Positions 1 through 64,000 of a DNA stretch of 64,000 nucleotides are shown here, piece by piece. This DNA comes from Dolosigranulum savutiense (GTDB taxonomy: Bacteria > Bacillota > Bacilli > Lactobacillales > Carnobacteriaceae_A). Below the pieces are notes generated by a model. That model did no database searches. It saw only the letters and a list, made by a program, of their open reading frames with translations, and was not told the DNA's origin. Every line of letters begins with the position of its first letter. The stretch's first letter is position 1. The stretch is taken from the NCBI RefSeq assembly GCF_039830095.1, contig NZ_CP142435.1, positions 682,001 to 746,000 of the forward strand. Reading direction: 5' to 3'. The position numbers and the translations under genes were made by a program.

Positions 1-740
1 ACACCCAGCTGCAAGTTAGACAACCAGTCTGATTCTGCAAAAATTTCACGCGGATCCCCTTGACGGCGCACTGTCCCGGCTTCCAACACAATTAAGTGAT
101 CCGCATATGTTGCCACATCATCCATCTGATGCGTCACTAAGACAATGGTTAATCCGTGTTCTTTATGTAAGCGATAGAACATATCCATGATTTCTTTTTG
201 CCCGCGTGGATCTAACCCGGCTGTCGGCTCATCCAGTACTAATACTTCCGGCTCTAAAGCCAACACCCCTGCAATCGCAACTCGGCGCATCTGTCCACCT
301 GACAAGTCGAAGGGAGATCGCTCCATAAAACTTTCATCTAATCCCACAACTTCTAACAAAGCTTCTGCCTTCGCTAATGCTTCTTCTTTCTCCACACCAA
401 AGTTGCGCGGACCAAAAGCAATATCTAAACCCACCGTCTCTTCAAATAACTGAGCTTCTGGAAATTGAAAGACAATCCCTACTTTTTTTCGCAATGGCTT
501 TAATTTTTTATTCTCACTCTCTGAAGTAATCGTCCGATCACCGATTTGTACCATACCTTCTGTTGGCGTCTTCAGTGCATTCAAGTGTTGCAAGACCGTT
601 GATTTTCCACTACCGGTATGACCAATCAGTGCGGTATATTTCCCAGTCTCAATCATTAAATTGACATCATAGAGTGCCCGACTTTCGAAAGGGGACCCTA
701 TTTGATAAGCATATCCTACATCTTGGAAACGGATGTCCAT
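1..740 (-). CDS. ecfA2: ECF transporter ATPase EcfA2 (3' end beyond window)
   Basis: One of the two ATPases that drive energy-coupling-factor importers for vitamins and metals, working at the inner face of the membrane with EcfA1, the transmembrane EcfT and interchangeable S components. Translating the minus strand from the ATG at 738-740 gives an ABC domain with Walker [10 protein letters not shown], a Q-loop (VFQFPEAQ), signature LSGGQMRR and Walker [14 protein letters not shown]; the DEPTAGLDP form is typical of EcfA2. The frame is still open at base 1, so the C-terminus (and probably ecfT) lies outside. The start lies inside the 3' end of ecfA1, a 25-nt overlap implying translational coupling. 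Confidence 0.93.
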
Positions 741-1555
741 AACCAATCAATCAACCCTTCTTTTGTTAAGTAATCATCTGGCACCTTAATATTCTCTTGT
801 GCCAAGGCTTGCTTCAACCGCTCAGGAAACGGTACATCAAGTCCATAAGACATTAGATTCTTCGTCTGCGAAAAAATAGCTTCTGGTTTATCGTGATCAA
901 TAATTCGACCACTCTTCATTACCAATACACGGTCACTCGCTGCCGCTTCATCAACATCGTGTGTAATAGAAAGCACCGTTAAATTCTCTCGTTCTTTCAC
1001 TTCTTTTACTGTCTGCAATACTTCCCGACGCCCGCGTGGATCCAACATGCTTGTCGCTTCATCTAGAATCATAATCTTGGGCTTCAGGGCCACAATACCA
1101 GCAATAGCTACCCGCTGCTTTTGCCCACCTGACAGACGTGCGGGTTCTTTTTCAGCGAAGTCCGCCATGCCTACTTGAGCGAGGGCTTGCTCGATTCGCT
1201 CAATCATTTCCGGTCGTGGTACACCCAGATTTTCCAGTCCAAATGCGACATCATCTTGCACGGTAGCACCGACAAACTGATTATCTGGATTTTGAAATAC
1301 CATACCGACCCGTTGCCGAATATCCCACACATTTTCCATCGTTAAGTCCAGACCATCAACTTGAACCATGCCTTCTTGAGGAGCGATCAAGCCATTTAAA
1401 GTTTTCGCTAGAGTTGACTTCCCCGATCCATTGGGTCCCACGATACTCAACCATTCCCCCTGCTTGACGGAGAAGGACACATCATTCAACGCCAAGTGGT
1501 CATCATCTATATTATATTTATACTTTATATTGTTCACTGTAATGATATCTGACAT
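716..1555 (-). CDS. ecfA1: ECF transporter ATPase EcfA1
   Basis: 279-aa partner ATPase of EcfA2 in the energy-coupling-factor module. Visible motifs: Walker [10 protein letters not shown] near residues 41-49, Q-loop VFQNPDNQ, signature LSGGQKQR, Walker [14 protein letters not shown] and the H-loop ITHD. The DEATSMLD form distinguishes EcfA1 from EcfA2. In most Firmicutes the ecfA1-ecfA2-ecfT genes directly follow rplQ; here an amidase gene lies between, so ecfA1 probably has its own promoter (see 1625-1652). Confidence 0.95.
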
Positions 1556-1624
1556 ACTATTAACTCCAATATTCTAGGGTATAAAATTGACACTCAATGG
1601 TTCAATATTACCAAAAATAGCCTC

Positions 1625-1652
1625 TTAATACAATCTTAATCAGCTTTTTCAA
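1625..1652 (-). promoter_or_regulatory. Candidate sigma-A promoter for ecfA1-ecfA2
   Basis: On the minus strand TTGAAA (1647-1652) is followed, after a 16-bp spacer, by TATTAA (1625-1630), about 70 nt upstream of the ecfA1 ATG. Both hexamers match the consensus only approximately. A local promoter makes sense because the amidase gene separates ecfA1 from the ribosomal operon. Confidence 0.4.
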
Positions 1653-1688
1653 GGTAAAATGTGTGCGAGTTGTAAGTCAATGGCGCCC

Positions 1689-3185
1689 TTATTTTCTCCA
1701 CTCATTATCTAATCTTTCGATACCTGTCTGTAAGTGTCCCGCTTCTTCTAATTGTAGTGCGAGTTGTAATAAAAGATAATCTTTCCCTTTCCCTGTCCAG
1801 AAGTGTGTGCCAATCGGGTAGCCCTCTGACGTCATAAAGAGGGGCAGACTAATCGCAGGTTGACCGGCAATATTTTGGCTGAAAGCATAGCCCATATAGT
1901 CATGTCCGCTTTTATACATCCGCATAATAAGCTCTTCTATTTCACCTGCTGATAACTGCTCGGCTTGTCCCATCTCCTGCTCATAAGTCCTATATCCAAA
2001 CTGATCATGCTTCGGTGCTGGACCATCTGTTATCGGTGTCAATGCGAGATCATAATTTGCAATAAAATTTTCGCGCTGAACGGTATACTGATCCCAGAAA
2101 TTTAATATACTAGATAATTCATACCCAGGAATTTTTTCTCCCGCTTTATACATCACCCAAGTCATCGGTTCCATATCTTGTCTAGTTAAGCGTCGTCCTA
2201 ATGTATCCTCTAATTTATGGAACATCTCAGCAGCGCCGATACTTGTTACTTTATAATATGTTCTCAATAACTTCTTATCATCCGTATGAGGCGCAACCTC
2301 GATTAATTCATGCCCCAGTGCTTCCAATAAACGAACAGCTTTTGTTATATTATCTTTACTCGTCTTCGAAACGGAGGCCCCGATAGGAGATGTATAAGAA
2401 AAGGCAATTTTAAGCGATTGATCAATTGGTTGCAGTCTATCTTCTGATAACACAGGAAGGTTAAATGGTGCTTCAACTTGGTCAGCCTCTAATGTTTTTA
2501 ATAAAGTCCATGTGTCTCTCACTGAACGCGTGAGTGCAAAGTCAACTGCATTCCCATGACCTCTCCGGTAGCCACTTGGTCCCACAATAATACGTCCACG
2601 AGATGGCTTCAATCCAATAACTCCACTAAAGCTCGCGGGCAAACGAATACTACCGCCACCATCACTCGCCATTGTAACCGGTACGATTCCTGCTTTTAAT
2701 GCCGCCGCTGCACCCCCACTAGATCCTCCTGCATTACGTGTTAAATCAAACGGTGTACGGACATGCCCCGTATAGGTTGAATCACTAATCCCTTTAAAGG
2801 CAAACTCCGGTACATTGCTACGTCCCACAATAATAAAACCCGCCTCAATAATACGCTCCACAACATAATCTGTTGTTTCCGCAATATTCTGGTGAAGTAA
2901 TTGTGATCCACTAGTCGCTGGAAAACCTGCCTGTTGTTGGCCCACATCTTTCAATAAGGTAGGAACTCCATAGAATGGCGGTAAAGTATGTAATTTATCT
3001 TTGTTCTCATCCAATACTTGAGCACGTTTTAATGCATATTCCTTTTGGACATGGGTCACCGCGTTAAGCATAGGATTTAAAGACTCGATATTCGCTAATG
3101 CCCGCTTCACTAACTCAACTGAGGTGACCTTATCTTGCTTAATTAGATTAGCATAATAAGTTGCATCTTCTGTAAATAAATTCAT
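1689..3185 (-). CDS. Amidase (amidase signature family)
   Basis: 498-aa enzyme of the amidase signature family, which hydrolyses amide bonds through a Ser-cisSer-Lys triad. The triad is visible: Lys in LLKDVG, the glycine/serine signature GGSSGGAAAA, and the nucleophile region MASDGGGSIRLP. The overall form resembles 6-aminohexanoate-cyclic-dimer-hydrolase-like and GatA-like amidases, but it is not GatA because no gatC/gatB neighbours are present; the substrate is unknown. No signal peptide, so cytoplasmic. The ATG at 3183-3185 is preferred over upstream in-frame ATGs because GAAGGAG sits 8-9 nt before it. It lies between rplQ and ecfA1, separated from the ribosomal operon by hairpins, and so looks like an insertion into a normally conserved gene order. 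Confidence 0.85.
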   Translation of the reverse strand: MNLFTEDATYYANLIKQDKVTSVELVKRALANIESLNPMLNAVTHVQKEYALKRAQVLDENKDKLHTLPPFYGVPTLLKDVGQQQAGFPATSGSQLLHQNIAETTDYVVERIIEAGFIIVGRSNVPEFAFKGISDSTYTGHVRTPFDLTRNAGGSSGGAAAALKAGIVPVTMASDGGGSIRLPASFSGVIGLKPSRGRIIVGPSGYRRGHGNAVDFALTRSVRDTWTLLKTLEADQVEAPFNLPVLSEDRLQPIDQSLKIAFSYTSPIGASVSKTSKDNITKAVRLLEALGHELIEVAPHTDDKKLLRTYYKVTSIGAAEMFHKLEDTLGRRLTRQDMEPMTWVMYKAGEKIPGYELSSILNFWDQYTVQRENFIANYDLALTPITDGPAPKHDQFGYRTYEQEMGQAEQLSAGEIEELIMRMYKSGHDYMGYAFSQNIAGQPAISLPLFMTSEGYPIGTHFWTGKGKDYLLLQLALQLEEAGHLQTGIERLDNEWRK

Positions 3186-3299
3186 TAAGCCCACTCCTTC
3201 GTTCGAATTAAATACCATCATTATTATGACACACCATTTAAATAATCAAAAGAAAGACAACTTATTTTGTATACAATATTGTTCAATGAAAATTATGTA

Positions 3300-3396
3300 T
3301 AAAAAAAGCACTCTTGATATATGGTGTTTTCCTAGGAGATAATTTCTCCTAGGAAAACTAGAGCTAGACACTTGGTCACTTAATTTTCATTAAGTG
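3300..3396 (-). terminator. Terminator region of the ribosomal protein operon
   Basis: Two perfect inverted repeats follow rplQ in the direction of transcription: an 8-bp stem CACTTAAT/ATTAAGTG (3377-3396, 4-nt loop), then a 14-bp stem (3326-3339 with 3345-3358, 5-nt loop). A run of seven T on the minus strand (3301-3307) follows about 18 nt beyond the second stem. The long stem probably ends or attenuates operon transcription; the T-tract is further away than in a classical intrinsic terminator. Confidence 0.6.
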
Positions 3397-3446
3397 CCAT
3401 CATCATAACGCTCCATACATCGTAAGTGTTTTATCAAAACTTAAAA

Positions 3447-3866
3447 TTATTCTTCTTCAGCTTCTTGTTCTACTACTTCGCCTTTTTCAACGAATTCTAG
3501 AATAGCCATCGGTGCGCCGTCTCCGCGACGAGGTTCAGTGTTTAATACGCGAGTGTATCCACCGTTACGGTTTTCAAATCGAACAGCGATATCATCGAAC
3601 AATTTTTGAAGTGTTGACTGTACGATGATTTCATCTTCCGTTTCGCCGACTTCAGCTAATTCATTACGTAAGAAAGCTGCTGCTTGACGTCGTGCGTGTA
3701 AGTCACCACGTTTACCAAGTGTGACCATTTTTTCTGCTAGACGTTGTGTTTCTTTCGCACGAGTTTTTGTGGTCTTGATACGGTCATTAATAATCAAATC
3801 AGATACTAAATCACGCAACATAGCCTTACGTTGTGAACTTGTACGTCCTAATTTGCGGTATCCCAT
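3447..3866 (-). CDS. rplQ: 50S ribosomal protein L17
   Basis: 139-aa large-subunit protein near the polypeptide exit tunnel. It begins [20 protein letters not shown], the canonical L17 N-terminus, and is slightly longer than the usual ~127 aa because of a Glu-rich tail (EQEAEEE at the end). Last gene of the operon, 25 nt after rpoA, with GGAGGAG before its ATG. Confidence 0.97.
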
Positions 3867-3891
3867 AATGTATCTCCTCCTTCGTCTTAAA

Positions 3892-4833
3892 TTATTCTTC
3901 TTGTAAGCTTAAATCAAGCTCAGCTAATTTATTTTTCACTTCTTCAAGTGATTTACGTCCAAGATTTCGAACTTTCATCATTTCTGACTCCGTTTTTCCA
4001 GTAAGTTCTTGTACGGTATTAATGCCTGCTCGCTTCAAGCAGTTGTATGAACGTACAGATAAATCAAGCTCTTCGATAGTCATCTCAAGCATTTTTTCCA
4101 TCTGTGTTTCTTCTTTTTCTACCATGATTTCAGCATCGCGTGCTTCTTCAGTTAGATTGACGAAGATATCTAAGTGCTCAGTCATGATCTTCGCAGCTAA
4201 GCTTAGACCATCTTCTGGTGAAATAGAACCGTCAGTCCATACATCTAATGTTAATTTATCGAATTGATCTTGTTCGCCAACTCGCGTGTTTTCTACATTA
4301 TAGTTCACGCGTTTGATTGGGGTATAAATTGAATCAATCGGTAGCACTCCAATAGGCATATCATCATGTTTATTGTCTTCAGCGTCAACGTAACCACGGC
4401 CACGTTCTGCTTCCATACGAATGTGCAGATGTCCACCTTCAGATACGGTGCATAAATATAAATCAGGATTCATAATCTCGACATCGCTATCGTGAATGAT
4501 GTCGCCAGCTGTTACTTCAGCTGCTCCTTCAATATCCAATTCAATTGTTTTTGTTTCTTCAGTGTGGAGCTTTAAAGCAAGTTTCTTCAAGTTCAAGATG
4601 ATCGCTGTGACATCTTCTACCACACCATCAATGGCTGTAAATTCGTGCAAAACACCATCAATTTGAATGTTTGTCACGGCAGCACCAGGCAGTGATGATA
4701 ATAAAATACGGCGCAATGAATTACCAAGAGTGGTTCCGTATCCACGTTCTAGTGGATCGATCACAAACTTACCGAATTTTCCATCTTCGCTGACCTCAAC
4801 TGTTTCAATAACTGGCTTTTCAATTTCAATCAT
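3892..4833 (-). CDS. rpoA: RNA polymerase alpha subunit
   Basis: 313-aa subunit that nucleates core RNA polymerase assembly and contacts UP elements and activators. The N-terminal dimerisation domain ([20 protein letters not shown]) and the C-terminal helix-hairpin-helix domain ([19 protein letters not shown] ... [12 protein letters not shown]) are both intact. The frame stays open 21 nt upstream to a TTG, but the ATG at 4831-4833 ([10 protein letters not shown]) matches the family and has AAAGGA before it. Located 67 nt after rpsK, in the standard alpha-operon position. Confidence 0.97.
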
Positions 4834-4900
4834 TTGGTCCTTTACCCCTTTCAAAACGTTGTCAACGTCATAGTCTGTTCATTACATTGCAATATTATGA

Positions 4901-5299
4901 TTAGACGCGACGACGTTTTGGAGGTCGGCATCCGTTGTGTGGTACAGGTGTAACATCTTTAATTGCGGTAACATCTAATCCAGTTGCTTGTAGTGAACGA
5001 ATAGCTGCTTCACGACCGCTTCCTGGCCCTTTAACTGATACCTCAACAGATTTCATACCATTTTCCATACCACCTTTAGCAGCTGCTTCAGCCGCCATTT
5101 GTGCAGCGAATGGTGTTGATTTACGAGAACCTTTGAATCCTAATTGTCCCGCAGATGACCATGAAATAGCGTTCCCTTGAACATCTGTAATCATTACAAT
5201 AGTGTTGTTGAATGTTGAACGGATGTGAGCTACACCATGCTCAATATTCTTTCTCTGCTTACGTTTACGTGAACGTTTTGGTTTTCTTCCTTTAGCCAT
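4901..5299 (-). CDS. rpsK: 30S ribosomal protein S11
   Basis: 132-aa protein of the 30S platform that helps form the mRNA exit path and Shine-Dalgarno cleft. It has the family C-terminus [18 protein letters not shown] and a basic N-terminus ([14 protein letters not shown]). 32 nt downstream of rpsM in the usual order, with AGGAGG before the ATG. Confidence 0.97.
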
Positions 5300-5331
5300 G
5301 AAAATACCTCCTTACTTTATTTAATGATTAA

Positions 5332-5697
5332 TTATTTTTTCTTACCAGCAATTGCAACCGCTGGGCCTTTACGTGTACGTGCATTGTTCTTAGTTCGTTG
5401 TCCACGAACTGGAAGACCTTTACGGTGTCTGATGCCTCGGTATGAACCAATTTCTTGCAATCGTTTGATGTTTTGGTTCACTTCACGGCGCAAGTCACCT
5501 TCGACTTTTAGTTTGTCGACTTCAGCACGAATCGCGTCAAGCTGATCATTAGTCAACTCATTTACGCGTGTTTCTTCCGGTACGTTTACTGCTGCTAGAA
5601 CTTTTTGAGCAGTTGTTTTACCAATTCCGTAGATGTAAGTTAATGAAATAACAATATGTTTATCTCGTGGAATATCTACTCCAGCAATACGAGCCAT
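5332..5697 (-). CDS. rpsM: 30S ribosomal protein S13
   Basis: 121-aa head protein of the small subunit that contacts P-site tRNA and forms bridges to the 50S. The N-terminal [21 protein letters not shown] and the motif [19 protein letters not shown] are diagnostic. 30 nt after rpmJ; AAAGGAGG precedes the ATG. Confidence 0.97.
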
Positions 5698-5727
5698 AAT
5701 TTAACCTCCTTTTTATTTAACGTTTAA

Positions 5728-5841
5728 TTAACCTTGACGTTGTTTGTGTTTAGGGTTTTCACAAATCACCATAACTTTACCGTTACGACGAACAATTTTA
5801 CATTTATCACACATTTTTTTGACGGATGCTCTTACCTTCAC
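5728..5841 (-). CDS. rpmJ: 50S ribosomal protein L36 (GTG start)
   Basis: 37-aa zinc-ribbon protein of the large subunit. Translating the minus strand from GTG at 5839-5841 gives [19 protein letters not shown] and then [18 protein letters not shown]. The zinc ligands are Cys11, Cys14 and Cys27 (followed by His32), so this is the Cys-containing (C+) paralogue. AAAGGAGG sits 7 nt before the GTG; no ATG fits the family N-terminus. It lies between infA and rpsM as in Bacillus. Confidence 0.95.
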
Positions 5842-5919
5842 TTGTATAACCTCCTTTTGTATCTCTAGGTTCAACTAAATTCTGACACCGCTGGAAACAA
5901 CTACATAAAGTCATTCCTT

Positions 5920-5936
5920 GAGGTGTCTATCACCTC
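5920..5936. other. Small hairpin in the infA-rpmJ spacer
   Basis: A perfect 6-bp stem GAGGTG/CACCTC with a 5-nt loop lies in the 121-nt gap between infA and rpmJ, one of the longest gaps in the operon. No T-run follows, so it is not an intrinsic terminator; it could be an RNA-processing or stability element. Confidence 0.35.
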
Positions 5937-5962
5937 GATTTACCAAGTGCGGAGTCTATCGA

Positions 5963-6181
5963 TTATTTATAACGGTACGTGATGCGCCCTTTTGTAAGAT
6001 CATATGGCGACATTTCGACTGTTACTTTATCTCCAGGTAGAATTCGAATATAATTCATACGAATCTTACCTGAAACGTGTGCAAGAATCTCGTGATCATT
6101 TTCCAATTCTACTTTAAACATTGCATTGGGTAAGGTCTCGACAACGACACCTTCTACCTCAATAACGTCTTCTTTTGCCAT
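5963..6181 (-). CDS. infA: Translation initiation factor IF-1
   Basis: 72-aa OB-fold protein that occupies the ribosomal A site during initiation. The sequence [19 protein letters not shown] through GRITYRYK covers the whole family length. The frame continues 34 codons upstream, but MAKEDVIE is the conserved start and AAAGGAGG lies just before the ATG at 6179-6181. It has unusually long spacers on both sides (123 and 121 nt), suggesting locally adjusted expression. Confidence 0.97.
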
Positions 6182-6271
6182 GGATGTTTTCCTCCTTTGA
6201 CATCTGTCACATACAAATACAAGTAAGCACAGTGACTTACTGCATTTTTCATTTGAATTGACACTCTTATT

Positions 6272-6300
6272 ATGGTAACACAAATGACGGATGATTACAA
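6272..6300 (-). promoter_or_regulatory. Possible internal promoter upstream of infA
   Basis: In the 123-nt adk-infA gap the minus strand reads TTGTAA (6295-6300), a 17-bp spacer, then TACCAT (6272-6277). Both boxes deviate from consensus. An internal promoter here would raise infA-rpmJ-rpsMK-rpoA-rplQ expression relative to upstream genes. Confidence 0.33.
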
Positions 6301-6304
6301 GTTG

Positions 6305-8285
<1,981 letters not shown>

Positions 8286-8289
8286 AGTC

Positions 8290-8730
8290 TTAGACCACCT
8301 CTACAGTTCCGCCATTGTTCTCAATTGCTTCTTTTGCACTATTAGAGAATTTGTGTGCTTTCACTGTTAGTTTTTTCTCAAGTTTTCCTCGACCTAAGAT
8401 TTTCACACCTGATTTAACTTTTTTGATCATACCGATCTCTTGTAATAATTCTGGTGTTACTTCTGTTCCATCGTCAAAGTTATTTAAATTCTCAAGGTTA
8501 ACAATTGCATACTCTTTACGGTTAATGTTTGTAAATCCACGTTTTGGCAATGTTTGGAAGAGTGGTGTTTGACCACCTTCGAAGCCTAGACGTACACCTC
8601 CACCGGAACGAGATTTTTGTCCGTGCTCACCACGGCCGGCTGTGTTCCCTTGTCCACTTGATGGACCACGAGCAATTCGTTTTTTAGAATGACGTGAACC
8701 TTCTGCAGGTTTTAATTCATGAAGTTTCAT
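8290..8730 (-). CDS. rplO: 50S ribosomal protein L15
   Basis: 146-aa large-subunit assembly protein. It starts [19 protein letters not shown] and contains the Gly/Arg-rich extension [18 protein letters not shown] that threads into 23S rRNA. 36 nt after rpmD; AAAAGGAGG precedes the ATG. Confidence 0.97.
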
Positions 8731-8766
8731 AAATCTGGCACCTCCTTTTATTGATTTAAAAAATAA

Positions 8767-8949
8767 TTAGTCTAATTCTTGTACTTCTACTAAGTGTTGT
8801 ACTTTGTTGATTGCGCCACGGATTGCAGCATTGTCTTCTTTGATAACTTGAGAGTTCAGTCTCTTAAGTCCTAAAGATTGAATGATTTTATGCTGAGTTT
8901 GTGGACGACCAATCAAACTTTTTTTCAATGTAATTTGTAAGTTTGCCAT
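8767..8949 (-). CDS. rpmD: 50S ribosomal protein L30
   Basis: 60-aa protein beginning [19 protein letters not shown], the standard short bacterial L30. It follows rpsE by 13 nt and precedes rplO, as in other Firmicutes spc operons. Confidence 0.96.
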
Positions 8950-8962
8950 GAATTGTCCACTC

Positions 8963-9472
8963 CTATCCTAATAATTCTTCGACAGATTTACCACGCAATT
9001 TCGCAACATCTTCTGCTTTTTTAAGTTTAGTAATTCCATCTAATGTTGCACGAATCATGTTAATTGGTGTGTTTGAACCGAGTGATTTACTTGTAACATC
9101 GGCAACACCAGCTAATTCTAAGACGGCACGAACAGGTCCACCTGCTGATACTCCAGAACCGGCTACAGCTGGTTTAAGCATAACGCGTCCACCACTGTGC
9201 GAACCAATAACTTCGTGTTGAATTGTTGTGCCAACAGTTGGAACGTAAATTAGGTTTTGTTTTGCATCATCAATTGCTTTACGGATTGCTTCAGGTACTT
9301 CAAGAGCTTTACCTGTTCCTAATCCAACATGTCCTTCGCGATCGCCGACAACAACTACCGCAGCAAAGCGCATGTTACGTCCACCTTTAACAACTTTTGT
9401 TACTCGGTTGATCTCAACAACGCGATCTTCTAAGTCTAATGTTGCTGGATCAATGTGTTGATTCTTTACCAT
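8963..9472 (-). CDS. rpsE: 30S ribosomal protein S5
   Basis: 169-aa small-subunit protein acting in decoding fidelity and mRNA helicase activity at the entry tunnel. The N-terminal dsRNA-binding part ([19 protein letters not shown]) and the loop region [19 protein letters not shown] are conserved. 20 nt downstream of rplR, with AGGAGG before the start. Confidence 0.97.
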
Positions 9473-9492
9473 ACAGTTTCTCCTCCTTTATC

Positions 9493-9852
9493 TTAGAATT
9501 CTAATCCATTTTGACGAGCAGCTTCAGCGAGTGCTTTTACACGTCCGTGGTATTTGTATCCTCCGCGGTCGAAGACAACTGTATCAATGTTGTTGTCTTT
9601 GGCACGCTTAGCAACTAATTCGCCAACTTTTGAAGCTTGATCAACTTTTGTACTGTCTTCTGAGACTTCCTCATCTAGACTAGATGCACTTGCGAGCGTT
9701 ACACCCTCTATGTCATCAATTACTTGCGCATAGATGTTTTTATTCGAACGAAACACGTTCAAACGTGGGCGCTCTGCAGTACCAAACATATCTCTACGAA
9801 TACGTTGATGGCGTTTTTTACGCACTTTATTTTTGTCTGGTTTTGTATTCAC
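9493..9852 (-). CDS. rplR: 50S ribosomal protein L18
   Basis: 119-aa 5S rRNA-binding protein that with L5 forms the central protuberance. [20 protein letters not shown] and the end [19 protein letters not shown] are diagnostic. The 51-nt gap from rplF is among the longer ones in this half of the operon. Confidence 0.97.
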
Positions 9853-9903
9853 AATGTCACCTCTTTATTTTAAATTTCTGTAATTTTCAGGCTACACTAG
9901 GAA

Positions 9904-10440
9904 TTATTTCCCAGTTTTACCTTCTTTACGACGAATGCGTTCGCCAGCATATTTAATTCCTTTACCTTTGTAAGGCTCAGGTGGTCTGATTTCACGAACT
10001 TTAGCTGCAAACTGTCCTACACGTTCCTTGCTTGCACCTTTCACAATAATAATTGTGTTTTTAGGTACTTCAACTTCGATTCCTTCTTCAGGTTCGAATT
10101 CTACAGGGTGTGATAAACCGACGTTCAGCACAAGGTTTTGTCCTTGTTTTTGGGCACGGTATCCAACCCCAACTAATTCAAGTTGTTTTTGGAATCCTTC
10201 GTGCACGCCTTCAACCATGTTAGCAACAACCGAACGAGTAGTTCCGTGCTGGATTCGTGCTTGTTTGCTATCATCTGGACGTTCACAAACGATTTCATCG
10301 TCTGAGATATTAATCTTGATGATTTCATTCAGTGTACGAGTTAGTTCCCCGTTTTTACCTTTGACTGTTAATTCATGTCCATTAAGTGTTACTTCAACAC
10401 CTTCAGGAATTGCAATAGGTTTATTTCCGATACGACTCAC
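9904..10440 (-). CDS. rplF: 50S ribosomal protein L6
   Basis: 178-aa protein near the sarcin-ricin loop and L7/L12 stalk base. It has the duplicated L6 fold, begins [19 protein letters not shown] and ends with the conserved [13 protein letters not shown] and a basic tail. Standard length; GGAGG precedes the ATG. Confidence 0.97.
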
Positions 10441-10488
10441 TGATCGGCACCTCCTTGTTAGTTTTTTAAGTTCAACGTTACAATTATC

Positions 10489-10887
10489 TTACCATACGTA
10501 AGCTATTACTTCGCCACCAACGTGCTTGCTACGAGCAACTTTATCCGTAACAACACCTTCTGATGTCGAAACAATTGCTATTCCTAAGCCATTTAGGACT
10601 TTTGGTACATCTTGAGCACCAGCATATACACGTAATCCTGGTTTTGAAATACGTTTAATCCCAGTGATAACACGTTCGCCCTCTTGTCCATACTTAAGAG
10701 TTAGCTTAAGCACGCCTTGTTTGTTATCTTCAATATATTCAACATCACGAATAAAACCTTCATCTTTTAAGATGTTTGCAATATCTCTTTTTAAATTTGA
10801 AGCTGGAACTTCTACTGTTTCGTGACGCGCTTCATTAGCATTACGAACACGAGTTAGAAAATCCGCTGTTGGATCTGTCATGACCAT
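10489..10887 (-). CDS. rpsH: 30S ribosomal protein S8
   Basis: 132-aa primary 16S rRNA-binding protein and, in other bacteria, a translational repressor of the spc operon. The [20 protein letters not shown] start matches Bacillus S8, supporting the first ATG, which has AAAGGAGG about 10 nt upstream. The C-terminal [13 protein letters not shown] motif is intact. Confidence 0.97.
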
Positions 10888-10926
10888 TATCTAGTCGCCT
10901 CCTTTTGTCGTGTTATTTTTCTTAGT

Positions 10927-11112
10927 TTACCAACTTGCTTTTTTAAGACCTGGAATTTGTCCTTTATATGCTAATTCACGTAGACAAATTCGGCATAATT
11001 TGAATTTACGGTACACAGCATGTGGACGTCCGCAACGTTCACAACGAGTATATTCACGAGTTGAAAACTTCTTAGGCTTCTTCGCTTTTTCGACTAATGC
11101 TTTTCTAGCCAT
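10927..11112 (-). CDS. rpsN: 30S ribosomal protein S14, zinc type
   Basis: 61-aa head protein of the small subunit. The pair CERC (21-aa region) and CRIC (LCRICLREL) forms the four-Cys zinc site of the short type-Z S14, the zinc-replete form found in Gram-positive spc operons. 26 nt after rplE. Confidence 0.97.
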
Positions 11113-11138
11113 AGTTTTTCATTACCTCCTAATGTGTG

Positions 11139-11678
11139 TTATTTCTTAAACGGCATTCCCATTTGTTTTAAGAGCTCGCGGCCTTCTTCGTCTGTTTCAG
11201 CCGTTGTTACGATTGTAATATCTAATCCACGAACTTTATTGACGTCATCGAAGTCAATCTCTGGGAAAATTAATTGTTCTTTAACTCCCAATGTGTAATT
11301 TCCGCGTCCATCGAATGATTTTGGACTTACACCACGGAAATCACGAACACGAGGTAATGAAACTGAGACTAATTTGTCTAGGAATTCGTACATACGTTCT
11401 CCGCGCAAAGTCACTTTTGCTCCAATTGGCATTCCTTCACGCAAACGGAACGCAGCAATTGATTTTTTCGCACGAGTAATGATGGGTTTTTGCCCAGCAA
11501 TTAAAGCCAATTCCTCAACAGCTTTGTCTAAGTTTTTTGTATTAGAGACAGCATCTCCAACACCCATGTTCAAAACGATTTTGTCAACTCTTGGGACTTC
11601 CATCACTGATGAGTAGTTAAACTTCTCAACTAATGATGGTGATACTTCATTTTTAAATTTTTCACTAAGGCGTGACAT
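11139..11678 (-). CDS. rplE: 50S ribosomal protein L5
   Basis: 179-aa 5S rRNA-binding protein contacting P-site tRNA. The stretches [37 protein letters not shown] and [18 protein letters not shown] cover both halves of the L5 fold at normal length. Confidence 0.97.
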
Positions 11679-11711
11679 AAATTAGTGTCCTCCCTTCTTA
11701 ATTTCTAATCT

Positions 11712-12014
11712 TTAAATTGCTTCACCTGATTTTTTAGCATACCGTACTTTTTTGCCATCTTCAAATCTAAAGCCTACGCGCGTTGGTTCACCTGATTTAG
11801 GATCAACCAATTGGACGTTAGAGACGTGAATTGGCGCTTCAGTTTCGACAATTCCACCTTCAGATTCCATTGATGGACGGGTATGTTTTTTAGCAATGTT
11901 TAAGCCTTCAACGATTACGCGGTTTTCTTTGGGAATGGCTTTAAGAACCGTTCCTTGTTTACCTTTTTCTTTACCGGTAATAACTTGGACTTTATCTCCT
12001 GTTTTTATAAACAT
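11712..12014 (-). CDS. rplX: 50S ribosomal protein L24
   Basis: 100-aa assembly initiator with an N-terminal KOW motif ([18 protein letters not shown]). The remaining sequence through [18 protein letters not shown] is typical. It lies between rplN and rplE, with 33-nt gaps on each side and AGGAGG before the ATG. Confidence 0.97.
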
Positions 12015-12047
12015 CTTTAGCGCACCTCCTTTTGACTTATATTTGAA

Positions 12048-12416
12048 CTATAGAACTTCCGGAGCTAACGAAATAATTCTCATAAAGTCATTGTCACGTA
12101 GTTCTCGAGCAACAGGTCCAAAAATACGTGTTCCTCGTGGTGCTTTATCTTCACGAACGATGACACAAGCATTTTCATCAAATTTGATATATGAACCATC
12201 TTTTCGGCGCAAGCCTGATTTCGAACGAACGATAACCGCTCGTGCAACATCACCTTTTTTAACAACGCCACCGGGTGTAGCATGTTTGACAGTAACGACA
12301 ACTTCATCCCCGATATTAGCAGTTTTTGCTCCTGATCCACCGAGCACCTTAATAACAAGTACTTCGCGGGCACCAGAGTTATCTGCAACTTTCATACGAC
12401 TTTCAGTTTGAATCAC
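12048..12416 (-). CDS. rplN: 50S ribosomal protein L14
   Basis: 122-aa protein at the 30S-50S interface (bridge B8) and the binding site of the silencing factor Rsf[20 protein letters not shown] and [14 protein letters not shown] are family hallmarks. Full length, AAAGGAGG before the start. Confidence 0.97.
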
Positions 12417-12456
12417 GTTAGGATCCTCCTTTCAACCTCATACATTATTTTGTCGA

Positions 12457-12720
12457 TTATAATACGACAGCTTCTTCAACAACTTCAACTAGACGGAACC
12501 GTTTTTCTTTAGATAACGGACGTGTTTCCATGATACGAACGATATCGCCTTCTTTTGCGATGTTCTCTTCATCATGTGCTTTTAGTTTAGTTGAGTATTT
12601 CATACGTTTTTTATATTTTTTGTGTTGTTTTTGGGTTGCAATCTCAACAGTGATTGTTTTGTCCATCTTGTCTGAGACAACTTTCCCAACATACTGTTTA
12701 CGTTCTTTACGCTCAGTCAT
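12457..12720 (-). CDS. rpsQ: 30S ribosomal protein S17
   Basis: 87-aa OB-fold protein binding 16S helix 11. [17 protein letters not shown] and the downstream [19 protein letters not shown] are conserved. Located 36 nt after rpmC. Confidence 0.97.
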
Positions 12721-12756
12721 GTATATCCTCCTTTGGCAAAACTCGAGTCAACTGAC

Positions 12757-12951
12757 TTACTGCGCTAATTCAGCTTGACGTAAGACAGTTTTCACACGAG
12801 CAATATTTTGGCGAACTTTCTTAATTCGTGACGTGTCTTCTAATTGACCAGTCGCCAATTGGAAGCGCAAGTTGAATAATTCGTCTTTGAACTCTTTCTC
12901 TTTGTCTTTCAATTCTTGATGAGATAATTCTCTTAATTCATTAGCCTTCAT
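12757..12951 (-). CDS. rpmC: 50S ribosomal protein L29
   Basis: 64-aa two-helix protein at the exit tunnel and part of the trigger factor/SRP docking site. The start [19 protein letters not shown] at 12949-12951 is preferred over an ATG seven codons upstream because it matches the family. It overlaps the last 11 nt of rplP, so translation is probably coupled. Confidence 0.96.
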
Positions 12952-13372
12952 GTGCGTCACCACTTTCTTCACGAGTTACCACACGTGTTCTCACTGGTAA
13001 TTTCATAGAAGCTAATCGTAATGCTTCGTGTGCAACCTCTTCGGATACACCACCAACCTCAAACATGATTTTACCACGTTTGACAGGAGCGACCCACTTC
13101 TCAGGGGCACCTTTACCAGAACCCATACGTACTCCGATTCCTTTAGCTGTTACTGATTTGTGTGGGAAAATTTTAATCCATACTTTCCCGCCACGTTTCA
13201 TGTAACGTGTCATTGCAATACGAGCTGATTCAATTTGTCTATTTGTAATCCATTTGGAATCAAGTGATTGCAAGCCATATTGACCGTAAGCAATCTCTTT
13301 TCCACCTTTAGCTTCACCGCGCATTTTTCCACGGTGCTCACGACGATATTTTACACGTTTAGGTACTAACAT
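12941..13372 (-). CDS. rplP: 50S ribosomal protein L16
   Basis: 143-aa protein organising the A site and peptidyl transferase neighbourhood. It starts [19 protein letters not shown] and contains the canonical [18 protein letters not shown] and [17 protein letters not shown]. It begins 3 nt after rpsC and overlaps rpmC. Confidence 0.97.
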
Positions 13373-13375
13373 CGA

Positions 13376-14032
13376 TTATTTTCCTCCCTTCTGATCTTCT
13401 TCAATTTCAGGAAGAACTTCTCCTTTGTAGATCCACACTTTTACCCCGATTTTACCGAATGTTGTGTCTGCTTCGACATTAGCATAGTCGATATCAGCAC
13501 GGATTGTGTGAAGTGGAACAGTTCCTTCTGAAAAACTTTCTGTACGAGCCATATCTGCTCCGTTCAAACGTCCAGCAACTTGTGTACGGACACCTTCAGC
13601 ACCAGCACGTAATGCGCGTTGGATAGCTTGTTTTTGAGCGCGACGGAATGAAATACGGTTCTCTAATTGTTCAGCAATACTTTTGGCTACAAGTGTTGCG
13701 TCCATATCTGGTTTTTTAACTTCGATAATATTGACGTGAACACGTTTGTTCGTTAAGTTGCTCAATTTGTTTCTTAATGCATCAACTTCTGATCCACCTT
13801 TACCAATAACCATTCCTGGTTTGGCTGTGTGAATTGAAACATTAATTCGGTTAGCTGCTCGTTCAATTTCAACGCGTGAAACACTTGCTTCTTCAAGATC
13901 TTTTGCGATCAATTCACGAACGGCTAAGTCTTCATGTAGTTTATCTGAAAAGTCACTATCTGCATACCATTTAGCATCCCAATCTTGGATGACGCCGACA
14001 CGCAGACCGTGAGGATTTACTTTCTGACCCAT
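13376..14032 (-). CDS. rpsC: 30S ribosomal protein S3
   Basis: 218-aa head protein lining the mRNA entry tunnel. [19 protein letters not shown] marks the N-terminus; the KH domain [15 protein letters not shown] and the C-terminal domain ([17 protein letters not shown]) are intact. 6 nt downstream of rplV. Confidence 0.97.
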
Positions 14033-14038
14033 TCTCTA

Positions 14039-14395
14039 TTAACCCTCCTTCTTCTCTGATACCACAACTGTAATGTGGCTTGTTCTCTTGTTAATACGTG
14101 AAGCGGCACCTTTCGCACGTGGACGGAATCTCTTAAGAGTTGGTCCTTCGTTCGCGTAGGCTTCACTTACAACTAAATTTTCAATATTCATGTCAAAGTT
14201 ATGCTCAGCATTCGCAATAGCTGATTTCAAGACTTTCTCTACCGCTTCGGCAGCACCTCTGTTGGTAAATCGAAGGATAGAAATAGCTTCAGCTGCATCT
14301 TTTCCTCTAATTTGGTCAACGACGAGTCTAACCTTTCGCGGAGCGATACGAACCATTCGCGCTGTTGCGTGAGCTTCAGTTCTGGAACTTGCCAT
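14039..14395 (-). CDS. rplV: 50S ribosomal protein L22
   Basis: 118-aa protein whose beta-hairpin reaches into the exit tunnel. [20 protein letters not shown] and the hairpin end [19 protein letters not shown] are conserved; hairpin changes here are a known macrolide-resistance route in other bacteria, and nothing abnormal is visible. 21 nt after rpsS. Confidence 0.97.
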
Positions 14396-14416
14396 GATTT
14401 ATTCCTCCCTTCGCGA

Positions 14417-14695
14417 TTAAAATTTCTTCGTCACTTTTTCAGTTTTGCTGTGACCTTTAAATGTTCTCGTTGGTGCAAATTCACCTAATTTGTGCCCAAC
14501 CATATCTTCTTGAACGTAAACTGGTACATGTTTGCGACCATCGTATACTGCAATGGTGTGTCCCACAAAATTCGGAAAGATTGTAGAACGGCGTGACCAT
14601 GTTTTGATGACGCGTTTGTTATCTGAGTCCATTGCTTGTACTTTTTTCATTAGATGCTCATCAACAAAAGGTCCTTTTTTCAAACTACGAGCCAT
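14417..14695 (-). CDS. rpsS: 30S ribosomal protein S19
   Basis: 92-aa head protein partnering S13 at the A-site finger. [19 protein letters not shown] and the stretch [19 protein letters not shown] are diagnostic. Standard length; AGGAGG-like site before the ATG. Confidence 0.97.
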
Positions 14696-14741
14696 GAATT
14701 GCCCTCCTTTTGGGTATTCCCCAGGTATTCTTCATTAGTAA

Positions 14742-15587
14742 TTATTTTTTACGTTTCTTCGTACGACGACGACGAACAATAAGTTTGTCTGAGTGTTTTT
14801 TACCTTTTCTCGTTTTCTTACCGAGAGTTGGTTTACCCCAAGGTGATACAGGACTTGGCATACCAATTGGCGCACGTCCTTCCCCACCACCGTGTGGGTG
14901 ATCGTTCGGGTTCATTACAGATCCACGTACAGTTGGGCGGATACCTTTCCAACGGTTACGTCCTGCTTTACCGATTCGAACAAGTTCATGTTGTTCGTTA
15001 CCGATTGTTCCAATAGTCGCACGACATTCAGCTAAGATTAGTCGGTTCTCAGATGAAGGTAATTTTACAAGTACATATTTACCTTCTTTACCAAGTACTT
15101 GTGCAGATGCACCAGCTGAACGGACAAGTTGTCCACCTTTACCTGGTTTTAACTCAATGTTGTGAACAACTGTACCTACTGGAATATCTTTAAGTGCAAG
15201 TGCATTTCCTGGTTTGATATCTGCATCTGGTCCAGAGTAAACCTCTTGCCCTACTTTGATCCCTTTCGGTGCTAGAATGTAAGCTTTCGTCCCATCCTCA
15301 TATTGGATGAGAGAAATGTTAGCTGATCGGTTTGGATCGTATTCAATCGTTTTAACAATACCGCGTATACCGTCTTTGCGACGTTTGAAGTCAACTAAGC
15401 GGTATTTGTGCTTGTGGCCTCCGCCTTTGTGACGAACAGTAATCTTCCCAGCATTGTTACGACCAGATCCACGTTTTTGTGAAACTAATAAGCTTTTTTC
15501 TGGCTTGTTTGTAGTAATGTCTGATTGAGAAGAAGTCGTCATATTACGGCGTCCATTACTTGTTGCTTTATATTTTTTAATAGCCAC
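14742..15587 (-). CDS. rplB: 50S ribosomal protein L2
   Basis: 281-aa protein required for subunit association and peptidyl transferase activity. [19 protein letters not shown], containing the functionally important histidine region, is intact, and the C-terminus is strongly basic. The start [16 protein letters not shown] fits the family. 41 nt after rplW. Confidence 0.97.
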
Positions 15588-15628
15588 GTCATTTCCCTCC
15601 TTATTATAATGTGTTTACTGTTTGAATT

Positions 15629-15919
15629 CTATTCTTCTGTTTGAAAGATTTCGATTTCTTTTGAGTCCGGTTTAAGTGTTACGATCGCTTTACGTTTTTT
15701 CTTTGTATAACCGACGTAACGGCCCATGCGTTTTGGCTTAGGCTTAGTATTCATAATGTTAACTTTTTCTACATCAACATCGAATAACTCTTTTACCGCA
15801 CGTTTCACTTGGCTTTTAGTAGCGCGAGTGTCCACTTCAAATGTGTACTTGTCTAATTCCATATCGGCCATTGACTGTTCAGTGATCACTGGGCGCAAAA
15901 TAATATCTTGTGCTTGCAT
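15629..15919 (-). CDS. rplW: 50S ribosomal protein L23
   Basis: 96-aa exit-tunnel protein and main docking site for trigger factor and SRP. It has [19 protein letters not shown] and the basic loop [19 protein letters not shown]. Its ATG overlaps the rplD stop codon by one base (TAATG), giving translational coupling. Confidence 0.97.
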
Positions 15920-16542
15920 TATTGAAGTGCCTCCTCTACTGCTTCCAAGGCTGTCTTCGTTAGGATTAAATCGTCATGTGCGACGACATCTAACACTGAA
16001 ACATTATCAGGGGCAACTACTTTTACTCCCTCGATGTTACGTGCAGATAACTCCGCAAATTTGTTCCCCTTCTCTAAGACAACTAATGCTTTACGCTCTA
16101 CACCGATTTGGTTAAGCATGTGTTGGAAGTCTTTTGTTTTTGGTTGATCGAAGTTAAGCTCATCGATTACGATAATTTCATCATCAAGTGCTTTTTGACT
16201 TAATGCAGACAAAATCGCTAGACGACGAACTTTCTTCGGCAATTTGTAGCTGTATGAACGTGGTGTTGGTCCAAAGACTACGCCACCTCCACGCCAGATT
16301 GGTGAAGTATTAGAACCGTGACGAGCACGACCTGTTCCTTTTTGGCGCCATGGTTTACGGCCACCACCGCGAACGGCACTACGGTTTTTTACCGCATGTG
16401 TTCCTTGACGTTGTGAAGCGCGTTGCATAATAATTGCATCGAACAACACATTCTCATTTGGTTCAATACCAAAGATATCATTGTTTAATGACACCTCACC
16501 ATTTGCATCTCCTTGCTGGTTGAAAACTGTCACTTTAGGCAT
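15919..16542 (-). CDS. rplD: 50S ribosomal protein L4
   Basis: 207-aa protein with a tunnel-reaching loop ([18 protein letters not shown]) and the conserved [19 protein letters not shown]. In several bacteria L4 also represses its own S10 operon by binding the leader; the leader structure at 17595-17680 makes a similar control plausible here, but only by inference. Confidence 0.97.
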
Positions 16543-16570
16543 GTGTTAATCCTCCCTTCCTATCGTATGA

Positions 16571-17203
16571 TTAGTCTGCTTTTTTAGCTGATCTGATTTC
16601 GATTAATGATTTTTTAGGTCCAGGAACGTTCCCTTTAACTAAGATAACGTTCTTATCAGCGTCCACTCGCACAATCTCTAAGTTTTGGATTGTGGTCGTC
16701 TGTCCACCCATACGTCCTGGTAATTTTTTACCTTTGAAGACGCGTGCAGGGTCAGCCGCTTGTCCCATTGAACCTGGACGACGGTGGTAACGAGATCCGT
16801 GAGTTTCTGGTCCACGACTTTGATTGTGTCGCTTGATTACACCCTGGAACCCTTTACCTTTAGACGTACCCGTGACATCGATAATGTCACCTTGCTTGAA
16901 TGTTTCCACTGTAATTTCTGATCCAACTTCCACATCTCCTAGCTCAGCATCTCGAATTTCTCGAATGAAGCGCTTAGGACTTGTGTCAGCTTTTTTAACA
17001 TGACCTTGTTCAGGTTGGTTTGACAAGACATTACGCTTGTCCTCAAAACCTAACTGTACTGCGTTATAACCGTCTGTTTCGACTGTTTTAACTTGAAGTA
17101 CAACGTTTGGTTTTGCTTCAATAACTGTTACCGGCACTAATTCGCCACCGTCAGTAAAGACTTGAGTCATTCCAACTTTTCTTCCTAAGATTCCTTTGGT
17201 CAT
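16571..17203 (-). CDS. rplC: 50S ribosomal protein L3
   Basis: 210-aa early-assembly protein whose extension approaches the peptidyl transferase centre. [20 protein letters not shown] and the loop [20 protein letters not shown] ... [17 protein letters not shown] are present. 41 nt after rpsJ. Confidence 0.97.
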
Positions 17204-17244
17204 GAGTACACCTCCGTTTTATTATTTTAGTTTTTAATATCTAA

Positions 17245-17553
17245 TTATAGTTTGATTTCAATATCAACACCTGATGGTAAGTCGAGTTTTGTTAATGCAT
17301 CGACTGTCTTCGGCGTTGGATTCAAAATGTCTACTAAGCGTTTGTGTGTAAGCATTTCGAACTGTTCGCGTGAATCTTTGTATTTGTGTGGCGAACGAAT
17401 AATAGTGAACAATTTACGTTCTGTTGGTAGTGGCACAGGTCCAGCTACTTCAGCTCCTGTTCGTTCTGCTGTTTCCACAATCTTTGTTGCTGATTGATCC
17501 AATACGCGGTGTTCGTATGCTTTCAAACGAATACGAATCTTTTGTTTTGCCAT
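17245..17553 (-). CDS. rpsJ: 30S ribosomal protein S10
   Basis: 102-aa head protein, also known as the antitermination factor Nus[21 protein letters not shown] and the loop [19 protein letters not shown] are conserved; the loop region includes the site of tetracycline/tigecycline-resistance changes in other species and appears ordinary. First gene of the operon, with GAAGGAGGG before the ATG. Confidence 0.97.
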
Positions 17554-17594
17554 GTTTTTCCCTCCTTCGCTTATTTTAAAATAAACCTAGCTCC

Positions 17595-17680
17595 ATGAAA
17601 ATTTCCAGACACTCTCGTCTCATGGCAATGCACCCGAGCGTGTCGCAACCTCTCACTTCATCGCCATATGTCTGTCAACA
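17595..17680 (-). promoter_or_regulatory. Structured 5' leader of the S10 operon
   Basis: The ~190-nt untranslated leader contains a long stem: GACACGCTCG (17635-17644) pairs with CGAGAGTGTC (17608-17617) apart from one mismatch, enclosing the loop GGTGCATTGCCATGAGA. An alternative pairing of CAGACA near 17670 with TGTCTG near 17605 is also possible. The motif GAGGTTGCGACACG...GGTGCATTGCCATG resembles leaders I recall before rpsJ in other Firmicutes, where r-protein feedback is proposed. No T-run follows the stem, so regulation would be translational or need a factor. Confidence 0.5.
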
Positions 17681-17749
17681 AAAAAGCATCTTGACGAAGA
17701 ATCCTTTAGAATTGCCTCTTCAAGTACTCTTTCAACAGACACTCTTAAC

Positions 17750-17778
17750 ATTATACAGGCAACTGATTGATATTTCAA
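17750..17778 (-). promoter_or_regulatory. Sigma-A promoter of the ribosomal protein operon
   Basis: On the minus strand TTGAAA (17773-17778), an ideal 17-bp spacer, and a perfect TATAAT (17750-17755). Initiation would fall near 17743, giving a leader of about 190 nt before rpsJ. Between this promoter and the end of accA (17779-17969) I see no further gene or clear signal. Confidence 0.8.
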
Positions 17779-17969
17779 GAAGAAATCCAGATTTTTTAGG
17801 TTTTCTGGAAAAAAATTACGGCTCAAGTAGTCATTCTATTCCATTGATGCTTCATTAAGTGAATCTTATTCATCCAAAATAATTAAAAACCCATACTTGC
17901 TCGTGCTGGCGGTATATGTCAACACGTCAGAGCTATTGTTGTATGAGTTTCTACTATAAATATGTTTAT

Positions 17970-18749
17970 TTAAAACTGGCGGAATCTTTGCGCACGGTTT
18001 GCCAATCGCTTCTTAATTGGTTGTGCTTGAAGTTCTGCAAGCTTATCTTGGATAGCTCCCGCTAAGTTAGCGAGAAGTTCTGGCCGTGCAATTTCCTCGT
18101 CAGCTACTACTTCGGGAATAATTCGGTCGATTACGCCAAGTGCTTTCAAATCTTTGGATGTTAATTTCATCAGTTCAGCAGCTTCTGGAGCACGTTTGGC
18201 ATCTTTCCATAAGATGGATGCAAACCCCTCTGGAGATAGAATTGAATAGACACTACGTTCCATCATCCACACTTCATCAGCTAGTGCTAGTGCAATTGCG
18301 CCACCACTACCTCCTTCACCCAGAATGATGGCTAATGTAGGAACGGTAATATCACTCATGACTAATAAATTCTGTGCAATCGCCTCTCCAATACCACCTT
18401 CTTCTGATTCCGGGGCTGCATGTGCGCCCGCCGTATTAATTAAAGTAAGAACGGGTCGTTGGAATTTTTCGGCCTGTTTCAATAAGCGGGCTGCCTTGCG
18501 ATATCCACTAGGTGAGGCTGATCCGAAGTTGCACCGCACATTTTCTTCAACCGTTTTTCCTTTTTCAGTTCCAATAATAGTAATGGGCTGTCCATTCATC
18601 ATACCCACCCCGCCAACAATCGCCGCATCATCACTGCCACAGCGATCTCCATGACATTCTATGAAGTAATCACACAATGCTTCGATCAGATCAGTCGTCG
18701 ATAGCCGCTGAATATCCCGTGCTTCTTTCACAATATCATAAGCTTTCAT
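17970..18749 (-). CDS. accA: Acetyl-CoA carboxylase, carboxyltransferase alpha subunit
   Basis: 259-aa subunit that with AccD transfers the carboxyl group from biotin to acetyl-CoA, making malonyl-CoA. Crotonase-fold signatures include GGSGGAIALALADEVWMMER and the oxyanion-forming glycine region TLINTAGAHAAPESEEGG. The ATG at 18747-18749 is chosen (AAGGAAG about 10 nt upstream) rather than a GTG three codons earlier. It overlaps the end of accD by 14 nt and is the last gene of the fab-acc operon. Confidence 0.96.
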   Translation of the reverse strand: MKAYDIVKEARDIQRLSTTDLIEALCDYFIECHGDRCGSDDAAIVGGVGMMNGQPITIIGTEKGKTVEENVRCNFGSASPSGYRKAARLLKQAEKFQRPVLTLINTAGAHAAPESEEGGIGEAIAQNLLVMSDITVPTLAIILGEGGSGGAIALALADEVWMMERSVYSILSPEGFASILWKDAKRAPEAAELMKLTSKDLKALGVIDRIIPEVVADEEIARPELLANLAGAIQDKLAELQAQPIKKRLANRAQRFRQF

Positions 18750-19614
18750 CGACTGCACTTCCTTTCTGTCCGTGTATTGCTAACAAGTGACTAATCACTT
18801 GAATCTGCTGGTCTCGCGGTACAATTTGATCAATAAAACCTGTCTTCATGACACGTTCAGCCATCTGAAAATCAAGGGGTAATTTAGCTTTAATAGTCTG
18901 CTCAATCACTCGCCGACCAGCAAAACCAACTGTCGCTTCCGGCTCGGCCAAGATAAGATCTCCTTGCATGGCAAAACTAGCCGTCACGCCTCCGGTTGTT
19001 GGATGGGTCAGAATAGGTAGATAGAAGAGTCCCGCTCGGTTATGTTGTTGTACTGCTTGGCTAATCTTAGCCATTTGCATTAATGATAAGATCCCTTCTT
19101 GCATGCGCGCCCCACCAGATGCAATGTAGAGCACAACAGGTAACTGTTGCGCAATTGCTCGTTCGAATAACCTCGTGATTTTTTCCCCGACAATCGTTCC
19201 CATACTCGCCATAATATATCGACTATCCATCACTCCAATCGCAACTGCTTGCTTATTGATCAGCGCTCGACCAGTAATGACTGCTTCATTTAATCCTGTT
19301 TTTTCCCGCTGTTGGGCCATCTTTTCAGCATAACGAGGAAAGTCTAGTGGATTATTTGTCTGCAAGGTCGCTTCCCACTCAGAGAAACTCCCCGCATCGA
19401 CCAACCATTCAATTCGATCATACGCTGCAAAATGCATATGATACCCACAATTGGGACAACAACAATCCGTCTCAATTTGCTTATGCAATAACATCTTGCG
19501 ACAACTTGGACATCGCTCTACTAAATCATCCGGCACATGAGCTAAACGTTCTTGATCTTTTTCTTCTAAGATTTTATTCAGTTTAATTCCTTTTCGCTTA
19601 CGAAATAATCCCAC
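18736..19614 (-). CDS. accD: Acetyl-CoA carboxylase, carboxyltransferase beta subunit
   Basis: 292-aa partner of AccA. The N-terminal zinc ribbon is visible as CPSCRKMLL...CCCPNCGYH (two CxxC pairs), followed by the carboxyltransferase core with GASMGTIVGEK-like and GGARMQEGILSLMQMAK stretches. In other bacteria the zinc ribbon also binds mRNA. 22 nt after accC; overlaps accA. Confidence 0.96.
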   Translation of the reverse strand: MGLFRKRKGIKLNKILEEKDQERLAHVPDDLVERCPSCRKMLLHKQIETDCCCPNCGYHMHFAAYDRIEWLVDAGSFSEWEATLQTNNPLDFPRYAEKMAQQREKTGLNEAVITGRALINKQAVAIGVMDSRYIMASMGTIVGEKITRLFERAIAQQLPVVLYIASGGARMQEGILSLMQMAKISQAVQQHNRAGLFYLPILTHPTTGGVTASFAMQGDLILAEPEATVGFAGRRVIEQTIKAKLPLDFQMAERVMKTGFIDQIVPRDQQIQVISHLLAIHGQKGSAVDESL

Positions 19615-19636
19615 TCGCTTCCTCCTTGTCTACTAT

Positions 19637-21001
19637 CTAGTCTGTCATCATCCACGCTGGTAAAAACTCATCTTCTAACCACTTTGTATGATACTGATCA
19701 GCCAGCACCTCTTCACTATAAGCCAACTCTTCAAGTAACTCGATATTCGTCACTAATCCTTCAACCACCACTTCAACAAGTGCGCGCTGCAATGTCTTGA
19801 ACGTTTCTTGTCGAGACGATTTATGAACAATAATCTTAGCAATCATTGAATCATAATAAGGGGGCAAACTATAATTGGGGTACACACCACTCTCCACCCG
19901 CAAGCCCATTCCTCCTGAAGGTAGGATTAATCGCTCAATATAACCACTGGCTGGCCGGAAAGATTGTTTTGGATCTTCTGCATTCAAGCGACATTCGATA
20001 GCCATCCCATTAAATGTGACATCTTCTTGTGTTATGGCTAAAGGCTGACCCATTGCAATGTTAATTTGCTCTCGAACAATATCAATACCCGTAATCATCT
20101 CTGTCACTGGATGCTCAACCTGTAGGCGTGTATTCATCTCCATAAAGTAAAACTGCTGCTGTTCATCAACTAAAAATTCAATCGTTCCCGCATTGGTATA
20201 TCCAATAGCTTTAGCTGCGGTTACTGCCGCGTCACATAGCGCCTCTCTTACCGAAGCATCGAGGAACGTAGCTGGGGCCATTTCGATAACTTTTTGATTA
20301 TTCCGCTGCAAAGAGCAATCACGTTCGCCTAAGTGAATCACATTACCGTGCGTATCGGCTAACAATTGTACTTCAATATGCTTGGCAGGCGCAATAATTT
20401 TTTCGATATAGACATCTTTATTCCCATAGACAGCCTGTGCTTCCATCATTGCCGCTGAAAACTTATGCGCCAACTCACTCGCATCAGCAACACGTCGCAT
20501 CCCTTTGCCCCCGCCACCATCAGCTGCCTTTACCATTAGCGGATACCCAATTACTTCGGCCACTTGCTCAGCTTCTTCAACGGTCTGAACTAAGCCGTCA
20601 CTCCCTGGCGTACAAGGCACACCGGCTGCTCGCATCGTCTCGCGCGCATGCTGTTTATTCCCCATCTGGTTAATGACTCGACTACTCGGCCCGATAAAGG
20701 TTAAACCCACTTCTTCGCACAAGTCCACAAATTCGCTCTTCTCCGACAAAAAACCATATCCTGGATGAATGGCATCACAGTTCATCTGCAATGCGGCACT
20801 AATCACCGCAACTGGATTCCCATATGAGTCCAGTGTTTTTGCTGGACCGATACAGATTGCTTCATCGGCTAACTCCGTATGCAGCGCTTGTTTATCCGCA
20901 CTACTGTATATTGCAACCGACGAGATTCCCATCTCTCGCAATACCCGAATAATGCGAACCGCTACCTCTCCTCGATTGGCCACCAACACTTTTTTAAACA
21001 T
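19637..21001 (-). CDS. accC: Acetyl-CoA carboxylase, biotin carboxylase subunit
   Basis: 454-aa ATP-grasp enzyme that carboxylates the biotin on AccB using bicarbonate and ATP. It shows the N-terminal MFKKVLVANRGEVAVRIIR, the glycine-rich ATP loop KAADGGGGKGMR and the active-site region FMEMNTRLQVEHPVTE. The ATG at 20999-21001 immediately follows the fabZ stop and has GGAG upstream; an in-frame start five codons earlier would lie inside fabZ. Confidence 0.97.
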   Translation of the reverse strand: MFKKVLVANRGEVAVRIIRVLREMGISSVAIYSSADKQALHTELADEAICIGPAKTLDSYGNPVAVISAALQMNCDAIHPGYGFLSEKSEFVDLCEEVGLTFIGPSSRVINQMGNKQHARETMRAAGVPCTPGSDGLVQTVEEAEQVAEVIGYPLMVKAADGGGGKGMRRVADASELAHKFSAAMMEAQAVYGNKDVYIEKIIAPAKHIEVQLLADTHGNVIHLGERDCSLQRNNQKVIEMAPATFLDASVREALCDAAVTAAKAIGYTNAGTIEFLVDEQQQFYFMEMNTRLQVEHPVTEMITGIDIVREQINIAMGQPLAITQEDVTFNGMAIECRLNAEDPKQSFRPASGYIERLILPSGGMGLRVESGVYPNYSLPPYYDSMIAKIIVHKSSRQETFKTLQRALVEVVVEGLVTNIELLEELAYSEEVLADQYHTKWLEDEFLPAWMMTD

Positions 21002-21002
21002 A

Positions 21003-21437
21003 TTAATTCGCTCCAATAATAAAGGTCATATCAGCTTCAGCGACCTTCTTATCTCCTACAAAAGCTCGTCCTCGGCCGATTCCGGCATTCTGCTTCTGTT
21101 TAATAATATCGACTTCTATCCGCAAAACATCTCCAGGTACAACTTTTTGGCGGAATTTCACTTTATTTAACCCACCTAAGTACCCTGTCTTGCCTTCAAA
21201 TCCCTCTTGCTTCAACAATGGAATACTCCCCGCTTGTGCCATCGCTTCAACAATATAGACACCCGGCAAGACGGGTTCTCCCGGAAAATGCCCCTGAAAA
21301 ACATGCTCATTAATCGTGACATTTTTTCGGCACACAATGCGCTTACCAGGAACTAATTCATCTACTGCATCGATAAAAAATATCGGGAAGCGATTAGGGA
21401 TAATCTCCATCACTTCTTGGGCTGTTAATACACTCAT
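21003..21437 (-). CDS. fabZ: 3-hydroxyacyl-ACP dehydratase FabZ
   Basis: 144-aa hot-dog-fold dehydratase forming trans-2-enoyl-ACP. The catalytic His is in FQGHFPGEPVLPGVYIVEA, followed by the conserved Glu. No fabM is seen at this locus, so whether this enzyme or another supplies unsaturated chains cannot be decided here. Adjacent to accB with no gap. Confidence 0.96.
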   Translation of the reverse strand: MSVLTAQEVMEIIPNRFPIFFIDAVDELVPGKRIVCRKNVTINEHVFQGHFPGEPVLPGVYIVEAMAQAGSIPLLKQEGFEGKTGYLGGLNKVKFRQKVVPGDVLRIEVDIIKQKQNAGIGRGRAFVGDKKVAEADMTFIIGAN

Positions 21438-21932
21438 CTAGTTATCCTCCTTAATTCGAATGAGCGGTTGGTCATATTCAACCAATTCCTCATTGGCAAC
21501 CAAAATATCCACTACAATTCCACTGCACTCTGCTTTAATTTCGGTCATGATTTTCATCGCTTCAATAATAACAACAACATCTCCTGCTTCGACCCGATCG
21601 CCAACTTGAACGTAAGGGGCTTTATCTGGGGCAGGTTGCAAGTATGCTACCCCTACCATTGGCGATAAGACCTCCACCCCTGCTACTTCACTCACGTCAG
21701 TTGATGTTTCATTATGCAATTTGTCGTCTGAAACAACTGATGGGACAGTTGGTGTTGTCTCTCTTATTGCTGGTGAACTTACTGAACTCATTTCGGATGG
21801 CATGGATACTGGTTGAGAATAAGGAACTTCTTTACTTAATTCAACTTTACTCCCGTCATGTTCATACCGAATATAAGCAAGACTTGATTGATCCAATTTA
21901 TCAACCAGAGCTAATAGTTGATCGTAATTCAC
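21438..21932 (-). CDS. accB: Biotin carboxyl carrier protein (GTG start)
   Basis: 164-aa carrier of acetyl-CoA carboxylase. The C-terminal biotinyl domain carries EAMKIMTEIKAE, whose Lys is biotinylated (AMKIM rather than the commoner AMKMM). A Pro/Ser/Thr-rich linker (roughly residues 40-85) joins it to a short N-terminal helix (NYDQLLALVDKLDQSS). The GTG at 21930-21932, one base after the fabF stop, is chosen because GGGAGGGGAAG precedes it and no ATG lies at a sensible position; a longer in-frame version would read 110 nt into fabF. Confidence 0.93.
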   Translation of the reverse strand: MNYDQLLALVDKLDQSSLAYIRYEHDGSKVELSKEVPYSQPVSMPSEMSSVSSPAIRETTPTVPSVVSDDKLHNETSTDVSEVAGVEVLSPMVGVAYLQPAPDKAPYVQVGDRVEAGDVVVIIEAMKIMTEIKAECSGIVVDILVANEELVEYDQPLIRIKEDN

Positions 21933-21933
21933 C

Positions 21934-23187
21934 TTACTTCCCCTCCCAACGTTTGAAGCATAGAATTGCATTATGACCACCGAACCCGAGTGAGTTGGAT
22001 AACACATATTGCAAGTCTGCTTCACGACCGGTCTGTGGTACATAATCTAAGTCGCAAGCTTCATCTGACGTTTCTAAGCCCAATGTTGCCGGAATAAACC
22101 CATCTTCCAAGGCTTTCACACACGTAATTGCTTCAATTCCACCAGCAGCTCCTAATAGATGCCCGAAGTGGCCTTTGGAACTGGAGACCGGAATATCATA
22201 CGCAACATCTCCCAGAGCATACTTGATCGCGGTCGTCTCTCCACTATCATTCGCTGGTGTGCTTGTCCCATGCGCATTAATGTAGCTAACTTGTTCTGGT
22301 GTAATATTAGCTGATGCGAGTGCCATCTTAATGGCTTCACCCGCCCCACTACCATCTGGAACCGGTGCTGTCATATGATGCGCATCAGATGTCGCTCCAT
22401 ACCCTACTATTTCAGCTAAAATGTGCGCTCCTCGTTCTTGCGCACTATCCAATGATTCTAAGAAAAGTACTCCCGCACCTTCTCCCATCACGAATCCATC
22501 GCGATCCTTATCGAATGGACGTGAGGCTTTCGTAGGATCTTCATTCGTTGATAGCGCCGTTAAGGCATTAAAGCCGCCGATCCCAATTTCATTAATCGTT
22601 CCTTCACATCCTCCCGCCAAACAAGCATCTAAAAATCCTGCTTGAATTTTCAAGAAAGCTTCTCCGATTGAGTTCGTTGAGCTCGCACATGCGGTAACGA
22701 TATCCATACTAATTCCTTTTGCGCCTAACTTCATCGAGATATTTCCCGCTGCCATATTTCCAATCGTTAGTGGAACGAATAATGGTGGAATACGCTTCGG
22801 TCCTTTATCAATCATCTTGCGGACTCCATTTTCAATCTCGATTAATCCGCCAATACCAGAGCTAATCAACGTTCCTACGCGACTCGCATTTGCTGCAATA
22901 TCATACCCACTCATCTTCACTGCTTCAACCGATGCCGCAATACCGTACTGACAGAACAAGTCCATTCGCTTGTATTCTTTCCGATCCATCGTCAATGTTG
23001 GATCGAAGTCTTTCACCTCTCCCGCCACATGCACACCGACTTCACTTGCATCGAACTTCGTAATTGGGGCAATTCCTGATTCGTTCGCGCGCACTTTTTT
23101 CCAAAATTCATCGACATTATTGCCTAGGGGTGAAATCGTCCCAATTCCAGTGACCACAACTCGATTTAATTTATCCGCTTGTCCCAT
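21934..23187 (-). CDS. fabF: 3-oxoacyl-ACP synthase II FabF
   Basis: 417-aa condensing enzyme elongating acyl-ACP with malonyl-ACP. The Cys-His-His triad is visible: TACASSTNSIGEA (Cys), NAHGTSTPANDSGE (His) and KGHFGHLLGAAGG (His). The start ATG shares TAATG with the fabG stop. Target class of platensimycin/cerulenin-type inhibitors. Confidence 0.97.
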   Translation of the reverse strand: MGQADKLNRVVVTGIGTISPLGNNVDEFWKKVRANESGIAPITKFDASEVGVHVAGEVKDFDPTLTMDRKEYKRMDLFCQYGIAASVEAVKMSGYDIAANASRVGTLISSGIGGLIEIENGVRKMIDKGPKRIPPLFVPLTIGNMAAGNISMKLGAKGISMDIVTACASSTNSIGEAFLKIQAGFLDACLAGGCEGTINEIGIGGFNALTALSTNEDPTKASRPFDKDRDGFVMGEGAGVLFLESLDSAQERGAHILAEIVGYGATSDAHHMTAPVPDGSGAGEAIKMALASANITPEQVSYINAHGTSTPANDSGETTAIKYALGDVAYDIPVSSSKGHFGHLLGAAGGIEAITCVKALEDGFIPATLGLETSDEACDLDYVPQTGREADLQYVLSNSLGFGGHNAILCFKRWEGK

Positions 23188-23909
23188 TAGATGTGTAGGC
23201 CTCCATTCACTTCAATTGTCTGTCCTGTCACATAACGATTTTCCATCAAAAACTTAACGGCACTAGCTACTTCTTCAGCTTGGCCAAAGCGTTTCAACGG
23301 AATTTCTCCTAACATCGCTTCAGTCACACGTTCACTCATCTCAGCCGTCATATCTGTCTCAATAAAGCCTGGTGCAATAGTGTTGACCGTGATACTACGG
23401 CTAGCCAACTCACGTGCGAGAGATTTTGTTAAGCCGATAACACCTGCTTTACTCGCCGCATAGTTCACTTGACCCGCATTCCCCATAATACCTGAAACAC
23501 TGGATACATTAATAATCGTTCCGCTACGCTGTTTGAGCATGATTGGTGTGGTGTGACGAGCCATGTTGAAACACCCTTTTAGGTTAGTGGCAATCACTTG
23601 ATCGAAATCTTCTTCCTTCATCCGCATGACTAGACCATCACGCGTAATTCCAGCATTATTTACTAACACATCGATACGTCCATATTGTTCTTTCACAGCG
23701 GTAATCATCCGCTCTGCATCAGCAAAGTCACTCACATCCCCAACAATCGTTCCTACCTCTAACTTAGCATCGGCGAATTGTTCAAGCACTTCTGGCTTGA
23801 GGGGGCTCCGACTATTTAAGACAACTTGATGTCCTTCATCTGCTAACTGCTTGGCAATTGCCAATCCAATTCCTCTTGAACTTCCTGTCACTACACAAAC
23901 TTGGCTCAT
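23187..23909 (-). CDS. fabG: 3-oxoacyl-ACP reductase FabG
   Basis: 240-aa short-chain dehydrogenase using NADPH to reduce 3-oxoacyl-ACP. TGSSRGIGLAIA is the cofactor loop, NNAG follows, and the catalytic Ser/Tyr/Lys appear in SSVSGIMGNAGQVNYAASK. Its ATG overlaps the fabD stop (ATGA), and its stop overlaps fabF. Confidence 0.97.
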   Translation of the reverse strand: MSQVCVVTGSSRGIGLAIAKQLADEGHQVVLNSRSPLKPEVLEQFADAKLEVGTIVGDVSDFADAERMITAVKEQYGRIDVLVNNAGITRDGLVMRMKEEDFDQVIATNLKGCFNMARHTTPIMLKQRSGTIINVSSVSGIMGNAGQVNYAASKAGVIGLTKSLARELASRSITVNTIAPGFIETDMTAEMSERVTEAMLGEIPLKRFGQAEEVASAVKFLMENRYVTGQTIEVNGGLHI

Positions 23910-24853
23910 TCTTTTTCTCCCTTATTTTCATTTAAAAATTTTTCTATCTTTGATACGTCCTCAACTTGACTAATTGCTAAACATGGCGGCGCTTGATCAT
24001 GGGCCTTGAGCAATTTTTGTAAGGTTTGCCCCGGTCCAATTTGGATCAGATGCGTTACCTTCGCTTGAATCAACCAATCGATTGTTTGCTCCCACTGTAC
24101 GGGTTCGATTAAGTGACGTACCAATGTTGACTTCAATGTCTCTAAATCATGTGGCTCCACCGTTGTATTGCTAATAACAGGAGCACATCCCGGTTGAAGT
24201 TCATACGAATCCAGTAGCGCTTCTAGGGGTTGACAAGCAACTGCCATTAACGGCGTATGGAAGGGACCTTCCACTTTTAAGGGCAATCCTTTACGATAGC
24301 CAGCTGCTTTTGCCGCTTGATTGAACAGCTTTAAGCTTGACTTCGGCCCGGCCAGAATAATTTGCTCGGGCGAATTGAAGTTTGCTAAATAAGTCTGCGG
24401 CAAATCTTCCACTAAATGCTCGACCACTTCCCGCGGCATGCCGATAACCGCTAACATTTGCATCGGTTCATCTTCGGCAATCTCCACACACACATCACTC
24501 ATCACTTGACCTCGTTCAAACAATAAGTGTAAGCCATCAGATACCGTGAAAATCCCACTCGCCATTAGTGCTGCATATTCGCCTAAACTTAACCCTGCCA
24601 TATAATCAACTTGCGGCAGAATTTCTCGAATGCTTGCCCAGATTGCTAAACTCACCGTCCCAATAGCGGGCTGGGCGTACTTCGTCTGACGCAACTTCGA
24701 AAAATCCTCACTCACTAACTGCACCATATCAAGACCTGTCGCTTCACTTGCTTGGTTAAAGACAGCCCGTGCTTCTGGAAAGTGTTCTCTAAAATCTAGA
24801 CCCATCCCCTCGAACTGAGCACCTTGTCCATTAAATATGACTGCTACCTTCAT
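23906..24853 (-). CDS. fabD: Malonyl CoA-ACP transacylase FabD
   Basis: 315-aa enzyme loading malonyl groups onto ACP. NGQGAQFEGMG and the nucleophile elbow GLSLGEYAALMASG (Ser in GLSLG) are clear. The ATG at 24851-24853 (MKVAVIFNGQ) is preferred over an upstream in-frame codon because it matches the family start and AGGAGAAGGA lies before it. 48 nt from fabK. Confidence 0.96.
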   Translation of the reverse strand: MKVAVIFNGQGAQFEGMGLDFREHFPEARAVFNQASEATGLDMVQLVSEDFSKLRQTKYAQPAIGTVSLAIWASIREILPQVDYMAGLSLGEYAALMASGIFTVSDGLHLLFERGQVMSDVCVEIAEDEPMQMLAVIGMPREVVEHLVEDLPQTYLANFNSPEQIILAGPKSSLKLFNQAAKAAGYRKGLPLKVEGPFHTPLMAVACQPLEALLDSYELQPGCAPVISNTTVEPHDLETLKSTLVRHLIEPVQWEQTIDWLIQAKVTHLIQIGPGQTLQKLLKAHDQAPPCLAISQVEDVSKIEKFLNENKGEKE

Positions 24854-24901
24854 TCTTATCCTTCTCCTATCGCCTGGTTCAGACACTTCATCTAATACAT
24901 T

Positions 24902-25873
24902 TTACGCATCATCTTGGGTAAAGCACGCTTGACAACGACGATAAGCTTGTTGGGCGCCATCGATATAATCTTGAATCATCTCTGCCACAGTCTCTTCTTT
25001 CTTCACCAAGCCGGCAATTTGACCGGCCATCATCGATCCTTGCTTAATATCCCCTTCAACAACCGCTCGCCTCAGTGCGCCCTTACCTAATTTTTCCATT
25101 TCAGAAAAATCCGGTTCATCTTCACTTGTCTGAAGTCGTTCCAGTTCTAAATAATCTGTCGTCAGTTGATTACGCAAGACCCGCACAGGATGACCGGTAA
25201 TTTGGCCCGTTACAACGGTTGCGATATCATTTGCCTTCAGAATTTTTTGTTTGAAGTTTTGGTGCGCATTGGATTCCTTTGATACGACAAAACGTGTCCC
25301 AACTTGAATCGCTTCAGCTCCTAACATCAAGGCAGCCGCCAATGACTCGCCATTCCCGAAGCCACCTGCTGCGATAACAGGAATATCAACCGCTTCAACA
25401 ACTTGTGGCAATAATGTCAGCGTCGTCGAACGACCAATATGACCGCCTGCTTCCATGCCTTCGATAACAATTGCATCAGCACCTATTCGTTCCATCCGCT
25501 TCGCTAATGCCACAGAAGCCACCACTGGAATTACTCGGATCCCCGCTTCTTGGAAACGTTTCATGTATTGACTTGGATTGCCTGCCCCCGTCGTAACAAT
25601 CTTGACCCCTGATTCTTCAATAATATAGTCAATCACTTCTTCAATATGCGGATTTAACAGCATCGCATTAACAGCAAATGGCTGATCCGTCAATTTTTTC
25701 ATCTGATCAATTTTTTCTTTCACAACTTCGCGCGAATCATGTCCTGTTCCCACAATACCTAACCCACCTGCATTGGACACCGCACTTGCTAAATCGGCAT
25801 CCGCCACCCAAGCCATCGCACCTTGGATGATTGGGTATCGAATGCCGAGTAACTCTGTTATTGCTGTTTTCAT
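24902..25873 (-). CDS. fabK: Enoyl-ACP reductase II FabK (FMN)
   Basis: 323-aa flavin-dependent enoyl-ACP reductase, the triclosan-resistant alternative to FabI. It has the nitronate monooxygenase-like TIM barrel with GIRYPIIQGAMAWVAD, GGLGIVGTG and GMEAGGHIGR. The ATG at 25871-25873 has AAAGGA 10 nt upstream; a GTG two codons earlier is the alternative. The C-terminal Cys-containing tail (RRCQACFTQDDA) is not something I associate with the family. Confidence 0.95.
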   Translation of the reverse strand: MKTAITELLGIRYPIIQGAMAWVADADLASAVSNAGGLGIVGTGHDSREVVKEKIDQMKKLTDQPFAVNAMLLNPHIEEVIDYIIEESGVKIVTTGAGNPSQYMKRFQEAGIRVIPVVASVALAKRMERIGADAIVIEGMEAGGHIGRSTTLTLLPQVVEAVDIPVIAAGGFGNGESLAAALMLGAEAIQVGTRFVVSKESNAHQNFKQKILKANDIATVVTGQITGHPVRVLRNQLTTDYLELERLQTSEDEPDFSEMEKLGKGALRRAVVEGDIKQGSMMAGQIAGLVKKEETVAEMIQDYIDGAQQAYRRCQACFTQDDA

Positions 25874-25895
25874 AAACACACAATCCTTTATACTC

Positions 25896-26120
25896 TTAAC
25901 CGATTAATTGCTGCACGTAATCTACTAACTCACCTACTGTTTGTAAGTTCAAATCTGTATCAATTGTAATATCATACTCATCTTCAATATCTGAAATAAT
26001 TTGGAAAATATCTAAACTATCTGCATCCAATTCATTTTCCAAATCGGTCTCTTTCGTTACTTCACTTTCATCGATTCCTAATTGTTCAACAATAATATCT
26101 TTCACTGTTTCAAATACCAT
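25896..26120 (-). CDS. acpP: Acyl carrier protein
   Basis: 74-aa acidic carrier whose Ser in ELDADSLDIFQ receives the phosphopantetheine arm. The ATG at 26118-26120 (MVFETVKDIIVEQ) is chosen because the bases of an upstream in-frame ATG form the GGAGG ribosome-binding site of this start. Located between fabH and fabK as in streptococci. Confidence 0.95.
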   Translation of the reverse strand: MVFETVKDIIVEQLGIDESEVTKETDLENELDADSLDIFQIISDIEDEYDITIDTDLNLQTVGELVDYVQQLIG

Positions 26121-26159
26121 ATTTAATTCCTCCATTTAATTGTTTGTTTTTATTCGTTT

Positions 26160-27104
26160 TTAAAGTTTAAAATAATTGATACCATATGTTAATCCGCCAC
26201 CGAAACCAATCATTACAATCTGTTGTCGGCCAGACAGTTCTATGGTCCCTGCCTGAACTAAGTCATCCAACAAGATCGGAATACTGGCACTTGACGTATT
26301 AGCGACTTCTGCAATATTAGCCGGAATCTGCTGTCGATCAATGCCTAATTTCTGACTCATCACATCGAGTAAGCGATCGTTTGCCTGATGACTGAGCACG
26401 TAATCATATGATCCATTCAATTCATCGATAAACTGAGCCAAGCCCGGAATCACTGCTCGGACGACGAAATTGAATACATCTCGCCCTAGCATCGTCAAAT
26501 ATTGTCTACCTGGAACGGTCTTATCCAGCGTAATCGCGTTCTTCGTATCCTCTAACGCCACTAACTGACTGCGATAGCCCGGCAATCCCGCACCATCACA
26601 AGCGATGAGTAAACCGCCCGCTCCGTCACCAAAGATAATGCTCGATGTTCGGTCACTTAAGTCTAGAATTTGACTCATTTTATCTGCACCAATAACTAAT
26701 ACATACCCGGTTTCATACGTTCGGCTCATCCGTTCAGCAATATCAACTGCCATCGTAAAACCACTACACGCTCCGCTAATATCAAATCCCCAAGCTTCCG
26801 CAATCCCCAGATTAGCTTGTACTTGATTCGCTATACTCGGCGTCGGATTTCCACTCGACATACTGGCGACAATAATTAGACGAATATCTTGTCGAACATC
26901 CGGGCCAGCGTTTGCCAAAATCGCTCGCGCTGCTTCAGTCGCCAAGTCTGCAACAGATTCCGCTTCTGCAAACCGACGCGCCTTCACTCCCGTTCGTTGA
27001 ACAATCCACTCATCACTCGAATCAATCTCAGCTTTTGCAATCAACTGCTCATTCGTTAAGCGATTAGCCGGCAAATATTGCCCTGTTGCTACTACTTTAC
27101 TCAC
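26160..27104 (-). CDS. fabH: 3-oxoacyl-ACP synthase III FabH
   Basis: 314-aa initiating condensing enzyme joining acetyl-CoA (or a branched primer) to malonyl-ACP. The Cys-His-Asn triad is present: GACSGFTMAV (Cys), LSHQANDRLLD (His) and VANTSSASIPILL (Asn). It starts 5 nt after the fabT stop. Confidence 0.96.
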   Translation of the reverse strand: MSKVVATGQYLPANRLTNEQLIAKAEIDSSDEWIVQRTGVKARRFAEAESVADLATEAARAILANAGPDVRQDIRLIIVASMSSGNPTPSIANQVQANLGIAEAWGFDISGACSGFTMAVDIAERMSRTYETGYVLVIGADKMSQILDLSDRTSSIIFGDGAGGLLIACDGAGLPGYRSQLVALEDTKNAITLDKTVPGRQYLTMLGRDVFNFVVRAVIPGLAQFIDELNGSYDYVLSHQANDRLLDVMSQKLGIDRQQIPANIAEVANTSSASIPILLDDLVQAGTIELSGRQQIVMIGFGGGLTYGINYFKL

Positions 27105-27109
27105 ATTAA

Positions 27110-27571
27110 CTACTCTTTTCTTTGTTGGTTTTTGAGATCATTGAGGAACTCGTGTAAATTACGCAACCCCCGAATAAGCACCTGCGCTTCTTGTGGATCA
27201 AATCCCGTCAATGATTCTTCAACCATTCTCATATGAAATTTGTGATGCAATCGGTAAATTAACTTGCCTCGCTTGGTCAACGCCAACTTCACCACGCGCC
27301 GATCTGTTTCTGACTTTACTCGGTTAACGTAGCCTTTCTTCACTAAGTTCTGTATCGAGACCGTTAATGTACCCGGTGTAATATCCAAGCGTTTTGCTAC
27401 TTGGGCGGAACTCAAGTCACCGGAGAGCCCAATCGCTTCAATTGTATGCATCTCTTTTACTGATAAATCTGAAAACTCACTGCGACTAATTGCCTCCTCC
27501 TCAATGGACAACACCTCATTAAAGATCATCACCAAGTACTCATTTACCTCATTCATCGTCTGATGATTCAT
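27110..27571 (-). CDS. fabT: MarR-family fatty-acid synthesis repressor FabT
   Basis: 153-aa winged-helix regulator. The DNA-binding region SSAQVAKRLDITPGTLTVS ... RVKSETDRRVVKLALTKRG is a typical MarR recognition helix and wing. In streptococci FabT with acyl-ACP represses the fab genes and its own promoter. Three TTTGA-N3-TCAAA palindromes cover the promoter immediately upstream, so autoregulation here is strongly suggested by sequence. First gene of the 12-gene operon. Confidence 0.94.
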   Translation of the reverse strand: MNHQTMNEVNEYLVMIFNEVLSIEEEAISRSEFSDLSVKEMHTIEAIGLSGDLSSAQVAKRLDITPGTLTVSIQNLVKKGYVNRVKSETDRRVVKLALTKRGKLIYRLHHKFHMRMVEESLTGFDPQEAQVLIRGLRNLHEFLNDLKNQQRKE

Positions 27572-27590
27572 TCTTTCCCTCCCTTTTTAT

Positions 27591-27603
27591 TTTGACTATC
27601 AAA
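27591..27603. promoter_or_regulatory. FabT box 1
   Basis: TTTGACTATCAAA, a perfect TTTGA/TCAAA inverted repeat with a 3-bp centre, lies between the transcription start region and the fabT ribosome-binding site. It matches the FabT operator form described for streptococci. Confidence 0.75.
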
Positions 27604-27606
27604 CTA

Positions 27607-27619
27607 TTTGATACTCAAA
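27607..27619. promoter_or_regulatory. FabT box 2
   Basis: TTTGATACTCAAA, same inverted repeat, centred 16 bp from box 1 and touching the -10 hexamer of the fabT promoter. Binding here would occlude RNA polymerase. Confidence 0.75.
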
Positions 27620-27647
27620 TTTTATCGCTTATTTGTTTGATTGTCAA
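27619..27647 (-). promoter_or_regulatory. Sigma-A promoter of the fabT-accA operon
   Basis: On the minus strand a consensus TTGACA (27642-27647), a 17-bp spacer and TAAAAT (27619-27624). The -35 element is embedded in FabT box 3 and the -10 abuts box 2. Confidence 0.8.
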
Positions 27648-27648
27648 A
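27636..27648. promoter_or_regulatory. FabT box 3
   Basis: TTTGATTGTCAAA, overlapping the -35 hexamer. With boxes 1 and 2 it makes three operators within 58 bp. Confidence 0.75.
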
Positions 27649-27832
27649 CTATTTTGCTAATTTTTTTTAGAAATCTAAGTTTTTTTACAACTTTCACACT
27701 TTATTCCTATCTTGTGAACTTCAATTTTTTTCATATCACCTAATCCCATTATTTTATAACATACAACTTTGAATTTTCCCTTAATAACTCAAACGCTACC
27801 ACAACTATTTTTATTAAATACAGGACTCTCAA

Positions 27833-27862
27833 TTGATTTTTGGCATAAAAACTGACTATAAT
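27833..27862 (+). promoter_or_regulatory. Candidate ldh promoter
   Basis: TTGATT (27833-27838), an 18-bp spacer and perfect TATAAT (27857-27862), about 34 nt before the ldh ATG. The ~180 nt between here and the FabT boxes is AT-rich, with no recognised element apart from a weak TTGTGAA half-site. Confidence 0.65.
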
Positions 27863-27895
27863 GAAAGTAGATTACAGAAAGTAGGAGATATCTCA

Positions 27896-28870
27896 ATGAC
27901 TCACTCAGAGAAAAAACATAAAAAAATTATTCTTATCGGAAATGGTGCGGTCGGTTCTGCCTATGCCTATGCCCTAGTCAACCAAAACATCGGTCAGGAA
28001 TTAGGTATTATTGATCTTGACCCATTCAAAGTTGAAGGGGATGTGATGGACCTAAATAGCGCCCTCGCCTTCACTGCGCCGAAAAATATCTATGTCGCCG
28101 ATTACAGCGATTGTGCCGATGCTGATTTAGTCGTCTTCACAGCTGGGGCCGGTCAAAAACCGGGCGAAACCCGCTTAGACTTAATTGACAAAAACCTCAA
28201 AATCACAAAAACCATTGTCGATCAAGTCATGGCTAGTGGCTTCGACGGTATTTTCCTCGTCGCATCGAATCCAGTTGATATCTTATCCTATGCCGTCCAT
28301 AAGTTCTCTGGTATGCCGGCTCACAAAGTTGTTGGCTCTGGAACTTCCCTCGATAGTGCCCGCTTCCGCATCGAACTGGCTAAACGTCTTAACATCGATG
28401 CCCGTAACGTTCACGGCTACATTATCGGTGAACACGGTGATACTGAATTCCCAGTCTGGTCACACGCTAATATTGCTGGTTTGCAGATTACCGAATGGCT
28501 TGAAACAAACCCGCTCGAAGACGAAGGCGAATTGCTTGAAATCTTCGAAGCTGTTCGTGACCAAGCGTACCACATCATTGAACGAAAAGGTGCAACCTAC
28601 TACGGAATCGGAGTAGCTCTGGCAAAAATTACCCAAGCCATCTTCAACAATGAAAATTCCGTCCTACCACTCTCTGTCTTATTAGAAGGCGAGTACGGGC
28701 ATGATGATATTTACATTGGTACACCAGCGATTATTAACGATCGCGGCGTCAAACGCGCTATCGAAATCCCACTTAATGACTACGAACAAGGAAAAATGAA
28801 CCACTCTATCAACACCTTGCGTAAATTTATCCAAGACGCTCGCGAAAAAGCCCCAGAACTCGGACTATAA
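27896..28870 (+). CDS. ldh: L-lactate dehydrogenase
   Basis: 324-aa NAD-dependent enzyme reducing pyruvate to L-lactate, the terminal step of homolactic fermentation. Visible: NAD loop [13 protein letters not shown], Asp of IIDLD selecting NAD, mobile loop with [19 protein letters not shown], and catalytic His in [13 protein letters not shown]. The ATG at 27896 has AGGAG 9 nt upstream; an earlier in-frame codon lies within the promoter and is rejected. Monocistronic, followed by a terminator. Confidence 0.97.
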
Positions 28871-28883
28871 AAATAGAGTCTAA

Positions 28884-28922
28884 AAAAGCCAATCCGGTCT
28901 ATCCTAGGTTGGCTTTTGGTAT
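28884..28922 (+). terminator. Rho-independent terminator of ldh
   Basis: Perfect 9-bp stem AAAAGCCAA/TTGGCTTTT (28884-28892 with 28909-28917) followed by a short T-rich tail. The stretch from here to 29140 holds no gene or clear signal. Confidence 0.75.
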
Positions 28923-29140
28923 TGTTATAGAATGCTTCACAACTCTATCCACTGACAATACTTAAAGTATAAATCGTTAATCATTATTTTTATAGTTCAC
29001 TTCTATCTAATGACACAAATTAGTTCAATATGACCACTAGTTCTATCCAATAGTTTTATTAGTCAGCTTTTTATTTTTATTCTGCCGACACAAAACTATG
29101 TGATAGTCTATCAGCTATCAGCGTACCAAATTTAATAGAG

Positions 29141-29169
29141 TTGACATGATGCAGATTAATCGCTATACT
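29141..29169 (+). promoter_or_regulatory. Promoter of the tyrS T-box transcript
   Basis: Consensus TTGACA (29141-29146), 17-bp spacer, TATACT (29164-29169), immediately upstream of the T-box leader. Confidence 0.8.
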
Positions 29170-29175
29170 TAGAAG

Positions 29176-29384
29176 TGTTATTTAGTAGCGAAGGTATCCC
29201 TTTTACAGAGAGTTGGCGGTGGTGGAAGCCAATATATATGCCGGAGTGAATTACATGTATCGCGAGCCAGCGTTATCGGCTAGAGTGAGGCAGTAAACGT
29301 AAAGTGCCTAATGTGGGTGGTACCACGGCTAGAGTCGTCCCTAAGAAGTGTTGAGCTTTTTAGTGGGCTTTTTTTATATCATGA
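29176..29384 (+). ncRNA. T-box riboswitch (tyrosine) of tyrS
   Basis: A 5' leader that senses uncharged tRNA-Tyr. It has the stem I apical GGCGGTGGTGGAAGCC-like segment (29214-29231), a candidate specifier codon TAC in GAATTACATG (near 29250), and the hallmark T-box sequence GTGGGTGGTACCACGG at 29313-29328. A terminator stem CCCTAAGAAG/CTTTTTAGTGGG with a T7 run (29338-29377) competes with the antiterminator. The specifier and the downstream gene agree. Confidence 0.93.
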
Positions 29385-29409
29385 TTTAACTTTTATAGGA
29401 GGAATTCGG

Positions 29410-30678
29410 ATGAATATTATTGATGAATTACAGTGGCGCGGAGCCATTAATCAGCAGACAGATGAGGATGGGTTGAAGGAACTAACGGAGAAGCAGTCGA
29501 TTGCATTGTATTGCGGGGTTGATCCGACGGGGGATAGTATGCATATTGGACATCTCATTCCCTTCATTATCTTGAAGCGATTCCAGATGGCTGGACATAA
29601 ACCAGTTGTCTTAATCGGAGGCGGCACTGGTTCTATCGGAGATCCAAGTGGGCGAAATTCCGAGCGTCAACTCCAAACCAAAGAAGCTGTTCAGCACAAT
29701 GTTGACAAACTAAGTGCTCAAATGCGCAAGCTATTCAAGGCGGGGGAAGAAGAATCTGGCATTCGTCTCACTAATAATGCAGATTGGCTCAGTCCGATGA
29801 GTTTTTTGGACTTCTTGCGCGACTACGGGAAAGAGTTCAATATCAATACCATGCTGAGCAAAGATATTGTGGCTAGTCGCCTAGAACAAGGGATTTCTTT
29901 TGCTGAATTCAGTTACCAAATCATTCAATCCATTGACTTCTTGCACTTATACCGTCATGAAGATGTTCAACTCCAAATCGGCGGAAGTGATCAGTGGGGG
30001 AACATTACGGCTGGACTTGACTTAATCCGTAAAAAAGAAGGCCACGAAGCAACAGCATATGGCTTAACTATTCCTCTCTTGTTAAAATCAGATGGTACCA
30101 AATTTGGAAAAACAGCTGGTGGTGCCATTTGGTTAGATCCTGAAAAAACAAGCCCCTACGAATTTTACCAATTCTGGATCAACCAACAAGATGCTGATGT
30201 CGTGAAATACTTGAAATACTTCACCTTCTTGGACCAAACAGAAATCGCCAAACTGGAACAAAGCCTCACCGATGAACCATGGAAACGCCAAGCTCATAAA
30301 GCTTTGGCTGAAGAAATGACACGATTTGTTCACGGCCAAGCAGCACTCGATGAAGCTATCCAAATTACCGAAGCACTCTTCTCCGGTGAAATTGCCGACT
30401 TAACAGCTGAACAAATTGAAGAAACATTTGGCGACGTGCCAACTTCTGAAGCAACGCGTGGTGAACATGATATTGTCGAGTTCTTAGCTGATATCACCGG
30501 TATCTGTAGCTCTCGCCGGGAAGCCCGTGAATTTATCGAACAAGGCGCGATTACGATTAGTGGTGAAAAAGTAACTGATCTTGACTACACCATCTCCAGC
30601 ACAGATACTTTCGCTGACCGATTCATTATCGTCCGCCGTGGCAAGAAAAAATACTACCGTGTAAACTTAACTAATTAA
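29410..30678 (+). CDS. tyrS: Tyrosyl-tRNA synthetase
   Basis: 422-aa class I synthetase charging tRNA-Tyr. HIGH motif is HIGHLIPF (near residue 47), the KMSKS equivalent is KFGKTAGG, and tyrosine-binding YCGVDPTGDS is present; a C-terminal S4 RNA-binding domain (GICSSRREAREFIEQGAI) completes it. ATG at 29410 with AGGAGG 8 nt before; upstream in-frame codons fall in the T-box terminator and are rejected. Confidence 0.97.
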   Translation: MNIIDELQWRGAINQQTDEDGLKELTEKQSIALYCGVDPTGDSMHIGHLIPFIILKRFQMAGHKPVVLIGGGTGSIGDPSGRNSERQLQTKEAVQHNVDKLSAQMRKLFKAGEEESGIRLTNNADWLSPMSFLDFLRDYGKEFNINTMLSKDIVASRLEQGISFAEFSYQIIQSIDFLHLYRHEDVQLQIGGSDQWGNITAGLDLIRKKEGHEATAYGLTIPLLLKSDGTKFGKTAGGAIWLDPEKTSPYEFYQFWINQQDADVVKYLKYFTFLDQTEIAKLEQSLTDEPWKRQAHKALAEEMTRFVHGQAALDEAIQITEALFSGEIADLTAEQIEETFGDVPTSEATRGEHDIVEFLADITGICSSRREAREFIEQGAITISGEKVTDLDYTISSTDTFADRFIIVRRGKKKYYRVNLTN

Positions 30679-30680
30679 TG

Positions 30681-30720
30681 AATAAGAGGTTATCCTTCTA
30701 TATAGGATAACCTCTTTATT
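30681..30720 (+). terminator. Terminator downstream of tyrS (probably bidirectional)
   Basis: A 15-bp stem AATAAGAGGTTATCC/GGATAACCTCTTTATT with one bulge, 9-nt loop; T-rich on one side and A-rich on the other, so it can serve both tyrS and the converging gene at 30726. Confidence 0.8.
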
Positions 30721-30725
30721 ACCTG

Positions 30726-31115
30726 CTATTTTTCAGACTGCTTCATTCTGACTGATAAATTAATGCCCTTGTTTGCCAAGTTTTCTAAACATTCTGCCAG
30801 ATAAGTTGCATTATGTTCAGGATAAATGGGTTTTGTAGGTGTGAGTGGTTCAAGTTCGCGATAAGGGTCACAGGACTTCCCCCGATATAACGGATCTTCC
30901 CAACGTTCATCTGGCTGATACGTGCGTGACTTCATCTCCTCCATAATGAGCTGATGATACTGATATAACTTATACGGACTATAATCGAACACATATTGAA
31001 CCGTAGCGTGCGGCCGATTCCATCCCTTCCCGCGCAATGCACAACACTCGCGATGTTGCCCGAGTAATTGCTGCCGGGGCAAATCACTAATTAATGTTTC
31101 GTGCCATAATCTCAT
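30726..31115 (-). CDS. Pyrimidine-dimer DNA glycosylase family protein (TIGR02328/endonuclease V-like)
   Basis: 129-aa protein starting MRLWHETLISDLPRQQLLGQ, followed by HRECCALRGKGW, strongly resembling the TIGR02328/Pyr_excise family related to T4 endonuclease V, which nicks DNA at UV dimers. Residues YSPYKLYQYHQLIMEEM are also family-like. The biochemical role of this branch is less certain than the family name suggests. AAAGGAGG lies 12 nt before the ATG, just after the tRNA terminator, so the gene may depend on readthrough of that terminator. Confidence 0.8.
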   Translation of the reverse strand: MRLWHETLISDLPRQQLLGQHRECCALRGKGWNRPHATVQYVFDYSPYKLYQYHQLIMEEMKSRTYQPDERWEDPLYRGKSCDPYRELEPLTPTKPIYPEHNATYLAECLENLANKGINLSVRMKQSEK

Positions 31116-31141
31116 CGATTCGATCGACCTCCTTTCTCAAT

Positions 31142-31176
31142 AAAAAAAGCCTACCTATATCATTCATAGATAGACT
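31142..31176 (-). terminator. Terminator of tRNA-Val
   Basis: On the minus strand AGTCTATCTAT pairs with ATAGGTAGGCT (11 bp including two G-U pairs) and is followed by TTTTTTT. A smaller ACCTGT/ACAGGT hairpin lies between the tRNA and this terminator. Confidence 0.8.
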
Positions 31177-31206
31177 ATCAACCTGTCCATAACAGGTGGG
31201 CTATTA

Positions 31207-31282
31207 TTATGGTCCATGCCGGGCTCGAACCAGCGACCCCTAGCTTGTCGAGCTAGTGCTCTCCCAACTGAGCTAATGAACC
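31207..31282 (-). tRNA. tRNA-Val (GAC)
   Basis: Cloverleaf on the minus strand: acceptor GGTTCAT/ATGGACC, D-arm GCTC-AGTTGGGA-GAGC, anticodon stem CTAGC/GCTAG with loop TCGACAA (anticodon GAC), T-arm GCTGG-TTCGAGC-CCGGC. The 3' CCA is not encoded (ACC-A-TAA follows). Position 33, almost always U, is C here. Confidence 0.9.
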
Positions 31283-31390
31283 AATCTAGTTACTATTATA
31301 CCAACTTTTCCGGATATTGCAACCCCTACAATCAAAAAAATATAATTTTCCCGAAAAAGTGATCAATCATCCTATCGTTTAAAATGCCCT

Positions 31391-31993
31391 CTATTTTTCA
31401 GCCATTAAGACCCAGTATCCTTTCTCCAAGGCGATTCGCTCCACATTACCGAAGACGGCTTGCATCTTCTTCTTCGCACTCGGCGCGCCTTGCTTCTTCT
31501 GGATAACGATGTAGAGTTTTCCACCTGGCTGCAAGTAATCATATGACTGCTCTAGAATGCCGTGCACAACTTGTTTGCCCGCTCGGATCGGTGGATTGGA
31601 TACCACAGCACTGAACGACCGCTCCACAACATTCTCGAATAAGGATGATTGCTGAATGATGACATTCTCAACCGCATTCACTTCAGCATTCTGTTTAGCT
31701 AGTGCGACTGCTCGTTCATTAATATCAACCATATGAATCATTCGCTCTGGATTAGCTGCTGCCAGCGCAATACCAACAACTCCATACCCACACCCCATAT
31801 CTAACAACGGCCCAGAACACTTCTTATCCGCCTGCACCGCTTCAATCAATGTTCGTGTCCCAAAATCCATCTGTCCACGCGAAAAGACCCCCGCATCAGA
31901 CGTTAAGCTAAGCGTTTGTCCGATGACCACTTCTTTAAATTGTTCTGGATTGCTTGTCGATGTCGGCTCTTTTGTATAATAATGATCTGACAT
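31391..31993 (-). CDS. Class I SAM-dependent methyltransferase (RsmC-like)
   Basis: 200-aa methyltransferase related to RsmC/YbxB, which methylate G1207 of 16S rRNA. Motif I LDMGCGYGVVGIALA and the catalytic SNPPIRAGK (NPPY-type motif IV) are clear, and the N-terminal YYTKEPTS...LTSDAGVFSRGQMDFGT is family-like. ATG at 31991-31993 has GGGAGG 7 nt before it. rRNA target inferred from family resemblance only. Confidence 0.85.
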   Translation of the reverse strand: MSDHYYTKEPTSTSNPEQFKEVVIGQTLSLTSDAGVFSRGQMDFGTRTLIEAVQADKKCSGPLLDMGCGYGVVGIALAAANPERMIHMVDINERAVALAKQNAEVNAVENVIIQQSSLFENVVERSFSAVVSNPPIRAGKQVVHGILEQSYDYLQPGGKLYIVIQKKQGAPSAKKKMQAVFGNVERIALEKGYWVLMAEK

Positions 31994-32138
31994 ATCTCTA
32001 CCTCCCAACGTTATTATAACACATTTCATCTGTTTATGTCGTATCCTCTCCATTCTACCTTAGAAAACTAGCGGAATCACTAGCACTCACTGTTTATTTA
32101 TGAGAAAATAAAAGAAGCATTAAAAAGGACGATTTTTC

Positions 32139-32699
32139 ATGACAAAAACACAACGTATGATTTATATTTCATTACTATCAGCCCAAGCCGTGATTCTAGG
32201 ACTGGTTGAAAATAGCATCCCCTTCCCGTTCGCCTTTGCGCCGGGAGCAAAGCTAGGGGTAGCTAACTTAATTGTTATTATCGCTATTTACACCTTACCC
32301 TTAAAGGATAGCTTCAAGGTCTTAATGATGCGTCTATTGATGACGACGCTCCTAGGCGGGACGCTATCAACCTTTATGTACAGCTTCATGGGAGCTATCT
32401 TGAGCTATCTTGGCATGCTGCTGGTCAAGACGCTCGGTGGCAAACAAGTCAGTATTATTGGCGTTAGTGCAACGGGAGGAATGCTTCATAATCTCGGACA
32501 ATTGCTCGTTGCTAGTTTTATCGCCCAGACTTGGACTGTTCTGATGTACCTGCCCGTCTTAAGTTTCTTCGGCATTCTGAGCGGCATGGCGATTGGGATT
32601 GCCGCCAACTACTTGATGGAACATATCCATACTGTACGGCGCTTCCGTGTAGAACAAGAACAAGCCGATCAAGCGAAGCATTCTTCCCGTCTGTCTTAA
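32139..32699 (+). CDS. Gx transporter family membrane protein
   Basis: 186-aa integral membrane protein with about five hydrophobic segments. The motif FAPGAKLGVANLIVI and the central GGTLSTFMYSFMGAILS match the Gx transporter family (often labelled heptaprenyl diphosphate synthase component I), resembling ECF S components. Usual partners (FMN-binding or NusG-II-like proteins, hepT) are absent here, so the cargo cannot be inferred. Confidence 0.75.
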   Translation: MTKTQRMIYISLLSAQAVILGLVENSIPFPFAFAPGAKLGVANLIVIIAIYTLPLKDSFKVLMMRLLMTTLLGGTLSTFMYSFMGAILSYLGMLLVKTLGGKQVSIIGVSATGGMLHNLGQLLVASFIAQTWTVLMYLPVLSFFGILSGMAIGIAANYLMEHIHTVRRFRVEQEQADQAKHSSRLS

Positions 32700-32885
32700 G
32701 AGACTCAGCTGAACCATTCACTTTTCCATGAGAAAAAATTTGAAACCTATAAAAATATGTATCATTCACAAGATACTTCAGAAAGCAGATATTGGCAAGA
32801 AAATAATTTGTTTGATTTCAATAATTATTATGATTTATTTATGAAGTCTTGTGACCTATAAACTTATCATACGAGGAGGCCTCTC

Positions 32886-33215
32886 ATGATTGAAGACCGC
32901 GATTTTCTAATGCGACAAATTAAACAGATGATTCAAAACTTAGGAAAAATTTTAGACCGCAATACGCTTAGAGAATTATTAGCACTAAGCGAAGACGACA
33001 TGTCCAATGAAGAATTAGACAGCCTTTACCTAATGGGACAAGTTGACATCATTGCCGCGGAGAAGCAACTCACCCCCCAACACTTATCCGTTGACTTGGG
33101 TATTGACATCGACCGGCTAGAAGACTTGTTTAAAGGACAAGCATTCCTAACTGAGCCAGAAGCAACGAACGTCCAAAGTTTTCTAGAGACTCATGACAAT
33201 TCTGAGCCCACTTAA
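32886..33215 (+). CDS. Conserved hypothetical small protein
   Basis: 109-aa acidic, helix-rich protein, start ATG at 32886 with CGAGGAGG upstream. The N-terminus (DRDFLMRQIKQMIQNLGKIL) is reminiscent of short Firmicutes proteins of the DUF6483 kind, but I cannot confirm the family. No signal peptide or membrane segment. It precedes manA by about 95 nt, and co-transcription is possible. Confidence 0.6.
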   Translation: MIEDRDFLMRQIKQMIQNLGKILDRNTLRELLALSEDDMSNEELDSLYLMGQVDIIAAEKQLTPQHLSVDLGIDIDRLEDLFKGQAFLTEPEATNVQSFLETHDNSEPT

Positions 33216-33310
33216 TAAAACGACAATTAATCTCACTAGCCTTTACCAACATTTTTCGATATTATGGGGATAACTGATGAAAATCTACCATTAAATAAGG
33301 AGTGTCACAG

Positions 33311-34267
33311 ATGAGTATAGAACCAATCTTTTTAACCCCTGTGTTACAAGACAAACTGTGGGGCGGTAAGAAATTACAAACTGAATTCGGCTTCGATCTG
33401 CCAAGTGATACGGTCGGAGAAGCTTGGGTGATCAGCACCCATCCCCATGGCGAGTCAACCGTCTCTTCTCCCGAACAATACGCCGGTATGGGACTGAATG
33501 ACTTGTATCACCAGCATCCGGAATTATTCGGTGTCGACGAGCCGGGCACGTTCCCGCTATTGACGAAGATTTTAGATGCTAAAGACGATCTCTCGGTCCA
33601 AGTCCATCCTGATGATGTATACGGCCAGGAACATGAAGGGGAACTCGGTAAGACGGAATGTTGGTTTGTCATTTCGGCCGATGAGGATGCGACGATTATT
33701 TACGGTCACAATGCGCGGACCGAAGAAGAGTTCCGTCGTTTAGTTGAAGCAGGCGAGTGGGATGAGCTCTTGCGCGAGGTTCCGGTAAAAGCGGGCGACT
33801 TCTTCTATGTGCCACACGGGACGATTCACGCGATTAAAGGCGGCATCACCATATTAGAGACACAGCAAAATTCTGATACCACTTATCGTGTCTATGACTA
33901 TAACCGTACGGACAAAGATGGAAACACACGTGAATTGCATCTTGAAGACTCCATTGCTGTTTCAAACATTCCGCATATCGATCCATCTATCCAGCAGCAG
34001 GAAGATAGGGTCGGAATGAGTGCGATTACGCATTATTTAACCAATGAATATTTCAGCGTCTATCGTTGGCAAATTCGCGACCAACTTATTGTCGATTTAA
34101 CCGGTGATTATACACTAGTGACGGTACTCGATGGTCAAGGTACGATTGAGATTGATCGGGAATCTTATCCCATTGAGAAGGCCCAATCCTTCATTATTCC
34201 TCACGGCGTCTCTTCCGTCACCTTATTCGGAGATCTCGATATGATTGCCTCCAACCCTGAATCATAG
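33311..34267 (+). CDS. manA: Mannose-6-phosphate isomerase, class I
   Basis: 318-aa zinc enzyme interconverting mannose-6-P and fructose-6-P, feeding mannose imported by the PTS at 42.7-46 kb into glycolysis. Zinc ligands appear in VQVHPDD (Gln, His) and GKTECWF (Glu), with the further conserved His in VPHGTIHAIKGG. ATG at 33311 with AAGGAG 8 nt before; a GTG three codons earlier is less likely. Confidence 0.94.
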   Translation: MSIEPIFLTPVLQDKLWGGKKLQTEFGFDLPSDTVGEAWVISTHPHGESTVSSPEQYAGMGLNDLYHQHPELFGVDEPGTFPLLTKILDAKDDLSVQVHPDDVYGQEHEGELGKTECWFVISADEDATIIYGHNARTEEEFRRLVEAGEWDELLREVPVKAGDFFYVPHGTIHAIKGGITILETQQNSDTTYRVYDYNRTDKDGNTRELHLEDSIAVSNIPHIDPSIQQQEDRVGMSAITHYLTNEYFSVYRWQIRDQLIVDLTGDYTLVTVLDGQGTIEIDRESYPIEKAQSFIIPHGVSSVTLFGDLDMIASNPES

Positions 34268-34276
34268 ATCACGTTC

Positions 34277-34307
34277 AAGCTACTTCCCTTTAAGGAGTAG
34301 CTTTTTT
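34277..34307 (+). terminator. Terminator of manA
   Basis: Stem AAGCTACT/AGTAGCTT (8 bp, extended by CC/GG) followed directly by TTTTTT. Confidence 0.75.
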
Positions 34308-34409
34308 GTCAGAAAACATCGCTTGCAAATCAGGGGGAAACCCTTTATGATGAAGGTATTGATTCAAGTCTATCCACCATTTAACTAGCGCTAGAAAGTA
34401 GGAATAAAG

Positions 34410-35414
34410 ATGAATACATTAAAATGGGGTATTATCGGGACAGGCGGTATTGCTGAAGATTTTGCAGCTGGATTTCAAGATACCGGCATAACGTGCCATG
34501 GCGTGTCTTCCCGTTCATTAGAAAAGGCAGAAGCCTTCAGAGAGGCATTCGGATTGAACGTGGCATATGGTGATTACCAGGAGCTACTTCAGGATGAGGC
34601 CATTGATATTGTCTATATTGCCACCCCTCATCATACCCATGCTCAGATTGCAGCTGACGCCCTGCAAGCCGGCAAACATACCGTTGTCGAGAAACCGATC
34701 GTCACTCAGGCAGATGACTTAGCTCAGTTGAAGCAATTAGCTAAGGCGCAAGGCGTATATTTATTCGAAGCAATGACAATCCATTACCGTCCCGTTTATC
34801 AAACAATCCGTGAACTGATTGACCAGAAGAATCTCGGTGCACTGAAGATGATCCAAGTAAATTTTGGAAGCTTCAAGCCGAAAGATACGGGCTACTTCTT
34901 CCAAAAAGACTTGGCAGGGGGAGCGCTACTGGATATTGGTGTCTATGCCCTTAATTTTGTGATGGAATTCTTAAGCGCACCACCGACTGAGATGAAAACG
35001 CTCGGCTACATCAATGAGGAATTCGGAGTCGATGAATCAGCCGGAATTGTCTTGAAAAATGATCAGAATGAACTAGCAACCATTACCATGACTTTCCACG
35101 CCAAATTACCGAAGCGTGGGGTGATTGCCTTCGAAGGGGGCTATTTCGAAATTGATAATTACCCTCGGGCAGATCACGTCACATTCACCACGCCGGAAGG
35201 TAAGACTGAACATTATCAAGCTGGCCAATCCAGTCAAGCACTCCAAGAGGAAATGATCGCTATCACTAACTTGATTGCATCTGGAACGCCACAGCCTCAT
35301 CTGACGAAGACCACGCATGTCATCGAACTCATGGATGCCATCCGTCAAGAATGGAACCTAACCTATCCCTTTGATAATCATACGTTAGACGCACCGAACC
35401 GAGAGAAGGCATAG
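34410..35414 (+). CDS. Gfo/Idh/MocA-family NAD(P)-dependent oxidoreductase
   Basis: 334-aa sugar/inositol-type dehydrogenase. Rossmann motif GTGGIAEDFAAGF is at the N-terminus, the catalytic Lys is in EKPIVTQADDL, and the GGALLDIGVYALNF region supplies the active-site Asp. Substrate unknown. It is followed after only one base by rpoN, so the two are co-transcribed, an unusual pairing that could link this dehydrogenase to sigma-54-controlled carbon use. Confidence 0.88.
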   Translation: MNTLKWGIIGTGGIAEDFAAGFQDTGITCHGVSSRSLEKAEAFREAFGLNVAYGDYQELLQDEAIDIVYIATPHHTHAQIAADALQAGKHTVVEKPIVTQADDLAQLKQLAKAQGVYLFEAMTIHYRPVYQTIRELIDQKNLGALKMIQVNFGSFKPKDTGYFFQKDLAGGALLDIGVYALNFVMEFLSAPPTEMKTLGYINEEFGVDESAGIVLKNDQNELATITMTFHAKLPKRGVIAFEGGYFEIDNYPRADHVTFTTPEGKTEHYQAGQSSQALQEEMIAITNLIASGTPQPHLTKTTHVIELMDAIRQEWNLTYPFDNHTLDAPNREKA

Positions 35415-35415
35415 T

Positions 35416-36696
35416 ATGAAAATTACCCAACAAGCAATGATCAAACAAACGCAAGCTCCTCTCCCCTTTTTAATTAAAAGTGTTGGAATCTTGCAACTCA
35501 ATCGCGTAGACTTATCACACTACATTAGCAATTACATGAGTGAGAACCCACTGATGACCTTCGCGAACGATGATGCCTTAATGTTTGGCAGTGAATCAGG
35601 CGCAGAAGGGATCAATCTTGATGAAATCAACGCCTCCACCCAAACCTTATTCGACTTCATTACCGAACAAGTGGAATTATTCTACCGCCAAACACCCCTT
35701 CGCGATATGACGATGTGGTGGATTAAACAGCTTGATACAAATGGTTATGTCACGAAAACACTCGAAGAAGCCGTCCAAATCACGGGTGAGAGTGACTATA
35801 TGGTTCTTGATGGTCTAACTTTACTCCAACAACTGGATCCACCGGGTATTGGCGCTCGCGACCTACGCGAAAACTTAATGCTCCAAACTGAACGCTTGGA
35901 TAGTGCACCCAACTTAGCCTATATTATTTTAGAAGAAAATTTCGACCGATTAGTGAATCGGCAATGGAGTGACTTAGCAACGATTTACGGAACTGATTTG
36001 GCTGATATTCGCGCTATCTTTAAGTTTATCCAAACACTATCGCCAATCCCAGCTAACTTATATCAAGCCCCCCAAACCGAAATAATTTACCCTGAGCTAG
36101 AAGTAACGGTGGCTAATCAGCAGCTGACAATTAGCGAAACGCGCTTCCAGACGCCACTGCTCACCTTCGACCAAGCTTACTACGATGAACTAGCCCAGAT
36201 TGACAAACCAAGCATCCAAGCTTATATTAAAGCAAAAAAACAGGAATTCGACCAATTGCAACAGGCTCTGCAAAAGCGAAAAGAAACAATCCTTCGAGTG
36301 GGGACTGCTATCTTGTCGCACCAAAAGGACTACTTCTTAACTGAAGATGCTCCCTTACAGCCATTACAAATTAATGATTTAGTCAAGCAACTCCAACTAC
36401 ACGAGTCCACGATTAGCCGAGCCATTCGTGGCACCTATGTTCAAACTAATCGGGGAGTTATCGAACTAAAAAGTCTCTTATCAAAACGTTCCGTCGTTAA
36501 AGACACCTCGCAAGATGCTATCTTCACTGCTCTCAGTGACTTAATTGAGGGTGAAGATAAAACCCGCCCCCTATCTGACCAACAACTCGCTGACACACTT
36601 AATCAAACCAAACACATTGCCCTTTCTCGTCGCACAATCGCCAAATACCGCAGTCAACTCGGCATCCCCTCCACCCGCGAGCGAAAAATCAGGTAA
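35416..36696 (+). CDS. rpoN: RNA polymerase sigma-54 factor
   Basis: 426-aa alternative sigma factor recognising -24/-12 promoters and requiring an AAA+ activator. The C-terminal RpoN box is clear as SRRTIAKYRSQLGIPS, and the central DNA-binding part contains LHESTISRAIRGTYVQTNRG. The N-terminal activator-interaction region is short and only weakly Gln-rich (TQQAMIKQTQAPLPFLIKS), as in other lactic acid bacteria. The matching activator (38090) and target promoter (42688) are within 7 kb. Confidence 0.94.
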   Translation: MKITQQAMIKQTQAPLPFLIKSVGILQLNRVDLSHYISNYMSENPLMTFANDDALMFGSESGAEGINLDEINASTQTLFDFITEQVELFYRQTPLRDMTMWWIKQLDTNGYVTKTLEEAVQITGESDYMVLDGLTLLQQLDPPGIGARDLRENLMLQTERLDSAPNLAYIILEENFDRLVNRQWSDLATIYGTDLADIRAIFKFIQTLSPIPANLYQAPQTEIIYPELEVTVANQQLTISETRFQTPLLTFDQAYYDELAQIDKPSIQAYIKAKKQEFDQLQQALQKRKETILRVGTAILSHQKDYFLTEDAPLQPLQINDLVKQLQLHESTISRAIRGTYVQTNRGVIELKSLLSKRSVVKDTSQDAIFTALSDLIEGEDKTRPLSDQQLADTLNQTKHIALSRRTIAKYRSQLGIPSTRERKIR

Positions 36697-36755
36697 CACC
36701 AAGTGAACTATTAATGATAAAACCCATTATTCCTCGGAAGCCCGAACATGACATC

Positions 36756-36800
36756 CTGACTAGACTTATTCCCCACATAGGTCTAGTCAGATTTTTTTAT
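36756..36800 (+). terminator. Terminator of the oxidoreductase-rpoN operon
   Basis: Perfect 10-bp stem CTGACTAGAC/GTCTAGTCAG (36756-36765 with 36781-36790), extendable inward by TAT/ATA, followed by ATTTTTTTATTTT. Confidence 0.88.
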
Positions 36801-36985
36801 TTTGTGTATAACCTAAATTTCCTGCAATTTTATACAATATTCCGTAAAACATGATAAAAATTCCTATTAAATCAGGATTTTTTAGGTCAGTTGTATAATT
36901 AAATGCAAGCAGGAAAACACTAAAAAAAGCCATACTCTCTGTTAATCTGATAGTGACCACACCCATACAGAAAGGACAGAGAAAT

Positions 36986-37180
36986 ATGACTCACGTTAAG
37001 TGTACCAAATTAAAGCCAAAAGGTAAACATTTAGATGAAGATGATCAGGAATACTTAGAACAAATGGCTCGTCAAAATCGCCAGCTCCCTAAGCATAAGC
37101 GATTGACTCAAGCAGATATGGCAATTGACGATTATCTTTCCGATTTGTTAACTATTTGTCTTTCTTTTTTTGTCGTATGA
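36986..37180 (+). CDS. Small ORF, possibly a truncated transposase N-terminus
   Basis: 64-aa open frame (MTHVKCTKLKPKGKHLDEDD...), ATG at 36986 with AAAGGA 9 nt before. GKHLDEDDQEYLEQMARQNR followed by KHKRLTQADMA has the flavour of the N-terminal helix-turn-helix part of IS30-type transposases; the C-terminus (LLTICLSFFVV) looks unrelated, as if joined by a deletion. I do not recognise the family firmly. If it is a remnant, this marks past insertion activity between rpoN and the PTS regulator. Confidence 0.4.
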   Translation: MTHVKCTKLKPKGKHLDEDDQEYLEQMARQNRQLPKHKRLTQADMAIDDYLSDLLTICLSFFVV

Positions 37181-37229
37181 ATCTCCTACATGCAATCTAA
37201 GATAAGTATTGGTGTTATAAACGTCACCA

Positions 37230-37257
37230 GTAAAATAATTATTAGGAATAATTTTAC
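37230..37257. terminator. AT-rich hairpin after the putative immunity gene
   Basis: GTAAAATAATTATT pairs with AATAATTTTAC allowing a small bulge. It lies downstream of the minus-strand pair at 37296-37900 and may act as a weak terminator; no long T-run. Confidence 0.35.
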
Positions 37258-37295
37258 GATAGCTACAATGAGTACATGAAGTGACACACTGTTTA

Positions 37296-37583
37296 CTAAA
37301 ATACAACCATTATAAATCCAATACCTATTAGTATCGAAATTGGTAAGTTTAAAATCATAATTGAAGCAAGATTCGTTATTTTGGTTGATTTAAAAGAACC
37401 ATCATTGATGAAATAGTAAGTAAAAGGAGTTGTTATCAAGTAACTTAATATCATACTACCATATAGTCTCCATTGCCACTCACCACTCATTAGCCCATTA
37501 ACAATAAACATGCCTACTAATGAAATGATTCCTATTCCCAGTGTATATTTAAATGATATATCTTCCAATGATTTTTTATTCAT
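37296..37583 (-). CDS. Small three-TM membrane protein, candidate bacteriocin immunity protein
   Basis: 95-aa protein with a short basic/acidic N-terminus (MNKKSLEDISFK) and three hydrophobic segments (about residues 14-32, 42-60 and 74-95). ATG at 37581-37583 has AAGGA 8 nt before it. It begins 14 nt after the stop of the bacteriocin-like peptide at 37598-37900, and precursor plus multi-TM small protein is the classical bacteriocin/immunity arrangement. No family recognised; function is inferred from context. Confidence 0.5.
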   Translation of the reverse strand: MNKKSLEDISFKYTLGIGIISLVGMFIVNGLMSGEWQWRLYGSMILSYLITTPFTYYFINDGSFKSTKITNLASIMILNLPISILIGIGFIMVVF

Positions 37584-37597
37584 TTTAACCATCCTTT

Positions 37598-37900
37598 TTA
37601 ACAAAAAGTACTACTTAAATATGTCCATCCAAATTCATTTATAAGCCATACTACGAAACTTACTGCCGGTCCACCTACTGCTAAGGCAACTTTTGTATAT
37701 ACTGTTCCAATAGCTGCTCCAGACATATTAACTACTACACTACAAATAAAATCTTTGGTTTCGTCACTCACGTCATAAGTCGATGTCCCTGCATTTTGTT
37801 GATTATGTGTATTTTTATATTCTTCTAAATTTTCTCTATTATATTCTATAAGAAATGGATATCCGACAGCGATGAATGATGAATCATTCGCCTCTTTCAT
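37598..37900 (-). CDS. Bacteriocin-like small secreted-peptide candidate
   Basis: 100-aa protein. The first ~45 residues are polar; the C-terminal part (from DETKDFICS) is Gly/Ala/Val-rich and amphipathic (NMSGAAIGTVYTKVALAVGG) and contains two Cys, one near residue 53 and one as the last residue, suitable for a disulfide. There is no double-glycine leader or Sec signal, so export is unexplained. GAGGGGG precedes the ATG. I do not recognise a named family; classification rests on composition and on the adjacent immunity-like gene. Confidence 0.45.
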   Translation of the reverse strand: MKEANDSSFIAVGYPFLIEYNRENLEEYKNTHNQQNAGTSTYDVSDETKDFICSVVVNMSGAAIGTVYTKVALAVGGPAVSFVVWLINEFGWTYLSSTFC

Positions 37901-37911
37901 TCTTCCCCCTC

Positions 37912-37939
37912 ATTATAACAAAAATGAAATCGCCGTCAA
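37912..37939 (-). promoter_or_regulatory. Promoter of the bacteriocin-like pair
   Basis: Minus strand TTGACG (37934-37939), 16-bp spacer, perfect TATAAT (37912-37917). The -10 ends only 11 nt before the ATG, so the transcript would be nearly leaderless. Confidence 0.65.
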
Positions 37940-37965
37940 ACAGTGTGGGTATTTTCGTTTCTCAA

Positions 37966-37995
37966 TCTGAATTGCAACAAAAGATGCCATTCAGA
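37966..37995. repeat. Intergenic palindrome, copy 1
   Basis: TCTGAATTGCA (37966-37976), 8-nt loop acaaaaga, TGCCATTCAGA (37985-37995), one mismatch in the stem. A nearly identical hairpin with an 8-nt purine-rich loop occurs at 63240-63275. Confidence 0.55.
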
Positions 37996-38017
37996 GACCT
38001 TTTAAAAAATTGATTAA

Positions 38018-38070
38018 GTGTATAATTTCAAGGAAATTCAGGGTATAATATCTGTATATCACTTATACAC
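38018..38070. promoter_or_regulatory. Half-sites and -10 upstream of the sigma-54 activator gene
   Basis: AGTGTATAA (38017-38025) and TTATACACT (38063-38071) form a spaced 9-bp inverted repeat around TATAAT at 38044-38049. The same TATACAC/GTGTATA unit recurs before the PTS operon, suggesting that the activator binds and autoregulates here. No -24/-12 element is present. Confidence 0.45.
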
Positions 38071-38089
38071 TACTAAGAAGGAGTCTATT

Positions 38090-40855
38090 ATGGAGCGGAA
38101 AGAACAAATTATACACTTATTATCAAACCAGCCTGAGAAACCCTTCACCACGCGAGAAGTGGCCGAAGCATTAGGCATTCAGCGCAGTAATGCCTCAAGT
38201 TATTTGAACGAACTCACCGGAGAAGGTCGCTTAACCAAATTAGGCGGACGCCCCGTCAAATATACCTTGAACGAACCGAGCCCTTCTTCCCCTATTCCGG
38301 CAGACACCGCTCATCCAAGATCAGAAACGACTAGTGACAATCAGCGTGATGTCTTCTCGCAAGTCATTGGTCATAATGGCAGCGTGAAGAATGCTGTCAT
38401 GCAAGGAAAAGCATCGATTCTTTATCCACCGAATGGATTAAACACCTTAATAACCGGGCCAACTGGTTCAGGAAAATCTTTTTTTGCTAACACGATGTTT
38501 CAATTTGCCAAAAATCAAGGACTCATCGCAGCCGATAAGGAACTACAAGTCTTTAACTGTGCCGATTATGCAAAGAACCCCGAGCTGTTGATGAGTCACT
38601 TATTCGGTTATACGGCGGGTGCTTTCACGGGTGCAACGACTGAAAAAGACGGTCTCATTCAACAAGCCGATGGAGGAATGTTATTCTTAGATGAAGTCCA
38701 CCGCTTACCACCAGAGGGGCAAGAGATGATCTTCTACTTTATGGATACGGGCCAATATTCACGTTTAGGAGAAGCCGATCGAAAAATGCATGCTTCCGTC
38801 CGAATTGTCTGTGCCACCACGGAAGACCCGAAGTCAACCTTACTCGAAACCTTTATTCGTCGCATCCCGATTAATATCCAACTCCCTACGTTCAAGCAGC
38901 GTCCGGTCTCTGAACAGATTGATTTATTAAAACTGATGGTCGGCCTTGAAGCCAAACGCATTAACCGCAAAGTCTCCATGAGTAAGGATGTCGTTCGTAC
39001 GTTGATTTCGCATGTTGATTATGGCAATATCGGACAGCTTAAATCAAATATTCAACTCCTCTGTGCCCGCGGATTTATGAACCAGCTGCACAATAATGTA
39101 ATTGAACTCACGACTCACGAACTACCGGAAAACTTAACACGTTCATTTATCGCCATGACGAGTGACCGGTCTGCCAGTAGTGAACTCATTCGCCGCCTAG
39201 AACCTACCCTTGAGATCCACCCCGAAGATGTGGACATTATTCTAGACCGTGATAGTTATGAACCGCCATATAATATCTATGACATTATCGCTGATAAAGC
39301 GACCCTCCTAGAAGAAGAGCAAATTGATCAAGAAACAATCAACCAATATATCTCAACAGATATCAACTTACATCTAAAATCATTTTATAAAAACCAAGGC
39401 TTTGCGCTTCAAACCACTTCCAAACTGGCCGAAGTCGTCAGCCTTGAGGTCATTGATTTTGCCCGCGATGTCTTGGCTGCGACCGACTTAGAGACCGCTC
39501 CAGGACAAAGTGGTAGCCTACTCTATGCCCTAAGCCTACATGTTAGCTCCCTAATAGGAAAATTGCGCGACGGACAACTGCGTCCATTCAATGCGCGCGT
39601 CCGTGATCTGGCCCTAAATACGCCGGATGCCTTACGCCAAGCAAAAGTTATCCGGCGCCGCATCGCTGACCACTTCAACTTAGCTGTTCCCGAATCCGAA
39701 GCCTACTATCTCACCGTGTTGCTGACTTCTTTTAAAACAGATATAACCCAACAAGTCGGAATTGTTCTAGCAGCACACGGTCCGTCTACCGCCAGCAGTA
39801 TGGCTAAAGTGGTGGCAGAACTCTTAGAAACACCACCTATCCCAGCTATCGACATGCCCTTATCGATGTCCCCAACAGAAGCCTACACCAAGATCAAAGA
39901 AGCCGTCAAACAAGCTGATGACGGAAGTGGTGTTTTGTTATTAGTCGATATGGGATCGCTAGCAACATTTGGAACTAAACTGGAACTCGAGACCGGCGTA
40001 AAGGTAAGAAGCCTTGACATGGTATCGACCGGAATCGTCTTAGAAGCCGTCCGCAAAGCATCGATGACGACAACCACACTTGATGAACTGCATCAATCAC
40101 TTAAACACTTTACGGGTTATCATCAAATTAACACCGAACCGACAACTTCACCAAATCACTTAAAAGAACCGGCCATTTTAGCGATCTGTGCGAGTGGTGA
40201 AGGAACTGCTAAAAAAATCAAAGAAATCGTGGAAAAACCGTACACAAATAAAGCTGACATGCCGTATCAAGTCATTGTAATGTCTGCTGTGAACCTACAA
40301 GAGCACTTACCCAGTGTCTTAAGTCGCTACAATATTATCGCTTCGACCGGCATTATCGATCCCAAAATCGCTGCACCATTTATTCCACTTGAGACCTTTA
40401 TTAATATGGGCGCATCACAGTTAAACCAACTACTCTTAGGTACTCATGACCCGACTGAGATAACCGATCAAACCCAAGCTCAGCAACTTATCCAGAGCTA
40501 TATAGAAGAGAATCATCTCTACTTAAACCCAGCACGTATAGCGCCGATTCTTTGGAACTTCACCCAGCAACTTGGGGATTGGCGCACGGATGACAAACCG
40601 TTTACCTTTCATATAAACTTAGCTCTGCACCTAGCCGGAGCGGTGGAGCGAATTCTGACAGACTCGCCGATTGAATCAGCTAGTGAGTTACCAATCAATC
40701 TAACTGAACATGCTAAGCATCAAATTGACCAACACATTATTGCCCTTGAACGTAAACTCCTGCTGACACTCTCTGACGAAGAAAAAGAGTACATCTACTA
40801 CTACGTCAGCAAAGACACCGGAGAAATTGATGAACTTGATGACTTGTTGGATTGA
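38090..40855 (+). CDS. LevR-type sigma-54-dependent PTS operon activator
   Basis: 921-aa regulator. Order of domains: N-terminal winged helix (FTTREVAEALGIQRSNASSY, ~15-65); AAA+ domain with Walker A GPTGSGKSFF, the sigma-54 contact loop GAFTGA in TAGAFTGATTEKDG and Walker B FLDEVHRL; PRD1; a PTS EIIA(Man)-like domain with the phosphorylatable His in AAHGPSTASS; an EIIB-like segment (AICASGEGTAKK); and PRD2 (C-terminal ~100 aa). It corresponds to LevR/ManR/MptR. ATG at 38090 with AAGGAG 7 nt before. Its activity should respond to phosphorylation by HPr and the PTS it controls. Confidence 0.93.
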   Translation: MERKEQIIHLLSNQPEKPFTTREVAEALGIQRSNASSYLNELTGEGRLTKLGGRPVKYTLNEPSPSSPIPADTAHPRSETTSDNQRDVFSQVIGHNGSVKNAVMQGKASILYPPNGLNTLITGPTGSGKSFFANTMFQFAKNQGLIAADKELQVFNCADYAKNPELLMSHLFGYTAGAFTGATTEKDGLIQQADGGMLFLDEVHRLPPEGQEMIFYFMDTGQYSRLGEADRKMHASVRIVCATTEDPKSTLLETFIRRIPINIQLPTFKQRPVSEQIDLLKLMVGLEAKRINRKVSMSKDVVRTLISHVDYGNIGQLKSNIQLLCARGFMNQLHNNVIELTTHELPENLTRSFIAMTSDRSASSELIRRLEPTLEIHPEDVDIILDRDSYEPPYNIYDIIADKATLLEEEQIDQETINQYISTDINLHLKSFYKNQGFALQTTSKLAEVVSLEVIDFARDVLAATDLETAPGQSGSLLYALSLHVSSLIGKLRDGQLRPFNARVRDLALNTPDALRQAKVIRRRIADHFNLAVPESEAYYLTVLLTSFKTDITQQVGIVLAAHGPSTASSMAKVVAELLETPPIPAIDMPLSMSPTEAYTKIKEAVKQADDGSGVLLLVDMGSLATFGTKLELETGVKVRSLDMVSTGIVLEAVRKASMTTTTLDELHQSLKHFTGYHQINTEPTTSPNHLKEPAILAICASGEGTAKKIKEIVEKPYTNKADMPYQVIVMSAVNLQEHLPSVLSRYNIIASTGIIDPKIAAPFIPLETFINMGASQLNQLLLGTHDPTEITDQTQAQQLIQSYIEENHLYLNPARIAPILWNFTQQLGDWRTDDKPFTFHINLALHLAGAVERILTDSPIESASELPINLTEHAKHQIDQHIIALERKLLLTLSDEEKEYIYYYVSKDTGEIDELDDLLD

Positions 40856-40911
40856 ATGAGTGATTGCGAATAAAATTTATGGGATGTTTCCGAAATATCC
40901 ATACTTTTCTT

Positions 40912-40940
40912 TTGACCATACAAGTAATGTATAGTAAAGT
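40912..40940 (+). promoter_or_regulatory. Candidate promoter of the three-paralogue operon
   Basis: TTGACC (40912-40917), 17-bp spacer, TAAAGT (40935-40940), about 95 nt upstream of the first small gene. Confidence 0.55.
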
Positions 40941-41033
40941 TATCTTAATTTAAAAACGTTTTAATTCAAAAAATAATGTTATTGTTGTATTCGAAAAAAT
41001 TTTAGACCTAATGAAGTGAGGGAAGACGATTCA

Positions 41034-41276
41034 TTGCAAAGTAATAAACAAGTTATTAAGCTGAGACAATATCGTATCTATCACAACCACCCTGCAGAAT
41101 ATTGTGTTATTGATAGTCTGCAGGATCGTGTGCTATTTTTAGGTATTGAACGAGACAGTATTCATCTAATCATAGAAGCAAAAGAAAATAAATTAGCATT
41201 TCACCCTGGATACGGAGTTTATATTTCATATCTGGAGGATAATCAATTTGAAGTTGAGGTTGAAGAATATGACTAA
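41034..41276 (+). CDS. Small protein of unknown family, paralogue A
   Basis: 80-aa protein if it starts at TTG 41034, which has GAGGGAA 10 nt upstream; a GTG at 41016 is possible but has no ribosome-binding site. It shares a pattern with the next two genes: (R/K)xYxI near residue 12, a central DxxxxRVxFL, LIIEAKENKLAFHPGYGVYI, and an acidic C-terminus. Predominantly beta-strand-like, with no signal or membrane segment. It overlaps gene B by 8 nt. Family not recognised. Confidence 0.6.
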   Translation: MQSNKQVIKLRQYRIYHNHPAEYCVIDSLQDRVLFLGIERDSIHLIIEAKENKLAFHPGYGVYISYLEDNQFEVEVEEYD

Positions 41277-41535
41277 TATTGGACGTTGCACAATCACATT
41301 AGGAAAGTATACTATTGAATACACGGATTACTTAACGTGTTTTTTAGATATAGATAAGCAAATGGCTATCTTCACCCCAAAGAATTATAATGATTTGAAC
41401 CTGATTATGCAATTAACTGAAAGTACATTAATGATTCAGCCAGAGAGCAATATTAAGATACACTACACGGGTCCGTACAGTTATTTTCTCGACGTTAATT
41501 ACGATCCGCGACGTGATAAGGCGGTGTGGGAATGA
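41269..41535 (+). CDS. Small protein of unknown family, paralogue B
   Basis: 88-aa paralogue (GRCTITLGKYTIEYTDYLTC...LMIQPESNIKIHYTGPY). ATG at 41269 follows GAGGTTGAAG inside the end of paralogue A. Aligns with A and C across its length: LGKYTI near the start, LDIDKQMAIF, then a hydrophobic LMIQPxSNIKI strand. Ends with a longer charged tail (DPRRDKAVWE) and overlaps gene C by 4 nt (ATGA). Confidence 0.6.
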   Translation: MTNIGRCTITLGKYTIEYTDYLTCFLDIDKQMAIFTPKNYNDLNLIMQLTESTLMIQPESNIKIHYTGPYSYFLDVNYDPRRDKAVWE

Positions 41536-41789
41536 GTAAGATACAAGTAGGTAAATATACGCTGTCAAGTAGTGATCAAGTTGTCGCTTTCTATGATGAA
41601 AAGCAGTCGCGCATCACTTATCTGACTGAGATATACGATGAAGTCTATCTCGTCATTGACGTTATGCGTGATGAATTAATATTTTACCCAAGATACAATG
41701 TGCAGATTAATCAACTAGATGAGAACCATTTTTACATCGATATCGCGAGTAATTCTAATGTTCCCCCATCATTGAATTGGTTGAAATAA
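41532..41789 (+). CDS. Small protein of unknown family, paralogue C
   Basis: 85-aa paralogue (MSKIQVGKYTLSSSDQVVAF...ELIFYPRYNVQINQLDENHF). The VGKYTL and YPRYNVQINQL segments match LGKYTI/QPESNIKIHY of B and HPGYGVYISYL of A. The ATG overlaps the end of B. Last of three coupled genes; a strong terminator follows. Function unknown. Confidence 0.6.
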   Translation: MSKIQVGKYTLSSSDQVVAFYDEKQSRITYLTEIYDEVYLVIDVMRDELIFYPRYNVQINQLDENHFYIDIASNSNVPPSLNWLK

Positions 41790-41842
41790 TACGAGATGCC
41801 AGAAAATAACAAAACTTCCTATTCAACTTAATAATGAAGTAA

Positions 41843-41890
41843 CCCCCCTAGAGTAGACATGAAAAAAAAGTCTACTTTAGGGGGGGCTTT
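41843..41890 (+). terminator. Terminator of the three-paralogue operon
   Basis: 16-bp stem: CCCCCCTAGAGTAGAC pairs with GTCTACTTTAGGGGGG (one G-U), loop of about 10 nt rich in A, followed by CTTTATG. Very stable. Confidence 0.85.
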
Positions 41891-41964
41891 ATGTGATCAA
41901 ATCGAAATCACAATACTCAAGCATTTGAGTAAGATAATCTCACCATTTTGATATCTGATTGGTA

Positions 41965-42176
41965 TTACTCAGATCTCGTAATGGTGACTTCTCCATCCAG
42001 TTCAGCGAGTTGCAAATAAGTCTCTAGTGAATTCATTAATCTGTCCTTGAGTTGGGTATATTCTTCTTCCGCTAGTTGGCTAGAGAAAACTAGTTCTAAC
42101 CCTAATGCATTATCTTCAAGAGGATTCATCACAAGTTCTCGCTTCGTTGTTAAGACGTTAAATAATGTCGCACTAA
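41965..42176 (-). pseudogene. 3' fragment of an unrecognised gene
   Basis: An open minus-strand frame encodes about 70 residues ending at a TAA (41965-41967), including MNPLEDNALGLELVFSSQLA and EEEYTQLKDRLMNSLETYLQ. It has no proper 5' end: an in-frame TGA lies just upstream of 42176, and no ribosome-binding site precedes the internal ATG at 42129. It reads like the conserved C-terminal end of a larger protein left after deletion. Family not recognised. Confidence 0.5.
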
Positions 42177-42430
42177 ATCACTATTTTAGTGTCAAAGCAG
42201 TCAGTTTTGTAGCGACATTTGTACTAGGGTTCGGTGTTTACGGGATATGGGGTACATTTTGGGGTTAACCAAAAAAGTTAGAACGTAAATGGGTTTTTGC
42301 CATCATAATAACGGTAGTGACAACATGGGGTTTCAAATGGTTGTTTGGTGGTTTAGCTAGTTTGATTTTGGGATCGATCGTAAGTTATATAGCTTCCCAA
42401 CGAGTTTTAAATTATTTGCACAGAATTTAA
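42150..42430 (+). pseudogene. Decayed membrane-protein gene
   Basis: A plus-strand frame reads SVKAVSFVATFVLGFGVYG, then IWGTFWG, a TAA stop (42266-42268), and continues in the same frame with PKKLERKWVFAIIITVVTTW ... LASLILGSIVSYIASQRV to a second stop at 42428. Two or three hydrophobic segments and no start codon indicate a 5'-truncated pseudogene with a nonsense mutation. Source unknown. From 42431 to 42588 nothing is recognised. Confidence 0.5.
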
Positions 42431-42588
42431 AACTATTCTAGCCAGTTTCTCGAGAAAACTTTCTCATCTCTTAATTCAATATATTATCCTATTTAAGAAG
42501 TATAGCCGTAAAGCTGAACAAGTAGACATTGAGAGCTTATACTAATCCTGCAGAAAGTTTATACTAGGTAGGATTAACTGTATGCATC

Positions 42589-42644
42589 TATACACAAACC
42601 ATTTTATTATATACACTTCTTTTGTGTATATATTAAAGTGTATA
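42589..42644. promoter_or_regulatory. Upstream activator sites of the PTS operon
   Basis: Four half-sites: TATACAC at 42589-42595 and 42610-42616, GTGTATA at 42624-42630 and 42638-42644. The inner pair extends to a perfect 9-bp inverted repeat TATATACAC-N7-GTGTATATA (42608-42632). Its centre is about 80 bp upstream of the -12 element, a normal distance for enhancer binding by a LevR-type activator acting through DNA looping. Confidence 0.7.
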
Positions 42645-42687
42645 CCAGAAAAAGACTGTCATATCAATGTTGATGGTCTTTTTTATA

Positions 42688-42704
42688 TTGGCACGGTTTT
42701 TGCT
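42688..42704 (+). promoter_or_regulatory. Sigma-54 (-24/-12) promoter of the PTS operon
   Basis: TTGGCACGGTTTTTGCT matches TTGGCAC-N5-TTGCW exactly, including the invariant GG (-24) and GC (-12). It lies 55 nt before the first EIIB start. Confidence 0.93.
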
Positions 42705-42758
42705 TATTAATAAGTGAGAGGTGACGTGTGTTTAATGTATACAGACAAGGAGGACACG

Positions 42759-43250
42759 ATGGGGATCGAATTTGCACGGATTGATGACCGACTGATCCAT
42801 GGCCAAGTTGCAGGACCGTGGACGAAGCATTTGCGCATTAATCGTATCATTGTGGTCAATGATCAAGTGGCTAATAGCGAGTTGCAGAAAGTTCTCTTAG
42901 CCCAAGCTGCTCCACCAGAAGTGAAGGCAAATGTTGTCACGGTGGAGAAGTTCATCCAAGTGGCCAAGCATCCCTTAATTATGGATGCAAAGATTATGTT
43001 GCTATTCAAAAATCCACAAGATGTCTTACGCGTCTTGAAGCGGGCAATCTTTATCCCCTCAGTCAATGTTGGCGGGATGAAATTCACAGCCGGAAAACAA
43101 ATGTTGACACATTTTATTTCGATTGATGAAGCTGATATTGCCGCCTTTCAAGCATTAGACAGACGACACGTTGAACTCGAAATTAGAAAAGTTCCTTCAG
43201 ATCGGAAGCAATACTTAATGCCACTATTGAAAAAGGGACATTTCATCTAA
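42759..43250 (+). CDS. Mannose-family PTS EIIB component
   Basis: 163-aa cytoplasmic phosphotransfer protein. The phosphorylated His is in RIDDRLIHGQVAG near residue 14, and the IIB(Man) fold follows (RIIVVNDQVANSELQK ... AAPPEVKANVVT). The ATG at 42759 has AAGGAGG 5 nt before it. It precedes an EIIAB gene that has its own IIB domain, the arrangement of the mpt operon described in Enterococcus faecalis (MptB, MptA, MptC, MptD); the stand-alone IIB may tune phosphorylation of the regulator. Confidence 0.92.
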   Translation: MGIEFARIDDRLIHGQVAGPWTKHLRINRIIVVNDQVANSELQKVLLAQAAPPEVKANVVTVEKFIQVAKHPLIMDAKIMLLFKNPQDVLRVLKRAIFIPSVNVGGMKFTAGKQMLTHFISIDEADIAAFQALDRRHVELEIRKVPSDRKQYLMPLLKKGHFI

Positions 43251-43274
43251 CTTACATTACTTAGGAGGGAAATT

Positions 43275-44252
43275 ATGGTTGGAATTATTTTAGCCAGTCA
43301 CGGCGAATTTGCTAAAGGAATCTTACAATCCGGTACGATGATTATCGGAGAACAAGAGCAAGTTGAAGCGGTGACGTTAATGCCGAATGAAGGTCCGAAT
43401 GATATCCGCGAAAAATTACAACAAGCTGCAGAATCATTCGACACGGATGAGGTACTATTTTTAGTTGATTTATGGGGAGGTACACCATTTAACCAAGCCA
43501 GTGCACTCTTTGAAGGGCACGAAGATACATGGGCAATCGTCTCAGGGTTAAACTTACCGATGTTACTGGAAGCATTGGGCGCACGTTTCTCAACAGACTC
43601 AGCCCATGAAATTGCTCGATCAATTGTTCAATCCGCAAAAGATGCCATCTTGACCAAGCCGGAAGATCTTGCCCCTAAAGCAGAAGTCAACACGGCAGAT
43701 GCACAAGTTGAACCAACCGGCGCACTACCAGAAGGAACCGTTGTCGGAGATGGTCGTATTGATATTGGTCTCGCTCGTATTGACTCACGATTATTGCACG
43801 GACAAGTTGCAACGTCATGGTCCAAAGATGTCAAACCGACCCGTATTATCGTTGTATCAGACAACGTAGCCAATGATGAGTTGCGTAAGAACTTGATTAC
43901 TCAAGCCGCACCACCAGGGATAAAAGCGAACGTCATTCCTATTCAGAAAATGATCGATGTCTGGCATGACACTCGCTTCGGCAAGACTCGTGCACTACTT
44001 CTATTCGAAAATCCACAAGATTTGCTAGCAGTCATTAAAGGTGGCGTCGGAATTAATGAAATCAACTTAGGCTCAATGGCACACTCAGAAGGAAAATCTA
44101 TGATTACCAATGCCTTAAGTGTCAACCAAGAGGATATCGATACCTTCAAGGAATTGCGTGATCTGGGGGCAACATTCGATGTACGAAAAGTTCCAAGTGA
44201 TTCACGTGCTGACTTGTGGAAATTATTGAAAAAAACAAAATACATGGATTAA
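43275..44252 (+). CDS. Mannose-family PTS EIIAB component
   Basis: 325-aa fusion. The N-terminal IIA domain carries the phosphorylatable His in ILASHGEFAKG (residue ~9); a linker rich in Pro/Ala/Glu (about 130-155) leads to the IIB domain with His in RIDSRLLHGQVAT. It passes phosphate from HPr to the incoming sugar (mannose, glucose, glucosamine type; specificity not readable from sequence). GGAGGG precedes the ATG. Confidence 0.94.
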   Translation: MVGIILASHGEFAKGILQSGTMIIGEQEQVEAVTLMPNEGPNDIREKLQQAAESFDTDEVLFLVDLWGGTPFNQASALFEGHEDTWAIVSGLNLPMLLEALGARFSTDSAHEIARSIVQSAKDAILTKPEDLAPKAEVNTADAQVEPTGALPEGTVVGDGRIDIGLARIDSRLLHGQVATSWSKDVKPTRIIVVSDNVANDELRKNLITQAAPPGIKANVIPIQKMIDVWHDTRFGKTRALLLFENPQDLLAVIKGGVGINEINLGSMAHSEGKSMITNALSVNQEDIDTFKELRDLGATFDVRKVPSDSRADLWKLLKKTKYMD

Positions 44253-44270
44253 TATAAGGAGGGAATATTG

Positions 44271-45068
44271 ATGGACTTTATTACATTATTATTAGTTATC
44301 ATTGTTGCGATGTTAGCCGGGATGGAAGGGATATTAGACCAATTCCAATTCCACCAGCCGATTGTCGCTTGTACATTAATCGGTCTAGCTACCGGAAACG
44401 TGGAGTTAGGAATTTTACTTGGGGGAAGCTTACAATTTATTGCCGTGGGTTGGATGAATATTGGGGCAGCGGTTGCCCCAGATGCAGCGATGGCTTCTAT
44501 TGCCAGTGCAATCTTAGTCACTTACCACGGAGCTAGTGTTCAAGAAGGGATTGCCTTAGCGATTCCACTAGCTGTTGCGGGACAAGTATTGACGATGTTC
44601 GTTCGTACCATTACCATTGCCCTATCTCACGGAGCTGACCGCCAAGCAGAAAAAGGCTCAATCTTCGGAGTCGAGATGTACCACTACTCTGCATTACTCT
44701 TACAAGGATTACGTATTACTATTCCAGCAATTATTATCTTAAGTGTTCCACCACAATTAGTAACTGATGCCTTGAACTCTATTCCAGACTGGTTGACCGG
44801 TGGATTAGCAGTCGGTGGTGGTATGATCGTAGCGGTTGGTTACGCGATGGTTATTAACATGATGGCAACTCCAATTCTTTGGTTATTCTTCGCACTTGGT
44901 TTTGCATTAGCAGCTGTCAGTGAATTGAACTTAATCGCGATGGGAATTATCGGTGTTGTCGCAGCACTTCTCTACATCCACTTAGCACCACAATTCAACC
45001 AAGGTGGCGGTGGAGGCGGGAACGCATCCGGCAATGACCCACTCGATGATATATTGAATGATTACTAG
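44271..45068 (+). CDS. Mannose-family PTS EIIC component
   Basis: 265-aa integral membrane permease subunit, with repeated hydrophobic helices and IIC(Man) signatures such as ACTLIGLATGNVELGILLGG and GWMNIGAAVAPDAA. The C-terminus ends with a glycine-rich stretch (GGGGGGNASGNDPL). ATG 44271 with GGAGGG upstream; IIC/IID of this family also serve as receptors for class IIa bacteriocins in other genera. Confidence 0.94.
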   Translation: MDFITLLLVIIVAMLAGMEGILDQFQFHQPIVACTLIGLATGNVELGILLGGSLQFIAVGWMNIGAAVAPDAAMASIASAILVTYHGASVQEGIALAIPLAVAGQVLTMFVRTITIALSHGADRQAEKGSIFGVEMYHYSALLLQGLRITIPAIIILSVPPQLVTDALNSIPDWLTGGLAVGGGMIVAVGYAMVINMMATPILWLFFALGFALAAVSELNLIAMGIIGVVAALLYIHLAPQFNQGGGGGGNASGNDPLDDILNDY

Positions 45069-45083
45069 AAGGAGAGTTGACTA

Positions 45084-46034
45084 ATGAGTGAACAACAAAA
45101 TCAATCCATTAAATTAACAAAAGCTGATCGATTAAAAGTTTTTTGGCGTCACCAATACTTACAAGCTGCCTGGAACTTTGAACGTATGCAGAACGTTGGA
45201 TTTGCTTATTCTTTAATTCCGGCGATCAAAAAATTATACAAAGATGATAAAGACGAACAACGTGAAGCCTTGAAGCGTCACTTAGAATTCTACAACACCC
45301 ACCCTTACGTCTCTGCTCCAGTTCTTGGGGTAACTTTGACCTTAGAGGAAGAGCGTGCGAACGGGAAAGCGATCGATAATGCCGCGATTCAAGGGGTTAA
45401 GATCGGAATGATGGGTCCACTTGCTGGGGTTGGGGATCCTATTTTCTGGGGAACCTTACGTCCAGTGCTTGGTGCCTTTGCCGCTTCTCTTGCGCTGACT
45501 GGAAGCTGGTTAGGGCCACTATTCTTCTTCTTCGCATGGAATATTATCCGTATGTTATTCTTATGGTACACACAAGAATTAGGTTATATCCAAGGAGGGA
45601 ACATCACCGATAACTTAGGTGGTGGCTTGATGAAAAAACTTACTCAAGGTGCTTCCGTCTTAGGGATGTTCATCATGGGGGTTCTCGTACCACGATGGAC
45701 CAGCATGAACTTCCCGATTGTCTTAAGTCAAGTAGATGTTGCCAAAGATGAAATGGTTGACTTCTCAGGAATTGCTGAAGCAGCGAATAAAGGCATTCTC
45801 TCTGGCGATCAATTGCGTGAATTCTACCACAGCTTATCCAGTGGTATGAGTATTGATCCGATGAAGACCGTTACACTTCAAGGGACCTTAGATGACTTAC
45901 TACCAGGGATTGCGCCATTACTCTTAACCCTTTTTGTTGTCTGGTTGCTCCGTAAGAAAGTCAACCCAATTACAATTATCTTAGGCTTATTCGTTGTCGG
46001 AACCATTGCTTACGTCCTCGGCATTATGGCTTAA
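45084..46034 (+). CDS. Mannose-family PTS EIID component
   Basis: 316-aa membrane partner of EIIC. Typical regions: AAWNFERMQNVGFAYSLIPA, MGPLAGVGDPIFWGTLRPV and LVPRWTSMNFP, with a C-terminal membrane helix. 15 nt after EIIC. No DUF956 (ManO-like) gene follows, unlike in many relatives. Confidence 0.94.
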   Translation: MSEQQNQSIKLTKADRLKVFWRHQYLQAAWNFERMQNVGFAYSLIPAIKKLYKDDKDEQREALKRHLEFYNTHPYVSAPVLGVTLTLEEERANGKAIDNAAIQGVKIGMMGPLAGVGDPIFWGTLRPVLGAFAASLALTGSWLGPLFFFFAWNIIRMLFLWYTQELGYIQGGNITDNLGGGLMKKLTQGASVLGMFIMGVLVPRWTSMNFPIVLSQVDVAKDEMVDFSGIAEAANKGILSGDQLREFYHSLSSGMSIDPMKTVTLQGTLDDLLPGIAPLLLTLFVVWLLRKKVNPITIILGLFVVGTIAYVLGIMA

Positions 46035-46065
46035 CTAGATCTCTTTAAATAATATACTGATGTTT

Positions 46066-46154
46066 AACCGAGATAACTACCGGGTGATATTCGGTTGAAT
46101 ATTAAAATAGCCCCTTTTCTTCATGCTAGTCTTTCATCTACTGAAGAAAAGGGG
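46066..46154 (+). terminator. Hairpins downstream of the PTS operon
   Basis: AACCGA/TCGGTT (46066-46071 with 46091-46096) and a stronger 12-bp stem CCCCTTTTCTTC/GAAGAAAAGGGG (46111-46122 with 46143-46154). The second has a 20-nt loop and a TTCATTATTT tail; together they probably end the operon. Confidence 0.6.
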
Positions 46155-46266
46155 TTCATTATTTATAGACACGGAAATCATAAGATATTATTGTTATTAC
46201 TAAATAAGTTCGGTATAATAAAGCTAATCATTCACTCATTAATAAATAACCGAAAGGCAGGATATG

Positions 46267-46779
46267 ATGGCTCTCATTAATTATAAACAAGCACAACTAT
46301 TAGAATATTCACTGGAAGTGTTCAATACAGCACTCCGCGTCAAAAACTATACCCAAGAACAAGCAATTGAACCATTAACGATGGTCTTTAAAGATGATGC
46401 GGACATTTTTACAGCTCATTCATTACGATACAAAAAACTGGGCTCATTTGCATGTGGTAACTTTGATGCTAACTCGCTTCATGTCAACGAAACCCAACAT
46501 GACTTTAGAGACTGGGAAACCGAACCATCACTGATACATATTCGCCATAAAATTGATGCAATAACTAACAGTGACAAAAATATTGATAAGCTATTAGACT
46601 ATCCAGAATATTTAATGGAATTCTTAGTCGACTTCGTACACACTCACGAAAACCCGATAGACCAACCCCGTTATTGGTATAATTACCGTTCGCTCAAGCA
46701 TAACATTACATTTGATTTTAAAAAACATATTGATGGCACAAAATACGAACCCATTAGTATCATATACCAAAGTGAATAA
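46267..46779 (+). CDS. Hypothetical protein
   Basis: 170-aa soluble-looking protein, slightly acidic, rich in His, Asn and aromatic residues (HIRHKIDAITN, WYNYRSLKHNITF). AGGA lies just before two adjacent ATGs (46264, 46267). No signal peptide, membrane helix or family recognised. It follows the PTS terminators and precedes the intron-like remnant, so it is part of the accessory region. Confidence 0.5.
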   Translation: MALINYKQAQLLEYSLEVFNTALRVKNYTQEQAIEPLTMVFKDDADIFTAHSLRYKKLGSFACGNFDANSLHVNETQHDFRDWETEPSLIHIRHKIDAITNSDKNIDKLLDYPEYLMEFLVDFVHTHENPIDQPRYWYNYRSLKHNITFDFKKHIDGTKYEPISIIYQSE

Positions 46780-46821
46780 TCTGGTGAATGAACGACCCAC
46801 CATAGAATAACTTATATCACC

Positions 46822-46893
46822 TATCGAGTAGGAGACTAGCCATTAATTGACTAGTCGTCTTCTCACACTACCGTACGTACAGATCCGTATACG
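46822..46893 (-). mobile_element. Group II intron 3'-end-like remnant, left copy
   Basis: On the minus strand: CGTATACGGATCTGTACGTACGGTAG... then GTGTGAGAAGACG, a GACTAG/CTAGTC hairpin and CTCCTACTCGAT. This resembles the ends (domains V-VI) of bacterial group II introns as I recall them. No intron-encoded protein is nearby. About 50 nt of it recurs in inverted orientation at 49129-49178. Confidence 0.5.
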
Positions 46894-47001
46894 ATGTTTC
46901 AACAATTTGAGTCTCTAAGCTGGTAAAGTAGATTGATACCTTTCAATCTCAACTTTATCAGTTTTTCTATTTTTATCGCTAAATGAAATTGTATGGTTTA
47001 T

Positions 47002-47030
47002 TTGACCAAAATTTACAGTTTTGTTAACAT
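47002..47030 (+). promoter_or_regulatory. Promoter of the leaderless-bacteriocin-like gene
   Basis: TTGACC (47002-47007), 17-bp spacer, TAACAT (47025-47030); the ATG is 26 nt beyond the -10. Confidence 0.6.
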
Positions 47031-47055
47031 TTAAATGTGAAGAATGTAAGTGAAC

Positions 47056-47193
47056 ATGGTGGCTTTAGTAGGTTTGAAATCAGCAGCACTTGTGTACGGT
47101 CCTAAAGCAATTTTGTGGGTACAACAAAATTGGGGATGATTATCTACATTAGGAGCAACTGCTTTCAGAGAGCTTGACAAACAATTTGGTTAA
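47056..47193 (+). pseudogene. Leaderless class II bacteriocin-like gene interrupted by an in-frame TGA
   Basis: Frame from ATG 47056 (or GTG 47050): MVALVGLKSAALVYGPKAIL, then WVQQNWG, TGA (47137-47139), then LSTLGATAFRELDKQFG and TAA (47191-47193). Read through the TGA, it resembles the aureocin A53/BHT-B/lactolisterin BU group of leaderless bacteriocins: YGPKA, Trp-rich centre, LxxxG and AFR, at equal spacing and a total of ~45 residues. There is no leader peptide, which is normal for this group. The TGA may be a TGG to TGA change, giving a pseudogene or a 27-residue truncated peptide. A terminator and an ABC transporter operon follow. Confidence 0.6.
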
Positions 47194-47207
47194 TACTAAT
47201 GATATGT

Positions 47208-47245
47208 ACTAGACTAGAAGTATTGGTACTTCTAGTCTAGTTTTC
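47208..47245 (+). terminator. Terminator between the peptide gene and the ABC genes
   Basis: A perfect 15-bp stem (47208-47222 with 47227-47241), 4-nt loop TTGG, followed by TTTC. It would restrict transcription of the ABC genes relative to the peptide gene, a common bacteriocin-locus design. Confidence 0.88.
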
Positions 47246-47260
47246 TGAAAGGGGTAGTTT

Positions 47261-47893
47261 ATGAAAATTAAGCAACTAACACATCACTACGGAGATTTTT
47301 CGTTAAAAATTAAGGATCTAAATCTACCTAAAGAACATATTATAGGGCTTATTGGAGAGAATGGCTCAGGGAAGACAACTTTAATAGAAGCCATTGCGGG
47401 GGTCATCCAACCAGATCAATTTCATAAGCATGGTTCTCCGGAGCGAATACTCTATATCCCTTCAAATTTATCGCCTTATGGGTATTTAAGAGTTGGAGAA
47501 TTTTGCCGGTTAGTGATTAAATATAGTAATAAACAAATTAATATAAACACATTATTGGATAAATTGAAACTCTCTGATAAACAAGATGCAAAGATTTCAA
47601 CATTATCGCAAGGGATGAAGAAGAAATTGACCTTGATTAAATTATTTGTCGATGATTATGATCTTGTGTTATTAGATGAACCATTTCATGGAATTGATGT
47701 GAAATATATGAAAGATTTAAACCTGATATTATCAGATATTAAACAATCAACAACCATTGTCATTACATCACATGTTGCTGATAATTTAGTTCATATATGT
47801 GATAATTTCGTTCACTTAAAAGATGGGCAAGTGACGTCTATGTTTGATAATCCAGGGAATGTAGATGATATCAAGGAGTTTATGTATGATTGA
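47261..47893 (+). CDS. ABC transporter ATPase, putative bacteriocin self-protection
   Basis: 210-aa ATPase. Walker A GENGSGKTT, signature LSQGMKKKL and Walker B LVLLDEPFHGID are present, with the H-loop in ITSHVADN. Short for the family but complete. AAAGGGG precedes the ATG. It is coupled to two membrane proteins; next to a leaderless-bacteriocin-like gene, the likely role is export or immunity, by inference. Confidence 0.85.
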   Translation: MKIKQLTHHYGDFSLKIKDLNLPKEHIIGLIGENGSGKTTLIEAIAGVIQPDQFHKHGSPERILYIPSNLSPYGYLRVGEFCRLVIKYSNKQININTLLDKLKLSDKQDAKISTLSQGMKKKLTLIKLFVDDYDLVLLDEPFHGIDVKYMKDLNLILSDIKQSTTIVITSHVADNLVHICDNFVHLKDGQVTSMFDNPGNVDDIKEFMYD

Positions 47894-48536
47894 GGTATTG
47901 CAAGTGAAATTTTTATTGATGACTCGCCGATTAGGACTAGAAAAATTATGGCAGTCACTTATTGTGCATGGGTTCATCTTACTACCTGTTGTTATTGTAA
48001 AAGGATTGAGTTTGCTCTTGCCCAATCAGTTTCGCGTGGCCAGTTTTGCGCTATTGGCTATTGTGTTCCTTGGTGGATCACAGTGGGGTGTATCTACCAT
48101 CACGCAAGATGAACAGCGTATGAAAATGTTCTTCAATGGATTAGGATTGAAAAAAATTGAGCGGTTTTATCGATGGCGAAAGCCTGTGTCATTGATGATT
48201 TTGACAGCCATGCTATTATTTCCAGCATCTTTTTCACCCTCAGCTATTGCTTTTTATTTGTTTTTATTAGTTGTGTACTTAAGTGTTGTTTGTTTAGAGC
48301 TTGCGAGCACGTTAGTCTTCAGAAAGCATCCAGCTAAAAAGATTAATGCCTTTTTTCGAGTGGGGTATTTTGGACTCCATTATCTCATTATTGATGATAT
48401 TGAAGTGATTCACGAGTGGTTAATACAATTTGATGGGACACCAATGTTAATTGGATTACTCAGTTTAGGCATTATTTTAGTGGGTGTGAATTTATATGCT
48501 ACGTTAAACATACCTCGAAAGATGGACAATGTATGA
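47886..48536 (+). CDS. ABC transporter membrane subunit, first
   Basis: 216-aa protein with about six hydrophobic segments (e.g. SLIVHGFILLPVVIVKGLSL, FYLFLLVVYLSVVCLELAST). ATG at 47886 has AAGGAG 7 nt upstream and overlaps the ATPase stop by 8 nt. No family name recognised; the role as permease follows from operon structure. Confidence 0.7.
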   Translation: MIEVLQVKFLLMTRRLGLEKLWQSLIVHGFILLPVVIVKGLSLLLPNQFRVASFALLAIVFLGGSQWGVSTITQDEQRMKMFFNGLGLKKIERFYRWRKPVSLMILTAMLLFPASFSPSAIAFYLFLLVVYLSVVCLELASTLVFRKHPAKKINAFFRVGYFGLHYLIIDDIEVIHEWLIQFDGTPMLIGLLSLGIILVGVNLYATLNIPRKMDNV

Positions 48537-49024
48537 TACGATTTATATTACGCGTTGTTAGCCGAACTGACGTGAAGTATGAATTGCTGTCCTTGGTGTT
48601 GATGATATTTTTTGGATTGACAGATACATTGTTGTTAGAAGTATCAGTGATTGTAACAGGGATACTCATGTTGGGGCGTGTGTATTACGCGAGTTTAAAC
48701 GAGATGACTGTGAAATATTTATTCTTCTATTCAGTAGAAGATTATAAACAAGTGAAATATGCTGTGCTGAACGCACTATTGGTGGTCACAATATGTGTGG
48801 TTGGTGTGATATATGGGATAGATTATATATTTAGTCTAGGTGCATTTTCATCCCAATTAATCATATCCATCGCGATATTTTTTGCGATTAGCTACCTGCT
48901 TCCCATTCATATTGAGCGAGCTGTAGACAAAACGGAACCATTTATGACGAAGACAGATTTGTTGCTATTGTTGACTTTGACATATGTTTTAAATTTTGGG
49001 CTAGCTTTTTTGATGAACAAGTAG
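48533..49024 (+). CDS. ABC transporter membrane subunit, second
   Basis: 163-aa protein with four to five hydrophobic segments (LLSLVLMIFFGLTDTLLLEV, LLLLLTLTYVLNFGLAFLM). The start overlaps the previous stop (ATGA). Likely a partner permease subunit of the same transporter; not similar to a family I can name. Confidence 0.65.
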   Translation: MIRFILRVVSRTDVKYELLSLVLMIFFGLTDTLLLEVSVIVTGILMLGRVYYASLNEMTVKYLFFYSVEDYKQVKYAVLNALLVVTICVVGVIYGIDYIFSLGAFSSQLIISIAIFFAISYLLPIHIERAVDKTEPFMTKTDLLLLLTLTYVLNFGLAFLMNK

Positions 49025-49051
49025 TCATTATGATTGGTACACTTATAAAAA

Positions 49052-49089
49052 CTCTAGGGTGCGACAAAACGTTAGTCGCCACCCTAGAG
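49052..49089 (+). terminator. Terminator of the ABC operon
   Basis: CTCTAGGGT-GCGAC pairs with GTCGC-C-ACCCTAGAG (14 bp, one bulge), loop AAAACGTTA. The tail (ATGTTTCG) is weak in T, but the stem is very stable. Confidence 0.7.
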
Positions 49090-49128
49090 ATGTTTCGTCT
49101 GTGCTGCGCCCCGCATGGAGATAATTTA

Positions 49129-49178
49129 GTGGTGTGAGAGGACGATTAGTCAATTAATGGCTAGTCTCTTGCTTGATT
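49129..49178 (+). mobile_element. Group II intron 3'-end-like remnant, right copy
   Basis: GTGGTGTGAGAGGACG, then TTAGTCAATTAATGGCTAGT and CTCTTGCTTGATT. It aligns with the minus-strand sequence at 46822-46871 with few differences, including the same GACTAG-type hairpin. The two copies are in inverted orientation around the bacteriocin/ABC module. Confidence 0.5.
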
Positions 49179-49316
49179 TCTGTGGTTCAATAATAAGACA
49201 ACGCCCTCAGGTATCTTGACTGCTAAATCCAATAGACCCCACACCCCACCTTATCCAATTGATCACCTGATGCTAGTGGAGCACTGGACAGTTTCTTAAG
49301 CTTACTAGTGTCTTTA

Positions 49317-50786
49317 TTATAAAGGAGATTGTTGCTTGTCTTCCGGTACCCAGACTGAAATTGATCCGCCATTAACCGGGAAGACGGCTGTCCCATCTTC
49401 TTCAATCGTTATCTTTTCTTCGCGGTGACCGACTAGATCGGTATACATTTCTCCCGCATGGTGCTCTCCGACAGACATCTGCTTCGCATTCTCATCACCA
49501 CTAGAGATCACCACCGCACACCCACACGGATGCTCCGGCGTTCCCGCTCGTGTAAACCCAATACAGCGCGAATCATCCAGGTACTTCTTCATCTCTCCAT
49601 AAGCATATTCCTTACGCGCATACATCAAGCACTCCAAACAGTCCCGATGCCCTTCATACTCGAGATTCTGATACCCATAATAATCCGGATAATACACGCA
49701 CGGATAACCATAATCACTCAATAGAATAATACCATACGCAATCGGCTTAAACCATGGCTCGACAAAACTCTCCAAGGACTGTCCCGGCTGCGAATCATGA
49801 TTATCAACGAACGTAACGGCATGCAAGGGATTATCCCGGTAAAGTGTCCCATCAAACAACTGGCACAGATCATATTCATCTGGATTCACCGATGCCTCAT
49901 GCAACCCATAATGGAACCGCACATCCATCAGATGAATATCATAGCCATGTTGAGCCAAATAATGATTCAATGCTTCCGGATCCTGATCCCAATACTCCGC
50001 TACAAAGAAAAAATCTTCTCCAAACTCTGCTCTCACATAGTCCACCAATTCATCCATAAAACTCGCATGAATATGCTTCACCGCATCTAAGCGAATCCCG
50101 TCAATTCCAGTCTCTTCGATGAACCACTTCATCCATGCTTTCGTTTCTTCAATCACTTCGGGATGATGATAATCCACATTGGCAAACATTAAATAATCAT
50201 AGTTCCCAAACTCATCAGACACCTCACCATCCGCAGCCCAACGCTTGCCTTCTCCAACAATACGATAAATACCTGACTTCCCCGTCTTCACATCCTCTGA
50301 GACACCTGTAAAGTGATACCAATGCCAATGAAAGTCGGAATAAGTTCCCAACCGTCCCGGAAAAGTAAACTTCGTCCAAGATTCAATCTCATGCTCATCA
50401 CTAATATCCTGGTTCCGATCCTGTTCATCTACTTGTACAGCTGGGAAGGTCTCTGTTGCATCTGCTCCCGCTTTATGATTTAACACGACATCCGCATACG
50501 CTCGGATTCCATACTTATGTAGCTCCTCAATTGCTGCTAACAACTCTTCTTTCGTTCCGTATTTCGTCCGTGTCGTCCCCTTCTGATCGAACTCCCCTAA
50601 GTCATACAAATCATATACACCATAACCAACATCATCTTGATTCATCGCCTTAAAACAAGGCGGAAACCAAATCGATGTCACCCCAATCTCACTTAAGTGT
50701 TTCGCTTCATTTTTTAACCGCTCCCAATGCTTGCCATCGTTGGCTAATTCCCACTCAAAATACTGCATCATAATCCCATTTTGCAT
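49317..50786 (-). CDS. Cytoplasmic alpha-amylase (GH13)
   Basis: 489-aa glycoside hydrolase cleaving alpha-1,4 bonds of maltodextrin or glycogen-like polymers. (beta/alpha)8-barrel markers: DVVLNHKAGADATE, GIDGIRLDAVKHIHA (nucleophile Asp), FFVAEYWDQD (acid/base Glu) and FVDNHDSQPGQS (Asp). No signal peptide, so intracellular, similar to AmyS-like bacterial enzymes. Probably monocistronic. Confidence 0.94.
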   Translation of the reverse strand: MQNGIMMQYFEWELANDGKHWERLKNEAKHLSEIGVTSIWFPPCFKAMNQDDVGYGVYDLYDLGEFDQKGTTRTKYGTKEELLAAIEELHKYGIRAYADVVLNHKAGADATETFPAVQVDEQDRNQDISDEHEIESWTKFTFPGRLGTYSDFHWHWYHFTGVSEDVKTGKSGIYRIVGEGKRWAADGEVSDEFGNYDYLMFANVDYHHPEVIEETKAWMKWFIEETGIDGIRLDAVKHIHASFMDELVDYVRAEFGEDFFFVAEYWDQDPEALNHYLAQHGYDIHLMDVRFHYGLHEASVNPDEYDLCQLFDGTLYRDNPLHAVTFVDNHDSQPGQSLESFVEPWFKPIAYGIILLSDYGYPCVYYPDYYGYQNLEYEGHRDCLECLMYARKEYAYGEMKKYLDDSRCIGFTRAGTPEHPCGCAVVISSGDENAKQMSVGEHHAGEMYTDLVGHREEKITIEEDGTAVFPVNGGSISVWVPEDKQQSPL

Positions 50787-50928
50787 TTTAAAACGCCCTT
50801 CTGTAACTTATTAATACTTATCATAACAAAAATTTAAATTTTTTCCCATTTATAGTTTTCTATTAGGAACTTTTCAGTTATAATGGAGACAGCATTAACA
50901 AAATATTATACAATTAGGAGGGCACATT

Positions 50929-51339
50929 ATGTCATTTTCATCATTTATTAAAGGAAGCTTATTCGGTGCTGGATTAGCATTGTTATTTGCTCCAAAGAGT
51001 GGTAAAGAAACACGTGAAGAGCTACGTCAGAAATTCGAAGAGTCTAAAGAGACTGCCAGTGAATATGCTGAATTAGCACGTGAAAAAGGTGAAGAAGTCG
51101 GTGCAGCTGCTTCAGAAGCATCTGAAAACATCCGTATTACTTTATCTGAATCAGCAAAAGACTTGCGTGAATCTTTAAACGAAACATCTGAGCAATTAAA
51201 AGAAGACGCGAAAGATCTTAAAAAAGACGTTAAAGATGCGGCTGAAGACGTTAAAGAAGACGTTGAAGACGCAGCTGAAGATGTCAAAGATGAAGCAAAA
51301 GACGCTAAAAAAGACGTCGAAAAAAAAGCTAAGAAATAA
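50929..51339 (+). CDS. YtxH-domain general-stress-like protein
   Basis: 136-aa protein. The N-terminal hydrophobic helix with FIKGSLFGAGLALLFAPKSG is the YtxH signature, likely anchoring it to the membrane; the rest is a long charged helix with 7- and 11-residue repeats of the type KDAAEDVKEDVEDAAEDVKD, LEA-like and probably a coiled coil. AGGAGGG precedes the ATG, and TATAAT lies at 50879-50884. Confidence 0.88.
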   Translation: MSFSSFIKGSLFGAGLALLFAPKSGKETREELRQKFEESKETASEYAELAREKGEEVGAAASEASENIRITLSESAKDLRESLNETSEQLKEDAKDLKKDVKDAAEDVKEDVEDAAEDVKDEAKDAKKDVEKKAKK

Positions 51340-51351
51340 GCATCAAACATT

Positions 51352-51383
51352 GAACTCGGCTATTTAGTCGGGTTCTTTTTTTT
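51352..51383 (+). terminator. Terminator of the YtxH gene
   Basis: GAACTCG/CGGGTTC stem (51352-51358 with 51369-51375) followed by TTTTTTTT. Confidence 0.75.
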
Positions 51384-51410
51384 AATGCTTGGTTTGTAGC
51401 TAAGCCCTGT

Positions 51411-51444
51411 CAAAAAGTGCTGATATCTTCATCAGCACTTTTTG
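51411..51444 (-). terminator. Terminator of the nagZ-fucosidase operon
   Basis: Perfect 14-bp stem CAAAAAGTGCTGAT/ATCAGCACTTTTTG with a 6-nt loop; the T-run is inside the descending arm. It can work on both strands. Confidence 0.8.
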
Positions 51445-51461
51445 AGTCGTATTTATCTGAA

Positions 51462-53078
51462 TTAAACAGTTTCACAATTGAACTGTAAATCAATCCGATC
51501 AATTTTAACATCTAAGTCTTCATACGGCATATGGCTTGTCAATATCAGTGGCGTCAATCGATCAGACACTTGGAATGGACCATACGTGCTACCGATCAAG
51601 TTGCTTCCCATCATATCATAATAGGCTGTTCCCACTTGTAAGCGATACTGCTTATCCGTTCGAGCTTGGCCCTGAATCGTCACGGAGACATCATTCGCAT
51701 CTGTCTCGAGATAGATTTCTTTTTTCGTATTTATTCGCTGTAGTGTGGTGTAATTCCCACTATCCACATAGCGGTAGTAATTTTTTAATTGCTCGCCACT
51801 CATCGATGTGGCCTCCGTGCGGTGATCGGGACGAACTAGCAAGTGATTGTCCAAGGTAACTTGAATCGTCCGAACACCTAGATTCTGCACACCTTCTGGC
51901 AGTGAGAAGGTCAGCTCTTTATGATCATCAGATACGGCGACTGTCTCGCCACTCTCTATTAAGACCGCTTCTCGCACCGAGTTCGCGATTCCACTAATCG
52001 TTACATCGTGTCTATCTGCATCAAAGATATGCACATACAGCCTATTATCTTTCGCCGTTAACTCTCCCCAACTTGGCGCAGGTAACTGGATCCCGCTTGT
52101 GCCAAAGAGACTATGCGCATGATTACGCAACCACTCACCAATTGCTTCTAAAACTTCCCGCTCAAATGGTACCAAGCTCCCGTCTCCTTTTGGCCCAATA
52201 TTGAGCAAATAATTCCCGCCACGAGCACGAACTGCGATGAGATTCTGAATCAATTGTGTCACCTTACCCGTCAGATCCTCACGCACTTGCCACGAACGAT
52301 AACCCCATGTCTCATGATAAATTGATGCCGGTGTCTGCCACGGTCCCTCCAGAGCCTGCGCTGGAATTTGATTATCACCTAACGTTCGGAAGTCTCCCTG
52401 ATTATGCCAAATCCGACCATTAATCGCACAATTCGGCTGAAAATGAGCAACTAATTGCTTCAAGCGTTGACTCTGCTCCAACGTCGGATAGCCCATATCG
52501 AACCATAATTCAACAATCTCACCATACTGAGTCAAGAGTTCCGTCAATTGGGCTTCAATATAATGGGCCAAATCAGATGAAATCCGATTATTGTTATCAT
52601 GATCATAGTCATGACCCGCATGCCAATCAACTAATGAATAGTATAATCCAAACTTTATCCCCTGACGTGCACACTCTTCCGCTAGCTCCCCAACAATATC
52701 ACGCTGTCCCGCCATATTTTCCACACTATTGTATGAGGTAGTCTCCGTCTTCCACAAACAAAATCCATCGTGATGCTTACTAGTTAATACAATATAGCGC
52801 ATCCCTGCCTGCTTCGCTAATTGAACAATCTCCTGAGGGTTAAAATGTTCTAGCGTCATCGCCTGAGCCTGCTTAAGATACTCTTCATCAGGAATATCAG
52901 CCCACATCTTAATCTGTTCGCTATATCCGTGCTTAACGGGCTTTCCCTTATATTCCCCACCAAATGCTGAATACACGCCAAAATGAATAAATAAACCGAA
53001 TCCCAATGTCTGCCACCGTTTCACTTTTACATCAGATGACGTGGGGCGAACGCCTTGAATACTCATCTGCTCTGCCAT
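51462..53078 (-). CDS. Alpha-L-fucosidase (GH29)
   Basis: 538-aa enzyme releasing L-fucose from glycans. Family markers: GFGLFIHFGVYSAFGG, LTSKHHDGFCLW and the nucleophile Asp in VELWFDMGYPT. A C-terminal beta domain (~residues 340-538) follows. No signal peptide, so it acts inside the cell on imported fuco-oligosaccharides. It begins 2 nt after nagZ, suggesting joint breakdown of N-acetylhexosamine- and fucose-containing host glycans. Confidence 0.93.
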   Translation of the reverse strand: MAEQMSIQGVRPTSSDVKVKRWQTLGFGLFIHFGVYSAFGGEYKGKPVKHGYSEQIKMWADIPDEEYLKQAQAMTLEHFNPQEIVQLAKQAGMRYIVLTSKHHDGFCLWKTETTSYNSVENMAGQRDIVGELAEECARQGIKFGLYYSLVDWHAGHDYDHDNNNRISSDLAHYIEAQLTELLTQYGEIVELWFDMGYPTLEQSQRLKQLVAHFQPNCAINGRIWHNQGDFRTLGDNQIPAQALEGPWQTPASIYHETWGYRSWQVREDLTGKVTQLIQNLIAVRARGGNYLLNIGPKGDGSLVPFEREVLEAIGEWLRNHAHSLFGTSGIQLPAPSWGELTAKDNRLYVHIFDADRHDVTISGIANSVREAVLIESGETVAVSDDHKELTFSLPEGVQNLGVRTIQVTLDNHLLVRPDHRTEATSMSGEQLKNYYRYVDSGNYTTLQRINTKKEIYLETDANDVSVTIQGQARTDKQYRLQVGTAYYDMMGSNLIGSTYGPFQVSDRLTPLILTSHMPYEDLDVKIDRIDLQFNCETV

Positions 53079-53080
53079 CT

Positions 53081-54637
53081 CTATTCCTCCACTCTAACTG
53101 GACTAACTCCTTCCAACTCACGTCTACCTACAATTGCTTCTAGAGCTGTCTTAACCGCTTCTGCTGAATTTTCGTACGTATTAATCCATCGCTCAATATG
53201 CTGGAACTGACGCCCGACATACGGCTGCTTTAATCCGATAAGATATACTGGGACTTGCTGGGCGATCTGGCTCATCAACTCAGCAAACGCACTCCCATCA
53301 GCTATACTCTTTACCCCAATAATCACCGCTTCCGCCTGATCTATTCGCTCGCGCAATATCGACTCATCGAAGGCCTGCTCATCCACAACAGCTGTCTCTA
53401 CTTGAGAAAAAATAGTCTGCGCTTGGCGGAATAATAATGACTCGCCATCTTGTGTATCTTCGGCGACTGTATCATGATGATCGACGACATCAATCACGAA
53501 CACAGCTGTATCGGCAGGAATGGCTTTTCCAACTTGCACATCCGTCACAGACTGCTGGTAAATATTTCGCGCCAACGCTTGCTTCTCTTCCGTGAAGAAT
53601 GATTTACCGAACTGATCCGCAGTAAAGGTTATCTTTCGACGCTCGATTAAGTCTTGAACGCGCGACTGAGCTGTTATTAATCTATCGGTCGTGATCTGAC
53701 CCGCTTCAGCAGCTTGATAAACTTGTTGTAAGGCTTGGATCTGTTCTTCATACGTATGCGAGACGATCAACATATCCACACCTGCTTGCAAGGCACGTAC
53801 CGCTGCCACAGCTACCCCAAATGTGGTCGAAATAGCTCGCATCTCCAAACAATCCGACACCACAACACCTTGATACCCTAGTTCCTCTCGCAATAAGTCT
53901 GTCATAACAGCAGAAGACAGTGTTGCAGGGGTCTGACCGTCTGTTTCAAGCGCATCGAAGACAATATGAGTCGTCATAATAGAATCAACGTTGTGCTCGA
54001 TCGCTTCAATAAATGGCTTCAACTCTACTTCGAAGAGTCGCTCGCGCCCGTGAGAAACATGCGGCAATGCCAAGTGCGAATCTACACTTGTATCCCCATG
54101 ACCTGGGAAGTGCTTCACTGAATGAACAATGCCACTTGCCTGATACCCCTGAATCGCAGCTGTAGCGAAGGAAGCCACTTTTGTCGGATCTTCTCCGAAC
54201 GATCGCACATTAATTACCGGGTTATCGGGATTATTATTCACATCCAACACCGGTGCCAGATTCCAATTAATCCCTAATGTTAATAAATCTTCTCCGGTCG
54301 CCTTAGCCACATCGAAGGCCCAGGTCGGTTGCTTTGTTGCTCCAATCGCCATCGCTCCCGGATATTCCATATATTGCCGAGGAATTCGCTTCACTGATCC
54401 ATTCTCTTGATCAATCGCAATTAACAACGGTTGCTCGTAGCCAGCTGCTTGCGCCTCCGCTTGCAAATCCGACGTCAACTGTCTAATTTGCTCCGGATTA
54501 GCCAAGTTCCGCGCAAATAAAATAATTCCCCCCACGTGGTACTCATGAATTAACGACTTCACCTGCTCATTAACCGTCAACCCATCAAACCCTACAACAA
54601 ATAATTTCCCAACTTGTTTTCTCAACTTGTCAATCAT
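53081..54637 (-). CDS. nagZ: Beta-N-acetylhexosaminidase (GH3, NagZ-like)
   Basis: 518-aa GH3 enzyme removing terminal beta-GlcNAc. The NagZ His/Asp motif is KHFPGHGDTSVDSHLALP and the nucleophile lies in VVVSDCLEMRAIS; AIDQENGSVKRI is also typical. Longer than Gram-negative NagZ because of a C-terminal GH3_C-like domain. No signal peptide, so cytoplasmic muropeptide or chitobiose/host glycan salvage. ATG at 54637 is preferred to one six codons upstream, which has no ribosome-binding site. Confidence 0.9.
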   Translation of the reverse strand: MIDKLRKQVGKLFVVGFDGLTVNEQVKSLIHEYHVGGIILFARNLANPEQIRQLTSDLQAEAQAAGYEQPLLIAIDQENGSVKRIPRQYMEYPGAMAIGATKQPTWAFDVAKATGEDLLTLGINWNLAPVLDVNNNPDNPVINVRSFGEDPTKVASFATAAIQGYQASGIVHSVKHFPGHGDTSVDSHLALPHVSHGRERLFEVELKPFIEAIEHNVDSIMTTHIVFDALETDGQTPATLSSAVMTDLLREELGYQGVVVSDCLEMRAISTTFGVAVAAVRALQAGVDMLIVSHTYEEQIQALQQVYQAAEAGQITTDRLITAQSRVQDLIERRKITFTADQFGKSFFTEEKQALARNIYQQSVTDVQVGKAIPADTAVFVIDVVDHHDTVAEDTQDGESLLFRQAQTIFSQVETAVVDEQAFDESILRERIDQAEAVIIGVKSIADGSAFAELMSQIAQQVPVYLIGLKQPYVGRQFQHIERWINTYENSAEAVKTALEAIVGRRELEGVSPVRVEE

Positions 54638-54799
54638 CTCGTCACTCTCTTTCATATACTTATCTCTGATAGCTCTTACATCTATAGTATATCAAATAAT
54701 ACCAAAAGAAAATAATAAATCCTCTAAACAATTATTCAGAAACACACTTATTTTTCCTAACTAAAGTGCTCCACCACACACAATAACTAACTGATTTAT

Positions 54800-54827
54800 T
54801 TGTATTTTTTTAAATAAAGCGTATAAT
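54800..54827 (+). promoter_or_regulatory. Promoter of the D-aspartate operon
   Basis: TTGTAT (54800-54805), 16-bp spacer, perfect TATAAT (54822-54827), about 79 nt before the GTG start. Confidence 0.55.
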
Positions 54828-54905
54828 GAATATGTCTTATTAGTTGTTAGATAGATCCGTTATTTTTATAAATACACAATATTATACATGAATAGGAGTG
54901 GTTAG

Positions 54906-56153
54906 GTGGGCCAAGATAAACGAATTCAACCGATATTATTAGGAAGTGACTTTAATGTCTATGGAATGGCACGGGCTTTCCACGAAGCTTACGGCGTGAA
55001 CTCAATTGCACTCGCCTCAGCACAATTATCCCCAACAAAATATTCTTCTATTGTCGATGTCCGTCCGCAAGCTGGTTTTAATACGCCAGAAACCTTCATC
55101 AAGGTCATGCGGGACTTTATCCACAATCATCAACAGGATACCGATACGGCTTATATTTTAATTGCATGTGGTGATGGGTATGCTGAGCTGGTGTCGATGT
55201 TTTTGGATGAGTTATCAGCTTTCTTTATCTGTCCTTATATCTCACATGACTTGCATCAAAAATTAGAAAACAAAAAGGATTTTTATGCGTTATGTGACAC
55301 ATATGATATGCCTTATCCACAGACAGTCTTTGTGGCTGCAGAAGAAGCTGGTCAGATTGATCAACTTGTTGAAGAATTACCGTTTGATTATCCAATGGTA
55401 CTGAAGCCCAATAATTCGATCTCTTACTTAGAAACAGAATTCGAAGGGAAGAAGAAGGCTTATTTCATTGACACAGCTGCGGAGATGAAACAAGTGCTGA
55501 AGCGAATTTATACAAGTGGTTACCCGGATGAGATGATTATTCAAGATATGATTCCTGGTGACGATACCCATATGCGTGTGTTGAATGTCTACGTCGATCA
55601 ACATCACAACGTTCGGATGATGAGCTTGGGCCATGCTATTCTAGAAGATCCAGCACCAGCTGGCGTGGGTAACTATCTTGCTATTTTGCCGGACGAGAAT
55701 GATGAAATCTGTCGCCGGATCAAGTATTTCCTAGAAGATATACACTATACAGGTTTTGCCAACTTCGATATGAAGTACGATAGTCGTGATGGACAATATA
55801 AACTATTCGAAATCAACCTTCGTCAAGGACGCAGTAGCTTCTTTGTCACCTTGAGTGGTGAGAATATGGCCGCTCAAGTCGTCAATGATTATGTGAAACA
55901 AGTTCCTTTCGAAGCAACGACTTATGTGAAAGGAGATGCTGTTTGGTTAGGCGCACCGAAGTCCTTAATTACGCGCTATGTAGATGATGAAGCGCTCGTC
56001 AATGAAGTCAATCGCTTATATAAGGCCGGTAATTACGGGTATACAGCCCTTTATAAAGCAGATCGTTCGCCCTTACGTTGGCTTCAACAAACCTATTCAC
56101 TGTACCGCTATTACTCGAATTTTAAAAAATATTTTAGGAAGAAGACGTTATGA
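54906..56153 (+). CDS. ATP-grasp ligase, probable D-aspartate ligase (GTG start)
   Basis: 415-aa ATP-grasp protein resembling the D-aspartate ligase Asl of Enterococcus faecium, which adds D-Asp to the epsilon-amino group of L-Lys in peptidoglycan precursors. Features: N-terminal ILLGSDFNVYGMARAFHEAY, central FDYPMVLKPNNS, and KLFEINLRQGRSSFFVTL with metal-binding Glu/Asn. GTG start with AGGAG 8-9 nt upstream; no ATG earlier than MARAF. The overlapping aspartate racemase gene strengthens the assignment. Confidence 0.88.
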   Translation: MGQDKRIQPILLGSDFNVYGMARAFHEAYGVNSIALASAQLSPTKYSSIVDVRPQAGFNTPETFIKVMRDFIHNHQQDTDTAYILIACGDGYAELVSMFLDELSAFFICPYISHDLHQKLENKKDFYALCDTYDMPYPQTVFVAAEEAGQIDQLVEELPFDYPMVLKPNNSISYLETEFEGKKKAYFIDTAAEMKQVLKRIYTSGYPDEMIIQDMIPGDDTHMRVLNVYVDQHHNVRMMSLGHAILEDPAPAGVGNYLAILPDENDEICRRIKYFLEDIHYTGFANFDMKYDSRDGQYKLFEINLRQGRSSFFVTLSGENMAAQVVNDYVKQVPFEATTYVKGDAVWLGAPKSLITRYVDDEALVNEVNRLYKAGNYGYTALYKADRSPLRWLQQTYSLYRYYSNFKKYFRKKTL

Positions 56154-56881
56154 GAAATTTTTTTGTTATATTAGGAGGTATGGGGACGTTAGCAAGTGAG
56201 AGCTTCGTCCACCAGCTAAATCAACAAACCCCAGCGACGTGCGATCAAGATTATTGCAATTATATCTTGGCAAACCATGCGACGATTCCCGATCGAACGG
56301 ATTATATTATCGGTAAGTCGCAAGACAATCCCTTAGATAGTTTGCAAGAAGATATTGAACAATTATCTGCACTAGCACCCGATTTTTTTGTCTTGACATG
56401 TAATACGGCTCATTACTTCCATGATCAACTACAAGCAGTGACAGACATTCCAATCTTGCATATGCCACGTATTGCTGTTCAAGCGATTCCACCTGAACTA
56501 TCGCATTCAGCTGAACATCCGCTACGTGTGAGTGTGCTTGGCACTGAGGGGACTATGAAGATTGGCGTTTATCAGCAAGCTGTCGAAGCACAAGGTTATC
56601 AATATTGCCCACCAAGCGCCGATTTACAGGCAAAAATTACTCACCTCATTTATCATGAAGTCAAAGGGCACAAACGCTTGAATGTTGCTTTATTAGAAGA
56701 AATTATTCGTCAAGCTCAGACAGAGTTGAACTGTGATGTGGTTATCTTGGGCTGTACCGAACTCTCATATGTCTATGCTGAGACAGACTGCTTCGGTGGC
56801 AATCCTCTCCTACCAATTATCGATGCACAAGGTGAACTCGTCACTGCAACCCTTGCTCGCTACAAACATCCTCACTACTAA
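56150..56881 (+). CDS. racD: Aspartate racemase
   Basis: 243-aa Asp/Glu racemase family enzyme producing D-Asp. The two catalytic Cys are visible in LTCNTAHYFHDQ and ILGCTELSYVYAE; N-terminal GGMGTLASE is typical of aspartate racemases. It overlaps the ligase by 4 nt (ATGA), so the pair supplies and attaches D-Asp for a cell-wall cross-bridge. Confidence 0.9.
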   Translation: MRNFFVILGGMGTLASESFVHQLNQQTPATCDQDYCNYILANHATIPDRTDYIIGKSQDNPLDSLQEDIEQLSALAPDFFVLTCNTAHYFHDQLQAVTDIPILHMPRIAVQAIPPELSHSAEHPLRVSVLGTEGTMKIGVYQQAVEAQGYQYCPPSADLQAKITHLIYHEVKGHKRLNVALLEEIIRQAQTELNCDVVILGCTELSYVYAETDCFGGNPLLPIIDAQGELVTATLARYKHPHY

Positions 56882-56893
56882 AAATAGCTAAAT

Positions 56894-56935
56894 AAGCCTA
56901 CTCCCTATATGTTAGAGAGTAGGCTTGTTTTTAGT
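56894..56935 (+). terminator. Bidirectional terminator between racD and the ROK gene
   Basis: 10-bp stem AAGCCTACTC/GAGTAGGCTT followed by GTTTTTAG; an outer AATAGCTAAA/TTTAGCTATT pairing extends it. Confidence 0.8.
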
Positions 56936-56942
56936 TTAGCTA

Positions 56943-57812
56943 TTATTTATATTCCTGTTTAAAGTGATAGACAGCACCGATTAAATTAGCATCATTCTTA
57001 AAGTGGCAGGTCTGCAGATTGGGTCGATACGGGAATAATAAGTTATACCGATCAACTAAGTCATACATAGTGTCATATAATGAATCAATTAAGTCTGGCT
57101 TGTTCGAAAAACCGCCACCGATCGCAATAATCTCCGGATCAAACACAAACGTCAGATTGTATAAGCCTCTAGCTAGACTCTCGAACTGATAAGTAACTTC
57201 TTCTATTGCAACTGCATCGCCTTGCTCGGCCCGTTCGTACACCGCTGTAGCCTCTACAGTCTCACCAGTACGATTAGCATACCGCTTAGCTAAGTTCACA
57301 GGGCTACCAGACTGACTCCAATTATCCCCAGCCTGACCGACTAACATCATCCCGAATTCTCCCGCTGATAAGTTTGCTCCGCGGTATAGCTTCCCTTGAT
57401 GAATGAAGGCACCACCGATTCCCGTTCCAATAACGACCAACAACATGCTATCGGCATTTTTTCCCACGCCACGCCAATATTCTGCTAAGGCCGCACAGTT
57501 CGCATCGTTCTCAATCGTCACAGGCAATCCCAGTGCATATTCTAGCTCATCAAAGATTGGGAAAAAGTGAATGTATTCAATCGCACTCACGCCGACAATC
57601 TGTCCTAAACGCTTATCAACCGTTCCTGGCGCCGAAATCGCAACCCCTTCCAAGTCATAATCAACTGCGAACGATTCTTTAATCTCAACCATCGTCTCTT
57701 TCATCTCAGCCCACGTATCTGGTGTAGCGAATGACTGAACTGTGATGCTCTCATCTGCCCACACACCATATTTTACTGATGTTCCTCCAATATCGAATGT
57801 AAGAATGGCCAT
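56943..57812 (-). CDS. ROK-family sugar kinase
   Basis: 289-aa kinase. Phosphate-binding LTFDIGGTSVKYGV at the N-terminus, catalytic Asp in IENDANCAALAEY, and GTGIGGAFI. The ROK zinc motif (CxCGxxGC) is absent; the equivalent region reads GEFGMMLVGQAGDNW, as in some beta-glucoside or N-acetylmannosamine kinases. Substrate uncertain. ATG at 57812 has GAGGGGAA before it. Confidence 0.85.
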   Translation of the reverse strand: MAILTFDIGGTSVKYGVWADESITVQSFATPDTWAEMKETMVEIKESFAVDYDLEGVAISAPGTVDKRLGQIVGVSAIEYIHFFPIFDELEYALGLPVTIENDANCAALAEYWRGVGKNADSMLLVVIGTGIGGAFIHQGKLYRGANLSAGEFGMMLVGQAGDNWSQSGSPVNLAKRYANRTGETVEATAVYERAEQGDAVAIEEVTYQFESLARGLYNLTFVFDPEIIAIGGGFSNKPDLIDSLYDTMYDLVDRYNLLFPYRPNLQTCHFKNDANLIGAVYHFKQEYK

Positions 57813-57908
57813 TTGAATTCCCCTCACTATTATCTGTCTCCTCTATTATAAGGGAAATCTCGTGAAAACGATATAGCCAGATGTAAATTTCTATCCATTG
57901 AACCCAAA

Positions 57909-57939
57909 AATCCCTCACTCTACTTTAGAGTCAGGGATT
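57909..57939 (-). terminator. Terminator of the 5'-nucleotidase gene
   Basis: 14-bp stem AATCCCTGACTCTA/TAGAGTGAGGGATT with one mismatch, then TTTTTGG on the minus strand. Confidence 0.75.
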
Positions 57940-57973
57940 GGGGATTATTTATTTAATCATTCTTAATAAGAGA

Positions 57974-60295
57974 TTAGTCTTTTCGTGCAAATTTTGTCGT
58001 ACCTAATCCACTAACTAATGACGTTAGACCAATTAAGCCAAGTGCCCATGCGCCGGTTGCAGTATCTGGCAGACGTACACCAGCTTTCTTTTGTTCATTT
58101 TCTTCTTGTAATTTTTCTTTGACAAGAGCTTCTTTCGCAGTTGAACGTGCTTCAGCTGGTTTATTAGTTGCTTTTTGTGCGTCTTGTGACTCTTGAGCTT
58201 TCGCATTGTTTGCCTGTTCCTCTTGCGTTGGCTGTTCAGTAGCTTGTTCTGAAGCACCTTCTGCCGGTTGATCGGCAGCTTTTGCTCCGAGACGTGTTAA
58301 GCCTAGTTCTTGTAAGTCTGAATCTGTTAGAGCTTTATCCGAAATCGTAATTCGACCATCAACTTTAGGATTAATCGGTCCTTTTTGTGCCTTAATATGG
58401 TTAATAACCGCATCAGAGAAGAGTTCACCTGATACATTTGCAATCTCATATTTAGTGAACATATTATAGCCATCGCCACCTGCTAAGGTGAAATCACTGG
58501 ATGCCACAGCGTACGTACGGTCCAAGTCAAGTGGTTCATCCCCCACACTAACCCCTACAATACGATCTCCAGCTGGTCGAGTCAAGTCAACCGCCACTTT
58601 CATCCCAGAGATCTGTAAGAAACCACCGTTCTGCTCTTCTGGCAATAGGCGAACAGAGTGCTCTAGTGCATCTTTAATCTCGCGACCAGGAATGTTAATC
58701 GTCTCGACGGTGTTAATGAATGGTAAGACTTCGATTACACTGCCGACTGTTAACTCCCCAGCCGCCAAGCTTGTACGGATACTTCCGCCATTGATTACAG
58801 AAATATCTGCTCCGGAGAACTCACGAATAGCATCTGCGACAAAATTGGCTAAGTTCGTTTCACGTTTACGCACTGCATCACGTGCTCCATTCAAGTCCAC
58901 ACTAGACTCTCCGATGACTTCATTTAGTTTCTCATCCAATGATGCTTTGAACTTATCTAGCATCGCTTTTACTTCTGGATCTTCTTCGACAGTTTCACGC
59001 TTAATATCATCCGTATTCCCTACTGTTGAACTTGGGAGAACATCTAAGATATTTTCTTGTTTTCCGCGATTATCTTTCAATTCAAAATTTTCCTCCAAAG
59101 TAATTGTCTCTGCTGTTTTCTTCACTAGATTTCCGTCTTCATCAAAGTCTAAGTGCACTAAGCCAATCATCTTCCCGTATTCCCATGCCTGTGACACTAA
59201 GGTATTCCCCACCATCTCACCACTGATCACAGGGGTATGTGAGTGCCCGCCGATAATGACATCGAGTTCAGGAACGGCTTGGGCAATTTTTTTATCAATA
59301 TTGTGCCCAACGTGAGTAAGGGCGACTAGATGGCTGAATTGCTCACTTAATTGCTCAACTTGTTTTTTAGTTGCTTCGATTTCATCCGTAAAGCGAATAT
59401 CTTCTACATTTTTCGGATGAGTGGTTGTTGGGGTATCTTGAGCGGTGATACCGAAGATCCCAATCTTCTTCCCAAACACTTCCCATTCGACGAACGAATC
59501 AAAGACTTGTTTGCCTGTATCCTTGTATTCCACATTAGACGAAATCGTCTTGAACGTATTCTCTTCATTGTTGGTCAACTCCAAGAGACGATCTAAGCCA
59601 TAGTTAAACTCGTGATTGCCTGGTACGAAGGCTTTATAGCCTAATTTGTTCAATAAATCTATCGCATTTTTCCCTTCCGACAAGTTCGTTTCATTCGTGC
59701 CGTGAATGGTGTCTCCCGCATCTACCATAATAAATTCATCGGCAAGTTCACGATATTTATCAGCCAATGTCTTCACATGAGCAAATCCTAAGTCATATCT
59801 TGAATCTCCTTTGGCACTTAAACGACCGTGAAAATCATTCGTATGCATAATAGTTGCTCGACGGTATTTTTTCTTTTCTTTGTTTTCGGCTTCTTTCACT
59901 TGTTCCTTATTATCTGTTGCTGCTTTAGCACGATTGGATGTTGCTAGCTTATCAGTTGCTACTTGTTCTTTGACTTCATCGGTATCGGCAAAGGAAGATA
60001 CAGTTTGCATCTCTATGGTATCTGCTTCGGTTAGAGGGGCTTCTTCACCCTCGCCTATCTCATCATCTACTGGTGCTTCAAGTTCATCTAGTCTGTCTTC
60101 TTGTGCTTCGACAGCCACTTCTTCGGTCGGTGTTAATTCAGTTGCTTCAGTCACTTTAGTCGGTTGATCACTTACTTCTTGGGCACTTACTGCCTGTGCT
60201 CCTAACCCCACCAGTCCTCCTAAGACCGTCACTGTCACGAACTGCTTCTTCACCTTGCGCAACACTTTTCGGTGCACTCGCTCCTGTTTGAACAT
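57974..60295 (-). CDS. Cell-wall-anchored 5'-nucleotidase
   Basis: 773-aa surface enzyme. N-terminal signal peptide with basic start and hydrophobic core (VTVTVLGGLVGLGAQAVSA), an acidic low-complexity stretch (~40-145), the metallophosphatase domain (MHTNDFHGRL, DAGDTIHGTNETN, GNHEFNYG, HVGHNIDKK, GGHSHTPV), then the 5'-nucleotidase C-terminal domain (NGGSIRTSLAAGELTVG), a Glu/Gln/Lys-rich spacer, and a sorting signal LPDTA followed by a membrane helix and FARKD. The sorting motif has Ala instead of Gly at position 5. Likely hydrolyses extracellular nucleotides to nucleosides, as AdsA-type enzymes do. Confidence 0.93.
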   Translation of the reverse strand: MFKQERVHRKVLRKVKKQFVTVTVLGGLVGLGAQAVSAQEVSDQPTKVTEATELTPTEEVAVEAQEDRLDELEAPVDDEIGEGEEAPLTEADTIEMQTVSSFADTDEVKEQVATDKLATSNRAKAATDNKEQVKEAENKEKKKYRRATIMHTNDFHGRLSAKGDSRYDLGFAHVKTLADKYRELADEFIMVDAGDTIHGTNETNLSEGKNAIDLLNKLGYKAFVPGNHEFNYGLDRLLELTNNEENTFKTISSNVEYKDTGKQVFDSFVEWEVFGKKIGIFGITAQDTPTTTHPKNVEDIRFTDEIEATKKQVEQLSEQFSHLVALTHVGHNIDKKIAQAVPELDVIIGGHSHTPVISGEMVGNTLVSQAWEYGKMIGLVHLDFDEDGNLVKKTAETITLEENFELKDNRGKQENILDVLPSSTVGNTDDIKRETVEEDPEVKAMLDKFKASLDEKLNEVIGESSVDLNGARDAVRKRETNLANFVADAIREFSGADISVINGGSIRTSLAAGELTVGSVIEVLPFINTVETINIPGREIKDALEHSVRLLPEEQNGGFLQISGMKVAVDLTRPAGDRIVGVSVGDEPLDLDRTYAVASSDFTLAGGDGYNMFTKYEIANVSGELFSDAVINHIKAQKGPINPKVDGRITISDKALTDSDLQELGLTRLGAKAADQPAEGASEQATEQPTQEEQANNAKAQESQDAQKATNKPAEARSTAKEALVKEKLQEENEQKKAGVRLPDTATGAWALGLIGLTSLVSGLGTTKFARKD

Positions 60296-60437
60296 CCAAT
60301 CCCTCTTTCTAAGTTTTATATTTAACTCCTACCCCTATTATACCGCAACCGCGTACAAATGAAACCTTTTTATGAATAAAAATCATATAATAATTGTTAT
60401 TCATGTGAATTATTATAGAAACTCACCCCCGAATAGC

Positions 60438-60477
60438 CAAAAAAGTCCGACCACCCTATATAATAGAATCGTCGGAC
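60438..60477 (-). terminator. Terminator of the cysS-mrnC-rlmB operon
   Basis: GTCCGAC/GTCGGAC stem (60471-60477 with 60445-60451) followed by TTTTTT on the minus strand. Confidence 0.7.
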
Positions 60478-60485
60478 ATTTTGAT

Positions 60486-61235
60486 TTATTCATCTAATGG
60501 ATTTCGCTTGCGATAAACTTCATACATTAAGATCGCACTTGCAACCCCGGCATTCAGACTCTGAACATGACCCGTCATCGGAATATTCAAGACTTCATCC
60601 ATATTTTCCTTCACCAGCCGGGACAATCCTTCTCCTTCGTTGCCGATCACTAACACAATCGCTCCTTGCGTATTCCACTGGCGATAATCTTTGCCGTTCA
60701 TGTCGGTGCCGAAGAACCAGAATCCTTCATCCTTGAGCTTCTTGATGGTATTATTCAAGTTACTAACGCGAGCAACGGGTACATGCTCAATAGCTCCCGT
60801 ACTTGCCTTCGCTACCGTACTAGTTAGTCCAACTGCGCGCCGATTCGGAATAATAATCCCATTAACGCCAGCTGCATCAGCGGTTCGCATAATTGATCCT
60901 AAGTTATGCGGATCTTCCACACCATCTAGCATAATAAAGAACGGCTCATCCGTATCCTCTCGCGCCTCTGCTAGCAACTCATCCAAACTATAATAATCAA
61001 CCGGGCTTGCCGTTACGACAACTCCTTGATGATTACCCCCATCTGACAAACTATCCAATTTCGACTTCGGCACAAAGCTCACCTGAATCCCACGAGCTTT
61101 CGCCAAATCAAATAACTCACTAATTTTGCCCGAACTGAGCCCATCTTGCAAAAACACCTTATTCACATCACGATCTGATTGCAACACCTCACGCGCCGGA
61201 TGCCGACCAATCACAAATTCCTCTTTCGAACTCAT
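60486..61235 (-). CDS. rlmB: 23S rRNA 2'-O-ribose methyltransferase RlmB (TrmH family)
   Basis: 249-aa SPOUT methyltransferase modifying G2251 of 23S rRNA by homology. The knot motifs are clear: LDGVEDPHNLGSIMRTADA, VIGNEGEGLSRL and IPMTGHVQSLNAGVASAIL. N-terminal L7Ae-like substrate domain. ATG overlaps mrnC by 4 nt. Confidence 0.94.
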   Translation of the reverse strand: MSSKEEFVIGRHPAREVLQSDRDVNKVFLQDGLSSGKISELFDLAKARGIQVSFVPKSKLDSLSDGGNHQGVVVTASPVDYYSLDELLAEAREDTDEPFFIMLDGVEDPHNLGSIMRTADAAGVNGIIIPNRRAVGLTSTVAKASTGAIEHVPVARVSNLNNTIKKLKDEGFWFFGTDMNGKDYRQWNTQGAIVLVIGNEGEGLSRLVKENMDEVLNIPMTGHVQSLNAGVASAILMYEVYRKRNPLDE

Positions 61236-61639
61236 TCTCTCATCTCTCTTTCATCAATCCACATCAGACACTGCCGTACTAACTCTTGCAATCGGTCAAG
61301 TTGATTGGTTAAATATAACCATCCAATCATTGCCTCGAAGCCCGTCGAATAACTGTACGCTCGGTGACTTGCGTTCTTCGCTTTCGTCTTCGATTTACTA
61401 TTGCGTCCCCGCTTAAAGTAAATCTCCTCATCCGCGCTTAATCGCTCTTCTGCTAGGAGCCAATCCATCACATCCGCTTGATTTTCCGCTGAGACATAAC
61501 GTTTGGCTTTCCTATGCAACTCATTCGGCTTCGTATCACCTGCCGCCAACAAGTGCTCACGGACGTACACTTCATATATCCCATCACCCATATATGCCAG
61601 TGCCAGCCCATTCAGAAGCTCTGCTTGTTTACTCTCCAT
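61232..61639 (-). CDS. mrnC: Mini-ribonuclease III
   Basis: 135-aa RNase III-like enzyme without the dsRNA-binding domain, maturing 23S rRNA ends in Bacillus relatives. ALAYMGDGIYEVYVREHLL is the catalytic acidic motif and GFEAMIGWLYL the second. It starts within the last 11 nt of cysS and is followed by rlmB, the usual cysS-mrnC-rlmB order. Confidence 0.94.
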   Translation of the reverse strand: MESKQAELLNGLALAYMGDGIYEVYVREHLLAAGDTKPNELHRKAKRYVSAENQADVMDWLLAEERLSADEEIYFKRGRNSKSKTKAKNASHRAYSYSTGFEAMIGWLYLTNQLDRLQELVRQCLMWIDEREMRE

Positions 61640-63065
61640 CCGTATTCACCCGCTTGAAGCGAACACCTTGAGCCGTATCTTCTAGAATAATTCCTTGCTC
61701 ACTTAGCTGGTCACGAATCTCATCTGCACGGGCGTAATCTTTATCTTCACGTGCTTGTTCACGCTCATCGATTAAGTCCCGAATGTCTTCATCTAGCAAG
61801 GTCTGCTCACTCGTCAGATCTTCAATTCCAAAAATGTACAACCGCTCCTTCAGGTCAGCTAGCAACTGATCTAAGACAGCACCTGACACCGTCTCTTGAT
61901 TCATATAGCGATTCAAGAAGCGGACCATGTCATAGATATCACTGATTCCATTCTGTGCTTGGAAATCCATATCCATATGAGTATTGAAGCTGTCAAGAAA
62001 CACTTGCCACTCATCAAGGACTTGTCTATCATCCGGCAGATGACCACTCACATCCACCGCTGAACGCAAACGGTACTCAGCATTCTCATAAGCCGTCTGA
62101 ATCTTCTGCAAATTCACCCGTGCTTCTTCAATCGCTGCCTCTGAATAGTTAATTGGCTTACGATAATGAGCCGTCGCAAGTAAGAAGCGCAACACTTGCC
62201 CATCGAAGTGCTCCAACAAGTCACGCAATAGCTTAAAATTCCCCAGCGACTTGCTCATCTTCTCTGAATCCATCGTCACAAACCCATTATGCAACCAATA
62301 ATTGGCAAATGATTGCCCCGTCTTCGCCTCCGTCTGAGCAATTTCATTCTCATGATGAGGGAACTGCAAATCTTGCCCACCTGCATGAATATCAATGGTA
62401 TCACCTAACTCGCGTGTCGCCATGACAGAACATTCAATATGCCAACCTGGGCGTCCTTTGCCCCACGGAGAATCCCAAGACAACTCGCCGTCCTTAGCTG
62501 TCTTCCAAAGCGCAAAATCAAGCGGATCTTCTTTCAGCTGGCTGTCAGCTTCATCTAACCGCTCACTCGCTCCAGCTAACAACTCATCAACTGAAATCCC
62601 GCTGAGCTTCCCATATGATTCAAATTCACGGGTCTTGAAATACACATCCCCACCGGACTCATACGCATAACCTCGCTCGATTAACGCTTCATTGAACGCA
62701 ATAATTTCATCAATATTGTCAGTCACAGTTGGATGAACATCTGCTTGGGCAACATTCAGCGCTCCCGTATCGTCATGATACGCCTGAATGAACCGCTCTG
62801 CCAATGTTCTCGGCTCTTCACCCGTCTCACGTGCAGCCCGTAAAATCTTATCATCCACATCCGTGAAATTACTAACATAACGAACTGCATAACCCCGGAA
62901 CTCCAAGTACTTCCGAATCGTATCGAACGCTACCGCTGCCCGCGCATTCCCGATATGAATATAATTATACACAGTCGGTCCGCACACATACATCCGCACC
63001 CGTCCTGGCTCAATCGGCACGAACTCCTCCAACTGTCGACTTAATGTATTATATACCTTCACCAC
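61629..63065 (-). CDS. cysS: Cysteinyl-tRNA synthetase (GTG start)
   Basis: 478-aa class I synthetase. Motifs: HIGH as YNYIHIGNARAAVAFD, KMSKS as EKMSKSLGNF, and zinc ligands in CGPTV and WHIECSVMATRELG ... GGQDLQFPHHENE. Two adjacent GTG codons (63063-63065, 63060-63062) follow GGGGGAATT; the first gives MVKVYNTL, which matches the family. Confidence 0.96.
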   Translation of the reverse strand: MVKVYNTLSRQLEEFVPIEPGRVRMYVCGPTVYNYIHIGNARAAVAFDTIRKYLEFRGYAVRYVSNFTDVDDKILRAARETGEEPRTLAERFIQAYHDDTGALNVAQADVHPTVTDNIDEIIAFNEALIERGYAYESGGDVYFKTREFESYGKLSGISVDELLAGASERLDEADSQLKEDPLDFALWKTAKDGELSWDSPWGKGRPGWHIECSVMATRELGDTIDIHAGGQDLQFPHHENEIAQTEAKTGQSFANYWLHNGFVTMDSEKMSKSLGNFKLLRDLLEHFDGQVLRFLLATAHYRKPINYSEAAIEEARVNLQKIQTAYENAEYRLRSAVDVSGHLPDDRQVLDEWQVFLDSFNTHMDMDFQAQNGISDIYDMVRFLNRYMNQETVSGAVLDQLLADLKERLYIFGIEDLTSEQTLLDEDIRDLIDEREQAREDKDYARADEIRDQLSEQGIILEDTAQGVRFKRVNTDGE

Positions 63066-63086
63066 AATTCCCCCAATCTCCTTTTC

Positions 63087-63095
63087 ATTATATCA
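63087..63095 (-). promoter_or_regulatory. Extended -10 promoter of cysS
   Basis: TGATATAAT on the minus strand gives a perfect TATAAT (63087-63092) with a TGn extension; no good -35 is visible, as expected for extended -10 promoters. From here to 63239 I see nothing recognisable. Confidence 0.5.
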
Positions 63096-63239
63096 CAACC
63101 CCACCTGTTGAGAAAGAACCAGCTTGCACTCACTGCTATGCTTACTCTACTTCTTACTACAACAATTATAGCAACATTTTTCTTAAGCATACTCAGCAAT
63201 CTACTCACGGGGTTAAATGCTATAGTTGGCGGGAATAAA

Positions 63240-63275
63240 TTATCTGAATTGCAAGAAGAGATGCAATTCAGATAA
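63240..63275. repeat. Intergenic palindrome, copy 2
   Basis: Perfect 14-bp inverted repeat TTATCTGAATTGCA/TGCAATTCAGATAA with 8-nt loop agaagaga. Same core and loop length as the element at 37966-37995. No T-run on either side. Confidence 0.6.
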
Positions 63276-63335
63276 TCATATGTTTTGTTGTATTTAATTT
63301 GACAATGAAGGAAACCCATATTCTGTGCAATTTAA

Positions 63336-64000
63336 TTATTGATACTGATACCAACGAATTACTAATACAGAAGTGTTGATTAACACATGTGCAATCATAG
63401 CGGGATAAATCGATTTGCTCTTCAATGTTAATATAGATAACCCTATCCCTGTTATAAAACTTTGAGAGATGATATCACCGTGAAACCAAGCAAATACAAC
63501 AGAAGTCCCAAGTATAGCTATCCATTGGGGAATATCTTCTTCAACTAATTGACCTAGAAAGCCTAATCTAAACGTCATTTCTTCTAGAATGGGTTTGAAA
63601 ATCAACGAATTGAGCCCTGTTATACCGGCTGCAAACATGCCTTCCTCAAAAAAGAAACGATCCTGGATAATACGCGAAGATTCTTGAGGTCCACCTGCAA
63701 TGTGTTGTTTCACATATAGAAATACAAGTGATAGTACAAATATAATGACATATCCCCCAATACCATAACCCCATATTTTTTTACTAAACACTGAATGATC
63801 CATATACGTATCATTGACTGAACGATTCCACCGCTTCAACAACCAAAACATAATGATAAATGCGATAATTGTATAAGCTAACTTTATAATATTAGCAGTA
63901 GTTCCTTCCGGGAAAGTTGGAAATAAACGTTCCGCAAATGCCCCCAATGAAACAAAATGTATTAAAATCATAAACAGCAACGATAATGCAATTATTTTAA
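63336..64000 (-). CDS. CPBP-family intramembrane metalloprotease (5' end beyond window)
   Basis: Membrane protein of the CPBP/Abi family, related to CAAX proteases and to bacteriocin self-immunity proteins. The family motifs are complete: EEMTFR (Glu-Glu...Arg), FAWFHGD (His) and HVLINTS (His...Asn), within about seven hydrophobic segments. The frame is still open at base 64000 (reading ...KIIALSLLFMILIHF), so the N-terminus is outside. Substrate unknown. Confidence 0.87.
   Translation of the reverse strand, partial: KIIALSLLFMILIHFVSLGAFAERLFPTFPEGTTANIIKLAYTIIAFIIMFWLLKRWNRSVNDTYMDHSVFSKKIWGYGIGGYVIIFVLSLVFLYVKQHIAGGPQESSRIIQDRFFFEEGMFAAGITGLNSLIFKPILEEMTFRLGFLGQLVEEDIPQWIAILGTSVVFAWFHGDIISQSFITGIGLSILTLKSKSIYPAMIAHVLINTSVLVIRWYQYQ

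Follow-up and report, generated by a model that had tools for sequence, protein, structure and literature searches.

The analysed window, a stretch of 64,000 nt from the Dolosigranulum savutiense genome (a single contig of 1,978,477 bp), contains a lactolisterin BU-type leaderless bacteriocin operon in which the structural gene is interrupted by an in-frame TGA and the three downstream ABC genes are intact (Table 1). The reading that we favour, with a probability of roughly 60%, is that the bacteriocin gene decayed recently while its immunity and export genes were kept. A murJ primer pair described as specific for D. pigrum (PMC10103046) matches this genome with a single mismatch in each primer and an expected product of about 224 bp, in keeping with an origin from D. 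pigrum or its sister species D. savutiense. The locus is a previously undescribed, probably inactivated member of a group of leaderless bacteriocin operons already known, and it extends lactolisterin BU-type operons beyond Lactococcus and Marinilactibacillus. If the favoured reading is correct, it also provides a concrete case of immunity genes that were retained after loss of the bacteriocin gene. The stop is a natural one at the boundary between the two halves of such a peptide to which killing and target range, respectively, have been attributed. Dolosigranulum is associated with a healthy nose, and the means by which it inhibits Staphylococcus aureus has still to be worked out (PMC7485692); an aureocin A53-like cluster in this genus was not found in the literature searched.

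Table 1 Features of the bacteriocin island and its flanks (positions within the window)
Feature	Position	Strand	Remarks
Group II intron 3'-end relic (domains V-VI), left island flank	46823..46902	-	73/80 identical to another genome copy matching RF00029
Sigma-70-like promoter, TTGACC-17-TAACAT, TG before second hexamer	47002..47030	+	9/12 matches
Leaderless bacteriocin-like structural gene, 45 codons	47056..47193	+	TGA interrupts at codon 28; both halves homologous
In-frame TGA, codon 28	47137..47139	+	Upstream product of 27 residues, equivalent to lactolisterin BU residues 1-25
15-bp hairpin, terminator/attenuator-like, between structural gene and abcT	47208..47241	+	Fold about -21 to -23 kcal/mol
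abcT-like ABC ATPase, 210 aa	47261..47893	+	PF00005, 5e-20; 45-47% identity to five relatives
accL-like membrane permease half, 216 aa	47886..48536	+	z 7-25 against homologs; 8-nt overlap with abcT
immL-like membrane permease half, putative immunity protein, 163 aa	48533..49024	+	z 5-9; 4-nt overlap with accL-like gene
Group II intron 3'-end relic (domain VI only), right island flank	49129..49177	+	44/49 identical; inverted relative to left relic

A structural gene homologous on both sides of its stop

The 45-codon frame runs from the ATG at 47056 to a TAA at 47191-47193, and its translation reads MVALVGLKSAALVYGPKAILWVQQNWG, stop, LSTLGATAFRELDKQFG, stop. As an earlier note on this DNA had claimed, the TGA lies within the frame; it is the sole internal stop, and the reading frame is unchanged past it. 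With this stop at codon 28, the locus holds no intact leaderless frame of about 42-53 codons, the length expected for PF11758. No in-frame ATG, GTG or TTG was found in the second half, which is therefore unlikely to be made separately, and a split gene whose second part has its own translation start was ruled out. An ATG at 47136 that overlaps the stop was likewise discarded as a start for the second half, as it opens only an unrelated 13-codon frame.

The search against leaderless bacteriocins that the earlier note proposed had a mixed outcome. Pfam and NCBIfam models gave no direct match to the window peptide (the curated cut-off of PF11758 was not reached) and a sequence search of the PDB returned nothing useful, but both halves of the peptide are similar to PF11758 members and are homologous to leaderless bacteriocins of this aureocin A53-like family, each half reaching significance against a different member. 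The first comparison is with an intact 43-codon peptide gene of Marinilactibacillus kalidii (locus L004, NZ_JAGFVM010000016.1, 4735-4863), whose product is a certified PF11758 member (E 6.7e-11) with lacticin Q and aureocin A53 as PDB neighbours. It aligns with the window peptide ungapped, with 13 of 43 residues identical and a score reached by none of 20,000 shuffles. The earlier note had made its reading depend on similarity past the TGA, and this similarity is present: residues 29-45, the 17 residues beyond the stop, share 8 of 17 positions with the M. kalidii peptide (p about 5e-5). Residues 1-27 match that peptide more weakly (p about 0.1, any segment and offset allowed), and their significant match is to a PF11758 peptide from another family of the same order (L018; score 54, reached by 0 of 3000 shuffles, p<1/3000).

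With the BHT-B/aureocin A53-like peptides (PF11758, Bacteriocin_IIi) the window peptide has in common a YGxKA core, Trp residues, an LG turn, an AFRxL...FG end and the lack of a leader, no leader or double-glycine motif being found in it. It differs from members of the family in its mid-gene stop, its lower positive charge (+2 with two Trp residues, against +4 for the M. kalidii peptide), the absence of Trp at position 2 and the unmatched Pfam model. In the column of codon 28, the aligned M. kalidii peptide has Glu. The proposed assignment to the aureocin A53/BHT-B/lactolisterin BU type holds for the BHT-B/lactolisterin BU branch, by homology and by operon match, whereas the AFR...final G part is shared much less with aureocin A53 itself. 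Searches with the M. kalidii peptide and with PF11758 turned up no further intact copy in this genome, although the same queries also missed the known locus.

Around the gene, the 15-bp hairpin that had been reported downstream was confirmed. An upstream promoter had been proposed as well, and a site of this type is present; such sites are common in shuffled sequences (18 found here against 10.8 expected from the shuffles), so this one is weak evidence when taken by itself. The ribosome-binding site of the structural gene is weak, at -3.7 kcal/mol compared with -9.5 for the M. kalidii gene and -8.3 for abcT, and an equally weak or weaker site precedes only 13% of the long frames in the window.

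ABC genes and the lactolisterin BU operon

The lactolisterin BU operon of the Lactococcus lactis plasmid pBU6 consists of lliBU-abcT-accL-immL, with the hairpin TT1 between lliBU and abcT; export is attributed there to abcT and accL, and immL confers a limited degree of immunity (PMC6249370). The window shows the same layout, with structural gene, hairpin, abcT, accL and immL following one another in this order and the ABC genes overlapping, and its hairpin occupies the place of TT1. The description of three coupled, dedicated ABC genes in the earlier note stands, since all three are open, overlap and match this operon (PMC6249370). The ATPase retains all of its motifs (GENGSGKTT, LSQGMKKK, LVLLDEP and TSH), and its five relatives at 45-47% identity include a lactolisterin BU-type plasmid locus. 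Homology to the lactolisterin BU-type operon was found for all three genes: abcT is 46% identical, and against the Lactococcus plasmid genes the accL-like protein reaches z 6.9 (hyp1/accL) and the immL-like protein z 7.0 (hyp2/immL). From this homology we infer functions in immunity and export, with the immL-like protein as the putative immunity protein by analogy with hyp2/immL (PMC6249370).

The likeness extends to small details. The gap between structural gene and abcT measures 67 nt in the window and 64 in the lactolisterin BU operon, abcT overlaps its downstream neighbour by 8 nt in both, and the second and third products have 216 and 163 aa in the window against 212 and 169 aa. Genes 2 and 3, in contrast, overlap by 4 nt in the window and lie 3 nt apart in the lactolisterin BU operon. 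The window further differs in the TGA within the structural gene, in a diverged N-terminus, in its chromosomal location and in the group II intron relics at its flanks.

Among sampled genomes, the ABC module is rare, occurring in 5 of 395 genomes of the order (this one included) and in 1 of 399 of the class, namely this one. With the ATPase as query, the module was also recovered from Tetragenococcus halophilus, Facklamia miroungae and M. kalidii. The M. kalidii locus resembles the window in having a homologous ABC ATPase (46%) and permeases with a PF11758 peptide directly upstream; it differs in its uninterrupted peptide, in the fusion of the permease halves to a single protein of about 410 aa, and in its strong ribosome-binding site. 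The only plasmid relative found is on pLLUC7005A of Lactococcus (L010; abcT 46% identical), whose DNA contains the published 3' half of TT1 and the ribosome-binding sites of abcT, hyp1 and hyp2 in their proper places, which identifies the locus as a lactolisterin BU operon that lacks the structural gene. The plasmid has kept abcT, accL and immL, has lost the structural gene together with the 5' half of TT1, and has an IS6-family transposase gene downstream; it represents another case of immunity genes without a bacteriocin. No recognisable peptide was found upstream of the module in Tetragenococcus, Facklamia, genome G331 or the Lactococcus plasmid, and a module without a peptide is thus a recurring state.

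Fate of the structural gene

The earlier note had left three fates side by side; a pseudogene with kept immunity fits best, a 27-residue peptide retains some probability, and readthrough of the TGA is unsupported. In the favoured reading, a nonsense codon would recently have inactivated the structural gene of a lactolisterin BU/BHT-B-type operon, and the intact ABC module (ATPase and two membrane halves) was probably kept for removing or excluding bacteriocins of this type, and, judged from immL in the lactolisterin BU operon, would confer immunity. The strain would then most likely be an immune non-producer that makes no active peptide. Homology past the TGA can still be recognised (8/17), which suggests that the loss was recent. 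Decay is further favoured by the weak ribosome-binding site, the low charge, the missing Trp2 and the intact PF11758 peptide at the M. kalidii module, as well as by the lactolisterin BU-like operon layout, the lack of a start codon in the second half, the ordinary use of TGA as a stop and the repeated occurrence of modules without a peptide. Counting against it, the gene is a single codon away from an open frame, activity has been described for a lactolisterin BU fragment of the truncated length (PMC12348470), the comparison covers this strain alone, and a base-call error would look identical.

The chief rival, which we regard as unlikely, is that the TGA marks a shorter but still functional gene end, so that the strain makes a 27-residue peptide, exports it through the ABC module and kills relatives with it. 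To place the stop, we mapped it onto lactolisterin BU through the ungapped alignment with the M. kalidii peptide, which matches lactolisterin BU at W2, G3, G13 and H23 (residue numbering from PMC12348470). The TGA falls at position 26, leaving residues 1-25. Residues 1-24 of lactolisterin BU are reported to be enough for activity, residues 25-43 modulate the target range, and a 1-31 form is found in nature (PMC12348470). The 27-mer shares an Asn with BHT-B (Asn23) and a Pro with lactolisterin BU (Pro14), its residues are strongly conserved relative to L018, and none of promoter-like site, hairpin and ABC genes is missing. It lacks Trp2, however, and in lactolisterin BU the exchange W2E leaves no measurable activity up to 50 ug/ml; a charge of just +2 and the weak ribosome-binding site also speak against a working product, and the undecayed half after the stop is more in keeping with a recent mutation than with an established short gene. 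That the TGA has indeed become settled as a functional end, with the strain making a minimal 27-residue leaderless bacteriocin under lactolisterin-type ABC export, seems to us slightly less probable still. If this were true, the 27-mer would be the natural counterpart, in a nasal commensal, of the shortest active lactolisterin BU fragment from the laboratory.

A further reading, rather improbable, is that sequencing or assembly introduced the TGA in error, or that this one isolate carries it as an unfixed variant, the gene of the species being open over 45 codons. One substitution would be enough, the frame past the TGA is intact and conserved, and the genus is represented by one genome in the comparison. 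The genome, on the other hand, is assembled as a single contig, an indel error is excluded by the unchanged frame, and polished assemblies seldom contain single-base substitution errors.

Readthrough or suppression of the TGA that yields some full-length 45-residue bacteriocin is very improbable: the frame past it is open and homologous, but TGA is an ordinary stop in this genome. It terminates 7 of the 41 frames in the window that span at least 200 codons, and within the operon both abcT and the following gene end at TGA. The RF2 gene prfB is standard and has the ordinary CTT-TGA-C autoregulatory frameshift site. From this stop usage and the standard RF2, a recoded TGA was rejected; a TAG noticed inside prfB is merely the zero-frame reading upstream of this site. 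The base following the TGA at codon 28 is T, which is not known to be a leaky context, and no recoding signal was seen for this stop.

Genomic surroundings

The bacteriocin segment is A+T-rich, with 34.9% G+C compared with 41.9% for the window, as is the adjoining upstream stretch. Its flanking inverted repeats were considered as transposon ends and rejected, because they are 3'-end relics of group II introns. At least nine further copies of this motif occur in the genome, those tested match RF00029, and two of the inspected copies have a reverse-transcriptase-like frame alongside. Base composition and intron relics together suggest that the island is an acquired segment in an insertion-prone place. 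A phage or plasmid context was not apparent, with no matches in viral contigs and no match to the peptide in plasmids. Upstream of the island, a 171-codon gene (46264-46779), for which Pfam and NCBIfam yielded no significant family match, lies in the A+T-rich stretch that continues the composition of the island. Further along the window, on the reverse strand at 51462-54655, adjacent alpha-L-fucosidase-like and NagZ-like glycosidase genes presumably point to the use of host glycans.
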